Positions 1-64,000 of a DNA stretch of 64,000 bases are shown here, piece after piece. The notes beneath the pieces are model-generated. The model had not been told where the DNA came from. It was given only the letters and a program-made list of their open reading frames with translations, and did no database searches. Position 1 is the first letter of the stretch. Every line of letters starts with the position of its first letter. The stretch comes from an uncultured Rhodospirillales bacterium (GTDB lineage Bacteria > Pseudomonadota > Alphaproteobacteria > ATCC43930 > CGMCC-115725), in the NCBI GenBank assembly GCA_903828515.1, contig CAIKMD010000007.1:806001-870000 (forward strand). Direction: 5' to 3'. The position numbers and the translations under genes are program-made.

Positions 1-520
1 CGTATTCAAGCGCGCGCGACGCCGGAACGCTGCGGGCGGTCTTGCCGATGACGACGCCGAGTTCACCTTCCCAGAACACCATGTTCTGCGCCGGCCGCAG
101 ATGCGCGGCCTCGCCCGAGCCGACGATCGAATGCTCGGTGGTCTTCAGGAAGAAACACGGGCGCGTCACGGATTTGTCGGGCGCGTCACCCATCTTCATC
201 TCTTTGAGATGATCGGTGTAATTCGCGGTCGCGCCGAAAAGGGCGCCGGGATAGAGGATCGGTGCACAAAGCTTGGTTGTCGCGAGCGGCTGCGATGTGA
301 CGCCCGCCGGTTTTTCGTCGGCAATGGCTTTGAGGATCGGCTTCGCCGCATCCCAGTGGCGCAGCGTGTCCTTGACGTCGATGCCCGAAAAGCCCGGCGC
401 AATCTTATGTGCGCTTGCATAAGCCGCGATCGCGGCTTCGAGGTCGATCACCTGATCGCCGATCAAAAGTCCCGCACGCGGACCGGTCGGGGCGGCGTAG
501 GTGAGAAGGCGATAGCTCAT
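1..520 (-). CDS. Fumarylacetoacetate hydrolase (FAH) family protein, C-terminus cut by window edge
   Basis: About 173 N-terminal residues are visible, starting at the ATG ending at 520; the rest lies left of the window. The fragment has the short FAH N-terminal lobe (start MSYRLLTYAAP), the segment GATANYTDHLKEM and the metal-binding stretch FWEGELGVVIGK near residue 150, where the acidic residues normally bind Mg2+/Mn2+. FAH-fold enzymes hydrolyse or decarboxylate C-C bonds in acylpyruvate-like products of aromatic ring cleavage. It lies just downstream of a VOC dioxygenase and a Rieske oxygenase on the same strand (14-bp gap), so a lower-pathway role after ring opening fits, but this is inferred. 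The exact substrate cannot be assigned. Confidence 0.85.
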   Translation of the reverse strand, partial: MSYRLLTYAAPTGPRAGLLIGDQVIDLEAAIAAYASAHKIAPGFSGIDVKDTLRHWDAAKPILKAIADEKPAGVTSQPLATTKLCAPILYPGALFGATANYTDHLKEMKMGDAPDKSVTRPCFFLKTTEHSIVGSGEAAHLRPAQNMVFWEGELGVVIGKTARSVPASRALEY

Positions 521-533
521 GGTGGGTTCCTTT

Positions 534-1742
534 TCAGCCGAGCGGGCCGAGAAACGGCTCGCCCATATAAGTGTCGGCCATCGGTTCAAGCGTGTCGGGC
601 CAGGTGCCGGAAACGATCTTGCGGCGTTGCGCGGCCGGCCGGACGCGACCGTCCCAGCCGACCTGCTCCATGTAGTAATAGAGTTCGAGCGCATGGCCGT
701 CGGGATCGAAGACGCAGGCCGCGTAATCGACGCCCGGCCGCAATTCGGGCGGCAGCTCGACGATGCGCTGGCCATTGGCTTTGAGAAAAGCGATGGCGTC
801 CTTCAATTGCTTGTAACTGCCCATCTGCAAGCCGAACGACAGGCAGTTGGTATGCGCGGAAAGCCCCAGCGTCGCGCGCAGCTCGATCGGATAGAGCGCC
901 ACGGTGTGATGCTCGGTATTGCACCGGAGGAACACGCAGCGCTGGCCTTGCCACACGACTTCCTCGGTTGGGATGAGGCCGAGCCGGTCGCGATAGAACG
1001 CTTCCGCCTTCGCCATGTCCTTGACGAAGAGCCGGACCGGGCCGATGCGCACGATCTTGAACGGGCGCGGCAGCATCACGCCGCCGACCTCGTATTTCGA
1101 CGGCAGCGTTTCGAGGCCGCGATGACCGGAACTCAGCACGATGCCCTTCTTCAAGGCTTCGTCGATTTCGTCGCGCTCCGAGGGTTGGGGCAGGGTCGCG
1201 ACCTCGAAGAACGGACGCGACACCTTGAATTCGGGCTTGGCCTGGCCGTCCCAGCCGACCTGTTCGATGCCGTAATAGAGCTCGGCGACGTGATCGTCGG
1301 GATCGTAGACATAGGTGTGCCAGTTCGAGCCCAGCGGATCGCGGCCGGCGCGCTGGATTTCGATGTCGTTGCCTTTGAAATAATCGTGGCCTTCGACCAC
1401 CTCGCGCAGCGAGCCGACCTGGAAGGTGATTTGGTTGGTCGTGACCTCGGGATTGGACGGGCGATGGCTCAGCGCCTGACGCACCCGACGCGGGAAGAGG
1501 GCGAAGGCGTGATGGTCGCTGCCATAGCGCAGCATGTAGCCGTTGGTGTCGCCCAAACCCTCGATGGTCTTCGGGTCGCGCGCCACGCGGTTGAAGCTCA
1601 ACACGTCGGAGAGGCGAAACCCCAACAGGTCGGTGTAGAAGGCAAGGCTTTCCGCCATCGCCACGTTGTCGAAGCCGAAATGGCCGAGGCGGCGGATCTT
1701 GAACGGCCGTTCGAGCAGGACGCCGCCGACATCGTAGCTCAT
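534..1742 (-). CDS. Two-domain VOC-superfamily extradiol-type dioxygenase
   Basis: The protein has 402 residues with two vicinal-oxygen-chelate modules. Module one (about 15-170) starts RRLGHFGF and ends in an HVAELYYG element. Module two (about 220-385) has RIGPVRLFV, then EHHTVALYP and GHALELYYYMEQVGWDG. The closing His/Glu elements match the metal-ligand positions of catechol 2,3-dioxygenase-like enzymes, although the first His of module two appears replaced in RIGPVRLF. The gene overlaps the upstream Rieske oxygenase by 4 bp (ATGA at 1739-1742), so the two are translationally coupled and probably act in sequence: ring oxidation or O-demethylation, then extradiol cleavage. Substrate unknown. 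Confidence 0.88.
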   Translation of the reverse strand: MSYDVGGVLLERPFKIRRLGHFGFDNVAMAESLAFYTDLLGFRLSDVLSFNRVARDPKTIEGLGDTNGYMLRYGSDHHAFALFPRRVRQALSHRPSNPEVTTNQITFQVGSLREVVEGHDYFKGNDIEIQRAGRDPLGSNWHTYVYDPDDHVAELYYGIEQVGWDGQAKPEFKVSRPFFEVATLPQPSERDEIDEALKKGIVLSSGHRGLETLPSKYEVGGVMLPRPFKIVRIGPVRLFVKDMAKAEAFYRDRLGLIPTEEVVWQGQRCVFLRCNTEHHTVALYPIELRATLGLSAHTNCLSFGLQMGSYKQLKDAIAFLKANGQRIVELPPELRPGVDYAACVFDPDGHALELYYYMEQVGWDGRVRPAAQRRKIVSGTWPDTLEPMADTYMGEPFLGPLG

Positions 1743-2767
1743 GATTTTTCCCGCTCCGCGAATTCTCGGACCAAACGCCGCATCGCGAGATGCGGCGCAT
1801 CGAACCGGATATCGATGGTCGGCGCGTCCGGCATCGCGTCATTGGCGCGCTGTTGCGCTTCGAGGATCACCACGTCCTCGTCGAACACGCCGCGCGAATC
1901 GCGCCGAAAGCGGTCGGTGAAGGCGGCATCCTCGACGCCGAAATTGCGGATCTGCGCATAAAAGAGATAGGAGGTGCTTTCGGTCTCGGGTGTCGCGGTC
2001 AAAAGCACGCGGATGCGCGGCGAATCCTCGCGCAAATTGTCGATCGTGCTTTCACCCGCCGGGGCAAACCCCGCGTCGACCGTGCAATGACCGGGCAGTT
2101 CGGCCTCGGTGATCTGCCAACGGTCGACGTTGCCGGCGCTGCTGAGATATTTCGCCCACATCGGGATTGGCGGCACGTTCGGCATCCAACGGATCATCCG
2201 CACGCTGCGCGGGCGCCGATCGGTCTGAACCGGATATTGATCGGCGCCGTGCGCGCCCAGCGTCTTCGGGTGCACATAGGTCACATGCGACAGATCGAGC
2301 AGATTGTCGTTGTTGAGTTCCCAATTGCACTTCATCGCGACCGGTGCGGCATCGTTGCCCTTGATGACCGACCAGCCGGGTTCGGTCAGATAGTGCCAGC
2401 GCGGCAGCAGCGTCTCGTCGGCCTTGGCGGGGTCGCCTGGCCAGATCCACACGAGGCCCCAACGTTCGACGAGCGCGAAGCGCATAACCTTCGCGTCGGG
2501 CGGGATTTGCGGCTGGCCCGGGATTTCGATACAGCGGCCGGTGCGGTCGAATTTGAGGCCGTGATAGCCGCAGCGAACGTCGCTGCCTTCGATCTTTCCC
2601 ATCGAGAGCGGCAGGTTGCGGTGGCAGCAGCGATCTTCGAGCGCCACGGCTTCGCCGTCTTCGGCGCGATAAAGCATCGTCGGCATGCCGAGGAACGTCC
2701 GCGCCAGGGGCGTGCGGGTGACTTCCTCGCTCCAGGCGGCGACATACCAACAATTGCGCAGAAACAT
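1739..2767 (-). CDS. Rieske [2Fe-2S] oxygenase, vanillate O-demethylase (VanA)-like
   Basis: This is a 342-residue Rieske non-haem iron oxygenase. The N-terminal Rieske domain shows the C-x-H half-site in RCCHRN and the C-x2-H half-site in CGYHGLKF (residues about 45-70). The catalytic domain has NNDNLLDLSHVTYVHPKTLG, the DNLLDLSH pattern characteristic of VanA-type O-demethylases, with both iron-binding His residues. Enzymes of this type need a separate reductase, and none is seen nearby. The start is the ATG ending at 2767, preceded by a purine-rich GGGGGAGAGAG. A perfect 14-bp palindrome lies 42 bp upstream. It is coupled by a 4-bp overlap to the VOC dioxygenase. Confidence 0.9.
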   Translation of the reverse strand: MFLRNCWYVAAWSEEVTRTPLARTFLGMPTMLYRAEDGEAVALEDRCCHRNLPLSMGKIEGSDVRCGYHGLKFDRTGRCIEIPGQPQIPPDAKVMRFALVERWGLVWIWPGDPAKADETLLPRWHYLTEPGWSVIKGNDAAPVAMKCNWELNNDNLLDLSHVTYVHPKTLGAHGADQYPVQTDRRPRSVRMIRWMPNVPPIPMWAKYLSSAGNVDRWQITEAELPGHCTVDAGFAPAGESTIDNLREDSPRIRVLLTATPETESTSYLFYAQIRNFGVEDAAFTDRFRRDSRGVFDEDVVILEAQQRANDAMPDAPTIDIRFDAPHLAMRRLVREFAEREKS

Positions 2768-2808
2768 CGGCGTCTCTCTCCCCCGGCCGAATCCCTAACA
2801 CGGGTCAT

Positions 2809-2822
2809 GTTGTCATGACAAC
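2809..2822. promoter_or_regulatory. Perfect 14-bp palindrome, candidate operator
   Basis: GTTGTCATGACAAC reads identically on both strands and lies 42 bp upstream of the Rieske/VOC operon start. Its TTGT..ACAA arms resemble operators of GntR- or MarR-type dimeric repressors; a MarR-family gene lies about 1.4 kb away. Function is inferred from symmetry and position only. Confidence 0.45.
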
Positions 2823-2866
2823 GATGTTGAGGGGGCCGGGGAGCGCGGACGCTCCGGATCGCCGGT

Positions 2867-3124
2867 TCAGCGGTTGGCTGGCGTCCCGGTGGAGACGTTC
2901 TGCGGCAACGGTGCCTCGCTTTGCTGATTCGGCAACCCGGTTTGGTCGGGCTCGGCAAAATGGCGCACCACGTGGTTCGAGCCGTCCTGGTTGTTGGAGC
3001 AATCGCGCCACGCGGCCGAGCAATTATCCGGGTTCTCGTTCGCCAAGGTCGCGTCGGATGCGAAGGCAGGGAGGCTGGCGGACAGGCCAAGCACCAGAGT
3101 AAGGGCGAGGATCGATTTCGTCAT
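2867..3124 (-). CDS. Small secreted protein of unknown function
   Basis: I chose the ATG ending at 3124 because AGGAG lies 8 bp upstream; a longer in-frame reading to 3169 has no such site. The 85-residue product begins MTKSILALTLVLGLSAS and continues to a plausible signal-peptidase site after PAFA, leaving a mature chain of about 64 residues. The mature part is polar, Asn/Gln/Pro-rich and has two cysteines (NPDNCSAAWRDCSNN) that could form a disulfide. I recognise no family. It stands alone between the Rieske operon and a methyltransferase gene, both on the same strand. Confidence 0.6.
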   Translation of the reverse strand: MTKSILALTLVLGLSASLPAFASDATLANENPDNCSAAWRDCSNNQDGSNHVVRHFAEPDQTGLPNQQSEAPLPQNVSTGTPANR

Positions 3125-3347
3125 GATTGAGACTCCTATGTGAACGCCGGATCCGACGGCATCTCGCAAAATCGAGCGCCGTCATTGTCCGTCATCCCGT
3201 ACATAGGCGGCCATTGTGCAGATGCGAGATCGCGACGGGCGGGAGGGACCCATGCAATTACGCAGCCTTGCAGCGCTTTAACTTGCGCTGCTATCGCAAC
3301 CGCGAAGACCGAAACATGACGGAATGTTTATCGTCGTATCGCGGTTG

Positions 3348-4112
3348 TCATTGGGCGTGCGCGATGAAAGTCGTGGCGTCGAGGTTGAAGCTGCCGTCGG
3401 GGCCGATGGCGAAATAATCGGTGACGATCGCCGGCGCTCCCTGTTGCAGCGACCTTATGGCGCTGACATGCGGCTCGGGCGTCCGCGTGCGCGCGACCCA
3501 GGCCGGGAATTCCATCCGCATCTTGCGCGTGCTCAGCCGTTCGACCGCGAAGCCTGATCGCGCCAGTGCCGCGAGCCATTCCGCCATTGCGTAATTTCGT
3601 ACATGCGAGACATCGCGCAGCAATTCGACCGTCTGGAGATGCGTATCGAGTACCCGCTCGGCCGGCGCGAACACGTCGATGAACATGGCGCGTCCACCTT
3701 GTTTCAGCACGCGGCGTGCCTGGCGCAGGCCGGCTTCCATGTCGGGCCAATGATGGGTCGTGAAGCGGCTCAGGACCGCATCGAACGCACCATCCGGGAA
3801 AGGAAGATTTTCGGCCGCCGCTTTTTCGACGGTGATGTTGTTGAGGCCGCGTCGGGCCGCTTCCTTGATCACGATGTCGAGCATGTCCTGCGTCACGTCG
3901 CAGGCGACGACGCTGCCGACATGGGGCGCCGCGCGATAGCTCACATGACCGCCGCCGCAGCCGAGATCGAGCGCCCGCGACAGGTTCGCGCCGCGCAATT
4001 CGGCTTCGATCTGGTCGAGATCCTCGCCGGTGCTGTGATCCTTGCTGGTGACGTAATCCTGCGCGCGTGGCCCGTAATGCGCGGCGGTATAGGTATTCTG
4101 TGACGTCGACAT
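3348..4112 (-). CDS. Class I SAM-dependent methyltransferase (UbiE/Methyltransf_11-like)
   Basis: The 254-residue protein has motif I LDLGCGGGHVSY (about 48-59), an acidic strand-2 end VACDVTQDML, and the post-motif region ENLPFPDGAFDAVLSRFTTHHW, followed by ARRVLKQGGRAMFIDV. These are standard for class I methyltransferases of the UbiE/ubiquinone type. The start at 4112 has GAGAGGAG upstream. The gene lies on the same strand as the MarR regulator and 2OG oxygenase, with a 48-bp gap. The acceptor is unknown; small-molecule O- or C-methylation is likely from the family, but nothing in the sequence fixes it. Confidence 0.85.
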   Translation of the reverse strand: MSTSQNTYTAAHYGPRAQDYVTSKDHSTGEDLDQIEAELRGANLSRALDLGCGGGHVSYRAAPHVGSVVACDVTQDMLDIVIKEAARRGLNNITVEKAAAENLPFPDGAFDAVLSRFTTHHWPDMEAGLRQARRVLKQGGRAMFIDVFAPAERVLDTHLQTVELLRDVSHVRNYAMAEWLAALARSGFAVERLSTRKMRMEFPAWVARTRTPEPHVSAIRSLQQGAPAIVTDYFAIGPDGSFNLDATTFIAHAQ

Positions 4113-4160
4113 CGGTCGGCTCCTCTCGACGCATCTTTATAGTCGTCGCCGATCAATTGG

Positions 4161-4646
4161 CTAGGTTTCGGCCGGCATCTCCAGCAGCTCGTCGAGCAGG
4201 GCGCCCAACGTGGCGGTTGCCTCGGTGCCGAGTTGGCCGAAATAGCGTTTCTCCGTTGCGGCCCAGAGAGGACGCGCCTGTTTCAGGGCATGGCGTCCCG
4301 CCTTGGTCAGGTCGACGCGCTTGGCCTTGGGGATCGACGGATGCGCCGCGCGCACGATCAGGTCCTTTCGCGCGAGCAGGGTCAGGACTTTCGAGATCAT
4401 CACCCGGTCGAACAAGGTGAAACTCGCCAATCGCGCCTGGGATGGGACCTCGCCGCTGCGTTCGAGCCAATCGATCGTTGCCAAGAGGATGAATTGCAGA
4501 TGGGTGAGGCCAAGCGGCTCCAGCGCCTTTTCGAGCCGCCGTTGCCAGCGCTGGGCAACGTGCACCGCCTTGAAGCCGAAACTCGCCTGGCCGAGCGGAT
4601 AGGTCCGGTGCGGCGCTTCCGGCTTTTTGGTCGGGCGATTTTTCAG
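4161..4646 (-). CDS. MarR-family transcriptional regulator
   Basis: The product is about 161 residues. The winged helix-turn-helix is recognisable: LGLTHLQFILLATI, then a recognition-helix region RVMISKVLTLLARKDLIVR and the wing IPKAKRVDLTKAGRHALK, the usual MarR order. No ATG or GTG precedes the conserved N-terminal helix. The best fit is a CTG (4644-4646) overlapping the TGA of the upstream 2OG oxygenase, which would couple their translation; a start inside that gene is also possible. MarR proteins usually repress neighbouring catabolic genes and release DNA on binding a phenolic ligand, so this is the obvious candidate regulator for the oxygenase genes. The target is inferred. Confidence 0.8.
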   Translation of the reverse strand: MKNRPTKKPEAPHRTYPLGQASFGFKAVHVAQRWQRRLEKALEPLGLTHLQFILLATIDWLERSGEVPSQARLASFTLFDRVMISKVLTLLARKDLIVRAAHPSIPKAKRVDLTKAGRHALKQARPLWAATEKRYFGQLGTEATATLGALLDELLEMPAET

Positions 4647-5653
4647 GATCCGGCCTTGGTCAGGACGTAGTTCTTGGGCTCGAGTTCGGCGAGGTATTGG
4701 CCGAACGAGAGCGGCGGATATTTCGGCGGGTTCTCGGCGCTTTGGCAGGTCGGCAGGCATTCGAGCTTCACGTCGCCGCGCGTGCCGAAGAAATAGGGAA
4801 TCGAATAACGGACATCGCCGGTCTTGTTGATGACCCGGTGCGGCGCCGAGCGCCAGCGGTCGTTGGTCCAGCGCCGCGCCATGTCGGCGTTGTTGACGAG
4901 AAAATGCCCATCGAGGGCGGGTGCCTCGATCCACTCGCCCGAGCGGGTGAGGATTTCGAGGCCGGGTGTCTTCGCCTGGGCCAGATAGGTGCAATAGCCG
5001 TAATCGGTGTGCGGGCCGATGCCGAACTGGCCGTCCTTGGCCGGATCGCGCGGCGGGTAGTGCAGCAGGCGGAGCGTATTGCCGGTCGGGTTGAACGCGT
5101 CGTTGGCGACGTAGTCGTCGGGATCGAGGCCCAGCGCCACGGCGTGCACGCGTAGCATCTTCATGCCGAGCGCGGACATCGCGTTGTAATAGCCGAGACA
5201 GGTTTCGCGAAAACCCTTAAGGTCGCGCGGCCAGCGATTATCCGAGACCCAGGGTTTCTTTGCCAGACGATCCGGGTGATCGGCGGCAAATTCGCGCCGG
5301 ATATAGAAGGACGCGCTGGTGTCGGGGTACTTCATCGTCGCGTAGATCGACGTGTTCTGAGTCTGGCCGCCTTGCGGCAGATAGCCGATCACCTTGCCGA
5401 TCGCCTGAACCTCGAGTTTCTTCTCAAGCGGCAGTTCGTGGAAACGTTGCGTCTGCTCGAACACGCGATCGATCAGCGATTGCGGGATGCCGTGATTGCC
5501 GATGAAGTAAAAGCCGAGCGTCTCGGCGGCATCGGCCAGAAGCGCGGCGGTGCGTTCGAGCGCGCCCGCCTCGCCGGCGAGATAGGGCCCGACATCGATC
5601 ACCGGTATCTTCATGTCGGGCCGCGCCTCGAGCACGGTTTGCTGCACGCTCAT
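4643..5653 (-). CDS. 2-oxoglutarate/Fe(II) oxygenase, isopenicillin N synthase-like
   Basis: The 336-residue protein has the DIOX_N region at the start (IPVIDVGPYL, then GFYFIGNHGIP) and the catalytic 2OG-FeII domain with GPHTDYGYCTYL (HxD iron ligands), a distal iron His in RSAPHRVI and the 2OG-binding Arg-x-Ser in RYSIPYFF. The order and spacing are typical of the IPNS/flavanone-hydroxylase superfamily. Bacterial members hydroxylate or desaturate diverse small molecules, so the substrate is open. It precedes the MarR gene with a 4-bp overlap and follows a NitT/TauT-type binding protein gene by 31 bp, so import and oxidation may be co-expressed. Confidence 0.9.
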   Translation of the reverse strand: MSVQQTVLEARPDMKIPVIDVGPYLAGEAGALERTAALLADAAETLGFYFIGNHGIPQSLIDRVFEQTQRFHELPLEKKLEVQAIGKVIGYLPQGGQTQNTSIYATMKYPDTSASFYIRREFAADHPDRLAKKPWVSDNRWPRDLKGFRETCLGYYNAMSALGMKMLRVHAVALGLDPDDYVANDAFNPTGNTLRLLHYPPRDPAKDGQFGIGPHTDYGYCTYLAQAKTPGLEILTRSGEWIEAPALDGHFLVNNADMARRWTNDRWRSAPHRVINKTGDVRYSIPYFFGTRGDVKLECLPTCQSAENPPKYPPLSFGQYLAELEPKNYVLTKAGS

Positions 5654-5684
5654 GGCGGTATCCTTGGTGCGAAAACGCCGTGCG

Positions 5685-6704
5685 TCAATGCTTCACATAT
5701 TTGTCGGTGAAGAGTCCGTCATAGGACGTTAGCATCTCGTCCTTTTTCATTAATCCGGCCTCGACGTTGAACTGTTCGGCATGGCGCAGCGCCTCGGTAC
5801 TGGTCACCGGCGGCCGCGCGGTGCCGGCGCGGACTTCCTCGAACGAGGATTCGACCAGTTTCGCGTCGAGCGTGTCGAAGCGCTTCTTGAAGACGGCGAG
5901 CGCATCGGCGGGCCGATCCTTGATGATGTCGACGATCTCGGCGAAGACCTGGCCGACTTTCATGCAGAGCGCCGGCTTCTGCTCGCAGGTCTCGGGCTTG
6001 GTCACGACGACGGTGTTGGAAAACGGCGTCATGTCGCTGGGTTCGCCCAGCGGCCCGTCACCCAGCATCACGGCGGTGCCTTCCTGCACCGGCTTCATCG
6101 GCCAGGGCAGGGTCTGCGCGAGGCCATCGACCTGATGCTTTTCATAGGCGGCCAGCATGTCGAGCGGCTGCATCGGCGCGATCTTGACGTCGTCGGGGTT
6201 CACGCCGGCTCGAATGGCGAGAAGCAGGACATAGGCATGGACGATCGAGTTGATCGTATCGACCACGACGACGCGACCCTTCAGCGCGACGCCGCGCTTG
6301 TCGAACGGCGTGATGGCGGTGACGCCCGCCGCCTCGGCGGCTTCCTTGCGGATCGAGACCTGAACCATCGGCCGGTTATGGAGGCTGGCGATGATGAGAA
6401 GGCGCTGGCCTTTGGCGGCGGCGCGGGTCATCGACAGGGCAGAGGCCTCGGCGAATTCGACGCTTCCCGAAATCACCGCGTTGATCGAGCCGACGCCGGC
6501 GATCATCACCTCCTTGGCGTCGAGCCCATGCTTGGCCCAGAGGCCCAGATCGGTGCCGACGAACACATCGGCCAGCGAGAACGCGAAACCGGGATAGGCC
6601 ATGGTGATCTTGTCGACGGTCGCCTGCTGCGCGTGAAGCGGCACGGTGGCGACGAGCGACAGTCCGGCGGCCATGGCGAGGCGGCGAAAGGGTTTGAGGG
6701 TCAC
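5685..6704 (-). CDS. ABC transporter substrate-binding protein, NitT/TauT (SsuA) type
   Basis: I start the 339-residue protein at the GTG ending at 6704, since GGGGAGGA lies six bases before it. The N-terminus is a Sec signal (FRRLAMAAGLSLVATVPLHAQ) and the mature protein begins QATVDKITMAYPGFAFS. The fold markers FVGTDLGLWAKHGLDAKEV and GSINAVISGSVEFAEAS are the NMT1/SsuA signature found in binding proteins for sulfonates, nitrate, taurine, aromatic acids and thiamine precursors. No permease or ATPase of that type is adjacent. Its gene is divergent from a second, unrelated binding protein gene (111-bp gap). Confidence 0.87.
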   Translation of the reverse strand: MTLKPFRRLAMAAGLSLVATVPLHAQQATVDKITMAYPGFAFSLADVFVGTDLGLWAKHGLDAKEVMIAGVGSINAVISGSVEFAEASALSMTRAAAKGQRLLIIASLHNRPMVQVSIRKEAAEAAGVTAITPFDKRGVALKGRVVVVDTINSIVHAYVLLLAIRAGVNPDDVKIAPMQPLDMLAAYEKHQVDGLAQTLPWPMKPVQEGTAVMLGDGPLGEPSDMTPFSNTVVVTKPETCEQKPALCMKVGQVFAEIVDIIKDRPADALAVFKKRFDTLDAKLVESSFEEVRAGTARPPVTSTEALRHAEQFNVEAGLMKKDEMLTSYDGLFTDKYVKH

Positions 6705-6771
6705 GGCGGCATCCTCCCCGAAAGTCTTATTGTTCGTTGCCCATTCTATTGAAGATTCGCCGTTTGTGCAG

Positions 6772-6807
6772 CCTCCCCAAAACCATGCTAGGAAATGGGT
6801 GGGGAGG
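6772..6807 (+). promoter_or_regulatory. Inverted repeat that could mask the ribosome-binding site of the next gene
   Basis: CCTCCCCA (6772-6779) and TGGGGAGG (6800-6807) are perfectly complementary, and an inner CCAT/ATGG pair extends the stem after a small bulge. The right arm contains the GGGGAGG Shine-Dalgarno of the binding-protein gene starting at 6815. In RNA the hairpin would sequester that site. Regulation is inferred. Confidence 0.4.
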
Positions 6808-6814
6808 AACAACA

Positions 6815-7837
6815 ATGATCGCGCGATTGATTTTGACGCTCGTGGCGTTGAGCCTGACGGCGGGGATGGCCGAGGCGCAGGATTGGCAGCCCAACGCGGC
6901 GATGCTGGCCTTGTACGACAAGGCCAAGGCCGAGGGCGAAATCGATCTCTGGGCGCCGGCGGCGATCGAGAATTCCTGGGTCCCCGAATATTTCGCCAAG
7001 CGCTTTCCCGGCATCACCGTCAAGACGACCGCCGATCTGCAGGGTGCCACCAAGATCATCGCCGAGGCGCGCGCCGGCCGGCATTCGGTCGATACCTGGA
7101 CCTTCGCGATCGGCGGCATGATCGAGGTGCAAAAGCGCGATCTCCTCGCGACCATCGACTGGGCGCGTTACGGTATCGATCCCGCCAATACGTTCTTCGG
7201 CGGCCAGGCGGCGGCGACGCATAATTTCATCTACACCTCGATCTACGCCAAGCAGTCGGTCGCCAAGGCCGACCTGCCGAAGACCTGGGCCGACTATCTC
7301 GATCCGAAATGGAAGGGCAGACTGGTCGCGCAGAGTTTCCTGCTGCCGCGCATGATGGGTTTTTTCGCGCTGGTCTGGGGGCCCGAGAAGACCGAGGAAT
7401 GGGGCCGCAAGCTGATCGACGATCAAAAAATCCTGATCGTCAATACGCCGACCGAGGCCTATCTCAAAAGCGGCGAGCGCGCGATTGCGGTCGGCGAATC
7501 GATCACGCTCGCCTATCAGTACAAGGCTGACGGCGTCGACGTGGATTATTTCACGCTCGACCTGGTTCCCGCCGGGCAATTCGCCTCGACCGTGCTGAAG
7601 GATGCGCCGCACCCGAATGGCGCGCTGTTGATGGCGGCGTGGCTTGCCTCGGACGAAGGGCGCGGTCTCTATGAAAGCGTGGTCCACGAGGCCGACATCC
7701 GGCCGGGCTCGAAATCGCCCTATGCCAAGGAAATCGCGGCCGCCCACGCGCAACCCGTGCTCGAAGACGTGAACACGATGGAACAGCGGGCTAAATACTA
7801 CGAGGGCTATTCGGCTCTCGTGCGCGGCCAGAACTGA
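6815..7837 (+). CDS. ABC transporter substrate-binding protein, iron/polyamine (SBP_bac type II) class
   Basis: The ATG at 6815 lies 7 bp after GGGGAGG, giving 340 residues with a signal peptide MIARLILTLVALSLTAGMAEA. The mature protein shows features of FbpA-like extracellular solute-binding proteins: LYDKAKAEGEIDLWAP, a hinge segment TWADYLDPKWKGRLVAQ, and NTPTEAYLKSGERAIAVGES. I do not see the paired C-terminal tyrosines of iron-binding FbpA in recognisable form, so the ligand may be an organic acid or another metal chelate. The fused permease follows after 3 bp, so the two form one import operon. The Shine-Dalgarno lies inside an inverted repeat. Confidence 0.87.
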   Translation: MIARLILTLVALSLTAGMAEAQDWQPNAAMLALYDKAKAEGEIDLWAPAAIENSWVPEYFAKRFPGITVKTTADLQGATKIIAEARAGRHSVDTWTFAIGGMIEVQKRDLLATIDWARYGIDPANTFFGGQAAATHNFIYTSIYAKQSVAKADLPKTWADYLDPKWKGRLVAQSFLLPRMMGFFALVWGPEKTEEWGRKLIDDQKILIVNTPTEAYLKSGERAIAVGESITLAYQYKADGVDVDYFTLDLVPAGQFASTVLKDAPHPNGALLMAAWLASDEGRGLYESVVHEADIRPGSKSPYAKEIAAAHAQPVLEDVNTMEQRAKYYEGYSALVRGQN

Positions 7838-7840
7838 TCG

Positions 7841-9550
7841 ATGCCGCTCGGTCTGAGCGGTCGCCTGGTTCTCGGGCTCGGCATCGTCGCGGCGGTCTAT
7901 CTGATCTCGGCACCGCTGGCGATGTTGCTGATCGCGGCGTTTCGCGGCCCCAAGGATCTGTTGCCGTTCGAGCCGGGCGCGCATTGGACCTTCGATAACC
8001 TGATCGCGGTCTATGTCGATCGCAGTCTCTACGTCACCATCATTCCGAACACGGTCGTCTTCGTTGCCGGCGCGGTGGCGCTGGGTTTCATCGTCGCCTT
8101 CGTGCTTGCCTGGCTGGTCGAGCGTACCGATCTGCCGCTGCGCAACGAAATCTTCACCGCCATTCTTTTTCCGTTGCTGGTGCCGGGCGTCGTGCTCGCC
8201 ATCGCCTGGATCGATCTGCTGGGGCCGCGCGCGGGCTGGCTCAATGTCGTCATGCGCGCGACGTTCGGATTGTCGGGCGAGGGCCCGGTCAATCTCTTTT
8301 CGATGTCCGGCATGATTCTCGTTCAGGGCACGGCGCTGGTGCCGTTCGTGTTCCTGCTGTTGTCGGCGGCGCTTCGGGCGATGAACCCCGCGCTCGAAGA
8401 GGCGAGCAGCATGGCGGGTGCGTCGCCCGCCGCGACGTTCTTCCGCGTCACCTTGCCGGTGCTGCGGCCGGGTATCCTCGCGCCGCTGATTCTGGCGACC
8501 CTCGTCGTCCTCGAGCAGTTCGAACTGCCGCTGGTGATCGGCCTGCCGGCCCGCATCAATGTCTTCAGCACGCGAATCTATTACGAGCTCAATCCCGACA
8601 GCAATTTGCCGGCCTATGGGCGCGCGGCGGCGGTGGCCTTGCCGTTTCTCGCCGCCGGGATCGTCCTGCTCGCGATCTATAACCGCTTGATCGCGCGGTC
8701 GGAGCGTTTCACCACGGTTGCCGGCAAGGCCTATCGCCCGTCGCGCCTGCCGCTGGGGCGCTGGAAATATCCGGCACTGGCATTAGTCGCGTTCTATCTT
8801 TTGTTGGCGGTGGTGCTGCCGTTGACGGTGCTGGTGTGGACCAGCGTGTTCGGGTTTCAATCCGCTGCCGCCGGCACCTTCCTGCCACATGCGAGTTTCG
8901 ATGCTTATGCGCGACTCTTTGCCGACGCGACGTTCCGGCTCGCCGTGGGCAATACGTTCCTGGTCGCCGGAATCAGCGCCGCCGCGGTGACGGCGATCGG
9001 CGCGATCCTCGCCTGGGTGGTCCTGCGCACGAAAATCCCGGGCCGCGCCGCGCTCGATTTCCTGAGCTTCCTGTCGCTGGGCATTCCCTCGGTGATCGCT
9101 GGCCTCGCGGCGCTGCTGCTCTATCTCGCGTTGCCGATCGGGGTTTACGGCACGGTATGGGTTCTGGTGCTGGCCTATTGCTATCGCTTGGCGGTGGCGA
9201 CGCGGCTGGCGCGCGCGGGCCTGACGCAATTGCACACAGAACTGGAAGAAGCGGCGGCGGCTTCGGGGGCCGGGTGGTCCGGCACGATCCGGTGCATCGT
9301 GTTGCCGCTGCTGGCGCCGTCGCTCACGGCGAGCTTCGTCCTGCTCTTCATCATCGGGTTTCGCGAGTTCACCCTGCCGGTGCTGTTGCAGAGCCAGGAC
9401 AACATCGTCCTGAGCGTCATCATGTGGAACCTCTTCGTCGCTAACAAGGCGACCGATGCTGCGGCCGTGGGCACGCTGATCCTGATCGCAGTCGCGCCGG
9501 TGATTTTTTTCGGCCGCCGTGCGCTGGCCGGGCGCGACGGGCGGGGCTAA
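7841..9550 (+). CDS. Fused ABC transporter permease (FbpB/ThiP-like, two modules)
   Basis: The 569-residue polytopic protein has two tandem permease halves (about 1-285 and 300-565), each with six or so hydrophobic segments. Each half carries an EAA-like loop for ATPase contact: LEEASSMAGASPAATFFRVTLPVLRPG in the first and LEEAAAASGAGWSGTIRCIVLPLLAPS in the second. This double-permease layout is standard for the iron(III)/thiamine/putative organic-acid importers of the FbpB class. No ATP-binding subunit is encoded next to it; the next gene is a Rieske oxygenase. The importer must borrow an ATPase from elsewhere in the genome. Confidence 0.9.
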   Translation: MPLGLSGRLVLGLGIVAAVYLISAPLAMLLIAAFRGPKDLLPFEPGAHWTFDNLIAVYVDRSLYVTIIPNTVVFVAGAVALGFIVAFVLAWLVERTDLPLRNEIFTAILFPLLVPGVVLAIAWIDLLGPRAGWLNVVMRATFGLSGEGPVNLFSMSGMILVQGTALVPFVFLLLSAALRAMNPALEEASSMAGASPAATFFRVTLPVLRPGILAPLILATLVVLEQFELPLVIGLPARINVFSTRIYYELNPDSNLPAYGRAAAVALPFLAAGIVLLAIYNRLIARSERFTTVAGKAYRPSRLPLGRWKYPALALVAFYLLLAVVLPLTVLVWTSVFGFQSAAAGTFLPHASFDAYARLFADATFRLAVGNTFLVAGISAAAVTAIGAILAWVVLRTKIPGRAALDFLSFLSLGIPSVIAGLAALLLYLALPIGVYGTVWVLVLAYCYRLAVATRLARAGLTQLHTELEEAAAASGAGWSGTIRCIVLPLLAPSLTASFVLLFIIGFREFTLPVLLQSQDNIVLSVIMWNLFVANKATDAAAVGTLILIAVAPVIFFGRRALAGRDGRG

Positions 9551-9581
9551 TCTTCACACCATCGACGGCCGGGAGGAATGA

Positions 9582-10763
9582 ATGACCCTCATCGACGAAG
9601 GCACCGCTTACGGGCGGCAAAGACAGAGCCACGACGCGGAGATCGCCGAGGTCGGCGCCGGCACGCCGGGCGGCGAATTCATGCGCCGCTATTGGCATCC
9701 GATCGCGCTGTCGGCGAAGGTCGATGCCACGCCGCAAAACGTGCGCATCCTCGGCGAGGATCTGGTCCTCTTTCGCGACCGCAAGGGTCGGCCCGGTCTG
9801 CTCTATCCGCGCTGCGCCCATCGCGGCACCACGCTCTTTTACGGTCGCGTCGAGGATGAGGGCATCCGCTGCTGCTATCACGGCTGGCTGTTCGACGTGA
9901 AAGGCAACTGCCTCGATCAACCCTGCGAACCCGAGAACGGACGGCACAAGGACAAGGTGCGCCAGCCCTGGTATCCGGTCGAAGAACTCTACGGCCTGGT
10001 CTGGGCCTATATGGGGCCGCCGAACAAGAAGCCGGTGCTGACCCGGTGGGATACGCTCGAAAGCGTGAAGCCGGGACAGAAGATCGTCGCCACCGGATCG
10101 AGCCAAGGGGCGGGCGGCGACGATACGGTCGAGATCGTCCCGACCAACTGGCTCAACGATTGGGAAAACATCATGGACCCGTTCCATGTCCCGATCCTTC
10201 ACACGACGTTCAGCGGCGTGCAGTTCGTGCCCGAGATGGGCGTGATGCCGGAGGTGACCTGGGAAACCGCGAGTCACGGCATGCGCTACATCGCTTATCG
10301 CAAGCTCGAAGACGGGCGCGAACTCGACCGCATCACCCAGGCACTCTTTCCGCATACGCGCATCGTGCCCGATATCCGGCTCATCGAAGGCCCGGCGGCC
10401 GGCGTTGGCTGGGTCGTGCCGGTTGATGACACGCATTTCCGCCTCTTCCACGCGCGCAAAGTGCCCGAGGATTTCAAGCCGATCGAAGTTCGCCATTACG
10501 AAGGCCGCAAATGGTCGGAACTCACCGATGCGGAAAAGCAGATGCGGCCCGGCGATTGGGAAGCGCAGGTCGGGCAGGGACCGATCAGCCTGCATTCCGA
10601 GGATCACCTCGTCAGCAGCGACCAGGGCGTGGCGTCGCTGCGCCGCCTGCTGCGCGAGCAAATCCGCACCGTGGCCCAGGGCGGCGATCCGCTCGGCGTT
10701 ACCTTCGATCCGGCGCGAGCCGTCGTGAAAGTCCAAGCCGGCAATTATTACAGGAAGAAATAA
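9582..10763 (+). CDS. Rieske [2Fe-2S] aromatic ring-hydroxylating oxygenase, phthalate dioxygenase-like
   Basis: The 393-residue protein starts at the ATG after GGGAGGAATGA. Rieske cluster ligands are in RCAHRGTT and CCYHGW with the usual 17-residue spacing. The catalytic domain has NDWENIMDPFHVPILHTTFSG, supplying the two iron His residues and the inter-subunit bridging acidic residue. The single-polypeptide alpha-type layout and the opening FMRRYWHPIALS place it with phthalate 4,5-dioxygenase/O-demethylase enzymes. It sits between a permease gene and a MetE-like methyltransferase gene on one strand (10766 begins 2 bp after its stop), suggesting one transcript. The electron-transfer partner is not encoded nearby. 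Confidence 0.9.
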   Translation: MTLIDEGTAYGRQRQSHDAEIAEVGAGTPGGEFMRRYWHPIALSAKVDATPQNVRILGEDLVLFRDRKGRPGLLYPRCAHRGTTLFYGRVEDEGIRCCYHGWLFDVKGNCLDQPCEPENGRHKDKVRQPWYPVEELYGLVWAYMGPPNKKPVLTRWDTLESVKPGQKIVATGSSQGAGGDDTVEIVPTNWLNDWENIMDPFHVPILHTTFSGVQFVPEMGVMPEVTWETASHGMRYIAYRKLEDGRELDRITQALFPHTRIVPDIRLIEGPAAGVGWVVPVDDTHFRLFHARKVPEDFKPIEVRHYEGRKWSELTDAEKQMRPGDWEAQVGQGPISLHSEDHLVSSDQGVASLRRLLREQIRTVAQGGDPLGVTFDPARAVVKVQAGNYYRKK

Positions 10764-10765
10764 TC

Positions 10766-11881
10766 ATGACCCCACCGTTCAAGGCCGACGTGGTCGGAAG
10801 CCTCTTGCGTCCGCAAGCGATCTTCGATGCGCGCGATCAGCACGAAAAAGGCACGCTCTCGGCCGAGGGCCTGCGCAAGGTCGAAAGCGCGGCGATCGAC
10901 GAGGCGGTGGCGATGCAGAAGGCGGTCGGCCTCAAGGTCTGCAGCGACGGTGAGTTCCATCGCCGTCACTGGTTCCTCGATTTCCTCGAAAAGATCGACG
11001 GCGTCGAGGTCGCGGGCGGGCTCGCGGTGAAATTCCAGAACGAGAAGGGCGAGATCGAATTCGCGCCGCCGCGTTTCGAGATTCATAGCCGCATGAAACG
11101 CTCGCGTAGCCTCTCGGTCGATGATTTCGTCGACCTGAAAGGCATCGCGGCGAAATACGGTCTGATGCCGAAACAGCCGATTCCGTCGCCGACCATTCTC
11201 CACTTCCGCGGCGGCCGGAAAGCGATCGACAGCAAGGTCTATCCCGATCTCGACGCGTTCATCAGCGACCTCGTCGCGGTCTATCGTGAGGAGATCAAGG
11301 CGCTCTACGACGCGGGTTGCCGGTATCTGCAGATCGACGAGACCAACCTGCCCTATCTCTGCGATCCGAAGCTCAGGGACAACGCGCGCCAGATGGGCGA
11401 GGACCCGGACAAGCTGCCCGAGTTCTATGCCAAGCTGTTGAACGACATCCTGCGCGGCAAGCCCGCCGACCTCACCGTGTGCATGCATATGTGCCGCGGC
11501 AATCACGAAAGCGCCTGGGTTGCCGAAGGCGGCTATGACCGCGTCGCCGAGATCGTGTTCGGCGAGATCGCGCTTGACGGGTATTTCCTCGAATACGACA
11601 GCCCGCGCGCCGGCAGCTTCGAGCCGCTGCGCTATCTCTCGAAGAACAAGGTCGCGGTGTTGGGGCTCGTGACGACGAAGAAGGGCACGCTCGAAACGAA
11701 AGACGATCTCAAACGTCGGATCGACGAGGCGGCCAAGTTCGCGCCGCTCGACCGGCTGGCGCTCTCGCCGCAATGCGGCTTCGCCAGCACGATCAAGGGC
11801 AACGCGCTCACCGTCGATGAAGAAAAGGCGAAACTCGCGCTGATCGTCGAGACCGCGCGCGAGGTGTGGGGGACGGCCTAG
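10766..11881 (+). CDS. Cobalamin-independent methionine synthase (MetE C-terminal) family protein
   Basis: The 371-residue protein corresponds only to the catalytic C-terminal barrel of MetE (the full enzyme is about 750 residues). The zinc ligands are all visible: H-x-C in CMHMCRGN, an acidic ligand in LEYDSPRAG and the last Cys in LSPQCGF. Substrate-site features include DVVGSLLRP at the start and LQIDETNLPY. Such short core proteins transfer methyl groups to thiols from various donors and are not necessarily methionine synthases. It begins 2 bp after the Rieske oxygenase stop codon, so the pair is probably co-translated. A role in handling the methyl group of a methoxylated substrate is possible but only inferred. 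Confidence 0.88.
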   Translation: MTPPFKADVVGSLLRPQAIFDARDQHEKGTLSAEGLRKVESAAIDEAVAMQKAVGLKVCSDGEFHRRHWFLDFLEKIDGVEVAGGLAVKFQNEKGEIEFAPPRFEIHSRMKRSRSLSVDDFVDLKGIAAKYGLMPKQPIPSPTILHFRGGRKAIDSKVYPDLDAFISDLVAVYREEIKALYDAGCRYLQIDETNLPYLCDPKLRDNARQMGEDPDKLPEFYAKLLNDILRGKPADLTVCMHMCRGNHESAWVAEGGYDRVAEIVFGEIALDGYFLEYDSPRAGSFEPLRYLSKNKVAVLGLVTTKKGTLETKDDLKRRIDEAAKFAPLDRLALSPQCGFASTIKGNALTVDEEKAKLALIVETAREVWGTA

Positions 11882-11884
11882 CCG

Positions 11885-13072
11885 CTACTTCTTTAGCGGT
11901 TCGCCGCCCGGCTTCGAGAGCCACGTCCACGCCTTGTTCTTCGCGTCATAGGTCGTGACCGTCGAGGCTTCGGGGCCGAGGCCGCGCTGCGGGTATTTCT
12001 TGAAGTCGTAGATCCCGTCGACGCCGGCAAAGCCGGTGAGGTTCGAGATGTAGTCCTTCACTTGCGCGGCGGTGGCGTCGGGGCCGAGTTGACGCAGGGC
12101 GGCAACCACGATCAGGCCGGCATCCCACGAGGTCGCGACCATGTTGTCGGCCTTGAGGTTGCGGTCCTTGAGGATCGCGTACATTTCCTTCTGCGCCTTT
12201 TCCATCGCCGGATCGAGGGTGACGATGCCGTCATGCTCGGGGAAGAGCGCCGAGGCGAGGATGAGTTGCTTCGGCAAAAAGGCTTCCCATTGCGCCATCG
12301 AGGCGAAGGTCTGGTTGCCGCTCGTGGGCGCCGCCGGAATGTCGAGCCCGGCTTGCAGCATGCCGCGGAACACGGTGGCAGCCGGCGCGCCGGTGACCCA
12401 GGCGATCAAGGCCTGCGCGCCCGAGCCTTTGATCTTCTCGATCTGCGCCGAAACGCTGACGTCGGGCGGATTGAAATGCTCGTGGGCGACCTTGGTCATG
12501 ACGCCTTTGTTTTCGGGATAGTCGAGCACCGCGTCGATCGCGCGGTCGCCGTCCTGGCCGCTCGCGTCGGTGGTGTCGAGCACCGCGATTTTGGTCCAGC
12601 CCTTCATCCGGTAATAGCGCATGACCGCCGCGACCTGGTCGACCGAATCGGCGCTCGCCGAAAATGTGTTGGCGCCGGGTTTTGGGTGAATGGCCGGCGA
12701 GAGGCAATACTGCACCGGGCCGTTTTCCATCAGCGGCGCCATGGCGAGGCACATCGCCGCGATGCTCGATCCGAGGATGACAGCCGGATGCGATTGAAGC
12801 GCGTCGGTGGCGAGCTGGACCGAGATTTGCGGGTTGGATTGGTCGTCGCGATAGGTGAAGTGAAGATTGCGGCCCTTGATGCCGCCATCTTTGTTGACGA
12901 CCGCGGCGAGGGCCTCGAGCGTGTCCTTCTGGCCCATCCCGACGAAAGACGCGCCACCGGTCAGCGGCAGGACGACGTTGATGTCGTAATCCGCGGCGAG
13001 TGCGGGCGTCACCAACGATGCCGCGAGCCAGGCCGCACCGAACAGACTTCCCAAGCCGAAAATGTTGCGCAT
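11885..13072 (-). CDS. ABC transporter substrate-binding protein, branched-chain amino-acid (LivJ/Peripla_BP_6) type
   Basis: The 395-residue protein has a signal peptide (MRNIFGLGSLFGAAWLAASLVTPALA) and the opening YDINVVLPLTGGASFVGMGQKD typical of type I periplasmic receptors. Other family markers are NKDGGIKGRNLHFTYRDDQSNPQ and ALIAWVTGAPAATVFRGM. GGGAGGAACGACG precedes the ATG. These receptors bind amino acids, amides or aromatic acids and work with LivH/M/G/F. No such transporter is adjacent; a LivHM-G-F set without a receptor lies at about 45.5-49 kb. The convergent MetE-like gene ends 3 bp away. Confidence 0.9.
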   Translation of the reverse strand: MRNIFGLGSLFGAAWLAASLVTPALAADYDINVVLPLTGGASFVGMGQKDTLEALAAVVNKDGGIKGRNLHFTYRDDQSNPQISVQLATDALQSHPAVILGSSIAAMCLAMAPLMENGPVQYCLSPAIHPKPGANTFSASADSVDQVAAVMRYYRMKGWTKIAVLDTTDASGQDGDRAIDAVLDYPENKGVMTKVAHEHFNPPDVSVSAQIEKIKGSGAQALIAWVTGAPAATVFRGMLQAGLDIPAAPTSGNQTFASMAQWEAFLPKQLILASALFPEHDGIVTLDPAMEKAQKEMYAILKDRNLKADNMVATSWDAGLIVVAALRQLGPDATAAQVKDYISNLTGFAGVDGIYDFKKYPQRGLGPEASTVTTYDAKNKAWTWLSKPGGEPLKK

Positions 13073-13139
13073 CGTCGTTCCTCCCGGTGATTTTATTCTG
13101 ACGGGAAGTTTAGCACGGATTCAGTGTATCGGAAACAAT

Positions 13140-13895
13140 CTACACGCCCGCGCGCTGCCGTAGAACGGGGTCGCGCGCGCTGACGATCGTGCCGCTCAGA
13201 TCCGCGGCGGCGGCGCTGCACAGATAGTCGATGATCCGCGCGACTTCGGCGGGCGGGCGAATCTCGGCGACGTTGACGTTGCCGGCATTGCCCATGCGGT
13301 TGGCGCGATTGAAGGCGAGCATGTCGGTATCGACGAGGCCCGGCGAGAAGCCGATCACGGTGATGCCGCGCTTCTCGCCTTCCTCGACGGCCAGGATGCG
13401 CGTCGCGATCATCAGCCCGGCTTTGCTCGCGCAATAGGCGCTGCGGCCATAACCCGGATGCTCCGCCGCGCCCGATGTGATGTTGATCACGACGCCGCCG
13501 CGCGGCAGATGCGGCACGGCGTGGTGCATGACATAGATCGGACCCGACAGGTTGACGTCGATCGCGCGCGACCACGCATCCGGATCGGCATCGACGATCG
13601 CGGCGATCGGCTCGATCGTGCCGGCATTGTTGATGACGATACCGATTCCGCCTAATTCCTTCACGGCCCGTGCGACGGCTTGTGCCACCGATTTTGCGTC
13701 GCCGACATCGCAGGGAATGGCGACGGCGTTGCCGCCTGCCGCGTTGATCTCACGCGCCAGTTGCTCGGTCGCTTCGGCGCCGCGTGCGACCAGCGCGAGC
13801 GGATGGCCTTTGCCGGCGAAATGCCGTGCGGTGGCGGCGCCGATGCCGCGGCTGGCGCCGGTGAGAAAAACCGGCAAGGGCTTCGGGTCGGTCAT
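13140..13895 (-). CDS. Short-chain dehydrogenase/reductase (SDR)
   Basis: The 251-residue classical SDR starts at the ATG ending at 13895, 8 bp after AGGGGAG. It has the dinucleotide-binding TGASRGIGAA, the NNAG motif in IVINNAG, the catalytic Ser (NITSGAAEHPG) and the active-site Y-x-x-x-K in AYCASKAG. The intact catalytic set indicates an NAD(P)-dependent alcohol or keto reductase of unknown substrate. It is divergent from the gamma-glutamyltransferase-like gene and lies downstream of the LivJ-type receptor gene on the same strand with a 67-bp gap. Confidence 0.9.
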   Translation of the reverse strand: MTDPKPLPVFLTGASRGIGAATARHFAGKGHPLALVARGAEATEQLAREINAAGGNAVAIPCDVGDAKSVAQAVARAVKELGGIGIVINNAGTIEPIAAIVDADPDAWSRAIDVNLSGPIYVMHHAVPHLPRGGVVINITSGAAEHPGYGRSAYCASKAGLMIATRILAVEEGEKRGITVIGFSPGLVDTDMLAFNRANRMGNAGNVNVAEIRPPAEVARIIDYLCSAAAADLSGTIVSARDPVLRQRAGV

Positions 13896-14005
13896 TTGAT
13901 TTTCTCCCCTGACAGAGATCACGGTTTCGTATCGGCGGTGCCGGGCTTCAAGGCTTGACGCGTTGTGCCTCGCGAGTAAAGGGTAGGAGCGGAGGAAATG
14001 AACCG

Positions 14006-15610
14006 ATGGCAAGCGACGCGACACAGCAATTGAAATCCGGCCGCGCGGGTATTTCGCTCCGCGAGCCGCGCTCCCCGGTTTATGGCAGCCGCGCCATGAT
14101 CGTTTCGGGTCATCAGACCGCCAGCCTCGCCGGCATCGGCATGCATCGCCGCGGCGGCAGCGCGGTGGACGCGATGATCGCGGCTTCGGCCACGCTCGCG
14201 GTCGTCCTTGGCCACGCGACCTCGCTCGGTGGCGATTGCTTCATGCTCTATCACGACGCGGCGAGCGGTCGTGTCTTCGGTCTCAATGCATCGGGCGTGG
14301 CGCCACAAGGGGCGACGCCCGAACGTTTCGCCGACGGCATGAAGGGTCAGGGCCCTTTGGCGCCGGTCGTGCCGGGGCTGGTCCGCGCCTGGGAGGCCAT
14401 GCACCGCCGCTTCGGCCATTTGCCGTGGAGCGAACTTTTCACCGAGGCGATCGAACTTGCCGAAGGCCATCCGATTTCCGCGGTTCTGGCGCAACGCATC
14501 GCCGATAGCCGCGCCACGCTCGCGGCCGATCCGGGCTGCGCCCAGCTCTATCTGCCGGGCGGTCGGCCGGTCGCTGCCGGCGAAACCCTGCGTCAGCCGG
14601 CACTGGCGGCGACGCTGCGGCGGATCGCCAACGAAGGCGCCGAGGGATTCTATCAGGGCGAAACCGCGCGCAGCATCGCATCCTACATGGCCGAGCGCGG
14701 CGGACTTATGACCGCCGCCGATCTCGCTTCCTACGCGCCGCTGTGGGTCGAGCCCGCATCGACCAATTATCGCGGCCATCGCGTGCTGGTCATGCCGCCG
14801 AATTCCTACGGCGTCCTGTTGCTGATGCAATTGAATGGATTGAAGGCGCTCGAACGTCCCGCGCTGATTGCCGATCCGGCGCGGCGCATGGGATATCAGA
14901 TGCGGGCGATGAAAGCCGCATTCGAGAATGGCGTGCCCTTGATCGCCGATCCGCGTGCGATGCCCGACGCGCTCGATCAAGCCCTGTCGCCGTCGATGAC
15001 CGAGGCGCTGCAACAGGCCGTGATGGGGCCGGGGCCGCAGCCGCGCATTTCCGACCGCGCGGGTACGTCGTGCCTGATGGTCGCCGATGCCGCCGGCAAC
15101 GCGGTCTGCGTCGTGCAAAGCGTCTTCGGCGTTTTCGGCAGTTTCTTCCGCGATCCCGGCACGGGCATTCTGTTCAACAACCGGATGGCCGGCTTCACCC
15201 ATGCGCCGGGCAAGCCGAACAGCGTGGCACCCGGCAAGCGCCCGGCGCATACGCTCTGTCCGATCATGGTGCAACGCGACGGACGCCTGCGCTACGTGCT
15301 GGCGAGTCCCGGCGGCCTCAGTCAGACGGTGACCAACACGCAAGTGCTCGGCCGGCTCATCGATGACGGGCTCGATGTTGCCGCCGCGGTCGAGGCGCCA
15401 CGCTGGTGCAACTCGTCGAGCGGCGAATGCCTGCTGGAGCCCGAATTGCCCGAATCGTTCCTGCCGGTGCTTCAGGCGATGGGGCACGAGGCACGCCGCG
15501 CCGAGGATGGATTTTATTACGGCTCGGCCAAGGCGATTGAAATCCTGCCCTCGGGCAATTTCGCCGGCGCCGCCGATCACCGCCGCGAGGCGTTCGCTTT
15601 AGGCTATTGA
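14006..15610 (+). CDS. Gamma-glutamyltransferase-family Ntn hydrolase
   Basis: I start the 534-residue product at the ATG at 14006, just after GGAGGAAATGAACCG. It has GGT-family landmarks: SGHQTASLAGIGMHRRGGSAVDA, GGDCFMLYHD and, near the C-terminus, SPGGLSQTVTNTQVL. The nucleophile region is RAGTSCLMVAD, with Thr354 aligning to the autocatalytic Thr; the flanking T-T-H of classical enzymes is changed to T-S-C. No signal peptide is evident, unlike periplasmic GGT, which points to the cytoplasmic YwrD-like branch often placed with amide or acyl-amino-acid hydrolases. Processing into two subunits at Thr354 is expected if the residue is active. Confidence 0.87.
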   Translation: MASDATQQLKSGRAGISLREPRSPVYGSRAMIVSGHQTASLAGIGMHRRGGSAVDAMIAASATLAVVLGHATSLGGDCFMLYHDAASGRVFGLNASGVAPQGATPERFADGMKGQGPLAPVVPGLVRAWEAMHRRFGHLPWSELFTEAIELAEGHPISAVLAQRIADSRATLAADPGCAQLYLPGGRPVAAGETLRQPALAATLRRIANEGAEGFYQGETARSIASYMAERGGLMTAADLASYAPLWVEPASTNYRGHRVLVMPPNSYGVLLLMQLNGLKALERPALIADPARRMGYQMRAMKAAFENGVPLIADPRAMPDALDQALSPSMTEALQQAVMGPGPQPRISDRAGTSCLMVADAAGNAVCVVQSVFGVFGSFFRDPGTGILFNNRMAGFTHAPGKPNSVAPGKRPAHTLCPIMVQRDGRLRYVLASPGGLSQTVTNTQVLGRLIDDGLDVAAAVEAPRWCNSSSGECLLEPELPESFLPVLQAMGHEARRAEDGFYYGSAKAIEILPSGNFAGAADHRREAFALGY

Positions 15611-15620
15611 GCAGAAAAAT

Positions 15621-15754
15621 CCCTCTCCGCGCTTGCGGGGAGAGGGAGGGCCCATTGCAAAGCAATGGGAGGGTGAGGTGTCATTGAATAGCGTCGCCGC
15701 CCACCTCATCCGCTCACGATGCTCGCACCCTCTCCCCCCAATGGGTGGAGAGGG
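15621..15754. repeat. Intergenic palindromic repeat cluster (three nested hairpins)
   Basis: The gap between two convergent genes holds CCCTCTCC...GGAGAGGG (15621-15646), CCCATTGC-aaa-GCAATGGG (15651-15669), a GGTGAGGTG/CCACCTCATC pair and a second CCCTCTCC...GGAGAGGG (15728-15754). This composite pattern resembles the mobile REP-like intergenic palindromes common in alphaproteobacteria. Copy number elsewhere cannot be seen here. Confidence 0.75.
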
Positions 15755-15765
15755 TTTTCTTTTTT
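15728..15765 (+). terminator. Rho-independent terminator of the gamma-glutamyltransferase gene
   Basis: The stem CCCTCTCC/GGAGAGGG is closed by an 11-base loop and followed by TTTTCTTTTTT. It lies 118 bp after the upstream stop codon, is the last hairpin of the repeat cluster, and ends against the convergent GlcG-type gene. Confidence 0.65.
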
Positions 15766-16162
15766 AGCCGAGCGCGGCGATGCCGGCGCTGGCGACCTGC
15801 TCGTCTTCGTGGGACTGGACGCCCGAGACGCCGATCGCGCCGACGCATTCGCCCTGGACGAGGATCGGCATGCCGCCCTGGATCGGCAGGATGTCGGGGA
15901 AGAGCAGGAAGGCCGGACGGTCTTTGATGCGGTCTTCCATCATCTTGCTGGGACGACCCATCATCGAGGCGGTGCGCGCCTTGCCCAGCGCGACGGTCGA
16001 GGTGACGCGGCCGGCACCCTCGATCCGCTCGAACGCCCAGAGGTAACCGGCGTCGTCGACGATCGCGATGCCGACTTTCCAGTTGTTCTTGGCGGCCTCG
16101 GCCTTGCAGGCGGCCATCATCTTCTGGACATCGTCGGCGGTCAGTGTCGGTTTGCTGCGCAT
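15764..16162 (-). CDS. GlcG/HbpS (DUF336) family protein
   Basis: The 132-residue single-domain protein opens with LTADDVQKMMAACKAEAAKNNWKVGIAIVDDAGY and ends with QGECVGAIGVSGVQSHEDEQVASAGI, the diagnostic start and end of the GlcG/HbpS fold. No signal peptide is present, so it is cytoplasmic. Relatives bind haem or corrinoids, and some act as small accessory proteins in catabolic clusters (glycolate and diol use). GAGGGGA lies 5-6 bp before the ATG. It is flanked by a GGT-like gene (convergent) and a zinc-ribbon membrane protein gene on the same strand. Confidence 0.88.
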   Translation of the reverse strand: MRSKPTLTADDVQKMMAACKAEAAKNNWKVGIAIVDDAGYLWAFERIEGAGRVTSTVALGKARTASMMGRPSKMMEDRIKDRPAFLLFPDILPIQGGMPILVQGECVGAIGVSGVQSHEDEQVASAGIAALG

Positions 16163-16193
16163 GAAATCCCCTCTGCGTTCGTGGTTCGGTTTC

Positions 16194-17012
16194 TTAGAGC
16201 ACGTTCATGAAATGCGCGATACCCGTCGCGATCGAAAAGATCGCGGCGCTGATCGCCATGACCGAGCCAACCGACGATTCGATCCGCTTCAATTTTTTCT
16301 CGAATTCGAATTCGCTCAGCTTGCCGCGTTTGGGTGCGAGGAGGCGCGCCATATCCATGGCGAGCGGATTGGTGTCGACCGGACTGTGCTTGCCCTCGTG
16401 CCAGCGTCGCGCCAGCACCCCGGCGAAAAACCCGAAGGCGATGTTGCAGGCGTATTTGATGTCCTCGATCCATTCCTGACCGCTGCTGGGCAAAATCGGC
16501 ACATGATCCATGCGCGCGACGACGAAGGACATCAGCAGGATCGAGACGATTGCGATGCCGAGGCTCGAGACGAAATCGACCGCGAGGGATCGCGACGGCG
16601 AGACGCGCATGAGATAGCCGAACGCGAGCGGGAAGACGATCGACGCGCCGAGCAGATAGACGAGCGAAATATCCCAGGCGTAATTGATCAGGTAGTGAGC
16701 GACGACCAGGGACAGGATCGTGGCGCCGATCGCCGCGGGCGCATCGAGGCCCGGAAGCGCCTTCTTGGAGCGTCCCACGCGACGCGGCGCTTGTGGCGCG
16801 GCGGTGCCGCCATTCTCGGTTTCCTTCGTGGCGTCGCTGGGCGCGGCCGTGAAAGTGCGCACGGCGTCAAGGACGGTTTCAAGTTCCTCGACCCGTTTGC
16901 TGAGGGCGTCGACCTGTCTCAAGAGCGGGGCAAACAGGAAAAGATCGCGGCCGCAATGCTTGCAGGCGACCGCCTGATCCTTGATCTCTTCCGCGCAATA
17001 GGGGCAGTTCAT
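16194..17012 (-). CDS. Membrane protein with N-terminal zinc ribbon
   Basis: I use the ATG ending at 17012, since the product then starts directly with the zinc ribbon MNCPYCAEEIKDQAVACKHC (Cys3, 6, 17, 20). The 272-residue chain continues with a short coiled-coil-like stretch (VDALSKRVEELETVLDAV), a polar Ala/Pro linker and three or four hydrophobic segments (for example AIGATILSLVVAHYLI and VDFVSSLGIAIVSILLM). A charged helix (EFEKKLKRIESSVG) precedes the last one. I recognise no characterised family beyond zinc-ribbon membrane proteins of unknown function. It lies upstream of, and on the same strand as, the GlcG-like gene. Confidence 0.7.
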   Translation of the reverse strand: MNCPYCAEEIKDQAVACKHCGRDLFLFAPLLRQVDALSKRVEELETVLDAVRTFTAAPSDATKETENGGTAAPQAPRRVGRSKKALPGLDAPAAIGATILSLVVAHYLINYAWDISLVYLLGASIVFPLAFGYLMRVSPSRSLAVDFVSSLGIAIVSILLMSFVVARMDHVPILPSSGQEWIEDIKYACNIAFGFFAGVLARRWHEGKHSPVDTNPLAMDMARLLAPKRGKLSEFEFEKKLKRIESSVGSVMAISAAIFSIATGIAHFMNVL

Positions 17013-17125
17013 GGGGGCTCGGTTCGGGATTGCAAACACCGCAGCATAGCGCAAAATTGCCGCAATCTGGTAAACCGGGTCGCGTCGACCGGCGATCCCG
17101 ACGCGCTAAAGGCCAGGAGAATTTT

Positions 17126-17575
17126 ATGAAGATATTGATTTTACTAGTATTTTTTGGATTGTTCGGGTTTTCGGCGATGCCCGCCGAGGCGTTTCAATTG
17201 ATCACCCAATCGGAAGCCGGGCTGCCGGCGGCCCCGGCGGCCCAGATCGGGTTCCGCGGCCTGACCCGGGGTCCGACCATCGATCAGGTCTCGCCCCCCG
17301 CCGATGCAGCGGCGCCTGCCGGCCCGGTCAAACTCGACGTCAGCTTCGAGGCCCATAACGGCGCCACCGTCGATCCGGCGACCGTGAAGGTGACGTATCT
17401 GAAACAACCCGCCATCGATCTGACCCAGCGTCTCAAGCCCTACATCACGCCGAAGGGCATCGAGGCCGCCAACGTCGATATCCCGGCCGGGGTTCACATG
17501 CTGCGGATCGACGTCACGGATTCGCAGGGCCGCACCACGACCTCGATCATGAAGATCGCGGTTGCGGGTCCGTGA
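17126..17575 (+). CDS. Small secreted protein, probable Ig-like periplasmic domain
   Basis: The ATG at 17126 follows CCAGGAGAATTTT. The 149-residue product has a clear signal peptide (MKILILLVFFGLFGFSAMPAEA). The mature chain is Pro/Ala-rich at first, then looks like a single beta-sandwich: PVKLDVSFEAHNGATVDPATVKVTYL ... VDIPAGVHMLRIDVTDSQGRTTT, reminiscent of bacterial Ig-like repeats. No catalytic residues are seen. The local leader DNA is AT-richer than its surroundings. Its 3' end overlaps the convergent UbiD-family gene by 29 bp. Function unknown. Confidence 0.7.
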   Translation: MKILILLVFFGLFGFSAMPAEAFQLITQSEAGLPAAPAAQIGFRGLTRGPTIDQVSPPADAAAPAGPVKLDVSFEAHNGATVDPATVKVTYLKQPAIDLTQRLKPYITPKGIEAANVDIPAGVHMLRIDVTDSQGRTTTSIMKIAVAGP

Positions 17576-19091
17576 GCGCATAGCGCCCGTCTTCGAGCCG
17601 GCCGAGCCGGCCTTCGTCGTAGAGCTTTTCAATGATCGGCAGAACCTCGCGTCCGTCGCGCGTGCCGAGCGCCGCCATCAGATCGAGATAGGTTGCCGGA
17701 CCCTGCGTCAGAAGCGCTTCGATCGAAAGTTTGGGCCGCGCGGGTAGAACCGGCGGCTCGGGGACCAGGTAATCGAATTCGCCGGTTTTGCCGAACGGCT
17801 TGGTGCAGTCGAAGCCCGCCTTGGCGCCGGTGCGGGCGCCGGCGAGCGACGGATCGAGCGGCACGCAGCGGAATCCCGACGCTACCACCAGATCGCGATC
17901 GGCCTGAAAGCGCGTCGCCAATGCCCAATCGACCTGCTCGTCGGAGAACACGTCGACATCTTCGTCGACCACGATGACGTGCTTCACATCGGCGGTCGAA
18001 CAGAACACGGCGGCGATCGCATTGCGCGGCTCGCCGGGGTAACGCTGCTTGATCGCGATGCGCACGTTGTACATGCCGCCCGACGAGCCGGTACAGCAGA
18101 CGGCGACCGGCTCGCGGATCGCCTGTTGCAGCGCGTTCCACACGGCGGCCTCGGTCTTGGCCGCGCCCAGTTGCGCCGTATCGGTCCGGCCGATCAATTT
18201 GCCGCCGATGGTGACGGTCTGGAACAGCGCGTCGTGCCGTTTGGTGATCGCGGTCAGGTGAAACACCGGATTGCGTTTCAGCATGCCGTAATAGCCGATG
18301 TATTCGCCGTAAGGCCCTTCGGGTTCGACCAAGCCGCGCGGATCGAGATAACCCTCGAGCACCAGTTCAGCATCGGCCGGTACATAGGCATCGATCGTCT
18401 TGCATTTGACGATCGGAACCGCCGCGCCACGCACGCCGCCCATGACATGGATCTCGTCGAGCGGCGGCGTCACCGCGAGCGCGGCGAGAAAATCGGCCGG
18501 ATGGCTGCCGACCGCGAAGGCGAGGGGAAGTTTCTCGCCCTTGGCGACCGCCGTTTGATAGATCGCGCGCAGATCGGACGGCGCGTTGAGATCGATACCC
18601 GCGCTGTGGCGTCCGCGCAGCATGAGGCGACGGCAGCCGATATTGGTCAGGCCGCTCTTGGGATCGCGCGCGAAATCGATTCCGGCCGAGATATAAGGCG
18701 CGCCGTCGAGGGCGTGCTGAAGATGCACCGGCAGTTTCGCCATATCGGCGTCGTTGCCTTCCAAGACGACCTCATGCACCGGCGCGTCGGACGACGGAAT
18801 TTCGACCGGTGCGATCGGATGGGCGATCCCGTCGCGCAGCCGCGCCGGAAAACCTTTCTCGTCGGTGCCGAGCGCCAATGCCAGACGCCGCCGCGAACCC
18901 ATCACGTTGCCGAGAACCTCGGCACGCTCGGGCCCGGCCGCCTTGAACCACACCGCCTTGGCATTGGCGTCGAGCGCCGCGCCGAGTTCGATCAGGTCGG
19001 TGGGCGCTTCGCGCACCTCGCATTCGCCGGCTGCGACCAATTCTTCGGCAAAGCGCCGCAAACGGAAGGCTTCGGTATCGATGCGGTTCAT
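17547..19091 (-). CDS. UbiD-family (prenylated-FMN) decarboxylase
   Basis: The 514-residue protein is full length for UbiD enzymes. Landmarks include the central MGGVRGAAVPIVKCKTID, the conserved EPEGPYGEYIGYY with the catalytic acidic residues, and MYNVRIAIKQRYPGEPRNAI near the C-terminus. UbiD enzymes reversibly decarboxylate aromatic or alpha,beta-unsaturated acids and need prenylated FMN made by a UbiX partner, which is not encoded in this window. With the Rieske oxygenases nearby, an aromatic-acid decarboxylase is more likely than ubiquinone synthesis. A GGAG lies 7 bp before the ATG. The 3' end overlaps a small secreted-protein gene by 29 bp. The upstream SDR gene is separated by 29 bp. 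Confidence 0.9.
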   Translation of the reverse strand: MNRIDTEAFRLRRFAEELVAAGECEVREAPTDLIELGAALDANAKAVWFKAAGPERAEVLGNVMGSRRRLALALGTDEKGFPARLRDGIAHPIAPVEIPSSDAPVHEVVLEGNDADMAKLPVHLQHALDGAPYISAGIDFARDPKSGLTNIGCRRLMLRGRHSAGIDLNAPSDLRAIYQTAVAKGEKLPLAFAVGSHPADFLAALAVTPPLDEIHVMGGVRGAAVPIVKCKTIDAYVPADAELVLEGYLDPRGLVEPEGPYGEYIGYYGMLKRNPVFHLTAITKRHDALFQTVTIGGKLIGRTDTAQLGAAKTEAAVWNALQQAIREPVAVCCTGSSGGMYNVRIAIKQRYPGEPRNAIAAVFCSTADVKHVIVVDEDVDVFSDEQVDWALATRFQADRDLVVASGFRCVPLDPSLAGARTGAKAGFDCTKPFGKTGEFDYLVPEPPVLPARPKLSIEALLTQGPATYLDLMAALGTRDGREVLPIIEKLYDEGRLGRLEDGRYALTDPQPRSS

Positions 19092-19120
19092 GCGGGATCT
19101 CCGTCGTAAACGGGATTCAT

Positions 19121-19903
19121 CTACATCATCTCGATTTCGCCGCCATCCATGATGATCGTCGCGCCATGCAGCCAGCGGCCTTTGGGCGAGAGGATGAAGG
19201 CGGCGAGCGAGGCGACGTCGTCGGGCAGGCCGAGGCGCGGCACGTTGAGTTCCTTGCGATAGGCTTCGAGCTGGGTCGCCATGTCGAGCCCGTTCTTCTC
19301 GATGCGGACCTGCATCTGACGGCGCAGGCGATCGGTGTCGACATGGCCGGGATGGATCGTGTTGACCTGAATGCCGTCGCGCTTGCCGATATCGGAGAGC
19401 GCCTTGTGGAAGGCGGCGACGGCGGCGTTGACCGAACTGCCGATGGTGAAATCGGCGGTCGGCTTGGCCGCGCCGTTGCCACCGATGGCAAGGACCGCGC
19501 CGCCGGCTGCGGTCAGCAGCGGCCACGCCTCGCGCGCAAGACGCGTGTGGGCGAAGAATTTCAGCGCGAATCCATCCTGCCAGTCGGCATCGGTGAGTTT
19601 CAGGAAATCGCCGCGCTTGGTGGCCCCGGCATTGTTGACGACGATATCGAGGCGACCGAATTCGCGCTTTGCCGCTGCGACAAGCGCGGCGGGCGCCGCC
19701 ATGTCGGTCAGCTCGGCGGCGTGGACCGCGGCCTTGACGCCGTGGGCTTCGATCGCGCGCTTGGTATCGGCGAGGGCGGCCTCGTCCCGCCCGGTCAACA
19801 GGATGGCGCAACCTTCGGCGGCGAGCATCTCGGCAATGGCGCGCCCGATACCCCGGCTCGATCCGGTGACGATCGCCGCCTTGCCCCGAAGCCCCAATTC
19901 CAT
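19121..19903 (-). CDS. SDR-family protein lacking the canonical Tyr-x-x-x-Lys
   Basis: The 260-residue protein has an intact nucleotide-binding motif (TGSSRGIGRA) and NNAG (IVVNNAGAT). In the active-site segment TIGSSVNAAVAAFHKAL, the positions usually held by catalytic Tyr and Lys are Gly and Asn. A subset of natural SDRs in aromatic-catabolic operons shows a similar NAAL-type replacement, so this may be a genuine subfamily rather than a decayed gene; the reading frame is undamaged. The product ends with the usual ATIIMDGGE. It is upstream of the UbiD gene, probably co-transcribed. Confidence 0.85.
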   Translation of the reverse strand: MELGLRGKAAIVTGSSRGIGRAIAEMLAAEGCAILLTGRDEAALADTKRAIEAHGVKAAVHAAELTDMAAPAALVAAAKREFGRLDIVVNNAGATKRGDFLKLTDADWQDGFALKFFAHTRLAREAWPLLTAAGGAVLAIGGNGAAKPTADFTIGSSVNAAVAAFHKALSDIGKRDGIQVNTIHPGHVDTDRLRRQMQVRIEKNGLDMATQLEAYRKELNVPRLGLPDDVASLAAFILSPKGRWLHGATIIMDGGEIEMM

Positions 19904-20018
19904 CGCGTTCTCCCCAAACGGTGGCGCGACCTTAGCGCATCGACGCGCGCACGATCCATCACCTTGATCTATAGTAATGAATCATGATCTGGGCTAAGAC
20001 CGAAACGGGAGGGCAATC

Positions 20019-21146
20019 GTGAAAAGAGTCCGTCTTTTCGCTCGCTTGGCCGCGGCCATATCGATGTTGATGCTCGGCCTGTCGGTTGCCTCGGCGGCCG
20101 GTCGCGCGGATATTTTCAATGTTTCGGTGCCGGTCGATGCCACGGCGGCGAGCGCCAACGCGGCGCGCGAAGCCGCGCGCGTCGATGGTCAGCGTCACGC
20201 CTTTGCGGCGCTGATCGAACGGCTGACCCTGGCACGCGACCGCGGCAAGGTTCCGGCCCCGACCGACGCGCTGCTCAACGATCTGGTTCAGGGTTTCGAG
20301 GTCGCGAACGAGCGGCGATCGACCGTCCGCTATCTCGCGACCTACACGTTCCAGTTCCGCGCCGACATGGTCGAACGGATGTTGCGCGACAAGGGCGTGC
20401 CGTTTGCCGAGACGCCGTCGAAGCCGCTTCTGGTTCTCGCGGTGAACGATGCGGCGTCGGGTCCGGTGCTGTGGAGCGAACCCAATCCCTGGCGCGACGC
20501 CTGGACCGCCGCCTCATTGCCGCAAGGCCTGGTGCCGCTTGCATTGCCGCGCGGCGACGCCGCCGATGTCGCGGCGATCGATGCCGAGGGTGCCGAAGGG
20601 GGCAGTGACGCCAAGTTGCGCGCCATCGTCGCCCATTACAGCGGTAACGATGTTCTTGTGGCGCGGGCTTCGCTGAAAGCCAACGGTGCCGACATCACCG
20701 CGACCCGCTTCGTCCCGGGCAATCCCGGCGGCGAGCAGAGCTGGGTGGCCAGCTATTCCACCAATTCCGGCGAGAACAAAGCCGACTTTCTCGTCCGCGC
20801 CGTGCTGGGCACGGCCCGCCAGGTCCAGGAGGCCTGGATCCAGGCCAACATCATCGATTACAGCCAGGGCGGCACGCTGACCGCCACGGTGCCGGCAAGC
20901 GACCTGCAAAGCTGGATCGCCGTGCGTGACCGCCTCGCGTCGATCCCGTCGATCCAGCGTACCGACCTGAACTCGTTGGATCGCAACCGGGCCGTCGTGA
21001 CGCTGCATTTCGTCGGCGGACAAGCGCAACTACGCTCGGCCCTGGCGCAGCGTGACCTCGATCTCAACGGCAGCGACGCCAATTTCGTGCTGGTGCGACA
21101 TGCGGCAGGAGCCGCCGCGCCGTCCGGTTCGTCCTCTTCGCAATGA
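20019..21146 (+). CDS. DUF2066 domain-containing exported protein
   Basis: Translation starts at a GTG preceded by GGGAGGG. The 375-residue protein has a Sec signal (KRVRLFARLAAAISMLMLGLSVASAAG), then the DUF2066 domain (DIFNVSVPVDATAASANAAREAARVDGQRHAF ... WSEPNPWRDAWT). The family is widespread in proteobacteria but uncharacterised. It is the first gene of a run in which each member overlaps or nearly abuts the next: CDP-alcohol transferase (4-bp overlap), PerM, then HdaA, an order I recognise from other alphaproteobacteria. Confidence 0.85.
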   Translation: MKRVRLFARLAAAISMLMLGLSVASAAGRADIFNVSVPVDATAASANAAREAARVDGQRHAFAALIERLTLARDRGKVPAPTDALLNDLVQGFEVANERRSTVRYLATYTFQFRADMVERMLRDKGVPFAETPSKPLLVLAVNDAASGPVLWSEPNPWRDAWTAASLPQGLVPLALPRGDAADVAAIDAEGAEGGSDAKLRAIVAHYSGNDVLVARASLKANGADITATRFVPGNPGGEQSWVASYSTNSGENKADFLVRAVLGTARQVQEAWIQANIIDYSQGGTLTATVPASDLQSWIAVRDRLASIPSIQRTDLNSLDRNRAVVTLHFVGGQAQLRSALAQRDLDLNGSDANFVLVRHAAGAAAPSGSSSSQ

Positions 21147-21688
21147 ACCTCGCGAACCTCATCTCACTGGCGCGTCTCTTGTCCGTGCCGCTGTTGGTAT
21201 GGCTTATTCTCATCGGCGATTTCCACTCGACCTTCCTGCTTTTTCTCGTTGCCGGCCTCTCCGACGCGATCGACGGTTACGTCGCCAAGCACTTCGACCA
21301 GCGTACCGAACTCGGAGCGTTGCTCGATCCGATCGCTGATAAAACCCTGATCGTCGGTCTCTTCGTGACGCTGGGCGTGGCCGGCGATCTGCCGGCCTGG
21401 CTGGCGATCCTGGTCGTGTTCCGTGATCTGATGATCGTCGGCGGCTTCCTGCTCGGCGCGGCGATGGCGCAGCCGATCGCGTGGCAGCCGTTGCTGATCA
21501 GCAAGCTGAATACGACGCTCCAGCTCGTCCTGATCGCCGGGTTGTTGGGAAAGCTGGCCTTTCCGTTCGACGATCACAATACGCTCGCGATCCTGACCTA
21601 TTGCGTCGCGCTCACCACGGCGCTGTCGGGGGGCGGTTATATCGTCCGCTGGACGCGTAACGTGGCCGGAAGCGGAGTTGCGTCATGA
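21143..21688 (+). CDS. CDP-alcohol phosphatidyltransferase family protein
   Basis: The 181-residue integral membrane protein carries the CDP-alcohol signature D41-x2-D44-G-x2-A-x9-G58-x3-D62-x3-D66 (DAIDGYVAKHFDQRTELGAL...). The position after the Ala, normally Arg, is Lys49. Members join CDP-diacylglycerol to an alcohol such as glycerol-3-phosphate; this one is shorter than PgsA and its alcohol is not predictable. Five or six hydrophobic segments are visible. The start overlaps the DUF2066 stop (ATGA), and its own end overlaps the PerM start by 4 bp, so expression is coupled. Confidence 0.88.
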   Translation: MNLANLISLARLLSVPLLVWLILIGDFHSTFLLFLVAGLSDAIDGYVAKHFDQRTELGALLDPIADKTLIVGLFVTLGVAGDLPAWLAILVVFRDLMIVGGFLLGAAMAQPIAWQPLLISKLNTTLQLVLIAGLLGKLAFPFDDHNTLAILTYCVALTTALSGGGYIVRWTRNVAGSGVAS

Positions 21689-22764
21689 GCATTTCGCGAC
21701 AGACCCTGTTCTGGGCCGGCACGCTGGTCTTGCTGTTTTTCCTGCTTCATCTCCTGGCCGGGATGCTGCTGCCCTTTGTCGCTGGGTTCATGATCGCCTA
21801 TCTGCTCCTGCCGATCGTGGCGCGGCTGACGCGCTGGGGCGTGCCGCGCTGGGTCGCGGCGCTGCTCGCGCTGGTGCTGTTCATTCTGGCGCTGGTGTTG
21901 CTCGTCGTGCTGCTCGTTCCGGTGATCGAAGTGCAGACAGGACAATTGGCGCGCAGCGCGCCGGCCGCCGTCGCCTATGTTCGCGAGCAGGTCCAGTTAT
22001 TGCTGGATCGCGCGCAGCGCGACCTGCCGCCCGAGGATCTGGCCAAGGCACGCGACATGGCCGGAAGTTGGACCGGATCGGTCCTGACCTGGGTCGCGGG
22101 GCTCGCGCAGTCGATCCTGTCGCGCGGGATCGCGCTGGCGAACATCATCACCCTGCTGCTGATCACGCCGCTGGTCGCGTTCTTCGCAATGCGCGATTGG
22201 GACGCCATTGTCGCGAAGCTCGACAGTCTGTTGCCGCGTAACCACGCCGCCACGATCCGCGAGCAGGCCCGCCTCATCGACAGTACGATCTCGGGTTATC
22301 TCCATGGCCAAGCCTTGGTGAGCCTCATCGTCGGGATCTATTACGCGGTGGCGCTGAGCATCCTCGGCCTGCAATTCGCGATCATTCTCGGGATCGTCAT
22401 CGGCATCATTTCGTTCGTGCCTTATCTCGGCGAGGCGACGGGTGTCGTCCTGGCGATGGGGCTCGGAGCGATGCAGTTCGGCTCGTGGCCCATGGTCATG
22501 ATTATCGCGGCGATCTTTCTGGTCGGCCATCTTGGCTCGAGCGACGTGCTGCAGCCGAAGCTGGTGGGTTCGCGCGTTCATCTCCATCAGATCTGGATCA
22601 TCTTCGCCTTGCTGGCTTTCGGCGAATTGTTCGGGTTTCTCGGCTTGCTGTTGGCGTTGCCCGCGGCAGCGGTTACCGGCGTTCTCGTCCGCTTCGCCGT
22701 GAGCCGATACAAAGCCAGCGCGCTTTACGATCCGAGCAAAACCAAACGCAAAGTCGGAAGCTGA
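21685..22764 (+). CDS. AI-2E family transporter (PerM-like)
   Basis: The 359-residue polytopic protein has the PerM layout: two N-terminal hydrophobic segments, a soluble stretch (about 70-140) and a C-terminal group of five to six helices. The family marker is IIGIISFVPYLGEATGVVLAMGLGA, with QPKLVGSRVHLHQIWIIFALLAFGELFGFLGLLLALP near the end. Members export small molecules or act as Na+/H+ antiporters; the substrate here is unknown. The polar tail (DPSKTKRKVGS) is cytoplasmic. It begins inside the stop of the CDP-alcohol transferase and ends 8 bp before hdaA. Confidence 0.9.
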   Translation: MSISRQTLFWAGTLVLLFFLLHLLAGMLLPFVAGFMIAYLLLPIVARLTRWGVPRWVAALLALVLFILALVLLVVLLVPVIEVQTGQLARSAPAAVAYVREQVQLLLDRAQRDLPPEDLAKARDMAGSWTGSVLTWVAGLAQSILSRGIALANIITLLLITPLVAFFAMRDWDAIVAKLDSLLPRNHAATIREQARLIDSTISGYLHGQALVSLIVGIYYAVALSILGLQFAIILGIVIGIISFVPYLGEATGVVLAMGLGAMQFGSWPMVMIIAAIFLVGHLGSSDVLQPKLVGSRVHLHQIWIIFALLAFGELFGFLGLLLALPAAAVTGVLVRFAVSRYKASALYDPSKTKRKVGS

Positions 22765-22772
22765 GTCCGGCG

Positions 22773-23447
22773 ATGGGGCAGTTGCCGCTCGATCTCGGAT
22801 TCCGGCCCGCCTTGGGTCGCGCCGATTTCCTGATCGCGCCCTGTAACCAGGCGGCGGTGGCGTGGCTCGACCGCTGGCCGAACTGGCCGGCTACCGCCTT
22901 GGCGCTCTCGGGGCCGGCGGGGAGCGGCAAAACCCATCTGGGCGAAGTCTGGCGCGCGCGCTCGGGTGCGGTCGCGATCGACCACGCGGCCCTGACGCCG
23001 GCATCGGTTCCGACCCTGCTGGGCGCAGCCAAGGCCGCCTTCGTGGACGACGCGGAGCGTGCCGATGAGGAAGCGCTCCTCCACCTGCATAATTTCCTCG
23101 GCGAACGGCAGGGTCATTTGCTGGTGGCGTCGCGCCAGCCGCCCGCTCGTTGGCGCATCGCGCTCGCCGATCTGCGTTCGCGACTGATCGCGGCGCCGAT
23201 GGTGGCGGTCGAAGGTCCCGACGACAGCTTGATCGGCGCGCTGCTGGTCAAGCTCTTTGCTGATCGCCAGCTCGCCGTGGCTGAAGAAGTGATCGCCTAT
23301 CTGGCGATCCAACTCGATCGATCGTTCGAAGCGGCGCGCGAAACCGTGGCGGCGCTCGACCGTGCCTCGCTCGCGCATAATCGGGCCATCACCGTGCCGT
23401 TGGCGCGCACGGTGCTCGGCGATCTCAGGAGTCGAGATCCCGGCTGA
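22773..23447 (+). CDS. hdaA: HdaA, regulatory inactivator of DnaA
   Basis: The 224-residue DnaA-like AAA+ protein lacks the DnaA N- and C-terminal domains. It starts with QLPLDL (residues 3-8), matching the sliding-clamp-binding motif by which Hda docks on DnaN. Walker A is GPAGSGKTH (47-55) and Walker B is VDDAE (91-95), with a lid region near SFEAARETVAALDRAS. Hda with the clamp stimulates ATP hydrolysis by DnaA and so prevents re-initiation of replication. The context (after PerM, before ppk) agrees with alphaproteobacterial hdaA. The 3' end overlaps sixA by 23 bp in convergent orientation. Confidence 0.88.
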   Translation: MGQLPLDLGFRPALGRADFLIAPCNQAAVAWLDRWPNWPATALALSGPAGSGKTHLGEVWRARSGAVAIDHAALTPASVPTLLGAAKAAFVDDAERADEEALLHLHNFLGERQGHLLVASRQPPARWRIALADLRSRLIAAPMVAVEGPDDSLIGALLVKLFADRQLAVAEEVIAYLAIQLDRSFEAARETVAALDRASLAHNRAITVPLARTVLGDLRSRDPG

Positions 23448-23934
23448 TGTCTCGGGGTGTGCGGTAGAGTGCGAGCTTGCTCTCGCGCCACGGCAGACGC
23501 TGCCACGGATCGGGAATCTCGATGACGGCCAGGGCGGCGGTCTGAAATCCGTCGGTCAATTCGCTTGAATCTTTGACCAGCCGGGCGGCCAGTTCGTGCA
23601 TCCCGGGATTATGACCGACCACCAGTACCGCGCCGACGCTTTCGGGCAATTCGCGCAGCACGTCACGCAAAAGCCGTGCGTCGGCAAGATAAAGCCGGTC
23701 GTCGAAGACGATCCGCGGCGTCGGTTTGATCCCCGATAAAATCCAATCGAGCGTTTCCCGTGTGCGCACGGAAGGCGAGCACAACACCAGCGCGGGTGGC
23801 GGCGCGAGGCCGGCCAGGAAATCGCCCATCGCCGCCGCGGCTTTATGCCCGCGTTTGGCGAGGGGGCGGCCGACATCGCCCTGCCGGGCCGTCGCCTCCG
23901 CCTTCGCGTGACGCAAAAGATAAAGTGTTTTCAA
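23425..23934 (-). CDS. sixA: SixA-type phosphohistidine phosphatase (histidine phosphatase family)
   Basis: The 169-residue protein starts MKTLYLLRHAKAE with the catalytic RHA (the usual RHG position, residues 8-10). It has LCSPSVRTRETLDWIL with the second catalytic Arg, and VVGHNPGMHE with the distal catalytic His. The short length and the RHAKA start match SixA rather than phosphoglycerate mutase. SixA dephosphorylates His-phosphorylated partners of phosphotransfer systems. It is the only minus-strand gene between hdaA and rnd, converging on hdaA and divergent from ppk. Confidence 0.85.
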   Translation of the reverse strand: MKTLYLLRHAKAEATARQGDVGRPLAKRGHKAAAAMGDFLAGLAPPPALVLCSPSVRTRETLDWILSGIKPTPRIVFDDRLYLADARLLRDVLRELPESVGAVLVVGHNPGMHELAARLVKDSSELTDGFQTAALAVIEIPDPWQRLPWRESKLALYRTPRDISRDLDS

Positions 23935-24006
23935 TGGTCTAGTGCCAAAATCGCTGCAATGACATGTTCACATTGAGGTTATAGACTGAAGCCATTGGCC
24001 TTGGAT

Positions 24007-26187
24007 ATGGAGTCGGGTTTGGTGGCGCAGGTCGATCAGGCAGATGACGTTACCTTCGATGAGGGCTCGTCCGAGCACTTCATCAACCGCGAACTGAGCT
24101 GGCTTGCCTTCAACGAGCGCGTGCTCGCCGAGGCTGACAATCCGCGCCAGCCTTTGCTGGAGCGGCTGCGCTTTCTGTCGATTTCGGCCAACAACTTCGA
24201 TGAATTTTACATGGTGCGCGTGGCCGGTCTGAAGGGGCAGGTGCTCGCCGGTATCGCGACGCCGAGCCAGGACGGCCTCACGCCGGCGCAGCAGCTCGAC
24301 GCCATCGCCCTGCGCGCGGGCAAGCTCATGCGCGATCAGCAGGCGACCTTGCGGGTGCTGCGCGCATTGCTCGACGAGACCAAGCTGTCGGTGGTCGGTC
24401 CGGCCGATCTTTCCGAGGAGGACCGCGTCTTTCTTGCCGAGCGTTTCTGGGCTGACGTTTTTCCGGTGCTGACGCCGCTTGCCGTCGATCCCGCGCATCC
24501 GTTCCCGTTCATCGCCAATTGGGGGCTAGGCTTCGCGCTCCAGCTCGCGCGCATGGCGGACGGCACGCGGATGGAAGGGTTGCTCTTGGTGCCGCCGACG
24601 ATTTCGCGCTTCGTGCGGTTACCCGGCAAGACGCTGCGCTTTCTCGCGCTCGAAGATCTGATCGGGCAGTTCTTCGATCATCTCTTCCCAGGCTTCACGG
24701 TCGTCGGCAAGGGCATGTTCCGCATCCTGCGCGACAGCGAAGTCGAAATTGAGGAAGAGGCCGAGGATCTCGTCCGGCTCTATGAAAGCGCGTTGAAGCG
24801 CCGCCGTCGCGGCAACGTCATCCTGCTCTGCATCGAATCCGGCATGCCCGACGATCTGCGCCAGTTCCTCGGCGAGAAGTTCAACGTGCAGGCGTCGGAC
24901 GTCGTCGCTCTGGACGGCATGCTCGGTTTGGCGGATCTTCGCCGCGTCATCGTCGATGAGCGGCCCGACCTGCTCTACACCCCTTATAATCCGCGCTTTC
25001 CCGAGCGCATCCGGGATTTTGGCGGCGACTGCTTTGCTGCGATCGGCGCCAAGGACATCATCGTCCACCATCCCTATGAAAGCTTCGACGTGGTGGTTCA
25101 ATTCGTGCGCCAGGCCGCGCGCGACCCGAATGTCGTGGCGATCAAGCAGACGCTCTATCGCACCAGCGACGACAGTCCGATCGTCCGCGCGCTGGTCGAC
25201 GCGGCCGAAGCCGGCAAGTCAGTGACCGCGCTGGTTGAATTGAAGGCGCGGTTCGACGAGGAAGCCAACATCAAATGGGCGCGCGACCTGGAACGCGCCG
25301 GCGTACAGGTGGTCTACGGTTTTGTCTCGCTGAAGACTCATGCCAAGGTGTCGCTGATGGTTCGTCGCGAAAGCGGCGCGCTGCGCTCTTACGTGCATTT
25401 CGGTACGGGTAACTACCATCCCTACACGGCCAAGGTTTACACCGATCTCAGCTTCTTCACCTGCGACCCGGCGCTTTGCCGCGATGCGGCGCGGCTCTTC
25501 AACTACATGACCGGCTACGCGACGCCCGGCACGCTGGAAAAAATCGCCTTCGCGCCGATGACGTTGCGCAGCCGGCTGGCAAGCCTGATCGACGACGAGA
25601 TCGCGCACGCCAAAGCCGGTCGGCCGGGCCATGTCTGGGCCAAGGTCAACGCGCTGGTCGATCCCGCGATGATCGATCACCTCTATCGCGCCTCGCAGGC
25701 GGGGGTGAAGATCGAACTGATCGTGCGCGGCATTTGCTGCCTGCGGCCCGGCGTTCCGGGCCTCAGCGAGAACATCCACGTCAAAAGCATCATCGGCCGC
25801 TTTCTCGAGCATGGCCGCATCGTCTGTTTCGGCAACGGCCGTGCGCTGCCGTCGCCGGAGGCCAAAGTGTTCATTTCCTCCGCCGACTGGATGGGACGAA
25901 ATCTCGATTGGCGTGTCGAGTCGCTGGTGCCGATCGAGAACGAGACTGTGCATCGCCAGGTGCTTGAAGAAATCATGGTGCATTCGCTCCAGGATGAGGC
26001 GCAAAGCTGGGATCTGGGGCCCGACGGGGTCTATCACCGGGTCAGCGAGGACCCGGACGCGTTCAGCGCGCACAACTACTTCATGACCAATCCGAGTCTC
26101 TCGGGTCGCGGCAGCGCTCTGCAGGAGCAGAAGAAACCCCGTTCGCGCCGCACGCCGCGCCTTGTCGCCGAAAGGAACGAGCGCTAA
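24007..26187 (+). CDS. ppk: Polyphosphate kinase (PPK1)
   Basis: The protein is about 726 residues. The N-terminal domain starts [16 protein letters not shown], as in all PPK1. The catalytic C-terminal domains have the phosphorylated His445 in [14 protein letters not shown] and the second essential His602 in [13 protein letters not shown], ten residues offset from E. coli H435/H592. PPK1 polymerises the gamma-phosphate of ATP into polyphosphate. I use the ATG at 24007; an upstream in-frame TTG at 23995 is possible, and neither has a good Shine-Dalgarno. The exopolyphosphatase-like gene follows after 9 bp, giving the classic ppk-ppx pair. Confidence 0.95.
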
Positions 26188-26196
26188 TTTGACGGG

Positions 26197-27717
26197 GTGG
26201 ATCAGTCGCGCGTGACAACACCCCGCCGGCACGCTCCGGCAAAAGGACCCTCGGCGCAACCCGACAGCGTCGCCGTCATCGACATCGGCTCCAATTCGCT
26301 TCGGCTTGTCGTCTACGATGCGCCGCGCCGTGCCGCGCATATGCTGCTCAATGAAAAAGTCATGTGTGGTCTGGGTCGCGGGCTCGAGCGCAGCGGCAAG
26401 CTCAATGTCGAGGGCGTGGCGCTCGCCAAGGCCAATCTGCAACGTTTCATCGCTCTCGCTCGCGCGTCGGGCACCACGCGCATCGACGTACTCGCGACGG
26501 CGGCTGTGCGCGACGCCGAGGATGGCGCCGATTTCGTCAACGACATCGAGAAACGCTTTCAGATCCGGGTGCGCGTTCTGCCGGGCGCGGAGGAGGGGCG
26601 GCTTTCGGGCCTGGGCGTGCTCGCGGGCGTTCCGGGCGCTGCCGGGGTCGTCGGCGATCTGGGTGGCGGCAGCATCGAATTGGCGGCGATCGCCAACGGC
26701 AAGGTCGGATCGGTCTCGACGCTTCCGATCGGTCCATTGCGGCTGGTCGAAGAAGCCCATGACGAAAAAGACCTCAAGGACATCATCGACCGCCATCTCG
26801 ATAGCGTCGGCTGGCTCACCCGGGTCGATCAGCCGCGTTTCTACGCGGTCGGCGGCGCGTGGCGCGCGATCGCCCGTATCCATATGGAGCAGCACGACTA
26901 TCCGCTGCATATCATTCAGGGCTATACGCTGCAGCGCGGCGAGGCGCAGAATTTTCTCGACCTGATGGCGCGGCAATCGCGCAAGTCGCTCGAGAAGATA
27001 TCGACGATCTCCCGCAAGCGCCTCGAGGTCGTGCCGCTGGCGTCGCGCATTCTCGCCCGCATCCTGCGCCGCATGGGCGCCCAGGAATTGGTTTTCTCGG
27101 CGACGGGCCTGCGCGAGGGCCACCTCTACAATCTGATGGACGCGGACGAACAACGCGCTGATCCGCTTCTCGCGGCTTGTGCCGAGGAATCGCGTGCCAA
27201 TCCGCGCTTCGGCGAGGATGCCGAGGCGCTGGTTGCGTGGACGTCGCCGCTTTTTCCGAAGGAACCGCCGCACCTGCTGCGCCTGCGTTACGCGGCCGCG
27301 CTGCTCGGCGATATCGCCTGGCGCGATCACCCCGATTATCGCGCCGAACAGGCGCTGCGCCATGCGCTCTATATGCCGGCGGGCGGACTCGAGCATACCG
27401 AGCGCGCTTTTCTCGCTGCCGCATTGACCGCGCGATATGGCGGCGCGGCCCAACTCGACCTGGTGGCACCGTTCCGGCTGCTGGACGAAGACATGAAACA
27501 CGCGGCGCGCGTGACCGGCCTCGCCTTGCGGCTTGCCTATACGCTGACCGGCGGCGTGCCGGGCGTGCTGGCCGGAAGCGCGTTGAAGCTCACCGAAGCG
27601 AGGGTATCGCTGAGCCTGATGCCGAACCATGTGCTGCTGTTGGGCGAAGCGGTGCAGCGCCGCCTCGATGCGTTGGCAAAGGTGATGGGCCGCAGCGCGG
27701 ATCTGAAGCGCCTCTGA
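26197..27717 (+). CDS. ppx: Exopolyphosphatase/guanosine pentaphosphatase (Ppx/GppA)
   Basis: The 506-residue protein uses a GTG start (another in-frame GTG is at 26212). The ASKHA phosphate-binding loop VAVIDIGSNSLRLVVYD is near residue 27, and the second loop is VVGDLGGGSIEL (about 152). A long C-terminal half carries the HD-like helical region of the longer Ppx subfamily. It hydrolyses terminal phosphates of polyphosphate or pppGpp. It directly follows ppk and is convergent with rnd (6-bp gap), so one transcript probably makes and breaks polyphosphate. Confidence 0.93.
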   Translation: MDQSRVTTPRRHAPAKGPSAQPDSVAVIDIGSNSLRLVVYDAPRRAAHMLLNEKVMCGLGRGLERSGKLNVEGVALAKANLQRFIALARASGTTRIDVLATAAVRDAEDGADFVNDIEKRFQIRVRVLPGAEEGRLSGLGVLAGVPGAAGVVGDLGGGSIELAAIANGKVGSVSTLPIGPLRLVEEAHDEKDLKDIIDRHLDSVGWLTRVDQPRFYAVGGAWRAIARIHMEQHDYPLHIIQGYTLQRGEAQNFLDLMARQSRKSLEKISTISRKRLEVVPLASRILARILRRMGAQELVFSATGLREGHLYNLMDADEQRADPLLAACAEESRANPRFGEDAEALVAWTSPLFPKEPPHLLRLRYAAALLGDIAWRDHPDYRAEQALRHALYMPAGGLEHTERAFLAAALTARYGGAAQLDLVAPFRLLDEDMKHAARVTGLALRLAYTLTGGVPGVLAGSALKLTEARVSLSLMPNHVLLLGEAVQRRLDALAKVMGRSADLKRL

Positions 27718-27723
27718 TCAGGC

Positions 27724-28899
27724 CTATTGCGCGGCTTCCGCCGCGGGTGGGCCGAGCTTTACCAGTTTGATGCGCTTGCCTTCGGCGGTGAGGGCGAGGC
27801 GGCCATGCTTCAGGTCGAGCGCATCGCGACCGAAAATATCGAGGCGCCAGCCCGACAGAGCCCTGACCTGGGCATGATCATCACCCGCCAGCATTTCGAG
27901 ATCCTCGGCATCGGCGACGAGGCGCGGTGCGACGTCGTTTTCTTCGGCGCGCAGTTTAAGGAGGACGCGCAGCAATTCCATCAGCGGCCCGATTCCCTGC
28001 GGCGGATCGCGTCGCGGCGAGGGGGCCGGGTAGTCGGTTTCGGGCATCGCCATCACGCGATTCACCACGGCCAGGATTTCGGTGCCGAACTTGCCGTCGG
28101 CGAAGCCCTTGCCGAGGCCGCGCGAACGCGCCAGATCGTCGGCCGTGCGCGGCGTGTGCGCGGCGATCTCCAGCAACGACTCGTCGCGTAGAACACGGCT
28201 TCGCGGCAGGTCGCGGGTCTGGGCGGTGACTTCGCGCCACGCCGCCAATTCGCGCACCATCGCCAGCATGCGGCGATTGTTCGACCGGACCTTGAGCCGG
28301 CGCCACGCCAGCGCCGGGTCAAGGCGATAGGTTTCGGTATCGGTCAGCGTCCCCATCTCTTCGTCGAGCCAAGGCGCGCGGCCAGTGCTGGCGAGACGCG
28401 CGGCGAGTTTTTGATAAACGATCCGCAGCGGCACGACGTCGGCCAACGCGTACTTGACCTGGCGCTCGCTGAGCGGTCGCTGCGCCCAATCGGTGAAGCG
28501 TGAGGATTTGTCGATCTGCGCGCCGGCAAGCTTGCTCGCGAGGGTTTCATAGCTTGCCGATTCGCCGAAGCCGCAGACCATGGCCGCGACCTGGGTATCG
28601 AACATCGGCGTCGGCACGGCCTTGGTCGCATTGTAGAAAATTTCGATGTCCTGGCGCGCCGCGTGAAAGACTTTCAGGACCTTGGGGTTGGCCATCAGGT
28701 CATAGAGCGGTTGGAGATCGATCCCCGGCGCCAGCGGATCGATCGCGGCGGCTTCCTCGGGCCCGGCGATTTGCACCAAGCAGAGGATCGGCCAGAACGT
28801 TCGGTCGCGCATGAACTCGGTATCGACCGTGACGAACTCGGCCGTTTCCTGGCGGTTGCAGAATTCGGCCAGGGCAGCGGAATCGACGATCATGGTCAT
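27724..28899 (-). CDS. rnd: Ribonuclease D
   Basis: The 391-residue enzyme starts at the ATG ending at 28899 (a second ATG is two codons later). The DEDD nuclease residues are in [11 protein letters not shown] (D26, E28), [11 protein letters not shown] and the last Asp in [10 protein letters not shown]. An HRDC domain follows (about 205-285; [23 protein letters not shown]) and then a second HRDC-like C-terminal region. RNase D trims 3' ends of tRNA precursors. It is divergent from aspS with a 140-bp gap, a neighbourhood common in alphaproteobacteria. Confidence 0.93.
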
Positions 28900-29039
28900 G
28901 GGTAAGCCTATACAACATGTTGCCGCCGCGCGGGAGAGGGCGTTGTCGGCGGCCGGGGGCGGCGGTATTTTCACCCGGCGAGCATCGGTTTAGCCCCAGC
29001 CGCTTGACAAATTGCCCCTCGTCCTCGCCTTTGTGCGCC

Positions 29040-30836
29040 ATGCATGCATATCGAACCACCACCTGCGGCGCGCTGCGCCTCGTCAACGACGGAACCGAAG
29101 CGAAAATCGCCGGCTGGGTCCACCGCAAGCGCGACCACGGCCAACTCCTTTTCGTGGATTTGCGCGATCATTACGGCATCACGCAATGCGTGATCGACGT
29201 GTCGTCGCCGCTGTTCAAGTCGGTCGATGCGCTGAAGCTTGAAAGTGTGATCTCGGTCACCGGGACGATCGTGAAGCGCTCGGCCGAGACGATCAACACG
29301 AAGTTGCCGACCGGCGAAATCGAACTGTCGATCAAGGCGCTGGAGGTTCTGTCCGAGGCGGAGCCGCTGCCGTTTCCGGTCAATGCCGATGCCGATTATC
29401 CCGAGGACATGCGGCTGCGCTATCGCTTCCTCGATCTGCGGCGCGAAGGCGTTCACGCCAACATCATGCTGCGTAGCCAGGTCATCGCGTCGGTCCGGCG
29501 GCGGATGATCGATCAGGGCTTCACCGAGTTTCAGACCCCGATCCTGACCGCGTCGTCGCCCGAGGGCGCGCGCGATTATCTGGTGCCGAGCCGCATCCAT
29601 CCCGGCCAGTTCTATGCGTTGCCGCAGGCGCCGCAGCAGTTCAAGCAATTGCTGATGGTGGCGGGCTTCGATCGCTACTTCCAGATCGCGCCGTGCTTTC
29701 GCGACGAAGCAAGCCGCGCCGACCGGTCGCCCGGCGAGTTCTATCAGCTCGATTTCGAGATGTCGTTCGTCACGCAAGACGACGTGTTCGCCGCGATCGA
29801 ACCAGTCATCGCCGGCATCTTCCAGGAATTCGGCAAGGGCAAGACGGTCAGCGCCACGCCATTCACGCGCATTCCCTACGCCGACGCGATCGCCAAATAC
29901 GGTTCGGACAAGCCGGATCTGCGCAACCCGATCACGATGAGCGACGTGACCGAGACCTTCCGCGGCTCCGGCTTCAAGATATTCGCGGGTCAGATCGAGA
30001 GCGATCCCAAGGTTCGGGTCTGGGCGATTCCGGGTCCGACCGGCGGCAACCGCGCGTTCTGCGACCGGATGAATTCCTGGGCGCAGGGCGAGGGCCAGCC
30101 GGGGCTCGGCTATATCTTCTTCCGTGAAGGCGAAGCCGAAGGTGCCGGGCCGGTGGCCCGCAATCTCGGGCCCGAACGCACGGCGCAACTCAAGACTGAG
30201 TTGGGTCTGAAGGACGGCGACGCGGTGTTCTTCGTTTGCGGCGTGCCCAAGACCTTTGTGCAATTCGCCGGCGCCGCGCGCATGAAGGTCGGCAGCGAGC
30301 TGAAACTGGTCGAGAGCGGAGTCTTCAAGTTCTGTTGGGTGACTGATTTCCCGATGTACGAATACGACGAAGAGCTGAAGCAGATCGTCTTCAGCCACAA
30401 CCCGTTTTCGATGCCGCAGGGCGAACTCGAGGCCCTCAACAATCAGGATCCGCTGACGATCAAGGCGTTCCAATACGACATCGTCTGCAACGGCGTCGAA
30501 CTGAGTTCGGGCGCCATCCGCAACCATCGCCCCGACATCATGTATCGGGCCTTCGAGATCGCGGGCTATCCGGCGTCCGAGGTCGAGGCGCGCTTCGGCG
30601 GCATGTTGAATGCATTCAAGTTCGGGGCGCCGCCGCATGGCGGCTCGGCGCCCGGCATCGATCGTATCGTGATGCTGCTGGCGGATACGCCGAATATTCG
30701 GGAGATCGTCGCCTTCCCGATGAATCAGCAGGCGCAGGATTTGCTGATGCAGGCGCCGGCGGCGGTATCGCCCGAGCGCTTGCGCGAGCTTCACATTCGC
30801 TTGGCGTTGCCGCCGGACGCCAAACCTAAAACCTGA
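29040..30836 (+). CDS. aspS: Aspartyl-tRNA synthetase, bacterial type
   Basis: The 598-residue protein starts [12 protein letters not shown]. An anticodon-binding OB domain comes first ([20 protein letters not shown]), then the class II core with motif 2 [24 protein letters not shown], an inserted GAD domain (about 290-410) and motif 3 [14 protein letters not shown]. The GAD insertion makes it the bacterial type; it may charge both tRNA-Asp and tRNA-Asn if GatCAB is present. No purine-rich Shine-Dalgarno precedes the ATG; a TTGACA (29004-29009) lies about 30 bp upstream, so the mRNA leader may be extremely short. Confidence 0.95.
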
Positions 30837-31505
30837 TCAGGCGCGGGCCGAAATCCGCGCTTCGGTATTGCGGCGTTTTTCCTGGTACATCGCCATGTCG
30901 GCGCGATGAAGGATCGACGCTTCGTCCTCATCGCCATCGAAGGCGGCGACGCCGAAGCTGGCATTGAGCCCGATCAGGGTCATGGCGCGGGCGATGCAAA
31001 GACATTTGCGCCGGGCGGTGGCGGCCGAGGCGCCGATCAACAACAGCGCGAACTCGTCGCCGCCGATGCGGGCGGCCGCGTCCATCCGGCGGACCCGGCG
31101 GCGGATCAAGGCGCCAAGTTGTTTCAAGAGCTGATTGCCGTGAGCGTGGCCGAGCCGGTCGTTGACCTGCTTAAAGCCATCGAGGTCGCAGACGATGACG
31201 ACGCCCTTGGCGCCGCCGCGCCGCATGGCCGCGGCCGCCTGGGCGAGGGCCATGCTGAAGCCGCGCTGATTGTAGAGGCCGGTCAATTCGTCGGTGACGA
31301 CCTGGCTCTCGAGATAGGCGAGGCGACGTTCGAGTTCGGCGATGCGTTCCTTGGCGGCCGTCGCGGTCGCGCGGGTCCAGTCGGGCATTGCCGGCTGCGT
31401 GGTGGCTGCGTCCGATACCAGCCGGAGCATCTGCCCCCTGCGCCGCAACGCGGGCGCGCCGGGTGCGTCCTCGATATCGCGTGGTTTGATGGCATTGAGT
31501 GCCAT
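30837..31505 (-). CDS. Diguanylate cyclase (GGDEF domain)
   Basis: The 222-residue protein starts at an ATG 7 bp after GAGGGGA. A short N-terminal region with a coiled-coil (AKERIAELERRLAYLESQV, 52-70) leads into the GGDEF domain. The active-site GGDEF is at 148-152 and the inhibitory-site R-x-x-D (RRMD, 139-142) is five residues before it, so the enzyme should make cyclic di-GMP and be feedback-inhibited. No membrane or sensor domain is evident. It converges on aspS with no gap and is divergent from a small unrecognised reading frame and the eipB gene. Confidence 0.9.
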   Translation of the reverse strand: MALNAIKPRDIEDAPGAPALRRRGQMLRLVSDAATTQPAMPDWTRATATAAKERIAELERRLAYLESQVVTDELTGLYNQRGFSMALAQAAAAMRRGGAKGVVIVCDLDGFKQVNDRLGHAHGNQLLKQLGALIRRRVRRMDAAARIGGDEFALLLIGASAATARRKCLCIARAMTLIGLNASFGVAAFDGDEDEASILHRADMAMYQEKRRNTEARISARA

Positions 31506-31554
31506 GTTTCGATCCCCTCGAAAGAACTCCGTCGCAGATCGAGGAGCAAACCTC

Positions 31555-31677
31555 ATGCCATGCCAATGTCCCGGAAAAGCTTGGTTTTGGTTTCGCGGCA
31601 GTAGGAAAAAATTTCCCGCTGCGGCAGAGCCTGCCGCCCCGGCACCGGCTACCGCAGTTGCGAGAAGCGTGACATAA
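31555..31677 (+). CDS. Possible 40-residue small protein
   Basis: ATG at 31555 is preceded by GAGGAG at an 8-bp distance. The product begins MPCQCPGKAWFWFRG and ends in an Ala/Pro-rich tail. It has two Cys, several aromatic residues and no recognisable family. It lies in the gap between the divergent GGDEF gene and eipB. The only support is the ribosome-binding site and a clean stop, so it may be non-coding. Confidence 0.25.
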   Translation: MPCQCPGKAWFWFRGSRKKFPAAAEPAAPAPATAVARSVT

Positions 31678-31732
31678 TGACGACAGAAGCCGTTGCGACG
31701 TCGTGGCCGGCCGAGAACTGGGATTGGTCAAC

Positions 31733-32554
31733 ATGAGATACCGGACAGGTGGTCCACTTGCCATCGCCGCCGCGGTTCTGGTCCTGGCGGGATCACCGGC
31801 TTTGGCCGTCGATATCTCGCCGCATCGCGCCCTCTACAGCCTGACCCTCGACAATGCGAAAACCTCGAGCGGAGTCGCCGCTGCCAGCGGCGCCATGTAC
31901 TACGAATGGGGCGAGGCCTGCGACGGCTGGACCGTCGACCAACGGTTCCGCCTGCGGCTCGCTTATTCCGAGGACGAGAACGTCGATGTCAACTCGACGT
32001 TGCTCACCTGGGAGTCGAAGGACGGGCTGAAATACCGCTTCAATGAAAAGCGCACCCGCAACGGTCATGTCGACGACGACATCCATGGCGAGGCGCATCT
32101 TAACGGCGTCGGCAAAGGCGGCATTGCGACGTTCGAAAAGCCCCAGGCCACGACGATTACCCTCGCGCCCGGCGTGCTGTTCCCGACCGCGCACACCCTC
32201 GCCCTGATCGAGCGCGCCCAGGCCGCCGATCAGTTCCTGTCGCGTCAGGTCTTCGACGGCGCGGCCGTCGAAAACGCCGGACAGATTACGGCGGTGATCG
32301 GTGGGCAGCTCAAGCCCGATGCCAGCGCGGCCAAGCCGCTCGACAATCCGCTGCTGCAGCACCCGTCCTGGCGCATCAGCCTCGCCTTCTTCTCGGCCGA
32401 CGCCGGAAAGACGGATTCCGACACGCCCGATTACCAACTCAGCATGCGCCTGCTCGACAACGGCGTGTCGCAGGACATGTCGCTCGATTACGGCGACTAC
32501 GTGCTGAAGGCCAAGCTCGATCAGATCGAGGCGCTGCCCAAGCCGTCGTGCTGA
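31733..32554 (+). CDS. eipB: EipB-like envelope integrity protein (DUF1849)
   Basis: The 273-residue protein has a signal peptide (MRYRTGGPLAIAAAVLVLAGSPALA) and matches the DUF1849/EipB family: YSLTLDNAKTSSGVAAASGAMYYEWGEACDGWTVDQRF, and SLDYGDYVLKAKLDQIEALPKPSC at the end. In Brucella EipB a conserved disulfide links an N-terminal and a C-terminal Cys; here Cys63 and the last residue, Cys273, fit. EipB is a periplasmic beta-spiral protein needed for cell-envelope stability. The start at 31733 is chosen because it begins the signal peptide directly. A ROK kinase gene converges 7 bp downstream. Confidence 0.85.
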   Translation: MRYRTGGPLAIAAAVLVLAGSPALAVDISPHRALYSLTLDNAKTSSGVAAASGAMYYEWGEACDGWTVDQRFRLRLAYSEDENVDVNSTLLTWESKDGLKYRFNEKRTRNGHVDDDIHGEAHLNGVGKGGIATFEKPQATTITLAPGVLFPTAHTLALIERAQAADQFLSRQVFDGAAVENAGQITAVIGGQLKPDASAAKPLDNPLLQHPSWRISLAFFSADAGKTDSDTPDYQLSMRLLDNGVSQDMSLDYGDYVLKAKLDQIEALPKPSC

Positions 32555-32561
32555 GCCGGCT

Positions 32562-33458
32562 TCAGGCGGGCCACAGCCAGGCCGCGCCGCGCACGCCGCT
32601 TGAATCGTCCCAGCGCGGCGGGACCAGCCTTGTCGCCACCGTATCCGAAAAGACGTAAGCGCCCCAGTGCTCCGGCACCGCTTGGTAGAGCGCTTCGATC
32701 TGCCCCAACCCGCCACCGAGGACGATGATGTCAGGGTCGATCAGGTTGATCACCGTGGCGAGTCCACGCGCGAGGCGGTCGATGTAACGGCCGAGGCTGT
32801 TTCTCGCCCCGGCATCGCCGGCCTGGGCCTGGGCGGCAATCGCGGCCGGTTCCGCGCGGGCGCCGGTTGTCGCCTCGTGGTCGCGGGCGAAGCCGGGACC
32901 GGACAGGAAAGCCTCGATGCAGCCATGCTTGCCGCAATAACAGGGTGGTCCGGGGCGCTCGTCGTCGTGCGGCCAGGGGAGCGGCGAATGGCCCCATTCC
33001 CCGGCGATCGCGTTGGGACCGGTCAGGAGATGTCCCTCGACGACGAGGCCGCCGCCGACGCCGGTGCCGAGTATCACGCCGAACACTGTGCGGCCACCTT
33101 GCGCCGCGCCATCGGTCGCCTCACTTAAGGCAAAGCAATTGGCGTCGTTGGCGAAGCGCAGGGGGCGGTCGAGGGCGGCCATCAGGTCGCGATCGAAAGG
33201 CTGGCCGTTGAGGCAGGTCGAATTGGCGTTTTTGACCAGTCCGGTCTGCGGCGACAAGGCCCCCGGGATGGCGACCCCGACACTCGCTTTCGCGCCGAGA
33301 TCGGCCTCCATTCCTTCGACCAGCGCCTTGATCGCGGCGATCGTCGCCCGGTAGTCCCCGACGGGCGTGGCGATCCGGCGGCGCAGGGCAATTGCGTCGT
33401 CGCGCCCCAGCGCGACCGCTTCGATTTTGGTGCCGCCGAGATCGATTCCGAGTCGCAT
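32562..33458 (-). CDS. ROK-family sugar kinase (fructokinase/N-acetylglucosamine kinase-like)
   Basis: The 298-residue protein opens with [15 protein letters not shown] (phosphate-1 loop). It has the ROK features [23 protein letters not shown] with the catalytic/zinc-site His, and the zinc-binding C-x-C-G-x2-G-C ([10 protein letters not shown]). [15 protein letters not shown] forms the second nucleotide loop. The PLPWP/ERPGP features are found in bacterial ROK fructokinases (Mak) and NagK; the sequence does not separate these. No sugar-transport genes flank it. It is divergent from divK by a 162-bp gap carrying a CtrA-like box. Confidence 0.87.
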
Positions 33459-33498
33459 ACCGAATTCTTAACGTCTCTTCAGCAAATCTTAGGACAAT

Positions 33499-33514
33499 TT
33501 AACGTAAGGATAAC
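33499..33514. promoter_or_regulatory. CtrA-like binding box upstream of divK
   Basis: TTAA at 33499-33502, seven bases, then ATAAC at 33510-33514 differs by one base from the CtrA consensus TTAA-N7-TTAAC. It lies about 107 bp upstream of the divK start. CtrA control of divK is known in Caulobacter; here it is inferred from the match and position. Confidence 0.45.
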
Positions 33515-33620
33515 CTTCGACGAAGGCCCGCTTGTGGGGCTTCGTGGAGGCTCTTTTAACGGTTGCGCGCTTACCATGCAGGGCCGCACTGTTCCGTCCC
33601 GTGCGGCGGGGAAGGATCTA

Positions 33621-33989
33621 ATGATGGCTAAGCAGGTACTGATTGTCGAAGACAACGACCTCAACATGAAGCTATTTCATGATTTGCTGGAGGCGCACGG
33701 CTACGACATTCTCCAGACCAAAGACGGCATGGAGGCGCTGCAGCTTGCCCGTCTTCATCATCCCGACCTGATCCTGATGGACATCCAGTTACCCGAGGTT
33801 TCGGGTCTCGAAGTGACCAAATGGATCAAAGAGGACGACGACCTGAAGATGATCCCGATCATCGCGGTCACCGCCTTCGCCATGAAGGGCGACGAAGAAA
33901 AGATTCGCGAAGGCGGCTGCGAGGCCTACATCGCGAAGCCGATCTCGGTTGCCCATTTCCTACAAACCGTCGCGCGTTTTTGCGCTTGA
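33621..33989 (+). CDS. divK: DivK-type single-domain response regulator
   Basis: The 122-residue protein is a lone receiver domain: [14 protein letters not shown] (acidic pocket), phospho-acceptor Asp in LILMDIQLP (residue 53 from the second Met), Thr in IIAVTAFAM and Lys in [26 protein letters not shown] and the sequence around the Asp match DivK, the cell-cycle regulator that controls DivJ/PleC/DivL and so CtrA. A GGGGAAGGA lies just before the ATG-ATG. pleD follows after 13 bp, the arrangement known from Caulobacter and rhizobia. Confidence 0.93.
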
Positions 33990-34002
33990 GCAAAAGAAGC
34001 CC

Positions 34003-35430
34003 ATGTCCGCACGAATCCTGGTCATCGACGACGTCGATGTAAACGTCAAGGTGCTCGAAGCGAAGCTTTCGAGCGAATATTTCCACGTGCTCAGCGCCCA
34101 TGACGGCATGGCCGCGCTGGCTGTGGCGCAGCGCGAGCATCCCGATCTCATCCTGCTGGATGTGATGATGCCACGCATGGACGGATTCGAGACCTGCAGG
34201 CGATTGAAGGCCGATCCGCGCACCAGCGATATTCCGGTCGTTATGGTGACCGCGCTGAGCGAGCCTTCGGATCGCGTGCGCGGACTTGAGGCCGGGGCCG
34301 ACGATTTTCTCACCAAGCCGGTCAACGACATCGCGCTCTTCGCCCGCGTTCGTTCCCTCGTGCGCCTGCGGCGGATGATGGAAGAGTGGCGTCACCGCGA
34401 GGACGTCTACGGCAAGTTCAATTCGCTCTTCGAGAAGGAACAGGCGCCGGAGAATAACGGTCCGGCCCGGATCCTTCTTTGGGAAGAGAGCGCCTTCGCC
34501 GGCGCGCGCATCGCCGAGATGCTGACGCCGATCGCCAGCGAGACTATTCGCCCGAGCCGGGTCGAGGAATTGGTCGAGTGCTGCGACGCGAACGTCGAAT
34601 TGGTCATTCTCAGCATGGCCGGCAAGGTCGACGCGCTCCGCGTCGTTTCCCAGCTTCGCGCCAACGAGACGAGCCGCCTGGTGCCGATCCTGCTGATCGC
34701 CGATCCCGACGAATTGCCGCGCCTTGCCAAAGGCCTCGATCTCGGCGCGACCGACTATCTTGTGCGGCCCCTCGATCGCAACGAACTGATCGCGCGCGCG
34801 CGCACCCAGGTGCGGCGCAAGCGCCTGCAGGATCGCTTGCAGGAAAACTATCAAAAGAGCCTGGCGCTGGCGCTGACCGACAGTCTCACCGGCCTCTATA
34901 ATCGCCGTTATCTTTCGGCCCATCTCGATGGCTTGCTGGCGCGCGTCGCCGAAGGCGCCAAAGGCCCGTCGCTGTTGATCTTCGACATCGACTGGTTCAA
35001 GCGCGTCAACGACAACCACGGCCACGCTGCGGGCGATGCGGTCCTGAAGGAAGTCACCAATCGCATCTCGCGCAACGTGCGCGGTTTCGATCTCGTTGCG
35101 CGGTACGGCGGCGAGGAATTCGTCGTGGTACTGCCCGAGACGCCGCTGCAGATCGCGACCGTGGTGGCCGAACGCTTGCGTGCGACGATCGGCGACAAGC
35201 CGATCGAGGTCGGCGATCCCGCGGTACCGCTGTCGGTCACGATCAGCATCGGCGTTGCCGTCACCCGCGATGTCGACGAGACTCCCGACACGCTGTTGCA
35301 ACGCGCCGACGAGGCGCTCTATGCCGCCAAAAACGGCGGCCGTAACTGTGTCCGCATCGCGGTGGCCGATATGCCGCCTGAAAGCGCCACGCCCGATCTG
35401 CGTCCTGTTCCAATGCGGGCGATCGTCTAG
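34003..35430 (+). CDS. pleD: PleD, response regulator diguanylate cyclase
   Basis: The 475-residue protein has the PleD architecture: receiver 1 (VIDDVDVNV, phospho-Asp53 in LLDVMMPRMDG, Thr-Ala-Leu, Lys in LTKPVND), a degenerate adaptor receiver 2 (about 155-285; ARILLWEESAFAGA) and a GGDEF domain. GGEEF is at 369-373 and the inhibitory-site R-x-x-D (RGFD) at 360-363. PleD makes cyclic di-GMP at the stalked pole in Caulobacter during the swarmer-to-stalked transition. It is co-directional with divK. Its last 4 bp overlap the end of the convergent CocE hydrolase gene. Confidence 0.95.
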   Translation: MSARILVIDDVDVNVKVLEAKLSSEYFHVLSAHDGMAALAVAQREHPDLILLDVMMPRMDGFETCRRLKADPRTSDIPVVMVTALSEPSDRVRGLEAGADDFLTKPVNDIALFARVRSLVRLRRMMEEWRHREDVYGKFNSLFEKEQAPENNGPARILLWEESAFAGARIAEMLTPIASETIRPSRVEELVECCDANVELVILSMAGKVDALRVVSQLRANETSRLVPILLIADPDELPRLAKGLDLGATDYLVRPLDRNELIARARTQVRRKRLQDRLQENYQKSLALALTDSLTGLYNRRYLSAHLDGLLARVAEGAKGPSLLIFDIDWFKRVNDNHGHAAGDAVLKEVTNRISRNVRGFDLVARYGGEEFVVVLPETPLQIATVVAERLRATIGDKPIEVGDPAVPLSVTISIGVAVTRDVDETPDTLLQRADEALYAAKNGGRNCVRIAVADMPPESATPDLRPVPMRAIV

Positions 35431-37145
35431 CGAGCGCCCGGCAGCACCGGCAACTGCAGATAGGCATCCCTGCCGCCGCCGGTGTAAACGGCATGCGTGC
35501 CGTGGAAGATTTCCGGCGGACGATCTTTCGGACTGTCGTGATACATCCAGCCGACGCCTTTGGTGGCCCCGGTTTCGCCGGGACGCTCGAAGTCCTTGCC
35601 CTGAACGGTCAGTGTCAGCCGTGAGCCCTTCGGCAGATAAAGGCTGAGCGGCCAGATATCGACCTCGACCTCGTACACCTCGCCCGGCTTCAGCGCCTGA
35701 CGTTCGTCATGCGGATGGAACGGCGTGTAATCGGTCGACCGTTTCGGATCGAGCTTCCGTTGCGAAACGCGCAGCCAGCCCTGTGTCGCCGGCGCCTTGG
35801 GTTCCCCGCCGGTGCGGAACGTCATCTCCTTACCCTGCGGATCGAAAGCGCAGAGCGTCGCGAAGATATCCATGTCTGCGGTCGACGATGACACATAGAG
35901 CTTCGCCTTGGCCGGACCGGCGATCTCGGTGTCGTGCGGCAAAGGCCCGGTGCTGAATGTCACGCCATCGCTCAGGGCGGGATAGGACGCGCTGGCGGCC
36001 GCGACGGGTTTCGCCCCGTCGAGCGTCTTCTTGCCGGCGTCGAGATGGAACTTCGTCCATTGCGTGTCGGGCAACGGCCATGCGGTCGCCTGATGCTGGC
36101 GCTTCACCGTATCGCCCGGACCGCGCACCGACAGCTCGACCTTGGGTTCCTTTTCCCAGCCATTGTCGATGCCTTTCAGATAGTGGTCGAAGAAGCGCTT
36201 CTGCAGGGCGACGTTCTGCGGCTGAAAATAGGTATGGATGTAGGAACCGCTTTGAATCTTGAGCCACTTCTCGCGCGACGACACGCCGAGATATCCGCCG
36301 ATCGTGCCGCGCAGATGGAGCGCGAGCCCGCCCCAATTGGCGACCACGAGGATCGGTTGGTCGATCAGGCTGAGATCGGGGGTACGGTCGTGATAGAAGC
36401 TGTCATTGAGCGGATGGGCGAGGATTTCGCCCGGATAGTCGGCGCGGTTGGCGGTGAGTTGTGCCGGCGTCAGCGTCTCGTCACCGGTGGTGCGGCCGCC
36501 CGTGTAGAGGTCGTGATAGGGGCTTTCGGCATTGCCGTGCTGGTTGCGCAGCACACTGCGCGACCACCAGCGCGAGATGAAGCCGCTGCCGAAAATGCCG
36601 TCCTGACGCGTGCGGTCGCGGAAGAAATCGTAGGTGCCCATCCAGGGGCAGAGCGCGAAGAGATGGGGTGGTTTGAGCGACGCGACGCGCCATTGGCCGG
36701 CGGCGTGATAGGAAATGCCGGTCAATCCGACCTTGCCGTTGCACCAGGACTGTACGCCGGCCCATTCGATCGCATCGTAGAAGTCGCGGAATTCTTCGGG
36801 CGAGTTGGGGGCGAGGCGCCCGGGCGACTTGCCGCAGCCGCGCGCATCGACCCGGATGATGATGTACCCGTCGAGAACCCACGCTTCGGGATCGGGCGTC
36901 TCCCAGACCAGATTCTTGCACGACGAGTTGGCGAGGATGTCGGGATAGAATTTTTCGATCGCGTCCCAGGCTTCCTGCATGAACTCCTTGAGGGGCACGT
37001 CCTTGCCGTAGGGTCCGAAGGTCATCAGCACGGGGAACTTGCCCTCGGCCTTGGGACGGAACACGTCGCCGCGCAGCGTCGCGCCGTCCCGCATGGGGAT
37101 GGCGGTGTTGCGCTCCATGATCATCTCGTATTTTGTCGTGCCCAA
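35427..37145 (-). CDS. CocE/NonD-family alpha/beta hydrolase (X-Pro dipeptidyl-peptidase S15 type)
   Basis: The 572-residue protein appears to start at a TTG ending at 37145, 5 bp after GGAGG; an ATG eight codons in is the alternative. The S15/CocE domain has IPMRDGATLRGDVFRP, RVDARGCGKSPG and the nucleophile elbow GLTGISYHAAGQW. A C-terminal jelly-roll domain (about 330-560; GPGDTVKRQHQATAWPLPDT) follows, as in cocaine esterase. It hydrolyses esters or amides of unknown substrate; there is no signal peptide. It sits between pleD and rpmG, which are often neighbours in alphaproteobacteria, so it may be an insertion into a conserved run. Confidence 0.88.
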   Translation of the reverse strand: MGTTKYEMIMERNTAIPMRDGATLRGDVFRPKAEGKFPVLMTFGPYGKDVPLKEFMQEAWDAIEKFYPDILANSSCKNLVWETPDPEAWVLDGYIIIRVDARGCGKSPGRLAPNSPEEFRDFYDAIEWAGVQSWCNGKVGLTGISYHAAGQWRVASLKPPHLFALCPWMGTYDFFRDRTRQDGIFGSGFISRWWSRSVLRNQHGNAESPYHDLYTGGRTTGDETLTPAQLTANRADYPGEILAHPLNDSFYHDRTPDLSLIDQPILVVANWGGLALHLRGTIGGYLGVSSREKWLKIQSGSYIHTYFQPQNVALQKRFFDHYLKGIDNGWEKEPKVELSVRGPGDTVKRQHQATAWPLPDTQWTKFHLDAGKKTLDGAKPVAAASASYPALSDGVTFSTGPLPHDTEIAGPAKAKLYVSSSTADMDIFATLCAFDPQGKEMTFRTGGEPKAPATQGWLRVSQRKLDPKRSTDYTPFHPHDERQALKPGEVYEVEVDIWPLSLYLPKGSRLTLTVQGKDFERPGETGATKGVGWMYHDSPKDRPPEIFHGTHAVYTGGGRDAYLQLPVLPGAR

Positions 37146-37163
37146 TTTTCCCTCCCGGATACG

Positions 37164-37192
37164 AAAAAGCCGCTCGTCGAGGAGCGGCTTTT
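37164..37192 (-). terminator. Rho-independent terminator of rpmG
   Basis: The perfect 11-bp stem AAAAGCCGCTC/GAGCGGCTTTT has a 6-base loop. Read on the minus strand it is followed by a T run (37164-37168), 30 bp after the rpmG stop and just before the hydrolase gene. T-rich sequence on the other side means it could also work weakly on the plus strand. Confidence 0.8.
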
Positions 37193-37221
37193 GTTTTTGT
37201 GGTCTTCGTCGGCGCGACCGG

Positions 37222-37389
37222 CTATTTGATTTTGCCTTCTTTGAAGACGACGTGCTTGCGCGCGACCGGGTCGTATTTCTTCAGTTCGAGCTTCTCGGTC
37301 TTGGCGCGCGGGTTCTTCGTCGTGGTGTAGAAATACCCCGTATCCGCGCTGCTCACGAGTTTGATCTGGATGACGTTGCTTTTGGCCAT
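37222..37389 (-). CDS. rpmG: 50S ribosomal protein L33
   Basis: The 55-residue protein [18 protein letters not shown]... has the L33 sequence [37 protein letters not shown] in place of the longer zinc form; there are no Cys pairs, so it is the zinc-free (C-minus) type. GAAAGGCAGG precedes the ATG. It is a single-gene transcript with its own terminator. Conserved divK-pleD-rpmG linkage in alphaproteobacteria supports the identification, although the strand is opposite here. Confidence 0.95.
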
Positions 37390-37754
37390 GCGAGCCTGCC
37401 TTTCCGATGAATAGGCCAGCTTAATCCCGGTCGCGAATCTGTCAAGTCGGAGCGCGCCGCCGCGGTGCAACTATCGCAATAGGGGCAAACGCTCCGGAAG
37501 CGCCTAAAAAACCCGCAAATCTCTGGTTCTCATTGATTTTATGCCCGCGCTTCTTTACCACCTTTAACCAAGTTCAGTCATAAGCACGTTGCGCGTGGAG
37601 TAGGGGATACCGGCGGCTCTCACGGGGCATTGCCGCCGTCTCAAAACATCGACAGCCATGAATGTGAGACCACGAGACCTGCCGCCGCGGTCGCGTATGC
37701 GAATGCTGTAACAAATTTGTCTTGGATCATATCCAGGGCTGCCGGAGTGAAGGT
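37390..37754. other. 365-bp intergenic region between rpmG and hpnI, no gene recognised
   Basis: The stretch holds the rpmG promoter side and the hpnI leader. The middle (37500-37580) is AT-rich. An imperfectly spaced hairpin CGGCGGC (37611-37617) / GCCGCCG (37632-37638) lies in the hpnI leader and is not followed by a T run. A 17-codon frame (37658-37711) has no ribosome-binding site. I see no tRNA, known riboswitch or repeat. Confidence 0.6.
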
Positions 37755-38918
37755 ATGTCGATACCGGTGATCTATCTCTGTGGGATGGCCCTGGCCGCCG
37801 CCTCCGCGAGCTATCTGCTGCTCGCGATCTGGCGTGTCGCGCGCTTCGGGCCTCGCGGCGTTCGGCCGTCAGCCCCCATGGGCGGGGTCACGATCCTGAA
37901 GCCGCTCTGCGGTCTCGAGCCGCAGCTCTACGATTGCCTGCGGTCTTTTTGCGTCATCGACCATGCACCGCTGCAGATCGTGTTCGGGGTCGCCGACCCG
38001 TTCGATCCGGCACTTGATGTGGTCGCTCGCTTGAAAGCGGAATTTCCGGCGCTCGACCTCGTGTCGGTGATCGACCGCGCCGTGCATGGGACCAATCTTA
38101 AGGTCAGCAATCTCATCAACATGTACGGTGCTGCGCGGCACGACATCGTCATCGTATCGGACAGCGACACGGCGGTGACGCCCGATTGTCTCGAGGTGCT
38201 GCTGGCGCCGCTCGCCGATCGCGCGACAGGTGCGGTCACCTGTCTTTACAAAGCCGCGCCGGCACCCGGTCTGGCGTCGATGCTGGGCGCGCTGTTCGTC
38301 AATGACTGGTTTCTCGCCTCGGCGGTTGTCGATGCCGGCATGCGCGATATCGCTTACTGCTTCGGACCGGTGACCGCGCTCCGCCGCGAGGCTCTCGACG
38401 CGATGGGTGGATTTCACGCGCTTTCCTCCCATCTTGCCGATGATTTCATGCTCGGGCGGTTGGTGGCGAAAGCCGGTTACAAGGTCCGGCTTGCCTCGTG
38501 TGTCCCCGATATCTCGGTGGTCGAAACATTCTCGTCGCTGCTGGCGCACGAACTGCGCTGGGCGCGGACCGTGCGGACGGTGAAACCGGGCGAGCATTTC
38601 ATGTCGGGAGTTATGGAACTGCTGCCGCTGATTGCGGTGCTGCTGCTGCCCTATCCCGCGCTCGGCGGGTGGTGGGTGCTCGCGGCGCTGATGCTGTTGC
38701 GGGTTGCCTTGCACTACGCGGTGCGCTGGCGTTTCGCGATTGCCGTGCCGGCGCGGCCGTGGCTCCTGCCGTTGCGCGAATGTCTGTGTTTCGCCATCTG
38801 GCTGGCCAGTTTCCGAAGCTATAATGTCCGTTGGCGCGATCGTAGTTTCGTGATCGCGTCCGGTGGCCGGTTGGTGCCCCGTTCCATTCCTTCGGCATCG
38901 GCAAGTGGCGGGCTTTGA
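37755..38918 (+). CDS. hpnI: HpnI, hopanoid glycosyltransferase (GT2, ceramide-glucosyltransferase-like)
   Basis: The 387-residue membrane-anchored GT2 enzyme has an N-terminal membrane helix (IPVIYLCGMALAAASASYLLL), VTILKPLCGLEPQLYDCL, the D-x-D in IVIVSDSDTAVTPD and the H-x-x-R-W acceptor motif in AHELRWART, followed by C-terminal membrane helices. HpnI adds N-acetylglucosamine to bacteriohopanetetrol. The following HpnK and HpnL genes, each overlapping by 4 bp, fix the assignment. Start ATG at 37755 follows GGAGTGAAGG. hpnJ, the radical SAM cyclitol-ether gene often placed here, is absent. Confidence 0.9.
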   Translation: MSIPVIYLCGMALAAASASYLLLAIWRVARFGPRGVRPSAPMGGVTILKPLCGLEPQLYDCLRSFCVIDHAPLQIVFGVADPFDPALDVVARLKAEFPALDLVSVIDRAVHGTNLKVSNLINMYGAARHDIVIVSDSDTAVTPDCLEVLLAPLADRATGAVTCLYKAAPAPGLASMLGALFVNDWFLASAVVDAGMRDIAYCFGPVTALRREALDAMGGFHALSSHLADDFMLGRLVAKAGYKVRLASCVPDISVVETFSSLLAHELRWARTVRTVKPGEHFMSGVMELLPLIAVLLLPYPALGGWWVLAALMLLRVALHYAVRWRFAIAVPARPWLLPLRECLCFAIWLASFRSYNVRWRDRSFVIASGGRLVPRSIPSASASGGL

Positions 38919-39766
38919 AGCGTCTCATCGTTACGGCGGATGATTTCGGTCTGACGACGTCGGTCAACGACGCGATCGAGGATGGGCATCGCCGTGGCAT
39001 TCTCACCGCCGCCAGCCTGATGGTGACCGGCGAGGCCGCGGCCGACGCGGTGTCGCGCGCGCGCACCATGCCCCGCCTCGGCGTCGGCCTGCACCTCGTG
39101 ATGGTCGACGGCGTACCGGTGCTGCCGCCCGAACAGATTCCGGATCTGGTCGGTCCCGATGGACGTTTTTCCAGCGATCTCTTCCGTCTGGGTGTCCGCA
39201 TTTTTTGCCGCGCTTCCGCGCGCCGCCAGGTGGCGGCGGAAATCCGCGCGCAACTGGAAGCCTTCCGCCGGACCGGCTTGCCGCTCGATCACGTCAATGC
39301 GCATCATCACTTCCATCTTCATCCGACGATTCAGGCCGAACTGATCCGCCTCGCCGCGGAATTTGAAATAAAGGCCATCCGAGTCCCGCGCGAACCGCCT
39401 TTTGCGCCGTGGCGCGCCGGCGGGCGCCGGTTCTATTGGCTCGGTGCCGGACTGCTGGAAGCGGGGCGGGCCGGCGCGCTGAAACGGCGCCTTGGCGCCG
39501 CCGGCATCGCGAGCAACGACTGGATTTTCGGTCTCGCCGATACCGGCGCCATGACCGGGGAGCGCGTGCTCCGTTATCTCGAGAATCTGCCCGAGGGCGT
39601 CTCCGAGCTTTACGTTCATCCGGCGCTGCAGCGTCCGCGCGAATGGCCGGAAACCTATCAATGCCACGGCGAATATGAATCGTTGGTCGATCCCGCGGTG
39701 GTGGCGTTCGTGAACACGCACGGTATCGCACCCATCCCGTTTGCCGGCCTCTCGAGGGCGGCATGA
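38915..39766 (+). CDS. hpnK: HpnK, hopanoid-associated YdjC-like deacetylase
   Basis: The 283-residue protein begins at a TTG overlapping the hpnI stop (TTGA). The YdjC/ChbG fold markers are VTADDFGLT (metal-binding Asp pair), VGLHLVMVDG and the triple-His NAHHHFHLHP. HpnK removes the acetyl group from the N-acetylglucosaminyl hopanoid made by HpnI, giving bacteriohopanetetrol glucosamine. The order hpnI-hpnK-hpnL with 4-bp overlaps indicates one translationally coupled operon. Confidence 0.9.
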   Translation: MKRLIVTADDFGLTTSVNDAIEDGHRRGILTAASLMVTGEAAADAVSRARTMPRLGVGLHLVMVDGVPVLPPEQIPDLVGPDGRFSSDLFRLGVRIFCRASARRQVAAEIRAQLEAFRRTGLPLDHVNAHHHFHLHPTIQAELIRLAAEFEIKAIRVPREPPFAPWRAGGRRFYWLGAGLLEAGRAGALKRRLGAAGIASNDWIFGLADTGAMTGERVLRYLENLPEGVSELYVHPALQRPREWPETYQCHGEYESLVDPAVVAFVNTHGIAPIPFAGLSRAA

Positions 39767-40779
39767 AAATCGGTATTTTACTCGGGGCGCTGCTCGGATT
39801 TCTCGGCGCGGTCGTGCTGGTCGCCTGGTACGGGCTTTCCGACGTCGGCGAGACGATCGAACTGGCGGGCTGGCTCGGCTTCGTCGCGATGATCGCGTTT
39901 CACATGGTGCCGGTGGCGCTCTGCGGAGTGGCCTGGCGCGCATTGTTCGAGGACCCGCGACCCGGCTGGCTCGCTTTCGTGTGGTTCCGCTGGGTGCGTG
40001 ATGCCGGAAGCGATCTTCTGGCGCTGTTGCCGGGCACCGGCGAGATGCTCGGCATCCGGGCGATGAAACTGGGCGGCATCGATGTCGGCACCGCATCGGC
40101 GGCGACCGTCGTCGACATCACGGTCGAGATGGCGGCGCAACTCGCTTTCACGTTGCTCGGCCTCGTTATCATGCTCGACAATCCGGAAAGCCCGGTGGTC
40201 GCCTGGACCCTGATCGGTCTGGCAATGATCACGCCGCTTGTCTGCGCGATGGTTTTCGCGCAGCGCCTGGGGCTCCTTGGCTTGCTCGAACGCTTCGCCG
40301 ACAAGCTCGCCGCCGAATTCGGCTGGACCGTGCTGTCGCAGGTCGGCGGCATCGAGGCGCGCATCCACAAGCTCTATGAGAACAGGAAGGCTTTGGCGCG
40401 CGCCGGGGTCACGCATTTCATCGCCTGGATCGTCGGCGTCGGCGAGGCCGGCATCGCGCTGGCGATGATGGGCGTGCGGCCCGGCATCGGGACGCTGATC
40501 GTGCTCGAGAGCCTGACCTTCGCGTTGCGCAGCGCCGCGTTCTTCGTACCGGCCGCCGCAGGCGTGCAGGAAGGCGGCTACGTCCTGTTGGGCGGTGCCC
40601 TCGGCATCGGGCCGGACTTCGCGCTCGCGCTGTCACTGATGAAGCGCGGCCGCGAACTGGTGCTCGGTACCGTCGCGCTCTTGCTGTGGCACGCCGTCGA
40701 GAGCCGCCGTTTGTGGCGAAGCGGCCGGACCGAGCCGCGCGTTATGGTCGCTAGTTCTGAGCCGCCAGAAAATCGATAA
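39763..40779 (+). CDS. hpnL: HpnL, hopanoid biosynthesis-associated membrane protein
   Basis: The 338-residue protein has about eight hydrophobic segments of the lysylphosphatidylglycerol synthase TM (flippase-like) family: KIGILLGALLGFLGAVVLVAWYG at the start and SAAFFVPAAAGVQEGGYVLLGGALG, a family hallmark, in the C-terminal third. HpnL is thought to move modified hopanoids across membranes. The start codon overlaps hpnK (ATGA). The end overlaps the convergent cytochrome c gene by 29 bp. Confidence 0.88.
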   Translation: MKIGILLGALLGFLGAVVLVAWYGLSDVGETIELAGWLGFVAMIAFHMVPVALCGVAWRALFEDPRPGWLAFVWFRWVRDAGSDLLALLPGTGEMLGIRAMKLGGIDVGTASAATVVDITVEMAAQLAFTLLGLVIMLDNPESPVVAWTLIGLAMITPLVCAMVFAQRLGLLGLLERFADKLAAEFGWTVLSQVGGIEARIHKLYENRKALARAGVTHFIAWIVGVGEAGIALAMMGVRPGIGTLIVLESLTFALRSAAFFVPAAAGVQEGGYVLLGGALGIGPDFALALSLMKRGRELVLGTVALLLWHAVESRRLWRSGRTEPRVMVASSEPPENR

Positions 40780-41128
40780 GCGCCTTGCGGTCGTCGCCGC
40801 TCTTGATACCAAGCAGAATCATCTTGGTCCCGGGCACCAGCGCCTGAGGGTCGGTCAGGTATTTGTCGAGCGTCGCCGCATCCCAGGTCAGGCCGGCTTT
40901 CATCATCGCGGGAGAATACGTGAAGCTGTCCACGCTGGCGGATTTGCGCCCGACGATGCCGAAGAGCGACGGGCCCAGCTTGTTGGTGCCGGCATCGACC
41001 GAATGGCAGACCGCGCAATTGGTCTGGAAGATCGCGGCGCCGTCGGCAGCCGCGGCTGGATGCGCGAAAACAGCCATGGCGGGCGCGGCGAGAGCCAGCA
41101 GGGTCAAAAGCGGGGTGGGACGCATCAT
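40751..41128 (-). CDS. Class I cytochrome c, periplasmic
   Basis: I start at the ATG ending at 41128, which follows GGGAGAGAATTTG. The 125-residue protein has a signal peptide (PTPLLTLLALAAPAMAVFAHPAAA), one haem site CAVCH (38-42), the conserved LGPSLFGIVGRKS and the axial Met103 in VPGTKMILLG. This is a cytochrome c2/c550-like electron carrier. Nothing in the immediate neighbourhood indicates its redox partner. Convergent 29-bp overlap with hpnL; divergent from the DapA-family gene. Confidence 0.92.
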   Translation of the reverse strand: MMRPTPLLTLLALAAPAMAVFAHPAAAADGAAIFQTNCAVCHSVDAGTNKLGPSLFGIVGRKSASVDSFTYSPAMMKAGLTWDAATLDKYLTDPQALVPGTKMILLGIKSGDDRKALIDFLAAQN

Positions 41129-41230
41129 CAAATTCTCTCCCTTCAATAGGGTGCGCAGTATAGGCAGCCGATAGCGGTGACGGCCAGAGCCGTGCTATCC
41201 TTCCTGCCTGGTTTTGAGAGGAGATTGGTG

Positions 41231-42184
41231 ATGCCGCGTCATGCGAATTTCATTCCCCAGGGCGTGATCCCGGCCTGCCTGCTGCCCTTCAATGAGGATC
41301 TGTCGATCGACGAGGCCTCGTTCCGCCATCATTTGAGCGACGTGGCATCGGTTGCCGGTATTTCCGCCATCACCATCAACGCGCATGCGACCGAGGTCGC
41401 TTCCTGCACCGTCGACGAGCAGCGCCGGGTTCTTGAGATTACCCAGGACGAGATCGGCAAGAAGCTGCCGATCGTCAACGGCATCTACGCCGAAGGCAGT
41501 GTCGAGGCGGCCCGGCTTGCCCGCATGGCGGAGGAGGGCGGTGCCTCGGCGCTGCTGGTCTTCCCGCCGGGTCCCTTTACGCTGGGACAGCGCCCGGAGA
41601 TGGCGCTGGCGCATTTCAAGCGCATCGCGGATGCGTCGAGCCTGCCGATCATCGTCTTCGAATATCCGTTGGCGGGTGGGCAGGGTTATCCGCTCGATAC
41701 GCTGGTGAAATTGTTCGATGCGGTGCCGACGATCCGCGCGATCAAGGACTGGACGCCGAACGTTCCGGCGCACGAAAAGAACATCCGGACGCTGCACAGC
41801 CTCGACCGACCGGTCAACGTGCTTTCGACCAACAGTTCGTGGCTGATGAGTTCGCTGGTGCTGGGATGCAAAGGCCTGCTGTCGGGCTCCGGAAGCGTGA
41901 TCGCCGATCTTCAGGCCCGGCTCTTCCGTGCGATCCAGTCGAACGATCTGGCGGAGGCCCGCCGCCTCAACGACCGTATCTATCCGACCGCCGAGGTCTT
42001 CTACGCCGATCCCTTCGTCGATATGCACAATCGCATGAAGGAGGCGTTGGTTCTGCTCGGCAAACAGAAGCGCGCCGTGGTGCGGCCGCCTCTGATGAAA
42101 TTGAGTGGTGCCGAGATCGAGCGCATTCGTGTCGCGCTGGTGAAGGCCGGATTGCTGGAGAGCGGTGCGCGCAGCGCCGCCTGA
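41231..42184 (+). CDS. Dihydrodipicolinate synthase (DapA)-family class I aldolase/hydratase
   Basis: The 317-residue TIM barrel has the Schiff-base Lys in TIRAIKDWTPN and the catalytic Tyr in IIVFEYPLAGGQ. GVIPACLLPFNEDLSIDE opens the barrel and NAHATEVASCT replaces the GTTGE loop of true DapA, so it acts on another keto acid (pyruvate-type aldolase, dehydratase or decarboxylase). No lysine-pathway genes are adjacent. It converges on the MFS carrier gene (5-bp gap), and an uptake-catabolism pairing is possible. Confidence 0.87.
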   Translation: MPRHANFIPQGVIPACLLPFNEDLSIDEASFRHHLSDVASVAGISAITINAHATEVASCTVDEQRRVLEITQDEIGKKLPIVNGIYAEGSVEAARLARMAEEGGASALLVFPPGPFTLGQRPEMALAHFKRIADASSLPIIVFEYPLAGGQGYPLDTLVKLFDAVPTIRAIKDWTPNVPAHEKNIRTLHSLDRPVNVLSTNSSWLMSSLVLGCKGLLSGSGSVIADLQARLFRAIQSNDLAEARRLNDRIYPTAEVFYADPFVDMHNRMKEALVLLGKQKRAVVRPPLMKLSGAEIERIRVALVKAGLLESGARSAA

Positions 42185-42188
42185 GGCG

Positions 42189-43415
42189 TCAGCCTGCGCG
42201 CGCGGGCTTGGCGGAACGCGCCATCAGCAGCGACATCATGGTGAAGGCGGCGGCGCACAGAAAGATGGTGCGTGGCGAGCCTTGGTCCATCAGCCAGCCG
42301 TAAAGCGGCGGCGCCACCATCGCGGCGACGGCGAAGCCGGTGCTGACGAAACCAAAAACCAGGCCGAAGGAACCGGGTGGCGTGACGGCGCGCACGATCA
42401 TGTCGCGCGACGGCATGATGACGCCGCTGAGAAATCCCGCCAAGGCCATCATCGCGACAAAGAACACGGCGTCGAAATCCACCAAGGCGATGATCAGGAT
42501 GACCAAGCCGCTCCCGGCAAGGCCGGCCGTGGCGATGCGAAGCGGGTTCTTGTAGCGGTCCGCGACCACGCCGCCCGACAACACACCCGTGGCATTGAAG
42601 ATGAGATACGCCGTCAACGCGACGTTGGTAACCGCGATCGGCGTGCCATAGAGCGCGCCGAAGCCGATGATCGAGAAACTCTGCAACGCGTTGCCCGTCA
42701 TCGTCAGGAAGAAGAAGAATACGAACGCCTTGAGGATCGGACTCGCGGTCAGGAGTTTCCAACTACCGGCTTGCGGCGCGGCGTGCGCGTCTTCCTTGCG
42801 GATGTCCGACGCCCGGCGGTCGTTGAGCAGGCCCTTCTGCGCCAGTAGCAGCGCGGCGACAATGTAGGTCACGACCGCGATGCAGAGGAAACCGCTACGC
42901 CAGCCGAAGAAACTCGCCATTGCGATCATGAAGGCGGGCGTCAGTGCTTGGCCGGCCATGCCGAGGAAAGTATGGGCCGAATAGGCCTGGGCCATGCGCG
43001 GGGCCGAGACGCCGTGGGACAGGATGGCGTAATCGGCCGGATGATAGATGGTATTGGCCAGACCCAGGATCGCAAAGCCGAGCATGAGCGCCCAGTAGTG
43101 CGGCACGAGTCCGACCACCAGCGCGCCGGTTCCGCTCAGCGCCAGGCCGAGGATCAGGAAGCTTCCCGAGCCCAGCCGGTCGACGACATAACCGGCGGGC
43201 GTTTGCAGCGAGGCGGAGAAAAAACCGAACACCGCCATGACAAAGCCGAGTTCGGTGAAACTGACGTTGTATTCGGTGCGTGCGAAGAGAAAGAGGGGCG
43301 GCAGCATGATGACGTAGATGTGGCTCATGAAATGGGCCGCGCCGACCAAGCCGATGATCTTGTAATCGCGCAGCTTCGTCGCCGAGCCGGCGCCGCTTTC
43401 CGTCAATTCCGCCAT
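42189..43415 (-). CDS. Major facilitator superfamily (MFS) transporter
   Basis: The 408-residue protein starts at the ATG ending at 43415 and has 12 hydrophobic segments in two halves, with the A-like loop GYVVDRLGSGSFLILGLALSG between helices 2 and 3 and the second-half loop SGGVVADRYKNPLRIATAGLAGSG. AHFMSHIYVIMLPPLFLF at the N-terminus resembles the fosmidomycin/Fsr-type subfamily. Substrate unknown. It is divergent from the Rieske ferredoxin gene with a 261-bp gap that contains only short palindromes. Confidence 0.87.
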   Translation of the reverse strand: MAELTESGAGSATKLRDYKIIGLVGAAHFMSHIYVIMLPPLFLFARTEYNVSFTELGFVMAVFGFFSASLQTPAGYVVDRLGSGSFLILGLALSGTGALVVGLVPHYWALMLGFAILGLANTIYHPADYAILSHGVSAPRMAQAYSAHTFLGMAGQALTPAFMIAMASFFGWRSGFLCIAVVTYIVAALLLAQKGLLNDRRASDIRKEDAHAAPQAGSWKLLTASPILKAFVFFFFLTMTGNALQSFSIIGFGALYGTPIAVTNVALTAYLIFNATGVLSGGVVADRYKNPLRIATAGLAGSGLVILIIALVDFDAVFFVAMMALAGFLSGVIMPSRDMIVRAVTPPGSFGLVFGFVSTGFAVAAMVAPPLYGWLMDQGSPRTIFLCAAAFTMMSLLMARSAKPARAG

Positions 43416-43676
43416 GAATAAATGCCCGATTCTTTTCCTCGGACTTTCACTACCACGGGGCGGTCGGGAAATCGAGCCGCGCTTTCCGCAAGGGCGCCGC
43501 GCGCCATGCTCATAGTGGCAAAAAATCGGGGGTTTCTGCGGTGGTCGTGGATCCCGGCGGCTTATCGGGATCGTGCTATCGACGGAATTGTCGAGTAGCG
43601 GCAAGACGCCGCTCTGCGGAAAAACCGGTTGCCGCTGCGGGGGCGGTTGCCTAGCTTGCGCGTCCGGAAGGAATTC

Positions 43677-44009
43677 ATGAACAGACTGGCGATTTGCTGC
43701 ACCGCCGAGGTGGACGACGGAGAGTTCGCGACCCGAATCGTGGCCGAGAACAACGTTGCCTATGCGGTCTATCGGCTGGGCGATCGGTACTATGTCAGCA
43801 TCGATCTTTGCACCCATGGCCCGGGTTCGCTCGGCGAAGGGTTGATCGTCGGCGAGGAGATCGAGTGCCCGTTCCATCAGGGGCGTTTCCATATTCCGAC
43901 CGGCAAGCCGACCCTACCGCCTTGCACCGATCCGATTCAGGTCTGGAGCGTTCATCTCGACGGTGACCAGATCTGGATTGACCTTGATGAGCCGCAGACG
44001 AATAGTTAA
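43677..44009 (+). CDS. Rieske [2Fe-2S] ferredoxin (dioxygenase electron carrier)
   Basis: The 110-residue protein has the Rieske ligands C-x-H in DLCTHGPGSLGEG and C-x2-H in IECPFHQGRFHI, with the C-x-H-x17-C-x2-H spacing of BphF/NdoA-type soluble ferredoxins. CGGAAGGAATTC lies before the ATG. The Rieske oxygenase that follows by 32 bp is the obvious partner. A ferredoxin reductase is missing. Confidence 0.9.
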   Translation: MNRLAICCTAEVDDGEFATRIVAENNVAYAVYRLGDRYYVSIDLCTHGPGSLGEGLIVGEEIECPFHQGRFHIPTGKPTLPPCTDPIQVWSVHLDGDQIWIDLDEPQTNS

Positions 44010-44041
44010 AAAATTCACGGGTTTATCGGGCAGGTGAGATC

Positions 44042-45328
44042 ATGGCGACATCCGTAGAAGACAACAAATTGCTGACCGAAGTGAGCGCGGGCACGCCGAT
44101 GGGCGATCTGATGCGGCGCTACTGGTTTCCGGCGTTGCGCGCCGACGAGTTGCCGGCGCCCGATTGCCCGCCGGTGCGCGTGCAACTGCTCGGCGAGCGG
44201 CTGATCGCGTTTCGCGACAGCGAGGACCGCATCGGCCTGATCGACGAATTCTGCGCCCACCGTCGTGTCTCGCTGTGGTTCGGACGCAACGAGGAGTGCG
44301 GTTTGCGTTGCGCCTATCACGGCTGGAAATACGACGTGAACGGCCAATGCGTCGACCTGCCGTCGGAAGCCGAAGCGACCGGCATGCGGTCGCGGGTGAA
44401 GCTCAAATCCTATCCCTGTATCGAGCGCGGCGGGATCATCTGGACTTATATGGGCAAGCCCGAGGAGAAGCCGGCGCCGCCGGGCTTCGAGTGGGCGCTG
44501 GTGCCCGCCGAGCAACGCTTCATCTCGAAGCGCCTTCAGGAATGCAATTACCTTCAGGCGGTCGAGGGCGGCATCGATTCGAGCCACGTCACCTTCCTGC
44601 ACAGCGCCGGGCTGCGCAACGACCCGCTCCTCGCCGGGTCCAAGGGCACGGAATACAACGAGGGCGATCTCATGCCCTATTTCGAGATCGCCGATTTCGA
44701 GGGCGGTCTGCTGATCGGCGCGCGCCGCAATGCCGAGGAAGGGCATTATTACTGGCGCATCACGCCGTGGATCATGCCGTTCTATACGATCATCCCGCCG
44801 CGCGGGGGCCATCCGCTGGGCGCGCATGCGTGGGTCCCGATCGACGATACGAGCTGCTGGTCGTGGAGCATTTCCTATCACCCGCGCCGCGCGCTGACGA
44901 CGAAGGAAGTCGAGGCGATGGAGAACGGCGCCGGTATTCACGTCAAATACGTGCCCGGGACGTTCATATCGCGCGCGAACAAGTCGAACGACTATCTGAT
45001 GGACCGCGCCGCTCAAGCGGCGGGTTTGCAATACAGCGGCGTCGAGGGCGTCGGCATGCAGGATGCGTCGCTACAGGAAAGCATGGGTCCGATTTGCGAC
45101 CGCAGCAAAGAGATACTGGTCGGCACCGATAATGGCATCATCCTGGCGCGGCGCGCGCTGTTGCGGGCGATAAAGGCCAATCGCGAGGGCAAGAAGATTC
45201 CCGCGCTCACGCCGGAATCGCAACGCGTGCGGTCGTGCTCGGTCGTCTTGCCGTCCTCGGTCAAATTCACCGAAGGTGCGCGGCACGGCCTTTTCAGCGA
45301 ACTCGGCACCGATCCCGTCACGGTCTGA
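44042..45328 (+). CDS. Rieske [2Fe-2S] oxygenase, phthalate 4,5-dioxygenase-like
   Basis: The 428-residue protein has Rieske ligands in FCAHRRVS and RCAYHGWKYD and the catalytic segment NYLQAVEGGIDSSHVTFLHS (iron His pair after the bridging Asp), the pattern of phthalate-type oxygenases. It opens with PMGDLMRRYWFPAL, as does the paralogue at 9.6 kb. The neighbouring ferredoxin gene should supply electrons. A strong hairpin starts in its stop codon and a Liv-type importer gene set follows, consistent with uptake of the substrate. Confidence 0.9.
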   Translation: MATSVEDNKLLTEVSAGTPMGDLMRRYWFPALRADELPAPDCPPVRVQLLGERLIAFRDSEDRIGLIDEFCAHRRVSLWFGRNEECGLRCAYHGWKYDVNGQCVDLPSEAEATGMRSRVKLKSYPCIERGGIIWTYMGKPEEKPAPPGFEWALVPAEQRFISKRLQECNYLQAVEGGIDSSHVTFLHSAGLRNDPLLAGSKGTEYNEGDLMPYFEIADFEGGLLIGARRNAEEGHYYWRITPWIMPFYTIIPPRGGHPLGAHAWVPIDDTSCWSWSISYHPRRALTTKEVEAMENGAGIHVKYVPGTFISRANKSNDYLMDRAAQAAGLQYSGVEGVGMQDASLQESMGPICDRSKEILVGTDNGIILARRALLRAIKANREGKKIPALTPESQRVRSCSVVLPSSVKFTEGARHGLFSELGTDPVTV

Positions 45329-45355
45329 TCGTCAGGCGCATCGCGCCTGACGATC
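45327..45355 (+). terminator. Perfect 13-bp hairpin after the Rieske oxygenase
   Basis: GATCGTCAGGCGC/GCGCCTGACGATC with a three-base loop begins within the TGA stop codon. No T run follows, so it is either a factor-assisted terminator or an mRNA 3'-end stabiliser. Assignment rests on structure and position. Confidence 0.55.
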
Positions 45356-45497
45356 GGCGGCGGCGAACTTTACGCCGATCCCGATCGGTCGCTGTTTCCC
45401 GCGCGACGTTATGGTGGGCATAACGATCGGTGCAGGCGAGGCTTGCCGTGCCGCCTCCGGCCCGTGACAATGGCCGGAGAGACTGGGGGGATAAAAA

Positions 45498-45527
45498 ATG
45501 ATGGCGATCGCGGTACGGGCGACGTGA
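45498..45527 (+). other. Nine-codon leader frame overlapping the permease start
   Basis: GGGGGGATAAAAA precedes ATG-ATG at 45498. The frame reads nine codons (MMAIAVRAT) to a TGA at 45525-45527, which overlaps the likely GTG start of the fused permease (45524). This is the geometry of a translationally coupled leader peptide, or the true ribosome entry site for the operon. Coding is unproven. Confidence 0.35.
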
Positions 45528-47401
45528 TCCAGGCGATTCAGATCGTCATCGGCGGCCTGTTGCAGGGCGCGGTCTTTGCCGTGCTCGCGCTCGGATTCTC
45601 GCTGGTCTATCGCGTCACCGGCGTGATCAACCTGTCGCAGGGCGCGTTCTGCGTGCTTGGCGCCTTGCTCATGTACACCTTCCAGGTGAGCTGGGGATTG
45701 CCTGTCGCGGTGGCGATGTTGTGCGCGGTTCTGTCGACGCTCGCCTTCGGTCTGGTCATTGGATACACGACCTTCGTGCCGGCGGTGTCGCGCTTGCCGG
45801 TCAGCAGTATCCTGGTGATGACCGGGGGCTTGCTGACGCTGATCCAGGGTGTGCTGCTGATCGGCTGGTCGAGCCAGCCCTATGCGCTGCCGCCGATCTC
45901 GGGCGAGGCGCCGGTCCAGATGCTGGGTATCCGCGTGCCGACCCAGGGATTCTGGATCGTCGGTACGGCAGCGCTCATCATTCTCGGCCTTTGGTATCTT
46001 CTGGCGCGCACCGGCATTGGCTTGGCCTTACGGGCCTGCGCCGAGAACCGGATGGCGGCGCGGCTTATGGGGATCGATGTTCCGCTGATGACGCTGTTCG
46101 CCTTCGCGCTCGCGGCGGTGATCGCGGGGCTCGGGGGCATCGCGGTTGCGCCGATCACCTCGCTCGAATTCGACACCGGCGGTTTTTTCACCAATTTCGG
46201 CTTCATCTCGGTGGCGATCGGGGGCTTGGGCGCCTTTGCCGGCTCGGTGGTGGGTGGGTTCCTGCTGGGCGTCTCGGAGCAGCTGGCCGCCGGTTACGTC
46301 TCCTCGCTCTTTGCCAATGGTTTGGCGTTGGCGCTGCTGCTGGCCGTGCTGCTGTGGCGTCCCAACGGTCTCTTCAGCGCCGCCCCGGCGCGGCGTCAGG
46401 ACGTCCGCGATGAGCAACGCATCCACCGGCCGATCGTGCGGATCGAGGGGTGGGGTGGGGTCGCGTTCGCGATCCTGGCGTCGGCTTTCGTGCTGGTGCT
46501 GCCCATGGTGCTGCCGCCGGGCGGGATCCTCAATTCGCTGGTGATCACCGGCATTCTGTTTATTGCGGTGCTCGGGCTCGACGTGCTGATGGGGTTCGCC
46601 GGCCAGGTCAGCCTCGGCCACGCCGGTTTTATGGCGATCGGCGGCTATGCCGCGGCGGTGCTGGCGACCACCTATCATTGGCCGCCGCTGGCCGGGATTG
46701 GCGCGGGCATGCTGTTGGCGCTGCTCTGTGCGCTCGGCCTCTCGCTGGTCACGGCGCGGCTGCGCGGCCATTTCCTGGCCTTGGCGACCCTGGCCTTTGG
46801 GTTGGTGGTCGATTCCCTCACGGTCGGCCTGACCAACCTGACAGGCGGACCGTCGGGTCTCGTCGGTATCCCGTCTTTTTCGGTCGCCGGCTACAGCTTC
46901 GGCACCGCGACCCGCATGTACTATCTGGTGGCGGTCCTCATCATCGTGCTGGTGGCAATGCTCCAGGGCGCCATGCGCTCGGGCTTCGGGCGGGCGCTCC
47001 AGGCGGTACGGACCGACGAGACGGCAGCCGCCGCGCTCGGCGTGGATGTCGCCCGGTACAAGCTGGCGGCGCTGTGCATCGCCTCGATGCTGGCGGCGCT
47101 CTCGGGCAGCCTCTACGCCTTCGATTTTCACTTTCTGTCGCCCGACATGGTTGGCACGACCCGATCCTTCGAGATGATCGCGATGCTGGTCGCGGGTGGC
47201 GAGGGCACGCTGATCGGACCGCTTCTCGGTGTGGCGCTGGTGACGTTGGTCCCGACGCTGTTCCAGCCTTTCGCGCTTTATAAGACCTTCGCCGAAGGAC
47301 TGGTTCTGGTGCTCTGCTTCCTGTGGCTGCCCGAAGGCATGTTCGGCGCGGCGGCGGTCTGGTTCGGGCGGCTGATCCGGCGGCGCGGAGCCGTGCGATG
47401 A
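45524..47401 (+). CDS. Fused LivH-LivM branched-chain amino-acid-type ABC permease
   Basis: The 625-residue protein joins LivH (about 1-290; GLLQGAVFAVLALGFSLVYRVTGVINLSQG) and LivM (about 310-620; GFAGQVSLGHAGFMAIGGYAA) in one chain; these are usually separate genes. I use the GTG at 45524 because homology with LivH begins there; in-frame alternatives upstream lie at 45470 and 45443. Substrates of this class include amino acids, amides, urea and aromatic acids. No binding protein is encoded in this operon. The stop overlaps the LivG start. Confidence 0.88.
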   Translation: MIQAIQIVIGGLLQGAVFAVLALGFSLVYRVTGVINLSQGAFCVLGALLMYTFQVSWGLPVAVAMLCAVLSTLAFGLVIGYTTFVPAVSRLPVSSILVMTGGLLTLIQGVLLIGWSSQPYALPPISGEAPVQMLGIRVPTQGFWIVGTAALIILGLWYLLARTGIGLALRACAENRMAARLMGIDVPLMTLFAFALAAVIAGLGGIAVAPITSLEFDTGGFFTNFGFISVAIGGLGAFAGSVVGGFLLGVSEQLAAGYVSSLFANGLALALLLAVLLWRPNGLFSAAPARRQDVRDEQRIHRPIVRIEGWGGVAFAILASAFVLVLPMVLPPGGILNSLVITGILFIAVLGLDVLMGFAGQVSLGHAGFMAIGGYAAAVLATTYHWPPLAGIGAGMLLALLCALGLSLVTARLRGHFLALATLAFGLVVDSLTVGLTNLTGGPSGLVGIPSFSVAGYSFGTATRMYYLVAVLIIVLVAMLQGAMRSGFGRALQAVRTDETAAAALGVDVARYKLAALCIASMLAALSGSLYAFDFHFLSPDMVGTTRSFEMIAMLVAGGEGTLIGPLLGVALVTLVPTLFQPFALYKTFAEGLVLVLCFLWLPEGMFGAAAVWFGRLIRRRGAVR

Positions 47402-48171
47402 CCGAATTCGCGCTCGAGATCGACGGGCTCGACAAGACCTTCGGCGGGCTTCATGCCGTCAACCGGGCGAGCTTTACCGTGCCGCACGGGAGCCTGACCG
47501 CGGTGATCGGGCCGAACGGCGCCGGCAAGACCACATTGTTCAATCTCGTGACCGGTCTCTATCGCGCCGATTCGGGCGAGGCACGGTTCTATGGCGTGTC
47601 GCTGCACGATCTGACACCGGTCGAGGTTGCGGCGCGCGGATTGATTCGCACGTTTCAGGCGGCGCGAATCTATCCCGGCATGACGGCGATCGAAAACGTG
47701 GTGGCCGGCGCGCATCTCCATCTCAAAACGCGAGCGTGGCAACACATGCTCTGGCTCGGCGGCGCGCGGTCCGAGGAACGTGCGCTGACCGCACGCGCCG
47801 ATGCGCTGCTCGATCTGGTCGGGCTCAGCGCGTTCCGGAATGTCGCGGCAACCGAGTTGCCGATGGGCGGGCAGAAGTTGTTGGAGGTCGTGCGTGCCCT
47901 GATGGCGCGTCCGCGTCTGCTGCTGCTCGATGAGCCCGCCGCGGGCCTGAACGACGCGGAGACTGCCGATCTCGCCGCCTTGTTGCGCGCGGTGCGCGAT
48001 TCCGGAATCTCGGTCGTGGTGGTCGAGCACAATATGTCGCTCGTCATGGGCGTTGCCGATCAGGTGATCGTGCTGGACGCCGGCAGCGTCGTCGCATCCG
48101 GTGCGCCGCGCGACATCCAGCGCGATGCGCGCGTCATCGCTGCTTACGTCGGCGGCGAGGTCGCATCATGA
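47398..48171 (+). CDS. livG: ABC transporter ATP-binding protein, LivG type
   Basis: The 257-residue ATPase has Walker A GPNGAGKTT (about 39-47), the Q-loop in RTFQAARIYPGMT, a signature motif altered to LPMGGQ (LivG proteins often lack the strict LSGGQ) and Walker B LLLLDEPAAGLN, with the H-loop in VVVVEHNMSLVM. EHNM and the short C-terminus ending AAYVGGE are typical of LivG. The start overlaps the permease stop by 4 bp; livF overlaps its end by 4 bp. Confidence 0.9.
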   Translation: MTEFALEIDGLDKTFGGLHAVNRASFTVPHGSLTAVIGPNGAGKTTLFNLVTGLYRADSGEARFYGVSLHDLTPVEVAARGLIRTFQAARIYPGMTAIENVVAGAHLHLKTRAWQHMLWLGGARSEERALTARADALLDLVGLSAFRNVAATELPMGGQKLLEVVRALMARPRLLLLDEPAAGLNDAETADLAALLRAVRDSGISVVVVEHNMSLVMGVADQVIVLDAGSVVASGAPRDIQRDARVIAAYVGGEVAS

Positions 48172-48965
48172 CCCTGGCCTTGCAAGGTGTGTGCGCGGGC
48201 TACGGCACGGGCGATGTCATTCACGATATCGAACTCACCGTCGGGGCGGGCGAAATCGTGGCGCTGGTGGGCGCCAACGGCGCGGGCAAGTCGACGCTCG
48301 TCAAGACGATCTCAGGCCTGATCCCGGCGCGGCGCGGCGCGATATCGCTCGACGGCGCGCGCATCGACCGCGACAGCGCTCGCGCACGGGTCAGGCTGGG
48401 CGTGGTGCAGGTGCCGGAGGGACGCCAGGTCTTCGCGGGATTGAGCGTGCGCGAGAATCTGCGTCTCGGTGCTTACGCGCGCACGCGTGACGCGGCGCCA
48501 GCCCAATTCGCCGACAGCATGACGGCGGTGGGCGCTTTGTTTCCCGCGCTCGTTCCGCGTTTCGACGAACCGGCAGCCAATCTTTCGGGTGGCCAGCAGC
48601 AGATGCTGGCGATCGGCCGTGGTTTGATGGCGAACCCGCGCATGCTGATTCTCGATGAGCCGTCGCTCGGCCTGGCGCCGGTGCTGGTGGCCGAGATTTT
48701 TCGTCTGATCGCGAGCCTGCGGGGCGAGGGACGGGGCATCCTGTTGTCCGAACAGAATGCGCGGCTCTCGCTGGCGATCGCCGATCGTGCCTATGTCGTC
48801 GAGAACGGCCGTATCGCCTTGAGCGGCACCGGGCAGGAACTGCTGAACAATCCGGAAGTCGCCGCCCGCTATCTCGGCGTCGGCAAAGGGGTTTCGGTCA
48901 CTGAGGGTGGCGAGCAGGCGCGGCTTACGGCGCGGCTCAAGACGATCCTGACGCCCTCGCCTTGA
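48168..48965 (+). CDS. livF: ABC transporter ATP-binding protein, LivF type
   Basis: The 265-residue ATPase has Walker A GANGAGKST, the Q-loop region VPEGRQVFAGLSVRENL (characteristic of LivF), an intact LSGGQQQ signature, Walker B MLILDEPSLGLAP and SEQNARLSL as switch. A tail of about 25 residues (VSVTEGGEQARLTARLKTILTPSP) goes beyond the usual end. It completes the LivHM-G-F transporter. The 134-bp gap downstream contains nothing I recognise. Confidence 0.9.
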   Translation: MTLALQGVCAGYGTGDVIHDIELTVGAGEIVALVGANGAGKSTLVKTISGLIPARRGAISLDGARIDRDSARARVRLGVVQVPEGRQVFAGLSVRENLRLGAYARTRDAAPAQFADSMTAVGALFPALVPRFDEPAANLSGGQQQMLAIGRGLMANPRMLILDEPSLGLAPVLVAEIFRLIASLRGEGRGILLSEQNARLSLAIADRAYVVENGRIALSGTGQELLNNPEVAARYLGVGKGVSVTEGGEQARLTARLKTILTPSP

Positions 48966-49099
48966 TCCGCGCGAACGGGTGATCGAGCGCGTCGCGCCAT
49001 TGCTTATCGCTGAATATCTTCAAGGCTGGATCCGCGACCGGCTTATTGGGATGCGATGCGGGGCGCGTGGATTTTTCGCTGATGACGGAAGTAACGAAA

Positions 49100-50326
49100 T
49101 CAGGCGCCGGCTTCGTCGCCCGCGGTGACGGCGAAGAGCGAGGCGATGAGCCATAGGGTCGAGAGCCACCAGGCCTGCCAGATGCCGAAACTCAACAGGC
49201 CGACGACCAGGGCACCCGATACGAAAGCCAACGCCCCGGCGCGGTGATCCCGCGATAGGGTCGTTTTCCAGCCAAGACGCGCGACGATCCAGGTTAAAAT
49301 CGCCAATCCCAGGGCGAGGCCGGGCAGCCCGAGTTCGAGTTGCCACTGCAAGGCCGCGTCATGGGGATGGAGCGGCAGTGATTCGGCGCCACCCGGATAG
49401 GTGAGTGTCGGCAAGAGGTCGTTGAAATCGGTTTTGCCGCCGGGGATCGCGCGCGACGCATCCATGCCCCAGCCGAGCAGCGGATGTTCCGCGATCCGGT
49501 CGTCGCTGAAGCGCCAGATCAGGAGGCGGTGGATGCCCGACCATTTGATCCACGGCGCACTCTGGTGCAGCGTGAGGATATTGTCGTAGCTCGGTATCAA
49601 AACGGGAACGGCGACGCCGAAGGCAAGAATCCCCGCGATCATGACGCCGGCAACGCCTCGCGAGGTGAACCGCGCAACGGCCAAGACAACAAGACCCAGG
49701 AAAACCGACAGCACCGCGGCCGCGCTTTCCATCAGCAACGCCATGACCGGCACGGCGATGAGAAGCAAGCCGCGCAGCCATCGCGGCGCGACGGCGAAGA
49801 GCGCCGGCCACAGTGCCAGAACCATCACCGTGATGCCGCGGTCATAGCGTTGAAAGGGTAGAAGTTGATCGAAGGGAATCCCGAGCCAGTGGCGCACGAT
49901 CGGCGCATTGCCGAAGCGTTCGATCGCCAGGAGCAACAGGGCCACGACGATGCCGGCCACCATGGCTTTGCCGATCCGGCTTCGCTCGGACGGTGTTACC
50001 GATCGGGCCGCCCCCAAGATCATGAGTCCCCCCGCGCTGAGGGCGAGGAAACGAAGTCCTTCAAGAAAACTGTGCTCTGGCAAAATCGACCAGAGCGACG
50101 ACACCATTCCCCACAGCCCTAACGTGGCGAGGAGGATCGCGAGGCTCTTGATCCCAGCAAGACCCGCCAAACAGCGCTGGCGGTCGAAGACCAGCAGGGC
50201 TGCCGCCGCAACCACCAATAGGGGAGCCGCGCCGAGAGGCGCGAAAACGGCGAGCGGCGGCAGGAGCACGGCGACGGCGGCAAGGGCGATACAAGCCGCG
50301 CCACGCGTCGAAGAGTTACTTTCCAT
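49100..50326 (-). CDS. O-antigen ligase family (WaaL/Wzy-like) membrane protein
   Basis: The 408-residue protein has about eleven hydrophobic segments and a large periplasmic loop (about 255-330) containing HPLLGWGMDASR and LPLHPHDAALQWQLELGLPG; the H-x-H-x3-LQ-x-x-E-x-G-x-x-G arrangement is the Wzy_C signature. Family members ligate undecaprenyl-linked glycan to lipid A-core or polymerise repeats. With gmhA, hddA and many glycosyltransferase genes downstream, a role in the surface glycan of this locus is likely; ligase versus polymerase is not resolved. The gene is on the minus strand, with the WbpV-like gene upstream. Confidence 0.87.
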   Translation of the reverse strand: MESNSSTRGAACIALAAVAVLLPPLAVFAPLGAAPLLVVAAAALLVFDRQRCLAGLAGIKSLAILLATLGLWGMVSSLWSILPEHSFLEGLRFLALSAGGLMILGAARSVTPSERSRIGKAMVAGIVVALLLLAIERFGNAPIVRHWLGIPFDQLLPFQRYDRGITVMVLALWPALFAVAPRWLRGLLLIAVPVMALLMESAAAVLSVFLGLVVLAVARFTSRGVAGVMIAGILAFGVAVPVLIPSYDNILTLHQSAPWIKWSGIHRLLIWRFSDDRIAEHPLLGWGMDASRAIPGGKTDFNDLLPTLTYPGGAESLPLHPHDAALQWQLELGLPGLALGLAILTWIVARLGWKTTLSRDHRAGALAFVSGALVVGLLSFGIWQAWWLSTLWLIASLFAVTAGDEAGA

Positions 50327-50381
50327 GGCGTGGGCTTATAGAGCATTTTCCGGTGTTGACCATTCCCGGATCGAGTGGGCG

Positions 50382-51323
50382 CTAAGCGCGCGATTGATTT
50401 GCTGCGAACCAGCGGCATGTCGCCGCGATCCCGTCATCGGCGCTGAAGCGCGGCTGCCAGCCGAGTTGCTGTCGCGTCAGCGTGTCGTCGATTGAAAGCG
50501 AACCGAGTAACCGATCCGCCGCGGCGGATCGCCCCGCAAGTCCGGCGGCAAATCGCAGCAGTGAGGGCGGGAACGGCAGGAGTCGCGCCTTGCGATCGAG
50601 GTGACGCGCGATATGGCGGATGAGCTCCGGCGTCGAGAGTTCCTCGGTGTCGCGCAAAAGGAATGTTCCGCTGACGGCGTCGGGTTGCTCGAGTGTCAGT
50701 ACGATCAGATCGATCAGGTTATCGATGAAAACGAGGCTGCGCCGATTGTGAACACTGGCCAGCGGCAACGGCATCTGGCGCGCGACCAGATGGAGAAGTT
50801 TGAAAAAATTTCCTTTGACGCCGGGGCCGTAAACCAACGGCGGTCGTAACACCACGAGGCCGGGTGCGCCGGCAATTGCCTGCTCGATCCGAAGCTTCGC
50901 CTCGCCATATGTATCCGTCGGCACGGGGGCAAAGTCGGCGCGAAACGGGATGGTCCCGCTGATTTCCCCCATCGCCTTTATCGAACTTATCAGAATGGTG
51001 CGCTCGGTTCCGAGGCGCCGTGCGGCAACGGCGAGACCATGCGCGGCTTCCTCCGCCTCCGTGGTTCCATTGCCTTGCTGGTCAGGCGCTTCCGCCGGAC
51101 TTGCGAGATGCACCACGGCGCGCGCATTCGTCATCAGCGAGGCCCAATCGGTCCGGCCGTCGAATGAGGGGGTGGTGACGAATTGCACGCCCGATCGGGG
51201 GGCGGACGGACGACGGGTCACGGCGCGAACGGGCACACCGGTGGCAGCGAGGTGGGCGACCAATGCGCTGCCGATGAAGCCGGCGGCGCCTAAAACGACG
51301 ATGGGCCGACTGTCGCTTTCCAC
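50382..51323 (-). CDS. NAD-dependent epimerase/dehydrogenase, WbpV/GalE-like
   Basis: I start at the GTG ending at 51323, 6 bp after GGAGG; an ATG at 51347 lacks such a site. The 313-residue extended SDR has IVVLGAAGFIGSAL, the Y-x-x-x-K in TYGEAKLRIEQ and VLRPPLVYGPGVKGNFF...RSLVFIDNLIDLIV. The S-S-I-K-x-M-G-E start of the catalytic strand resembles UDP-N-acetylquinovosamine dehydrogenase (WbpV/WreQ). It probably modifies a nucleotide sugar for the glycan made here; substrate uncertain. It is transcribed divergently from gmhA. Confidence 0.85.
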   Translation of the reverse strand: MESDSRPIVVLGAAGFIGSALVAHLAATGVPVRAVTRRPSAPRSGVQFVTTPSFDGRTDWASLMTNARAVVHLASPAEAPDQQGNGTTEAEEAAHGLAVAARRLGTERTILISSIKAMGEISGTIPFRADFAPVPTDTYGEAKLRIEQAIAGAPGLVVLRPPLVYGPGVKGNFFKLLHLVARQMPLPLASVHNRRSLVFIDNLIDLIVLTLEQPDAVSGTFLLRDTEELSTPELIRHIARHLDRKARLLPFPPSLLRFAAGLAGRSAAADRLLGSLSIDDTLTRQQLGWQPRFSADDGIAATCRWFAANQSRA

Positions 51324-51502
51324 CAATATCCTCCGATCCGGTTCCATCGTAGCGTGGCGTGTTCGAAAGCGTCCAATGCCCCATTGGCGGGCGATACGCC
51401 AGCGCGCGGCGTCGGAAAGTTTCGCTGCCGGGTGTACGAGGGCGGCGGCGCCGGTAAAGGTTGGGGAAGCCTTAGTTGTCAGATTTGACGCGCTTTTCTG
51501 CC

Positions 51503-51531
51503 TTGGCTGCACCCTCGCGCGGCCCTATAAA
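51503..51531 (+). promoter_or_regulatory. Candidate sigma70 promoter of gmhA with start at the ATG
   Basis: TTGGCT (51503-51508), a 17-bp spacer and TATAAA (51526-51531) resemble a housekeeping promoter. The predicted +1, six to seven bases after TATAAA, falls on or beside the A of the gmhA ATG at 51538. There is no Shine-Dalgarno, so the mRNA may be leaderless. Confidence 0.5.
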
Positions 51532-51537
51532 ACGGGC

Positions 51538-52110
51538 ATGGACACCCTTGATGACTACCTAAAAGAATCGGCCGAAATCATAACGCAAACCCGTCGCGCC
51601 CTCGATCCGGCGAAAGTGGAGCGCGCGGTGCAGGTGTCGTTGACCGCGTTGGAGGCCGACAAGCCTTTGCTCATTTGCGGCAATGGCGGCTCGGCATCGG
51701 ATGCGATGCATATCGCCGGCGAATTGGTCGGGCGATTTTTGAAAGAACGCCGGGCCCTTAAGGCGATCGCCTTGTCGGCCGATTCGGCGATCATTACGGC
51801 TTGGGGTAATGACTACAGCTACGACGAGGTCTTTGCGCGCCAAGTTGACGCTTATGGCGAACCCGGCGGCGTTCTGCTGGCGATCAGCACCAGCGGCGGG
51901 TCGAAAAACGTCGTCGCGGCTGTAAAGGCAGCGAAGGCGAAAGGCATGACGTCGATCGCGTTGACCGGTAAGGGCGGCGGGATGCTCGGCTCCCTCGTGG
52001 ATATCCTGATCGATGTGCCGTCGACGTCGACGCCGCTCATTCAACAGACCCATATTTGCCTTTACCATTATTTGTGCGCCGAGATCGAAGCGCGTCTCGC
52101 GAAAAGCTGA
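51538..52110 (+). CDS. gmhA: GmhA, sedoheptulose 7-phosphate isomerase
   Basis: The 190-residue SIS-domain protein has LLICGNGGSASDAMHIAGELVGRF, with the glycine-rich phosphate loop and catalytic His, and LLAISTSGGSKNVVAAVKAAKAKGM (second phosphate loop). GmhA converts sedoheptulose 7-phosphate to D-glycero-D-manno-heptose 7-phosphate, the first step of ADP- or GDP-heptose synthesis. hddA follows after 9 bp. No gmhB or nucleotidyltransferase gene is in the window. The ATG at 51538 lacks a Shine-Dalgarno. Confidence 0.93.
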   Translation: MDTLDDYLKESAEIITQTRRALDPAKVERAVQVSLTALEADKPLLICGNGGSASDAMHIAGELVGRFLKERRALKAIALSADSAIITAWGNDYSYDEVFARQVDAYGEPGGVLLAISTSGGSKNVVAAVKAAKAKGMTSIALTGKGGGMLGSLVDILIDVPSTSTPLIQQTHICLYHYLCAEIEARLAKS

Positions 52111-52119
52111 GATCGATTC

Positions 52120-53148
52120 ATGATCATCACGTCGACCCCGTTTCGAATCTCGTTTTTCGGCGGCGGTACCGATTATCCCGTATGGTTTCGTGAACATGGC
52201 GGCGCCGTTTTGGCGGCGTCGATCAATCGCTATTGCTATCTGAGCTGCCGGTTTTATCCGCCGTTCTTCGAATTCAAGCACCGCGTCGTGTGGTCGCGTA
52301 TCGAGTTGGTCAACGACGTGGGTGAAATTCAGCATCCGGCGGTGCGCGAAGCCATTCGTTTCATGAAGATTACAGAGGGGCTCGAGATTCATCACGACGG
52401 CGATCTGCCGGCGCGGTCGGGTCTGGGTTCGAGCTCGGCGTTCGCTGTCGGGATGCTGCATGCGCTCTACGCGTTGCGGGGCGCGATGGTCTCGAAGCAT
52501 CGCCTGGCGGAAGAAGCGATCCACCTCGAGCGAGACTTGCTGAAGGAAGACGTCGGTATTCAGGATCAGATCACCACCGCCTATGGCGGCCTCAATCTGA
52601 TCACGATCGATGCGAGCGGCGCCTTCAACGTCCGTCCCGTGCCGATCACGACAATGCGAAAAAAAGAGCTCGAAGACCATCTGCTGCTGGTTTATACGGG
52701 CGTCGCGCGCACGGCATCGGACATTGCGAAAAAGCAAATCGTGTCGATTCCGACGAAAACCGCCGTGCTGCTTCAGATGCAAAAGCTCGTTTATGAAGCT
52801 GCCGATATCCTCACCGGACAAGGCGACATCTGCGAGTTCGGGCGGTTGTTGCACGAAACCTGGGAACTGAAGAAAAAGATCGCGTCTGAAATAACGACAC
52901 CTCTTGTCGATGATCTCTATAAGGCGGCTCGTGATGCCGGGGCGTTGGGCGGGAAATTGCTCGGCGCCGGTGGGGGTGGGTTCGTTTTGTTGTTCGTACG
53001 ACCGCAGACGCGCCAGGCGGTTTTGGAGGCCCTTAAGAATTATCTGATGGTCCCATTTGAACTCGAATCGAACGGCACGCACGTCGTGCTTTACGAGCCC
53101 GAGCGCTATTCGCAATTCGCCCGTACGCACCGGCAGTTTGCCCGCTAG
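52120..53148 (+). CDS. hddA: HddA, D-glycero-alpha-D-manno-heptose 7-phosphate kinase
   Basis: The 342-residue GHMP kinase starts TPFRISFFGGGTDYPVWF, the hallmark of HddA-like sugar kinases. It has the ATP loop DLPARSGLGSSSAFAVGML (about 90-108) and motif 3 LGGKLLGAGGGGFVLLFV. HddA phosphorylates the alpha anomer at C1, which points to the GDP-D-alpha-D-heptose branch of heptose activation rather than the HldE branch. It is co-transcribed with gmhA. An SDR gene converges 3 bp beyond its stop. Confidence 0.92.
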   Translation: MIITSTPFRISFFGGGTDYPVWFREHGGAVLAASINRYCYLSCRFYPPFFEFKHRVVWSRIELVNDVGEIQHPAVREAIRFMKITEGLEIHHDGDLPARSGLGSSSAFAVGMLHALYALRGAMVSKHRLAEEAIHLERDLLKEDVGIQDQITTAYGGLNLITIDASGAFNVRPVPITTMRKKELEDHLLLVYTGVARTASDIAKKQIVSIPTKTAVLLQMQKLVYEAADILTGQGDICEFGRLLHETWELKKKIASEITTPLVDDLYKAARDAGALGGKLLGAGGGGFVLLFVRPQTRQAVLEALKNYLMVPFELESNGTHVVLYEPERYSQFARTHRQFAR

Positions 53149-53151
53149 ACC

Positions 53152-53907
53152 TCAAATTCCGCCGGAAACGGCAAGATTGGCGCCGCTGACGTAAGTGGCC
53201 TCTTCCGAGAGAAGCCATAGGATTGCCTGAGCGACCTCATCGGCGGTGCCGAGGCGCCCGAGTGGAACGCGTGCGGCTGCACTGGATTTCCACGCGGCAT
53301 CGCCAAGCGGTTGTTGATTGGTGGCGATAATTCCGGGACTGACCGCATTGACCCGGATGGCTTCCGCTGCAAGCTCACGTGCGAGCGATGTGGTCATGGC
53401 TTCGATCGCCGCTTTGGTGGCGGCATAAGGCGACAGGTGGTACCCGCCAGTCCGCGCTGCGATGGAAGAGAGATTGACGATGCTGCCTCCGCTGCCGCCG
53501 GTGGACTGCGCCATCCGCTTGACGGCTTCCTGGGTGCAAAAAAACGTGCCGAGGAGGTTGACCTCAATCACTCGGCGTAATTCATCCGCGCCGAATTCGG
53601 CGACGGATCGGCGCGCGGAGGCAATCCCGGCATTGTTGACCAGGTCGGTCACGGAACCGAATTCACGGTCGACCGCTGCGAAGAGCGCCGCCACGTCCTT
53701 CTCGCTTGCAACATCGGCGCGTAGCGCGATTGCTCGACCGCCATCCCGCAAGATTTCCGCCACGACGGCTTCGGCTTCGGCCGCGGCCTTGAGGTAGTTC
53801 ACGACAACGGCATAACCGCGCTGGCCGGCGAGCCGCGCTGTCGCGGCGCCTATGCCACGTGCCGCACCGGTGACGACGCAAATCCGATTGGTAGGCGTGG
53901 TCGCCAT
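53152..53907 (-). CDS. SDR-family oxidoreductase (FabG-like)
   Basis: The 251-residue classical SDR starts at the ATG ending at 53907. It has VVTGAARGIGAATA, LVNNAGIA, the catalytic Ser in NLSSIAAR and the intact Y-x-x-x-K in PYAATKAAI, closing with VSGANLAVSGGI. The sequence is glucose-1-dehydrogenase/FabG-like; a role in sugar metabolism of this locus or in fatty-acyl supply are both possible. It is convergent with hddA and divergent from the methyltransferase gene. Confidence 0.88.
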   Translation of the reverse strand: MATTPTNRICVVTGAARGIGAATARLAGQRGYAVVVNYLKAAAEAEAVVAEILRDGGRAIALRADVASEKDVAALFAAVDREFGSVTDLVNNAGIASARRSVAEFGADELRRVIEVNLLGTFFCTQEAVKRMAQSTGGSGGSIVNLSSIAARTGGYHLSPYAATKAAIEAMTTSLARELAAEAIRVNAVSPGIIATNQQPLGDAAWKSSAAARVPLGRLGTADEVAQAILWLLSEEATYVSGANLAVSGGI

Positions 53908-54035
53908 GCGAACCCACAGCAGCGCTATTGGCAATCAAGATGGGCGAAAGCGTCGAGGCAAGTCAACCGGTAGGTTCCGGGATTACGGGTTGCCGCCACC
54001 GCCGCCACCGGCTAGGAATCGCGGGTATTAATCCT

Positions 54036-54980
54036 ATGGAATTGCCCATGAATACCGATGTTCTGTCGGTGGCCAAGATAGCGAAGCTTGCAGCGGCCGA
54101 CGGCGTGGCGACGGCCGGTGTGCTGCAGAAATTCGGTTTTCCCGAGTTGCGCTATCGCGATCTCTCCGATGCAGAGAACGTCGAGATCGAGGCGCGAGTC
54201 GAGAGTGCGATGGGCAGCGATTTGCGGGTGTCCGGCAAAAACGACTCTGCCGTGTGGGAACGCGGCTGGGGCGAGGTCGCGAACGAACTGACCGGCCAGA
54301 CCATCTCGATCGCGGCGCTGCGGCCCCCATATTTTCGCGGCGAGCCGACCTGCCGGCTCGATGGGCGCTACATCCGCCCGCTCGATGCGAGTTTCGAATA
54401 CGATGCGAGTCTGGCCCTTCGCCGAATCGTCTTCGAGAAATTTCTCGGCGGGTTCGATCGAGTCGCTGAAATCGGTTGCGGGACGGGAATCAACCTGCTG
54501 CTTCTCGCCGAACAATTTCCCCAAGTGAAGTTGATCGGCTGCGATTGGGCGACGCCTTCGCGCGACATCGTCAATACGATGGCCAAGCAATCCGGGCGCG
54601 ACATTCAAGGCCATCTTTTCAATATGTTGACCGCCGAGGGCTGGAACGGCAACGCCATCGACGGAAAGACCGCGGTGTTGACCGTGCATGCCATGGAACA
54701 GTTGGCCAGCAACTGGCAGGCCTTTGCGGCGTTCGTGCGCGCAAGACGGCCGGGGCTATGTCTTCACATCGAGCCGATCCTGGAACTCTACGACGAATCG
54801 CCCTTCGATGATCGGGCGCGCCGCTATCACTTGAAGCGGGGCTATTTACAGGGCTACCTGCCGTTCCTTCGGGGTCTCGCTGCGGCCGGCCAAATCGAGT
54901 TGGCCACCGTCCAGCGGATACCGTTCGGCGGCCTTTACCACGAGGCCTATTCGATCATCGCTTGGAGGCCACGTGGCTGA
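54036..54980 (+). CDS. SAM-dependent methyltransferase-like protein, unrecognised subfamily
   Basis: The likely start is the ATG at 54036 or the one four codons on; no clear ribosome-binding site decides. The 314-residue protein has about 130 residues of unrecognised N-terminal domain (ADGVATAGVLQKFGFPELRYRDLS), then a class I methyltransferase core with DRVAEIGCGTGINLLLLAEQF (motif I, about 150-165), KLIGCDWATPS (motif II acidic) and TVHAMEQL. The C-terminal part ends GGLYHEAYSIIAWRP, a typical methyltransferase last strand. It precedes a 2OG-oxygenase-like gene by 75 bp. Together they look like a small tailoring pair for a sugar or protein in this glycan locus, but the target is unknown. 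Confidence 0.75.
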   Translation: MELPMNTDVLSVAKIAKLAAADGVATAGVLQKFGFPELRYRDLSDAENVEIEARVESAMGSDLRVSGKNDSAVWERGWGEVANELTGQTISIAALRPPYFRGEPTCRLDGRYIRPLDASFEYDASLALRRIVFEKFLGGFDRVAEIGCGTGINLLLLAEQFPQVKLIGCDWATPSRDIVNTMAKQSGRDIQGHLFNMLTAEGWNGNAIDGKTAVLTVHAMEQLASNWQAFAAFVRARRPGLCLHIEPILELYDESPFDDRARRYHLKRGYLQGYLPFLRGLAAAGQIELATVQRIPFGGLYHEAYSIIAWRPRG

Positions 54981-55055
54981 CCGAGAGGCGCTTTGGATTT
55001 GCCGTCGGATCGAGCCATGCTGTAAAATTGACGTCTGTCGCGACCTGCGAGCCGC

Positions 55056-56030
55056 ATGAACGAAATATCGGAGAACGGCAAAGATCTTGACGTCAGCGAT
55101 CGCGCCAGACGGTTGGCGCGCGTGGTTGCGCGTGCGGATATTGCCGCTGACTATCCGCTGCTCAAGATCGTACGAATCGCGGACCCGGCGTTTGCGCGCC
55201 TGGAAGCCGCAGTCATGGTCTATGTCTGGCATACCCTGTCGCGCGCCTATCCCGATCGCGTTTTCACGCCTGGTCGAGACATGCTGGGGACTTGCGCACG
55301 CGAGATCATGTCGTTGCCCAATCGCACGCCGAACGGATTGTTGTTGCCGCGGCGGGATACGTTTCAATCATTCAACATGATCCATCAGGCATTGGTGGGT
55401 GCGGTCGATGCAGCCGATCTGCTCTCCTGCTTCTCGTTTTTGCAGATTCCGTGCAATGTCCGAATCGTCAGCGGCGCACCCGATCCCCAGGCCGACGCAC
55501 GCAGCTATTCCTCCGCCAAGATGCATACGGACGTCTGGAATGGCGAGCCCGTCAGCTCCATTCTTTTTAACATTCCGGTGCTGGGCGATCCAAAGGCCGT
55601 CGATCTGCGTTTCTACGAGCCGCGTGAGTTTCCCGAGGAACTACGCACCTTGCTCGGCGATTATTCGCTCGGCAAAGCGGTAACGGCGAGCGCGGTCGAA
55701 TATCCCGCGAAATTTGAAATGGGATACATGTACATCTCGGACTCGCTCTCACTACATCAGACCATGCGGGTGCAGCCGACGCTCCGCGTCTCGCTCGATT
55801 TTCGCACGATTGCACGCGAACTTTTGCCGGGCGAGTCCGCCGATTTTTCCGATTCCCGCGCGACGTATGTCGAACCGGATGCTTGGCGGGCTGTGGGTTT
55901 GACGACGATCCTGGCCAGTAGCGAGCCACTCGATGCCTTCCAGCGCCGACGCGCCGGCGAAGTCGTGGTGCACGAGCCCCTCTCAATCGTGAACGTCGAC
56001 GATTTCCCCAGCGAGAGACCGAACGTTTAG
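55056..56030 (+). CDS. Unrecognised protein with 2OG-Fe(II) oxygenase-like HxD...H...R pattern
   Basis: The 324-residue soluble protein matches no family I can name. In its second half it shows H157-T-D159 (AKMHTDVWNG), a distal His234 (SLSLHQTM) 75 residues on, and Arg244 (LRVSLDF) ten residues further. That is the iron- and 2OG-ligand spacing of PhyH/clavaminate-type double-stranded beta-helix oxygenases. ILFNIPVLGDP and YMYISDSL fit flanking strands. It starts at an ATG with weak Shine-Dalgarno, after the methyltransferase gene, and its 3' end overlaps the convergent GT2 gene by 4 bp. Hydroxylation of a glycan, lipid or small molecule is a hypothesis. Confidence 0.65.
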   Translation: MNEISENGKDLDVSDRARRLARVVARADIAADYPLLKIVRIADPAFARLEAAVMVYVWHTLSRAYPDRVFTPGRDMLGTCAREIMSLPNRTPNGLLLPRRDTFQSFNMIHQALVGAVDAADLLSCFSFLQIPCNVRIVSGAPDPQADARSYSSAKMHTDVWNGEPVSSILFNIPVLGDPKAVDLRFYEPREFPEELRTLLGDYSLGKAVTASAVEYPAKFEMGYMYISDSLSLHQTMRVQPTLRVSLDFRTIARELLPGESADFSDSRATYVEPDAWRAVGLTTILASSEPLDAFQRRRAGEVVVHEPLSIVNVDDFPSERPNV

Positions 56031-56929
56031 CCCGTTCTGCGCCGGCGTCGCCAAGCTGTGATGGTGGAGATGACCTGGAGGGGCCATGCGGGATTGCGAC
56101 CGATGGCACGCATGATCAAAACCATCGCCTCCGCCCGTCTTCCGCTTCGCCAGGTGAATACCGCCAGCCGGAGCGTTTCGCGCGCCTGCCATGACGTTAA
56201 TGCCGCCCGAGGCGACGCCATGCCGCCGGTGTGGCCGAGCCAATAATCGGCCATGCGGATGTGTTCTGCGATATAGGGCGGGATCGAATTCGCCTTGTGG
56301 TGAAGCGTGTGAGACCCCTCGTGAACGCGGAGCTCCGCGACAACCATGCCAAGATAGTCTTCCGAAATATTCGCGATCAGTGCGTGGAGCACGAACTCCC
56401 GGTCGGAACTTTCGGGAAACTCGGCATTGATGCCGCCGAGCTCAGCAATGACCGAGCGATGAAAGAAACGCGAATTGCAAAGCGGCAAATCGTCGAGGAC
56501 ATTGCCGAAATTCAATGCCGTCATCGCGCGGCCTGAAACGAGGCGGAGGGTCCTTTCCGTTCCGTCTGGTTCGCCTCGAAAGATCCGGAGTCCTCCTGTC
56601 CAGATACGAATATCGGGGGCTGCCCCGACATGGTCGACCAACCGCGCGATCGCACCTGGGAGAAGACGATCATCGCTGTTGAGTTCGATGACGAAATCCC
56701 CAGTCGCTGATGCGTATCCGAGCCGGATCGCCGGAGTCGGTCCCTTCCCGGGGCCTTGAATGATTTTGAGATGGGGATACCGGGCCAAGAGAGGAGCCAC
56801 GAACGCGGCACTACCGTCGTGAACGATGATGTGCTCGATATCGGCGCCTTCGTCGTGAGGAACGCTTGCGATCGCCTCATCGACGAAAATAGCGGCGTCG
56901 ATAGTCGGTGTGATGATCGAAACGCGCAC
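56027..56929 (-). CDS. GT2-family glycosyltransferase
   Basis: The 300-residue protein has the GT-A opening VSIITPTIDAAIFVDEAI, then IEHIIVHDGS and the D-x-D-like metal-binding segment ELNSDDRLLPGAI. The C-terminal region (about 215-300) is Arg-rich and helical, with TAWRRRRRTG as a basic tail, but no clear membrane helix. It probably transfers a nucleotide-activated sugar in surface-glycan assembly; sugar and acceptor unknown. It lies upstream of, and on the same strand as, the 2OG-like gene's convergent end, and downstream of the large GT2-GT41 gene on the same strand (111-bp gap). Confidence 0.88.
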   Translation of the reverse strand: MRVSIITPTIDAAIFVDEAIASVPHDEGADIEHIIVHDGSAAFVAPLLARYPHLKIIQGPGKGPTPAIRLGYASATGDFVIELNSDDRLLPGAIARLVDHVGAAPDIRIWTGGLRIFRGEPDGTERTLRLVSGRAMTALNFGNVLDDLPLCNSRFFHRSVIAELGGINAEFPESSDREFVLHALIANISEDYLGMVVAELRVHEGSHTLHHKANSIPPYIAEHIRMADYWLGHTGGMASPRAALTSWQARETLRLAVFTWRSGRRAEAMVLIMRAIGRNPAWPLQVISTITAWRRRRRTG

Positions 56930-57040
56930 GGTTCAGCCGGTCACTCCAGGAAAACGTTCAGTGTCGCGGATCGTAGACCGTTCAAACGATCACCGACACA
57001 TTTAATCCGGTGCGTAGACTGCGTGGAAACGCGGCACCGA

Positions 57041-59485
57041 TCAGTGCGTTGCGGGACCGGACAATTCGCCACGGATTTCGGGATTTGACGCGCGCCGCAG
57101 CATTATTTCGCAGGCGGCTTCGAGCTTACGTGCAAAGCCCTCGGAATCGTTGAAGCCGAACTGCCCGGCCATCTCACGGGAACGAAGACGATATGCGGCG
57201 AGCCTCGATCGATCTTGAGCGAGCGCGGCGGCGATCTCGACGTATTGTTCCTCCGATTCGGCAACCAGTTCGGGGCATCCATGCGCCCGAACGAGCGAGG
57301 CGCCATACCGCGCCGAAAAGCGGTCGCCGAGAAGGCTGATGACCGGCACGCCCTGCCAAAATGATTCGGCGATGGTATTGCCGCCGCCATAGGGCCACGT
57401 ATCGAGGGATATATCGACCTCTGCGTAATTTCGCAGGATGGTGTCGTTATCGGTGCCGCCTTTCAGGATCAGCCGGTCGGGTGTGATGCCGAAGCGCCCA
57501 AAGCGCTGTTCCATGAAGCGAAGATTGTCGATCGGCGTCAGATCGCGATTCCGCAGGAACAAACGTGAGTCTGGGACGCGCCGTAGAATGGCCGCCCAGA
57601 TCTCGATCAAGCGCAGATTGATTTTACCGCCTGTCCCAAAACAACCGAACGTCACATAGCCTTTCTCGATACTGGGCGGCTCGGCCTGGAAAGGAATTTT
57701 TTCGCCGCGCAGATCAAAGCAAAAGAAGCATCCGGGCAGCGCGTATATGTCTTCGGTGAAGAATTGCTTGTCCGGACCGTTCGCAACAACGTCGTCGCCC
57801 AGTACATAGTCGATGTTGTTCACCGCTGTTGTCGCGTGGTGATTGAGATACGAAATCTGAACAGGTGCACAGCGGTATGCCATCGCTCCATAGCGGTGGA
57901 AGGGCGAAAAGCCCGTCGTTTCAATGAATAGGTCGATCTTGTCCGACCTTACCAACTTGGCAAATTCTTCGTCCGTTTGCCGTCCGGTGACGCGCACGCC
58001 TTCGAAATGTCGAGCGATGTCCTGGGGAATGGAAATCGGCGAATAGCAGAACGGCCTGACCTTGCTGCGGTCGTGGTGCTGGATGAAATTGAGAATCTGG
58101 CGTCGCGCCGTCACTGAATCCCACCATGCGCAGTTGTAGCCGACGTTTATCGGCGCGGCGCCGGCGACAGTGGCTGGAACGATCGGAAGCTGCATCGAAG
58201 GGTGATCGGCATGCCGTTGAGCCCACCAAGCCTGCAGTTTGAGAATGTCGGCTGCATCGAGCGAAGGAGCCTTTTGAGCGACCTGGCAGACAAAAGAATC
58301 GATTTCGCTGTCCTTCAGCGCTTCGGTTTGCCGCCACAAGGCGAGTGCTTCCTCGATCTGGCCGCGTGCGTTGAATATCATCGCCGTATCGTTGCGCATC
58401 ATCATCTGCGCGCGTTCTTCCGTCGTATTGTCGTCGCTGCCGCTTGATGAGGCGCTAGTCCGGCCGATGATCCGGCCGATGATGCGGAGAACCAGGGGGC
58501 TGATATAAAGATGCAATCCACGGTCGAGGATCCAGCGTTTTAGCCCGGCGGGAACGAGACTGCCGAAGCGCAACCAAAGACGCCGCGCATTCTGTTTGGT
58601 CAGCCAGTCCTTGGCGGCATGAGATTCGTCGCCACCAGGCGACAACGCCAAAATCTCGCGCTGAAGGTCGGTTATGATCGGTTCGAGATTGAACGTTGTC
58701 GCGTGCGCATAGAACATCCGGTATTGGGCGAGCAGGCAATAGTCGCGCAGTCCGGGGTTGTCGCCGAAGAATCCATGGTCTGAAAACAGCTTGTGGATGG
58801 CAGCCACGCGCGCGCGAATGTGGGCGGTTATCGCTCGGGGCGTATTGCTGAGCTGATCTTTCTGGATTGCGTATTTCGCGACTTGTTGGGGCAGGTAGCC
58901 GGCGCGGTGCCGCGTCCCCAAGCGAGTCCACAACTCGAATTCAAAACACTCATAGTCGATGTCATCGGTGAAATAGCCGATGGCGTGAAGTGCGTTCCTG
59001 GAAAAGAAGCTTGAACAGAAATAGGGTGTGTACCGTCCAAACAGATAGTCCAGGAGATCGAATTCACGCCCGCTGATTTCGCCTGTTATCTTGCCGTCAT
59101 CGTCCGTGAGAATCGAATCGCCGGTGACCGCACCGATATCGGGATGCTCGCGAAGATACTGCACGGCTTGGGCGATGGCGTCGGGGAGAAGTTCCTCGTC
59201 GGCGAGACAACAGCCGATGATGTCGCCCGTGCAGCGCGGCAGCGCTTTCGAAAAAGCGTGCGACGAGCCGTTGTCGGGTTCCGAAACGAGTCGAATTCGA
59301 TCGCCATAACCCTCGAGAATTTCGACCGTGCCGTCGGTCGACCGTCCATCTTGGACAATCAGTTCGATGTTCTTGTAGGAACTTTGCAATACGCTTTCGA
59401 CCGCACGGGCAATCGTGTCCGCGCCGTTACGACAGAACATAATGATCGAAACAACGGGGGCCTCTGCGAGCATGACGCTATTCAT
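57041..59485 (-). CDS. GT2-GT41 fusion glycosyltransferase (O-GlcNAc-transferase-like C-terminus)
   Basis: The 814-residue protein has an N-terminal GT2 domain (about 8-235; VSIIMFCRNGADTIARAVES, IVQDGRSTDGT) whose usual NSDD metal motif reads LADEELLPD. A helical linker with a degenerate TPR-like segment (MMMRNDTAMIFNARGQIEEAL, about 360-400) leads to a GT41 domain (about 460-800) with INVGYNCAWWDSV, YVTFGCFGTGGKINLRLIEIW, LFLRNRDLTP and LDTWPYGGGNTIAESFWQGVPVI, the nucleotide-sugar region shared with OGT/SPINDLY. GT41 enzymes glycosylate proteins on Ser/Thr, though bacterial members may have other acceptors. A related C-terminal domain is encoded at the right end of the window. Confidence 0.88.
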   Translation of the reverse strand: MNSVMLAEAPVVSIIMFCRNGADTIARAVESVLQSSYKNIELIVQDGRSTDGTVEILEGYGDRIRLVSEPDNGSSHAFSKALPRCTGDIIGCCLADEELLPDAIAQAVQYLREHPDIGAVTGDSILTDDDGKITGEISGREFDLLDYLFGRYTPYFCSSFFSRNALHAIGYFTDDIDYECFEFELWTRLGTRHRAGYLPQQVAKYAIQKDQLSNTPRAITAHIRARVAAIHKLFSDHGFFGDNPGLRDYCLLAQYRMFYAHATTFNLEPIITDLQREILALSPGGDESHAAKDWLTKQNARRLWLRFGSLVPAGLKRWILDRGLHLYISPLVLRIIGRIIGRTSASSSGSDDNTTEERAQMMMRNDTAMIFNARGQIEEALALWRQTEALKDSEIDSFVCQVAQKAPSLDAADILKLQAWWAQRHADHPSMQLPIVPATVAGAAPINVGYNCAWWDSVTARRQILNFIQHHDRSKVRPFCYSPISIPQDIARHFEGVRVTGRQTDEEFAKLVRSDKIDLFIETTGFSPFHRYGAMAYRCAPVQISYLNHHATTAVNNIDYVLGDDVVANGPDKQFFTEDIYALPGCFFCFDLRGEKIPFQAEPPSIEKGYVTFGCFGTGGKINLRLIEIWAAILRRVPDSRLFLRNRDLTPIDNLRFMEQRFGRFGITPDRLILKGGTDNDTILRNYAEVDISLDTWPYGGGNTIAESFWQGVPVISLLGDRFSARYGASLVRAHGCPELVAESEEQYVEIAAALAQDRSRLAAYRLRSREMAGQFGFNDSEGFARKLEAACEIMLRRASNPEIRGELSGPATH

Positions 59486-59738
59486 TTCGAGAATTTATAG
59501 GCGCGACGGAAAATTGCGATTGCTCTAGCAGTCTTAGGAATGGGTGGGAGCGCGTGAAACTTGGGCACAATAAGGCCGGTGATTGATGTCGTCTAGAAGC
59601 TTTAGCGCGCCTCATTGAGCACGCATCGATCAGACCGCGCGGGCTCAAATTATAGGCATGCGGCTGTTTTTTTTATGATGGGCGGAACCTGATGACGGCG
59701 AAAAGAAAAACGATCTATCGAGGCCCAATCACGGGCAT

Positions 59739-60986
59739 TTACGGAAGATCACTGAATAATAGCCGAATTCGGCGAAGCGCCCGTTTCGGATCCGCCAAGC
59801 CCTTCAGGATCAGGCTTGGACGATAAATACGCCAACTGACGATTTTGGCGACCGGTTGCCTGAGTGGCCCCAGCCTCGACGCCGCAACGCTGCGTAATTT
59901 CCGATAGGACCTGCGAAGGTAATCAAGCTTTCCATGACGCAAACAAAGATATTCAATAAAGTTATAGAGACGCCGATCTCGGAAGGTGTCACCGGCGCCG
60001 CCGTAGTAGCCATAGTTGAGTTTACGAAAGGCGTTGGTCAATGTGATGCGAAGCCAGCTTAACCGGTAGGAGTGGCTATCCACGGTGTAGGTCGATAACA
60101 GGTCGACCACTTCGATGCGATGCCGCCGACGGTTGTCGCGTACTTCGAACTGTTCGAGTGTGGGGTGGGCTTCTGCCCAGATGTGGGCATGGAGTATTTG
60201 CGCGCGCCGTGCCGCCTCCTGCTGCATCCGGTGCGACATCAGAATGAACCAGGGCTTCAATGCACCGCGCATGCGTTGCCGAAGCGCCTGGCCGCTGAGC
60301 CCGATGCTGTCGCCGGCGCCGCCAAACGAGATATCGTAGATCGGCTGTTCGCGATACGGCCTGGCGACGTCGAACCGCCGTAACCAGCCGAAATAATACG
60401 CAACGCATTGCTGGAAGGAGTCCGGGCCGTTGCAGGGACACCATCCCCCGCCGAGTTCGATCCAACGTCTGGTCACGAACGAAGAGGTGTCGTTCGACCA
60501 GCCAGGTTCCCAAAAATCGTAATACGTTCTCAATCGATGATGCGACGTTCGCAGCCGAAAGATGTGATCGGGATGCAGCCCGACATATTTGCGTAACGTC
60601 GTGTCCCAGCCTTTATTCGCGAAATGCATTTCGTCGTTGAGCGGGAGAAGAAAATAGGCGTTCGGATCGCACGCTTTGAAAAGATCGTCATAGCAACTCC
60701 AAAGACCGTAAAATCCTCCCGACAAAGGAGTCGAAATATATGTAATCCGAAAGAGCCGACGCGCGGCCTCCTGCTGTAGGACCCGGTTCATATCGAGATC
60801 GTTATCGTCGATCTTGACGACAACCTCGACGGAAGAAAGGTCGTCGGTTGCCGCCTCGAGACGATCGAGGAACCGGGTAAAATTGTCCGGACGATTGGAG
60901 GTAAAGTGTATCGACAAAAGCACGCCCGTTTTTGGCGGGTTATCTATTTCGGCACGCTTTTGGGCCGCTACTGGTGCTTCCGACAT
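59739..60986 (-). CDS. Putative glycosyltransferase, GT-A like, family not recognised
   Basis: The 415-residue protein starts at the ATG ending at 60986, 11 bp after GGAGG; another ATG ends at 61004. VLLSIHFTSNRPDNFTRFLDRLEA and VEVVVKIDDNDLDMNRVL resemble the first strands of GT-A enzymes, with a D-D-N-D acidic cluster as possible metal site; NAYFLLPLNDEMHF follows. The C-terminal half is Arg/Tyr-rich and includes DRRLYNFIEYL. No membrane helices are obvious. It lies 253 bp upstream of the GT2-GT41 gene on the same strand. Annotation as a glycosyltransferase rests on the fold-like pattern and neighbours. Confidence 0.65.
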   Translation of the reverse strand: MSEAPVAAQKRAEIDNPPKTGVLLSIHFTSNRPDNFTRFLDRLEAATDDLSSVEVVVKIDDNDLDMNRVLQQEAARRLFRITYISTPLSGGFYGLWSCYDDLFKACDPNAYFLLPLNDEMHFANKGWDTTLRKYVGLHPDHIFRLRTSHHRLRTYYDFWEPGWSNDTSSFVTRRWIELGGGWCPCNGPDSFQQCVAYYFGWLRRFDVARPYREQPIYDISFGGAGDSIGLSGQALRQRMRGALKPWFILMSHRMQQEAARRAQILHAHIWAEAHPTLEQFEVRDNRRRHRIEVVDLLSTYTVDSHSYRLSWLRITLTNAFRKLNYGYYGGAGDTFRDRRLYNFIEYLCLRHGKLDYLRRSYRKLRSVAASRLGPLRQPVAKIVSWRIYRPSLILKGLADPKRALRRIRLLFSDLP

Positions 60987-61217
60987 TCGCGGCCGATCCT
61001 CCATTTGTGCCCCGCCTGAGGCGTCTTCACCCTGCGAATTCTCGCTTCATAGCCCGTATGGCCGGGCCCGCTCCGACTTTGGGCGGATTCTAGCGACCCT
61101 CCGTTGTGGCGTCGAGTGCTGAACCTCGACCAGACAATAGATAATAGTAAACAGGAAATGGCACGCGCGAAGTATGACGACGGCACGTGTGCGGGAATGT
61201 AATTTTGAGAGACGAGC

Positions 61218-62681
61218 ATGCATCGATCTTTTGCGCTATGCTCAGTGAACTATCTGGAATGCGTGGCTAAGGGAGTTCGAGTCTTGTTTGGTTATCTGGC
61301 TCGCGTTTTCTCGTACGTCGCGAGACGCGCTGCATTCTTAAATCAGAGCCATCAAACGGTGAAATGGACTGCGCCGGCAGATCCAGACAATATCGTTGCG
61401 GGGGACTCACTTTATTCCCGGGGCGTTCAATGTTTTGGCGAAGGCAAACTGGAAGAGAGCAAACGGCTTTTTGAGAGCTATTTGGATGCGATCGGTCGGT
61501 CGGATTTATTAAAGGACCACGTCACCGACGATTGTCCCAACGAAGAAGATTACGCGACTTTCGAGCCGCTGTTCCGCGATTTTCTGACCCGAAAACGGCT
61601 AAGCTGGGAAACCGGAAACAGTCCGTTGCCGCCATTCGTTCGCGACTCTGCCGCTTCGATGGCTGACCGCACCGATCCTTCGGCGACGAAGGTATTCTTT
61701 ATTTTCCCCCAATATATCTACAACAACGATCGGCACATCGAATGCGACATCAACGATCATCTTTACGAGTCTGCGGTTAACGCCGGCATACGGGCCGAAT
61801 ATTTTTTCGGCGATCGTATCTTGTATCCGCACCTGGGGCTCGACCCGGCTCATCCGAAAGAAGACCTTGCGAAATTGCGCGAACGAATTCGCGAGATGCG
61901 CCCCGATGTCATCGTGTTCGATGCCAATTTCGTCGGAGACGACATTGGGCTTAACGCTGCTTTTCTGCGCATGCTGAAAAAGGAATTTGGACCAAAGCTC
62001 ATTGGCTTCATGGGGGACGTCTGGGCTAGGCATTGGATCAAAATCGCGAATTATTGGAACTCGGTCGCCGACATGATCGTGTATATCGTGCCGGAAGGCC
62101 CTTTTCTGAAAGCGAGCACGTCCAGTGACAAGATGCTCTCAACGCCGTATCCGGTGAACAGCCGGAATTTCTTTCCCGATCCAGTAAAGAATCTTGATCT
62201 GTCTTTCTTTGGAAGTTACGCCTATTTGCGTCCCTTTTGGCTGACGCATGCTTTGCGCGCCGCGGCGCGGCTTGGTCTTAAAACCAATATTCGGGAACAT
62301 GAGCGGACGAGCGATTGTCCGACCGTCGCTGAGTATGCCGAAATTCTTCGGCGTTCTCGAATGGTCATGAATTTTTCTTCCCGTAGCGCTCAAGCAAAGA
62401 TCATTACCGGTCGGGTTTGGCAGGCACTCAATTCGGGGGCACTGCTGCTCGAAGAAGAAAATGAACAGACACGCTATTTCTTTGTTCCCTTCGTCCACTA
62501 TGCCCCCTTCGGGAACGCGCGCCAACTCGGACATTTTATTGAATTCTTCCACAAGAACCCGGATCAGGCCGATCTGATGGGGCGGAGCGCGCTTGTGTTC
62601 TGCCAGGAACATTATGGTGCGGCGGCGATCTGGAAAAGAATTCTTGGCGCGCCTCAGATGCAGGCGTCTGTCGGCAGTTAA
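61218..62681 (+). CDS. GT-B (CgeB-like) glycosyltransferase
   Basis: The 487-residue protein has an N-terminal helical/TPR-like region (GDSLYSRGVQCFGEGKLEESKRLFESYLDAI, about 60-92). A GT-B pair follows: TKVFFIFPQYIYNNDRHIEC, MRPDVIVFDANFVGDDIG, LIGFMGDVWARHW, then DLSFFGSYAYLRPFWLTHALRAAARLG and the C-terminal nucleotide-sugar half with GRVWQALNSGALLLEEENEQTRYFF, as in CgeB/Glyco_trans_1_2 proteins. Donor and acceptor are unknown. The first 45 residues are hydrophobic and basic (GVRVLFGYLARVFSYVARRA), perhaps membrane-associated. GAGAGACGAGC precedes the ATG. It is divergent from the GT-A-like gene. Confidence 0.8.
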   Translation: MHRSFALCSVNYLECVAKGVRVLFGYLARVFSYVARRAAFLNQSHQTVKWTAPADPDNIVAGDSLYSRGVQCFGEGKLEESKRLFESYLDAIGRSDLLKDHVTDDCPNEEDYATFEPLFRDFLTRKRLSWETGNSPLPPFVRDSAASMADRTDPSATKVFFIFPQYIYNNDRHIECDINDHLYESAVNAGIRAEYFFGDRILYPHLGLDPAHPKEDLAKLRERIREMRPDVIVFDANFVGDDIGLNAAFLRMLKKEFGPKLIGFMGDVWARHWIKIANYWNSVADMIVYIVPEGPFLKASTSSDKMLSTPYPVNSRNFFPDPVKNLDLSFFGSYAYLRPFWLTHALRAAARLGLKTNIREHERTSDCPTVAEYAEILRRSRMVMNFSSRSAQAKIITGRVWQALNSGALLLEEENEQTRYFFVPFVHYAPFGNARQLGHFIEFFHKNPDQADLMGRSALVFCQEHYGAAAIWKRILGAPQMQASVGS

Positions 62682-62743
62682 TCCCGGCTGGTCGTTGCCG
62701 CGGCCAATTCTCCGCTCAACGCGGCTCGGCGAATTGATGCCGG

Positions 62744-64000
62744 TTACGCCTTTTGTCGAAGCATATCGACATAGGCGGCTTCGAGCGACCGGGCTAGGCC
62801 TTGAGGGTCACCCAGGCCATTTTCCCTGGCGAGACGCCGAAGGTTCTGGCGCAAAAACAAAAGCCGTTCCTTATCGTGGCCGAGTTGATCGGCCAAGCGG
62901 ACATAGGCGTCGAAATTATCGGCGACGAGATCGGCCAATCCGCATGCGTGGAAAAGCGACGCGCCATAGGCGGAGGAAAAGCGATCACCCTTGTAGGAGA
63001 CGACCGGCACACCTTGCCAAACCGATTCGGCGATCGTATTCCCGCCGCAGTAGGGAAAAGTATCGAGGCTGATGTCCACCATGGAATAGTTACGCAGGAT
63101 CGTGCTTCGATCGGCGCCTGGCAACAGCGTGATCCGCGACGTGTCGACGCCGAGCCATTGAAACTGCTTGCGGATGAATTCCTGGTTCGCGATCGACGAC
63201 ATTGACGGATTCTGAAGGATCAATCGCGATTTCTCGCTGTGTCGCAGCAGATCGGCCCAAACCTTGAGGATTTCCGAATTGAGCTTGTCGCCTCCGCCGA
63301 AACAGCCATACGTGACGTACCCATTGGCGATCATCGGCGGTGGCGCGACGGCCGGCAATTCGTCCTCGTTGTAAGAAAAGCTGAAAAAGCAGCGGGGCAG
63401 TCGATAGATCGTTTCCGAGTAATGTGGATCGCACACGACAGGCGTTGCAATCTCGTCGCCGATCACATAATCGATGTTTTCGATCCCAACCGTACCCGTG
63501 TGATTGAGATAGGTCGCTTGTACGGGCGCGCAACGCACGGCGGCGGCCGCGAGACGGTGAGGGAACGAGAGCCCCGTCATCTCGACGAAAACATCGACCT
63601 GATGGCTTCGGACGAGATCAACGAAGTCGCCGTTCGACAAATGTCCGGTCACGTGGAATTCGTCGAAATGACGTCGTACATCCTCAGCTTCTTCGCTGGG
63701 TGCGTATCCGATGATTTTGAAGTTTGAGCGGTCATGAGCGGCGATCAAAGGCAGCGCCTGAGATCTGCCGGTATTGACGTGCCAAAATCCGCAGTGATAG
63801 CCGATAACCGGTTTCTGGCCCGGTGCCTTTCGTTTGAATGTCGCGGGCGGCTTTCCGGGAAGCGGCGTTGCGAATTTCGCGGCCCATTCGTGTTGCAACT
63901 CGAGCAATTGGGCATCGGTCGATTCTGGCGACTTTATTTTCGCCTGAAGCGCCATTGAATCGATGTAAATGTTATTGAGGGGCTGTGCGTGTTTCCACGC
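62744..64000 (-). CDS. GT41 (O-GlcNAc-transferase-like) protein, N-terminus beyond window edge
   Basis: The frame stays open through base 64000, so the N-terminus lies outside. The visible 418 residues are mostly the GT41 catalytic region: GYHCGFWHVNTGRS, VDVFVEMTGLSFPHRLAAAAVRCAPVQATYLNHTGT, NGYVTYGCFGGGDKLNSEILKVW and LDTFPYCGGNTIAESVWQGVPVV. It is clearly paralogous to the C-terminal half of the protein at 57-59.5 kb. The part at the edge (WKHAQPLNNIYIDSMALQ) suggests a preceding helical or TPR domain. It converges on the CgeB-like gene. Confidence 0.85.
   Translation of the reverse strand, partial: AWKHAQPLNNIYIDSMALQAKIKSPESTDAQLLELQHEWAAKFATPLPGKPPATFKRKAPGQKPVIGYHCGFWHVNTGRSQALPLIAAHDRSNFKIIGYAPSEEAEDVRRHFDEFHVTGHLSNGDFVDLVRSHQVDVFVEMTGLSFPHRLAAAAVRCAPVQATYLNHTGTVGIENIDYVIGDEIATPVVCDPHYSETIYRLPRCFFSFSYNEDELPAVAPPPMIANGYVTYGCFGGGDKLNSEILKVWADLLRHSEKSRLILQNPSMSSIANQEFIRKQFQWLGVDTSRITLLPGADRSTILRNYSMVDISLDTFPYCGGNTIAESVWQGVPVVSYKGDRFSSAYGASLFHACGLADLVADNFDAYVRLADQLGHDKERLLFLRQNLRRLARENGLGDPQGLARSLEAAYVDMLRQKA

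Follow-up and report, generated by a model that had tools for sequence, protein, structure and literature searches.

The window, by which we mean the whole 64,000-nucleotide stretch analysed here, carries on its reverse strand a GT2-linker-GT41 fusion gene (P0001, 57041–59485), delineated by one open frame, Pfam and AlphaFold2, which starts with ATG, encodes 814 aa and has no internal stops. Downstream, at a distance of 111 bases, follows a further GT2 gene (56027–56929, reverse strand; PF00535, 3.5e-13), which stands by itself and has the usual NSDD motif, and the surroundings include a GT4-like glycosyltransferase (Glyco_trans_1_2; 61218–62681, forward; PF13524, 3.7e-12), an O-antigen ligase-like membrane protein (49100–50326, reverse; PF04932 Wzy_C, 2.1e-13), a GmhA-like SIS-domain isomerase (51538–52110, forward, start placed from translation; PF13580, 5.4e-27) and an HddA-like D-glycero-D-manno-heptose kinase (52120–53148, forward), a GHMP kinase with 3k85 as best PDB match (2.2e-39). 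The locus further holds a GmhB-HddC-like gene, a 4,6-dehydratase like 7us5 (4.5e-106), a ColD-like 3-dehydratase (6.3e-81), TPP E1-like and B12 radical SAM genes, and Wzm/Wzt-type ABC transporter genes. Judged by these homologies, the fusion belongs to a polysaccharide locus of the ABC-transporter type that also encodes a putative GDP-deoxyheptose pathway. No flagellin, S-layer protein or adhesin was matched among the locus genes given a family search, and five more GT41 genes, all with TPR, are found elsewhere in the same genome. The second GT41 gene that had been predicted 3.3 kb away is present and is cut by the window end: its C-terminal part occupies 62744–64000 (reverse). The whole gene extends a further 2244 bases beyond the window (L010:4744-8244) and encodes an FkbM methyltransferase-GT2-GT41 protein of 1166 aa, which is 43% identical to P0001 over GT2-GT41.

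Both halves of the fusion gave significant profile matches, the GT2 half to PF00535 (4.1e-23, residues 13–121; 82.6 bits against a cut-off of 23.3) and the GT41 half to PF13844 (6.9e-27; 94.3 bits against a cut-off of 25). The AlphaFold2 model (13 sequences; mean pLDDT 75.2, pTM 0.78) orders a GT-A half, a helical stretch and a GT-B half, the mutual placing of the two domains being putative. In VIA-align, residues 296–804 matched Thermobaculum OGT best (5djs; Z 41.7, rmsd 3.3, 471 aligned), followed by residues 290–801 on SPINDLY (SPY; 8dtg; Z 41.2, rmsd 3.0, 458 aligned), and at the N-terminal end residues 9–367 matched the WrtF fucosyltransferase (9omh; Z 23.6, rmsd 4.4, 240 aligned) and residues 8–208 matched 6p61 (Z 23.4, rmsd 2.5, 186 aligned). 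The original prediction, a GT2 and a GT41 domain in one polypeptide, is therefore borne out by a single frame, two passed Pfam cut-offs and two modelled folds. The frameshift join of two genes that could have mimicked such a protein, or an equivalent assembly artefact, has been refuted, and its chance is now negligible: the frame is open throughout, and the same join recurs in other assemblies, one cultured strain's genome and one complete plasmid.

The two domains are separated by a helical linker (about residues 216–444; 58154–58840, reverse), delimited from AlphaFold2 helices and OGT/SPY structural alignment. Eleven helices were modelled between residues 216 and 426 (321–352 partly at low confidence), and residues from about 296 align to OGT/SPY chains N-terminal to their catalytic domain. 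As predicted, a short TPR-like linker replaces the TPR superhelix: a single TPR-like hairpin (residues 374–405, RGQIEEALALW...; 58271–58366, reverse) is conserved across fusions and matches TPR_14 only below threshold, in some relatives. No Pfam TPR model was found at E<=0.01 in the 12 fusions scanned, against TPR at E<=0.001 in 65/66 other GT41 proteins, and these 12 fusions thus fall outside the TPR-GT41 subgroup typified by the N-terminal superhelix of OGT and SPY.

The fusion recurs together with parts of its neighbourhood. We counted 22 genes in 15 genomes, namely 21 fusions in 14 genomes (including G428, whose GT2 is incomplete, and G038, cut by a contig end) plus one on plasmid p2 of Azospirillum sp. 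TSA2s; carriers include the cultured Enhydrobacter aerosaccus as well as this closed plasmid. In the GT41 tree the fusion domains formed one clade (21/21, SH-aLRT 100) against 69 other rows, and all 21 sampled members carry GT2 sequence; L112 and L113, locus-cut pieces of fusion genes, were left out of the final tree and of the GT41 residue table. A GT2 profile, trained partly on fusions, matched 12/12 fusions and 0/66 other GT41 proteins, so that no GT2-GT41 fusion was seen outside the clade among these 66, a set that omits two short rows, owing to a size limit, and seven locus-cut pieces (two from fusion genes, two from listed genes). The locus end truncates eight of these 66 proteins N-terminally and two C-terminally, and a GT2 could be missed in them. 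In a class sample, 55/385 genomes matched at E<=1e-50, and without the own genome nothing was better than 2.8e-69, whereas the fusions detected all reached at least 3.1e-115; in a phylum sample the single match at E<=1e-65 (1/398) was the own genome. These counts are lower bounds since scoring was confined to the top two candidates of each genome, and the genome-contig scan for fusions used two short GT2 patterns only, which divergent members escape. A viral origin was rejected, as none of the 47 pattern matches in a scan of viral contigs proved to be a relative. Among the papers listed by open-access literature searches, none describes a GT2-GT41 fusion.

Sorting by GT2 profile score and motif divided the fusions into class A (9 fusions, including the window protein) and class B (12 fusions). 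In a GT2 tree without G428, which retains only the C-terminal part of its GT2, class B formed one clade (100/100) on a long stem (0.78, support 100/100), whereas class A did not (3 changes) and hence means simply "not B". In a fold search with a class B model, GT41 chains took up the 50 rows listed, which left no place there for GT-A structures. The GT2 domain of the window protein covers about residues 10–215 (58841–59458, reverse). The original prediction had singled out LADEELLPD as an altered metal motif; the string is present at residues 94–102, but "altered" is misleading. Within L94-A95-D96-E97 (59195–59206, reverse), identified as the counterpart of xxDD/DxD by alignment with solved GT2s and by conservation, A95-D96-E97 lies over S-D-D of chondroitin synthase (2z87) and A-D-D of 9omj/WrtF, so that the second Asp of DxD is kept as D96, a putative metal ligand on this alignment, with Glu for the last Asp. 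The motif [AS]DE is invariant in 9/9 class A fusions and 10/10 stand-alone GT2 relatives (19/19), the latter sharing the motifs of the window protein. An abnormal metal site is thus not supported there, and decay of the site is rejected. The likeness to WrtF and chondroitin synthase is that of the GT-A fold, and none of the matched chains is fused to GT41. In profile comparison the GT2 half scores 2.7e-24 with chondroitin synthase but only about 1e-15 with WrtF, for which no paper was found in the open-access literature searched; the hint of a GDP-linked donor for this half is therefore weak.

The GT41 domain (about residues 445–800; 57086–58153, reverse) matches SPY, the Arabidopsis O-fucosyltransferase, end to end (2.2e-47) with no large insertion. 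K621, Y699 and E707 correspond to SPY K665, Y744 and E752; these three residues are present in 20/20 fusions and also in the Azospirillum fusion, and the K665 equivalent is Lys in 68/68 other GT41 rows as well. The SPY guanine residues K689 and H728 are replaced by R645 and I683, the ribose residue T748 by N703, and the position of H495, whose mutants are dead in SPY according to PMC9715652, is Val. All three members of the OGT donor triad L866, R904 and C917 (PMC10027727) differ (R645, N686, Y699), and of the SPY triad K689, A731 and Y744 only the Tyr is kept, K689 being Arg and A731 Asn. Neither triad is thus complete, and the fusion resembles an intermediate group for which a mixed pattern has been reported (PMC10027727). 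On these alignments the nucleotide pocket is rewired around the retained K/Y/E, and both halves of the window protein retain the residues that active enzymes should have. Since the guanine and ribose residues are replaced, GDP as the GT41 donor stays a proposal.

A close homologue of the GDP-heptose 4,6-dehydratase was present in 15/15 fusion genomes, on the same contig within 30 kb in 11, and in 12/384 other genomes of the class (five best candidates per genome scored). Among fusion-free genomes of the Enhydrobacter family it was found in 25/64 (Fisher 1.2e-4, a value that overstates independence because the genomes are related), which shows that this sugar does not require the fusion. The same type of 4,6-dehydratase and a PLP C3-dehydratase occur in the GDP-3,6-dideoxyheptose capsule pathway of Campylobacter jejuni, as described in PMC10440746; the locus here adds the TPP E1-like and B12 radical SAM genes, and its sugar product is putative. 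The joint presence of fusion and heptose genes in relatives suggests that an enzyme type known above all for glycosylating proteins has been turned to surface polysaccharide building.

Relative to SPY, the fusion lacks the 11-TPR superhelix, has a GT2 in front, differs at H495, T748, H728 and K689, and lies in a polysaccharide locus. Thermobaculum terrenum OGT and XcOGT have TPR where the fusion has GT2. Like the fusion, they have Tyr at the SPY Y744 position (PMC9715652). FlmG of Caulobacter, also alphaproteobacterial and likened here by description, has an N-terminal domain that picks the acceptor and a C-terminal GT-B that transfers, but that domain is TPR, the acceptor flagellin and the donor pseudaminic acid (PMC7591256). 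The HMW1C/NGT N-glucosyltransferases share the GT41-like GT-B fold (Z about 30) at 13–15% identity, with another N-terminal domain and with UDP-glucose and Asn as substrates (PMC9715652).

We give roughly even chances to the fusion being a two-headed glycan-building transferase and not a protein O-GlcNAc transferase, with donor, acceptor and activity all inferred. The enzyme would work in the cytoplasm and assemble a portion of a surface polysaccharide that leaves the cell through the Wzm/Wzt-type ABC transporter. Its GT2 head (QDG.STDGT, D96-E97, E182) may add one sugar; once passed over the helical linker, the product may receive the next sugar from the GT41 head through SPINDLY-like chemistry (K621, Y699, E707). 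At least one head, GT41 being the likeliest, would use as donor a GDP-(deoxy)heptose that the GmhA-, HddA- and HddC-GmhB-like proteins, the 4,6-dehydratase and the ColD-like 3-dehydratase synthesise; the neighbouring FkbM-GT2-GT41 protein would contribute a further step and methylation. GDP-fucose is the donor of SPY and WrtF, two of the solved structures that come closest to the halves by fold (structure titles; PMC10027727). The acceptor is probably a glycan because linker and GT2 occupy the place of the polypeptide-holding TPRs in SPY and FlmG.

The earlier picture of an OGT-like enzyme with one protein acceptor is not favoured, given the wholly different OGT donor triad and the polysaccharide export and GDP-deoxyheptose genes of the locus. 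A protein glycosyltransferase, in which GT41 places the first sugar on Ser/Thr and GT2 extends it, or the reverse, nevertheless deserves weighing, though we think it unlikely. HMW1C-type GT41 enzymes, recognisable here by fold, do without long TPRs yet modify proteins. SPY likewise acts on proteins (PMC10027727, PMC9715652), and flagellin is the substrate of FlmG, a TPR-GT glycosylating enzyme from an alphaproteobacterium (PMC7591256). Against this stand the missing superhelix in the 12 fusions scanned, the lack of candidate acceptors among the searched locus genes, the gene content of the locus, and the genome's five other TPR-GT41 genes, which could serve proteins.

That the GT2 half only recognises the acceptor, leaving GT41 as the sole catalyst, was also part of the original prediction and fits class B better than the window protein. 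Class B keeps D96 in 2/12, E97 in 0/12 and E182 in 4/12, its GT2 stem is long, and its GT2 changes faster, being more conserved than GT41 in 0/66 pairs; G428 survives with just a C-terminal GT2 part. The window protein, however, has the intact motifs of class A, and among class A pairs the GT2 half is the more conserved in 19/21, which makes a mere binding module improbable here. Changes at several SPY contacts (H495, T748, H728, K689) could conversely point to GT2 as the sole catalyst on a GT41 scaffold, a very improbable arrangement given the invariant K665, Y744 and E752 equivalents. An inert GT41 is also hard to reconcile with class B, whose GT2 is ruined while its GT41 domains remain 60% identical to one another on average (47–52% to the window protein).

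Going beyond the two-headed transferase, we tentatively propose, at somewhat less than even chances, that the clade is a new GT41 lineage of GDP-(3,6-dideoxy)heptosyltransferases in polysaccharide assembly, with GT2 replacing the TPR acceptor-holder, and that in the sister branch the GT2 has decayed to a dead, acceptor-holding pseudo-glycosyltransferase beside an active GT41. The solved GT41 enzymes that serve as yardstick (OGT, SPINDLY, HMW1C/NGT) all have known roles in glycosylating proteins. If the proposal is true, a GT2-fused lineage with a GDP-deoxyheptose pathway would widen the GT41 family to polysaccharide assembly and show donor and acceptor choice re-engineered within one fold, and the branches with intact and decayed GT2 would offer a natural experiment in how an enzyme domain becomes a binding domain.

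The gene at 57041-59485 on the reverse strand of the window is a single frame of 814 residues, in which both Pfam families score above cut-off (GT2: PF00535, 4.1e-23, residues 13-121; GT41: PF13844, 6.9e-27), as expected from the original prediction of one polypeptide. A further in-frame ATG lies four codons downstream of the first, and inspection by eye gave no clear ribosome-binding site. In sequence searches, the N-terminal half came closest among solved proteins to the fucosyltransferase WrtF, chondroitin synthase and 6p61, and the C-terminal half to the Arabidopsis O-fucosyltransferase SPINDLY (SPY; 2.2e-47, residues 445-801) and Thermobaculum OGT; with a profile built on 12 relatives, chondroitin synthase was the top-scoring solved GT2 (2.7e-24). 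The AlphaFold2 model (13 sequences; mean pLDDT 75.2, pTM 0.78) was compared with solved structures using VIA-align, matching 5djs over residues 296-804 (Z 41.7, rmsd 3.3, 471 aligned), SPINDLY 8dtg over 290-801 (Z 41.2, rmsd 3.0, 458 aligned), WrtF 9omh over 9-367 (Z 23.6, rmsd 4.4, 240 aligned) and 6p61 over 8-208 (Z 23.4, rmsd 2.5, 186 aligned).

The fusion recurs in other genomes, as had been anticipated, with a total of 22 fusions in 15 genomes. By BLAST and profile searching of retrieved loci, the window's genome has two, G038 of the same family has one (truncated by a contig end), G423, G424 and G427 (Enhydrobacter aerosaccus ATCC 27094) have two each, G425 and G426 one each, and G428 one with its GT2 partly left. 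A search of 75 Enhydrobacter-family genomes, 11 of which had matches at E<=1e-60, added G458, G459 and G474 (two each), G465, G470 and G493. In PLSDB, 38 records matched (tblastn, E<=1e-30), with coverage of at least 80% in one, plasmid p2 of Azospirillum sp. TSA2s, whose 1008-residue fusion with a PglD_N-like front (WP_136701561.1) is annotated "glycosyltransferase" and nothing further. The extra N-terminal region of this protein (L151:19191-22217) is Rossmann-like (PglD_N, 2.5e-05), and a comparable region was judged by eye to be present in the G428 fusion (L102:109-2820). The fusion occurred in 2 of 43 genomes sampled from the order, and in at least 1 of 385 and at least 1 of 398 from the class and phylum (the window's own in each case; lower bounds, with two candidates scored per genome).

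In a GT41 tree of 90 domains (quick method), from which G038 is absent because its GT41 domain is lost to the contig end, all 21 fusions with a GT41 domain fall in one clade (SH-aLRT 100), and no member of that clade lacking GT2 sequence turned up. TPRs were detected by Pfam in 65 of 66 other GT41 proteins, and a GT2 domain in none of the 66 (ten of them cut by a locus end) using a profile that finds 12/12 fusions, G428 partly, and whose training set included fusions. Three more GT41 genes, all with TPR, lie inside 7 kb at a contig end elsewhere in the window's genome (L013).

The predicted alteration of the GT2 metal motif was correct in part: opposite L94-A95-D96-E97, chondroitin synthase has D-S-D-D and WrtF has G-A-D-D, such that the first Asp of DxD is replaced by Leu and the Asp after the second by Glu, but the second itself is retained. 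All eight class A fusions (those outside the sister branch, class B; window protein included) have [AS]DE, as do 10/10 stand-alone relatives and the Azospirillum protein. QD..STDGT is likewise kept across class A and the stand-alone relatives (..STDST in Azospirillum), as is E182 within E-F-E-[LI]-W, also in Azospirillum. E182 aligns with the Asp of an E-D pair in 6p61. We take these residues to be putative metal ligand and base, as in GT2 enzymes. Most of the ten stand-alone GT2s (L043:10722-11984 and nine others) have a C-terminal TPR-like hairpin similar to that of the fusion, and several terminate in a VGY/IGY/GW stretch resembling the first GT41 strand, as if they were the fusion minus its GT41 half.

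Of the 12 fusions of class B, two keep D96, none E97 and four E182, and in G428 the GT2 is reduced to its C-terminal part. Class B forms one clade of the GT2 tree on a long stem (0.78, support 100/100), class A forms none, and five genomes (G423, G424, G427, G458, G474) have one class A and one class B gene. Among seven class A proteins, the GT2 halves resemble each other more closely than the GT41 halves do in 19 of 21 pairs (means 65% vs 57%); among the 12 of class B this holds in 0 of 66 (42% vs 60%), the pairs being non-independent. A structural model for class B (mean pLDDT 76.2, pTM 0.77) again has SPY/OGT as best matches. Since the domain is retained although its motifs are gone, acceptor holding is suggested as the GT2 role that must stay.

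For the GT41 half, we applied SPINDLY residue roles, as given in PMC10027727 and PMC9715652, to the fusion clade. Equivalents of K665, Y744, E752 and G570 are kept in 20/20 members, whereas other positions are changed: S496 to T (19/20), H495 to D (17/20; V in the window protein), T748 to N and T747 to G (20/20 each), H728 to an aliphatic residue (20/20) and K689 to Q (18/20; R in the window protein). Asn at 748 occurred in 0/68 other GT41 rows. The uracil-reading R904 of OGT is missing, with N686 there in the window protein. Retention of Tyr at 744, a residue that PMC9715652 describes as fixing pocket size, argues against a 2-N-acetyl donor; taken together with the missing R904 and the changed SPY contacts, the donor is probably other than UDP-GlcNAc, though not certainly a GDP-sugar. 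PMC10027727 describes an intermediate group that includes prokaryotic proteins.

Both fusions of the window's genome are surrounded by Wzm/Wzt-type ABC transporter genes, an O-antigen ligase-like gene, GmhA-like and HddA-like genes and other glycosyltransferases. Near the fusions are also a fused gene (GmhB part above the subfamily cut-off, HddC-like part below the equivalog cut-off), a GDP-heptose 4,6-dehydratase (best PDB match 7us5, 4.5e-106) and a ColD-like PLP 3-dehydratase (6.3e-81). The C. jejuni route to GDP-3,6-dideoxyheptoses runs through a 4,6-dehydratase and a C3-dehydratase (PMC10440746). Adjoining the two dehydratase genes are TPP E1 alpha/beta-like genes (below equivalog cut-offs); this group, at L011:12826-14833 with L011:14862-17206, might produce a branched 3,6-dideoxyheptose, and homologues lie close to fusions in several genomes. 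Two B12-binding radical SAM genes (L011:4747-6786, L011:7837-9468) have relatives (57-75% identity) near fusions in G424, G425, G427, G428 and Azospirillum. Between the fusion and a GT4-like gene, a 421-aa protein (59739-61004), GT-A-like by eye, matched nothing in Pfam or NCBIfam, nor did a 324-aa protein (55056-56030).

The expected recurrence of this neighbourhood was found in part. Many of the locus genes have homologues close to the fusions of G423-G428 and on the Azospirillum plasmid, where the dehydratase matches at 70.6%, the kinase at 49% and the radical SAM at 57%. The dehydratase shares a contig with a fusion, no more than 30 kb away, in 11 of the 15 genomes; in the other four (G425, G428, G493, G038) it is on a separate contig. 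It is present in 15/15 fusion genomes, in 12/384 other genomes of the class (scoring covered five candidates in each) and in 25/64 fusion-free Enhydrobacter-family genomes (Fisher 1.2e-4, not a true probability as the genomes are related).

The predicted second GT41 gene exists, at 62744; it runs beyond the window end and encodes a 1166-residue protein that joins an FkbM methyltransferase to GT2 and GT41 (PF05050 8e-14, PF00535 4.5e-18, PF13844 1.3e-30), 43% identical to the window protein across their common part. Separate FkbM homologues lie close to fusions in G470, where one immediately adjoins the fusion (L146:456-1448), G423 (54%) and G427 (55%); that of G425 is distant (26%). Separate there and fused here, the three activities may belong together.

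Among the papers listed by searches of the open-access literature, none described a GT2-GT41 fusion. Each domain belongs to an established family, and modular architectures are common among glycosyltransferases. In the Caulobacter flagellin glycosyltransferase FlmG, the TPR domain N-terminal to the GT domain, not the GT domain, bound the acceptor (PMC7591256), whereas in the fusion another N-terminal module would occupy that position. Of the readings considered, the one with most support is that of a two-headed transferase acting in surface polysaccharide synthesis, whose GT2 and GT41 heads would add successive sugars, with the locus supplying GDP-deoxyheptose as donor for one head or more.
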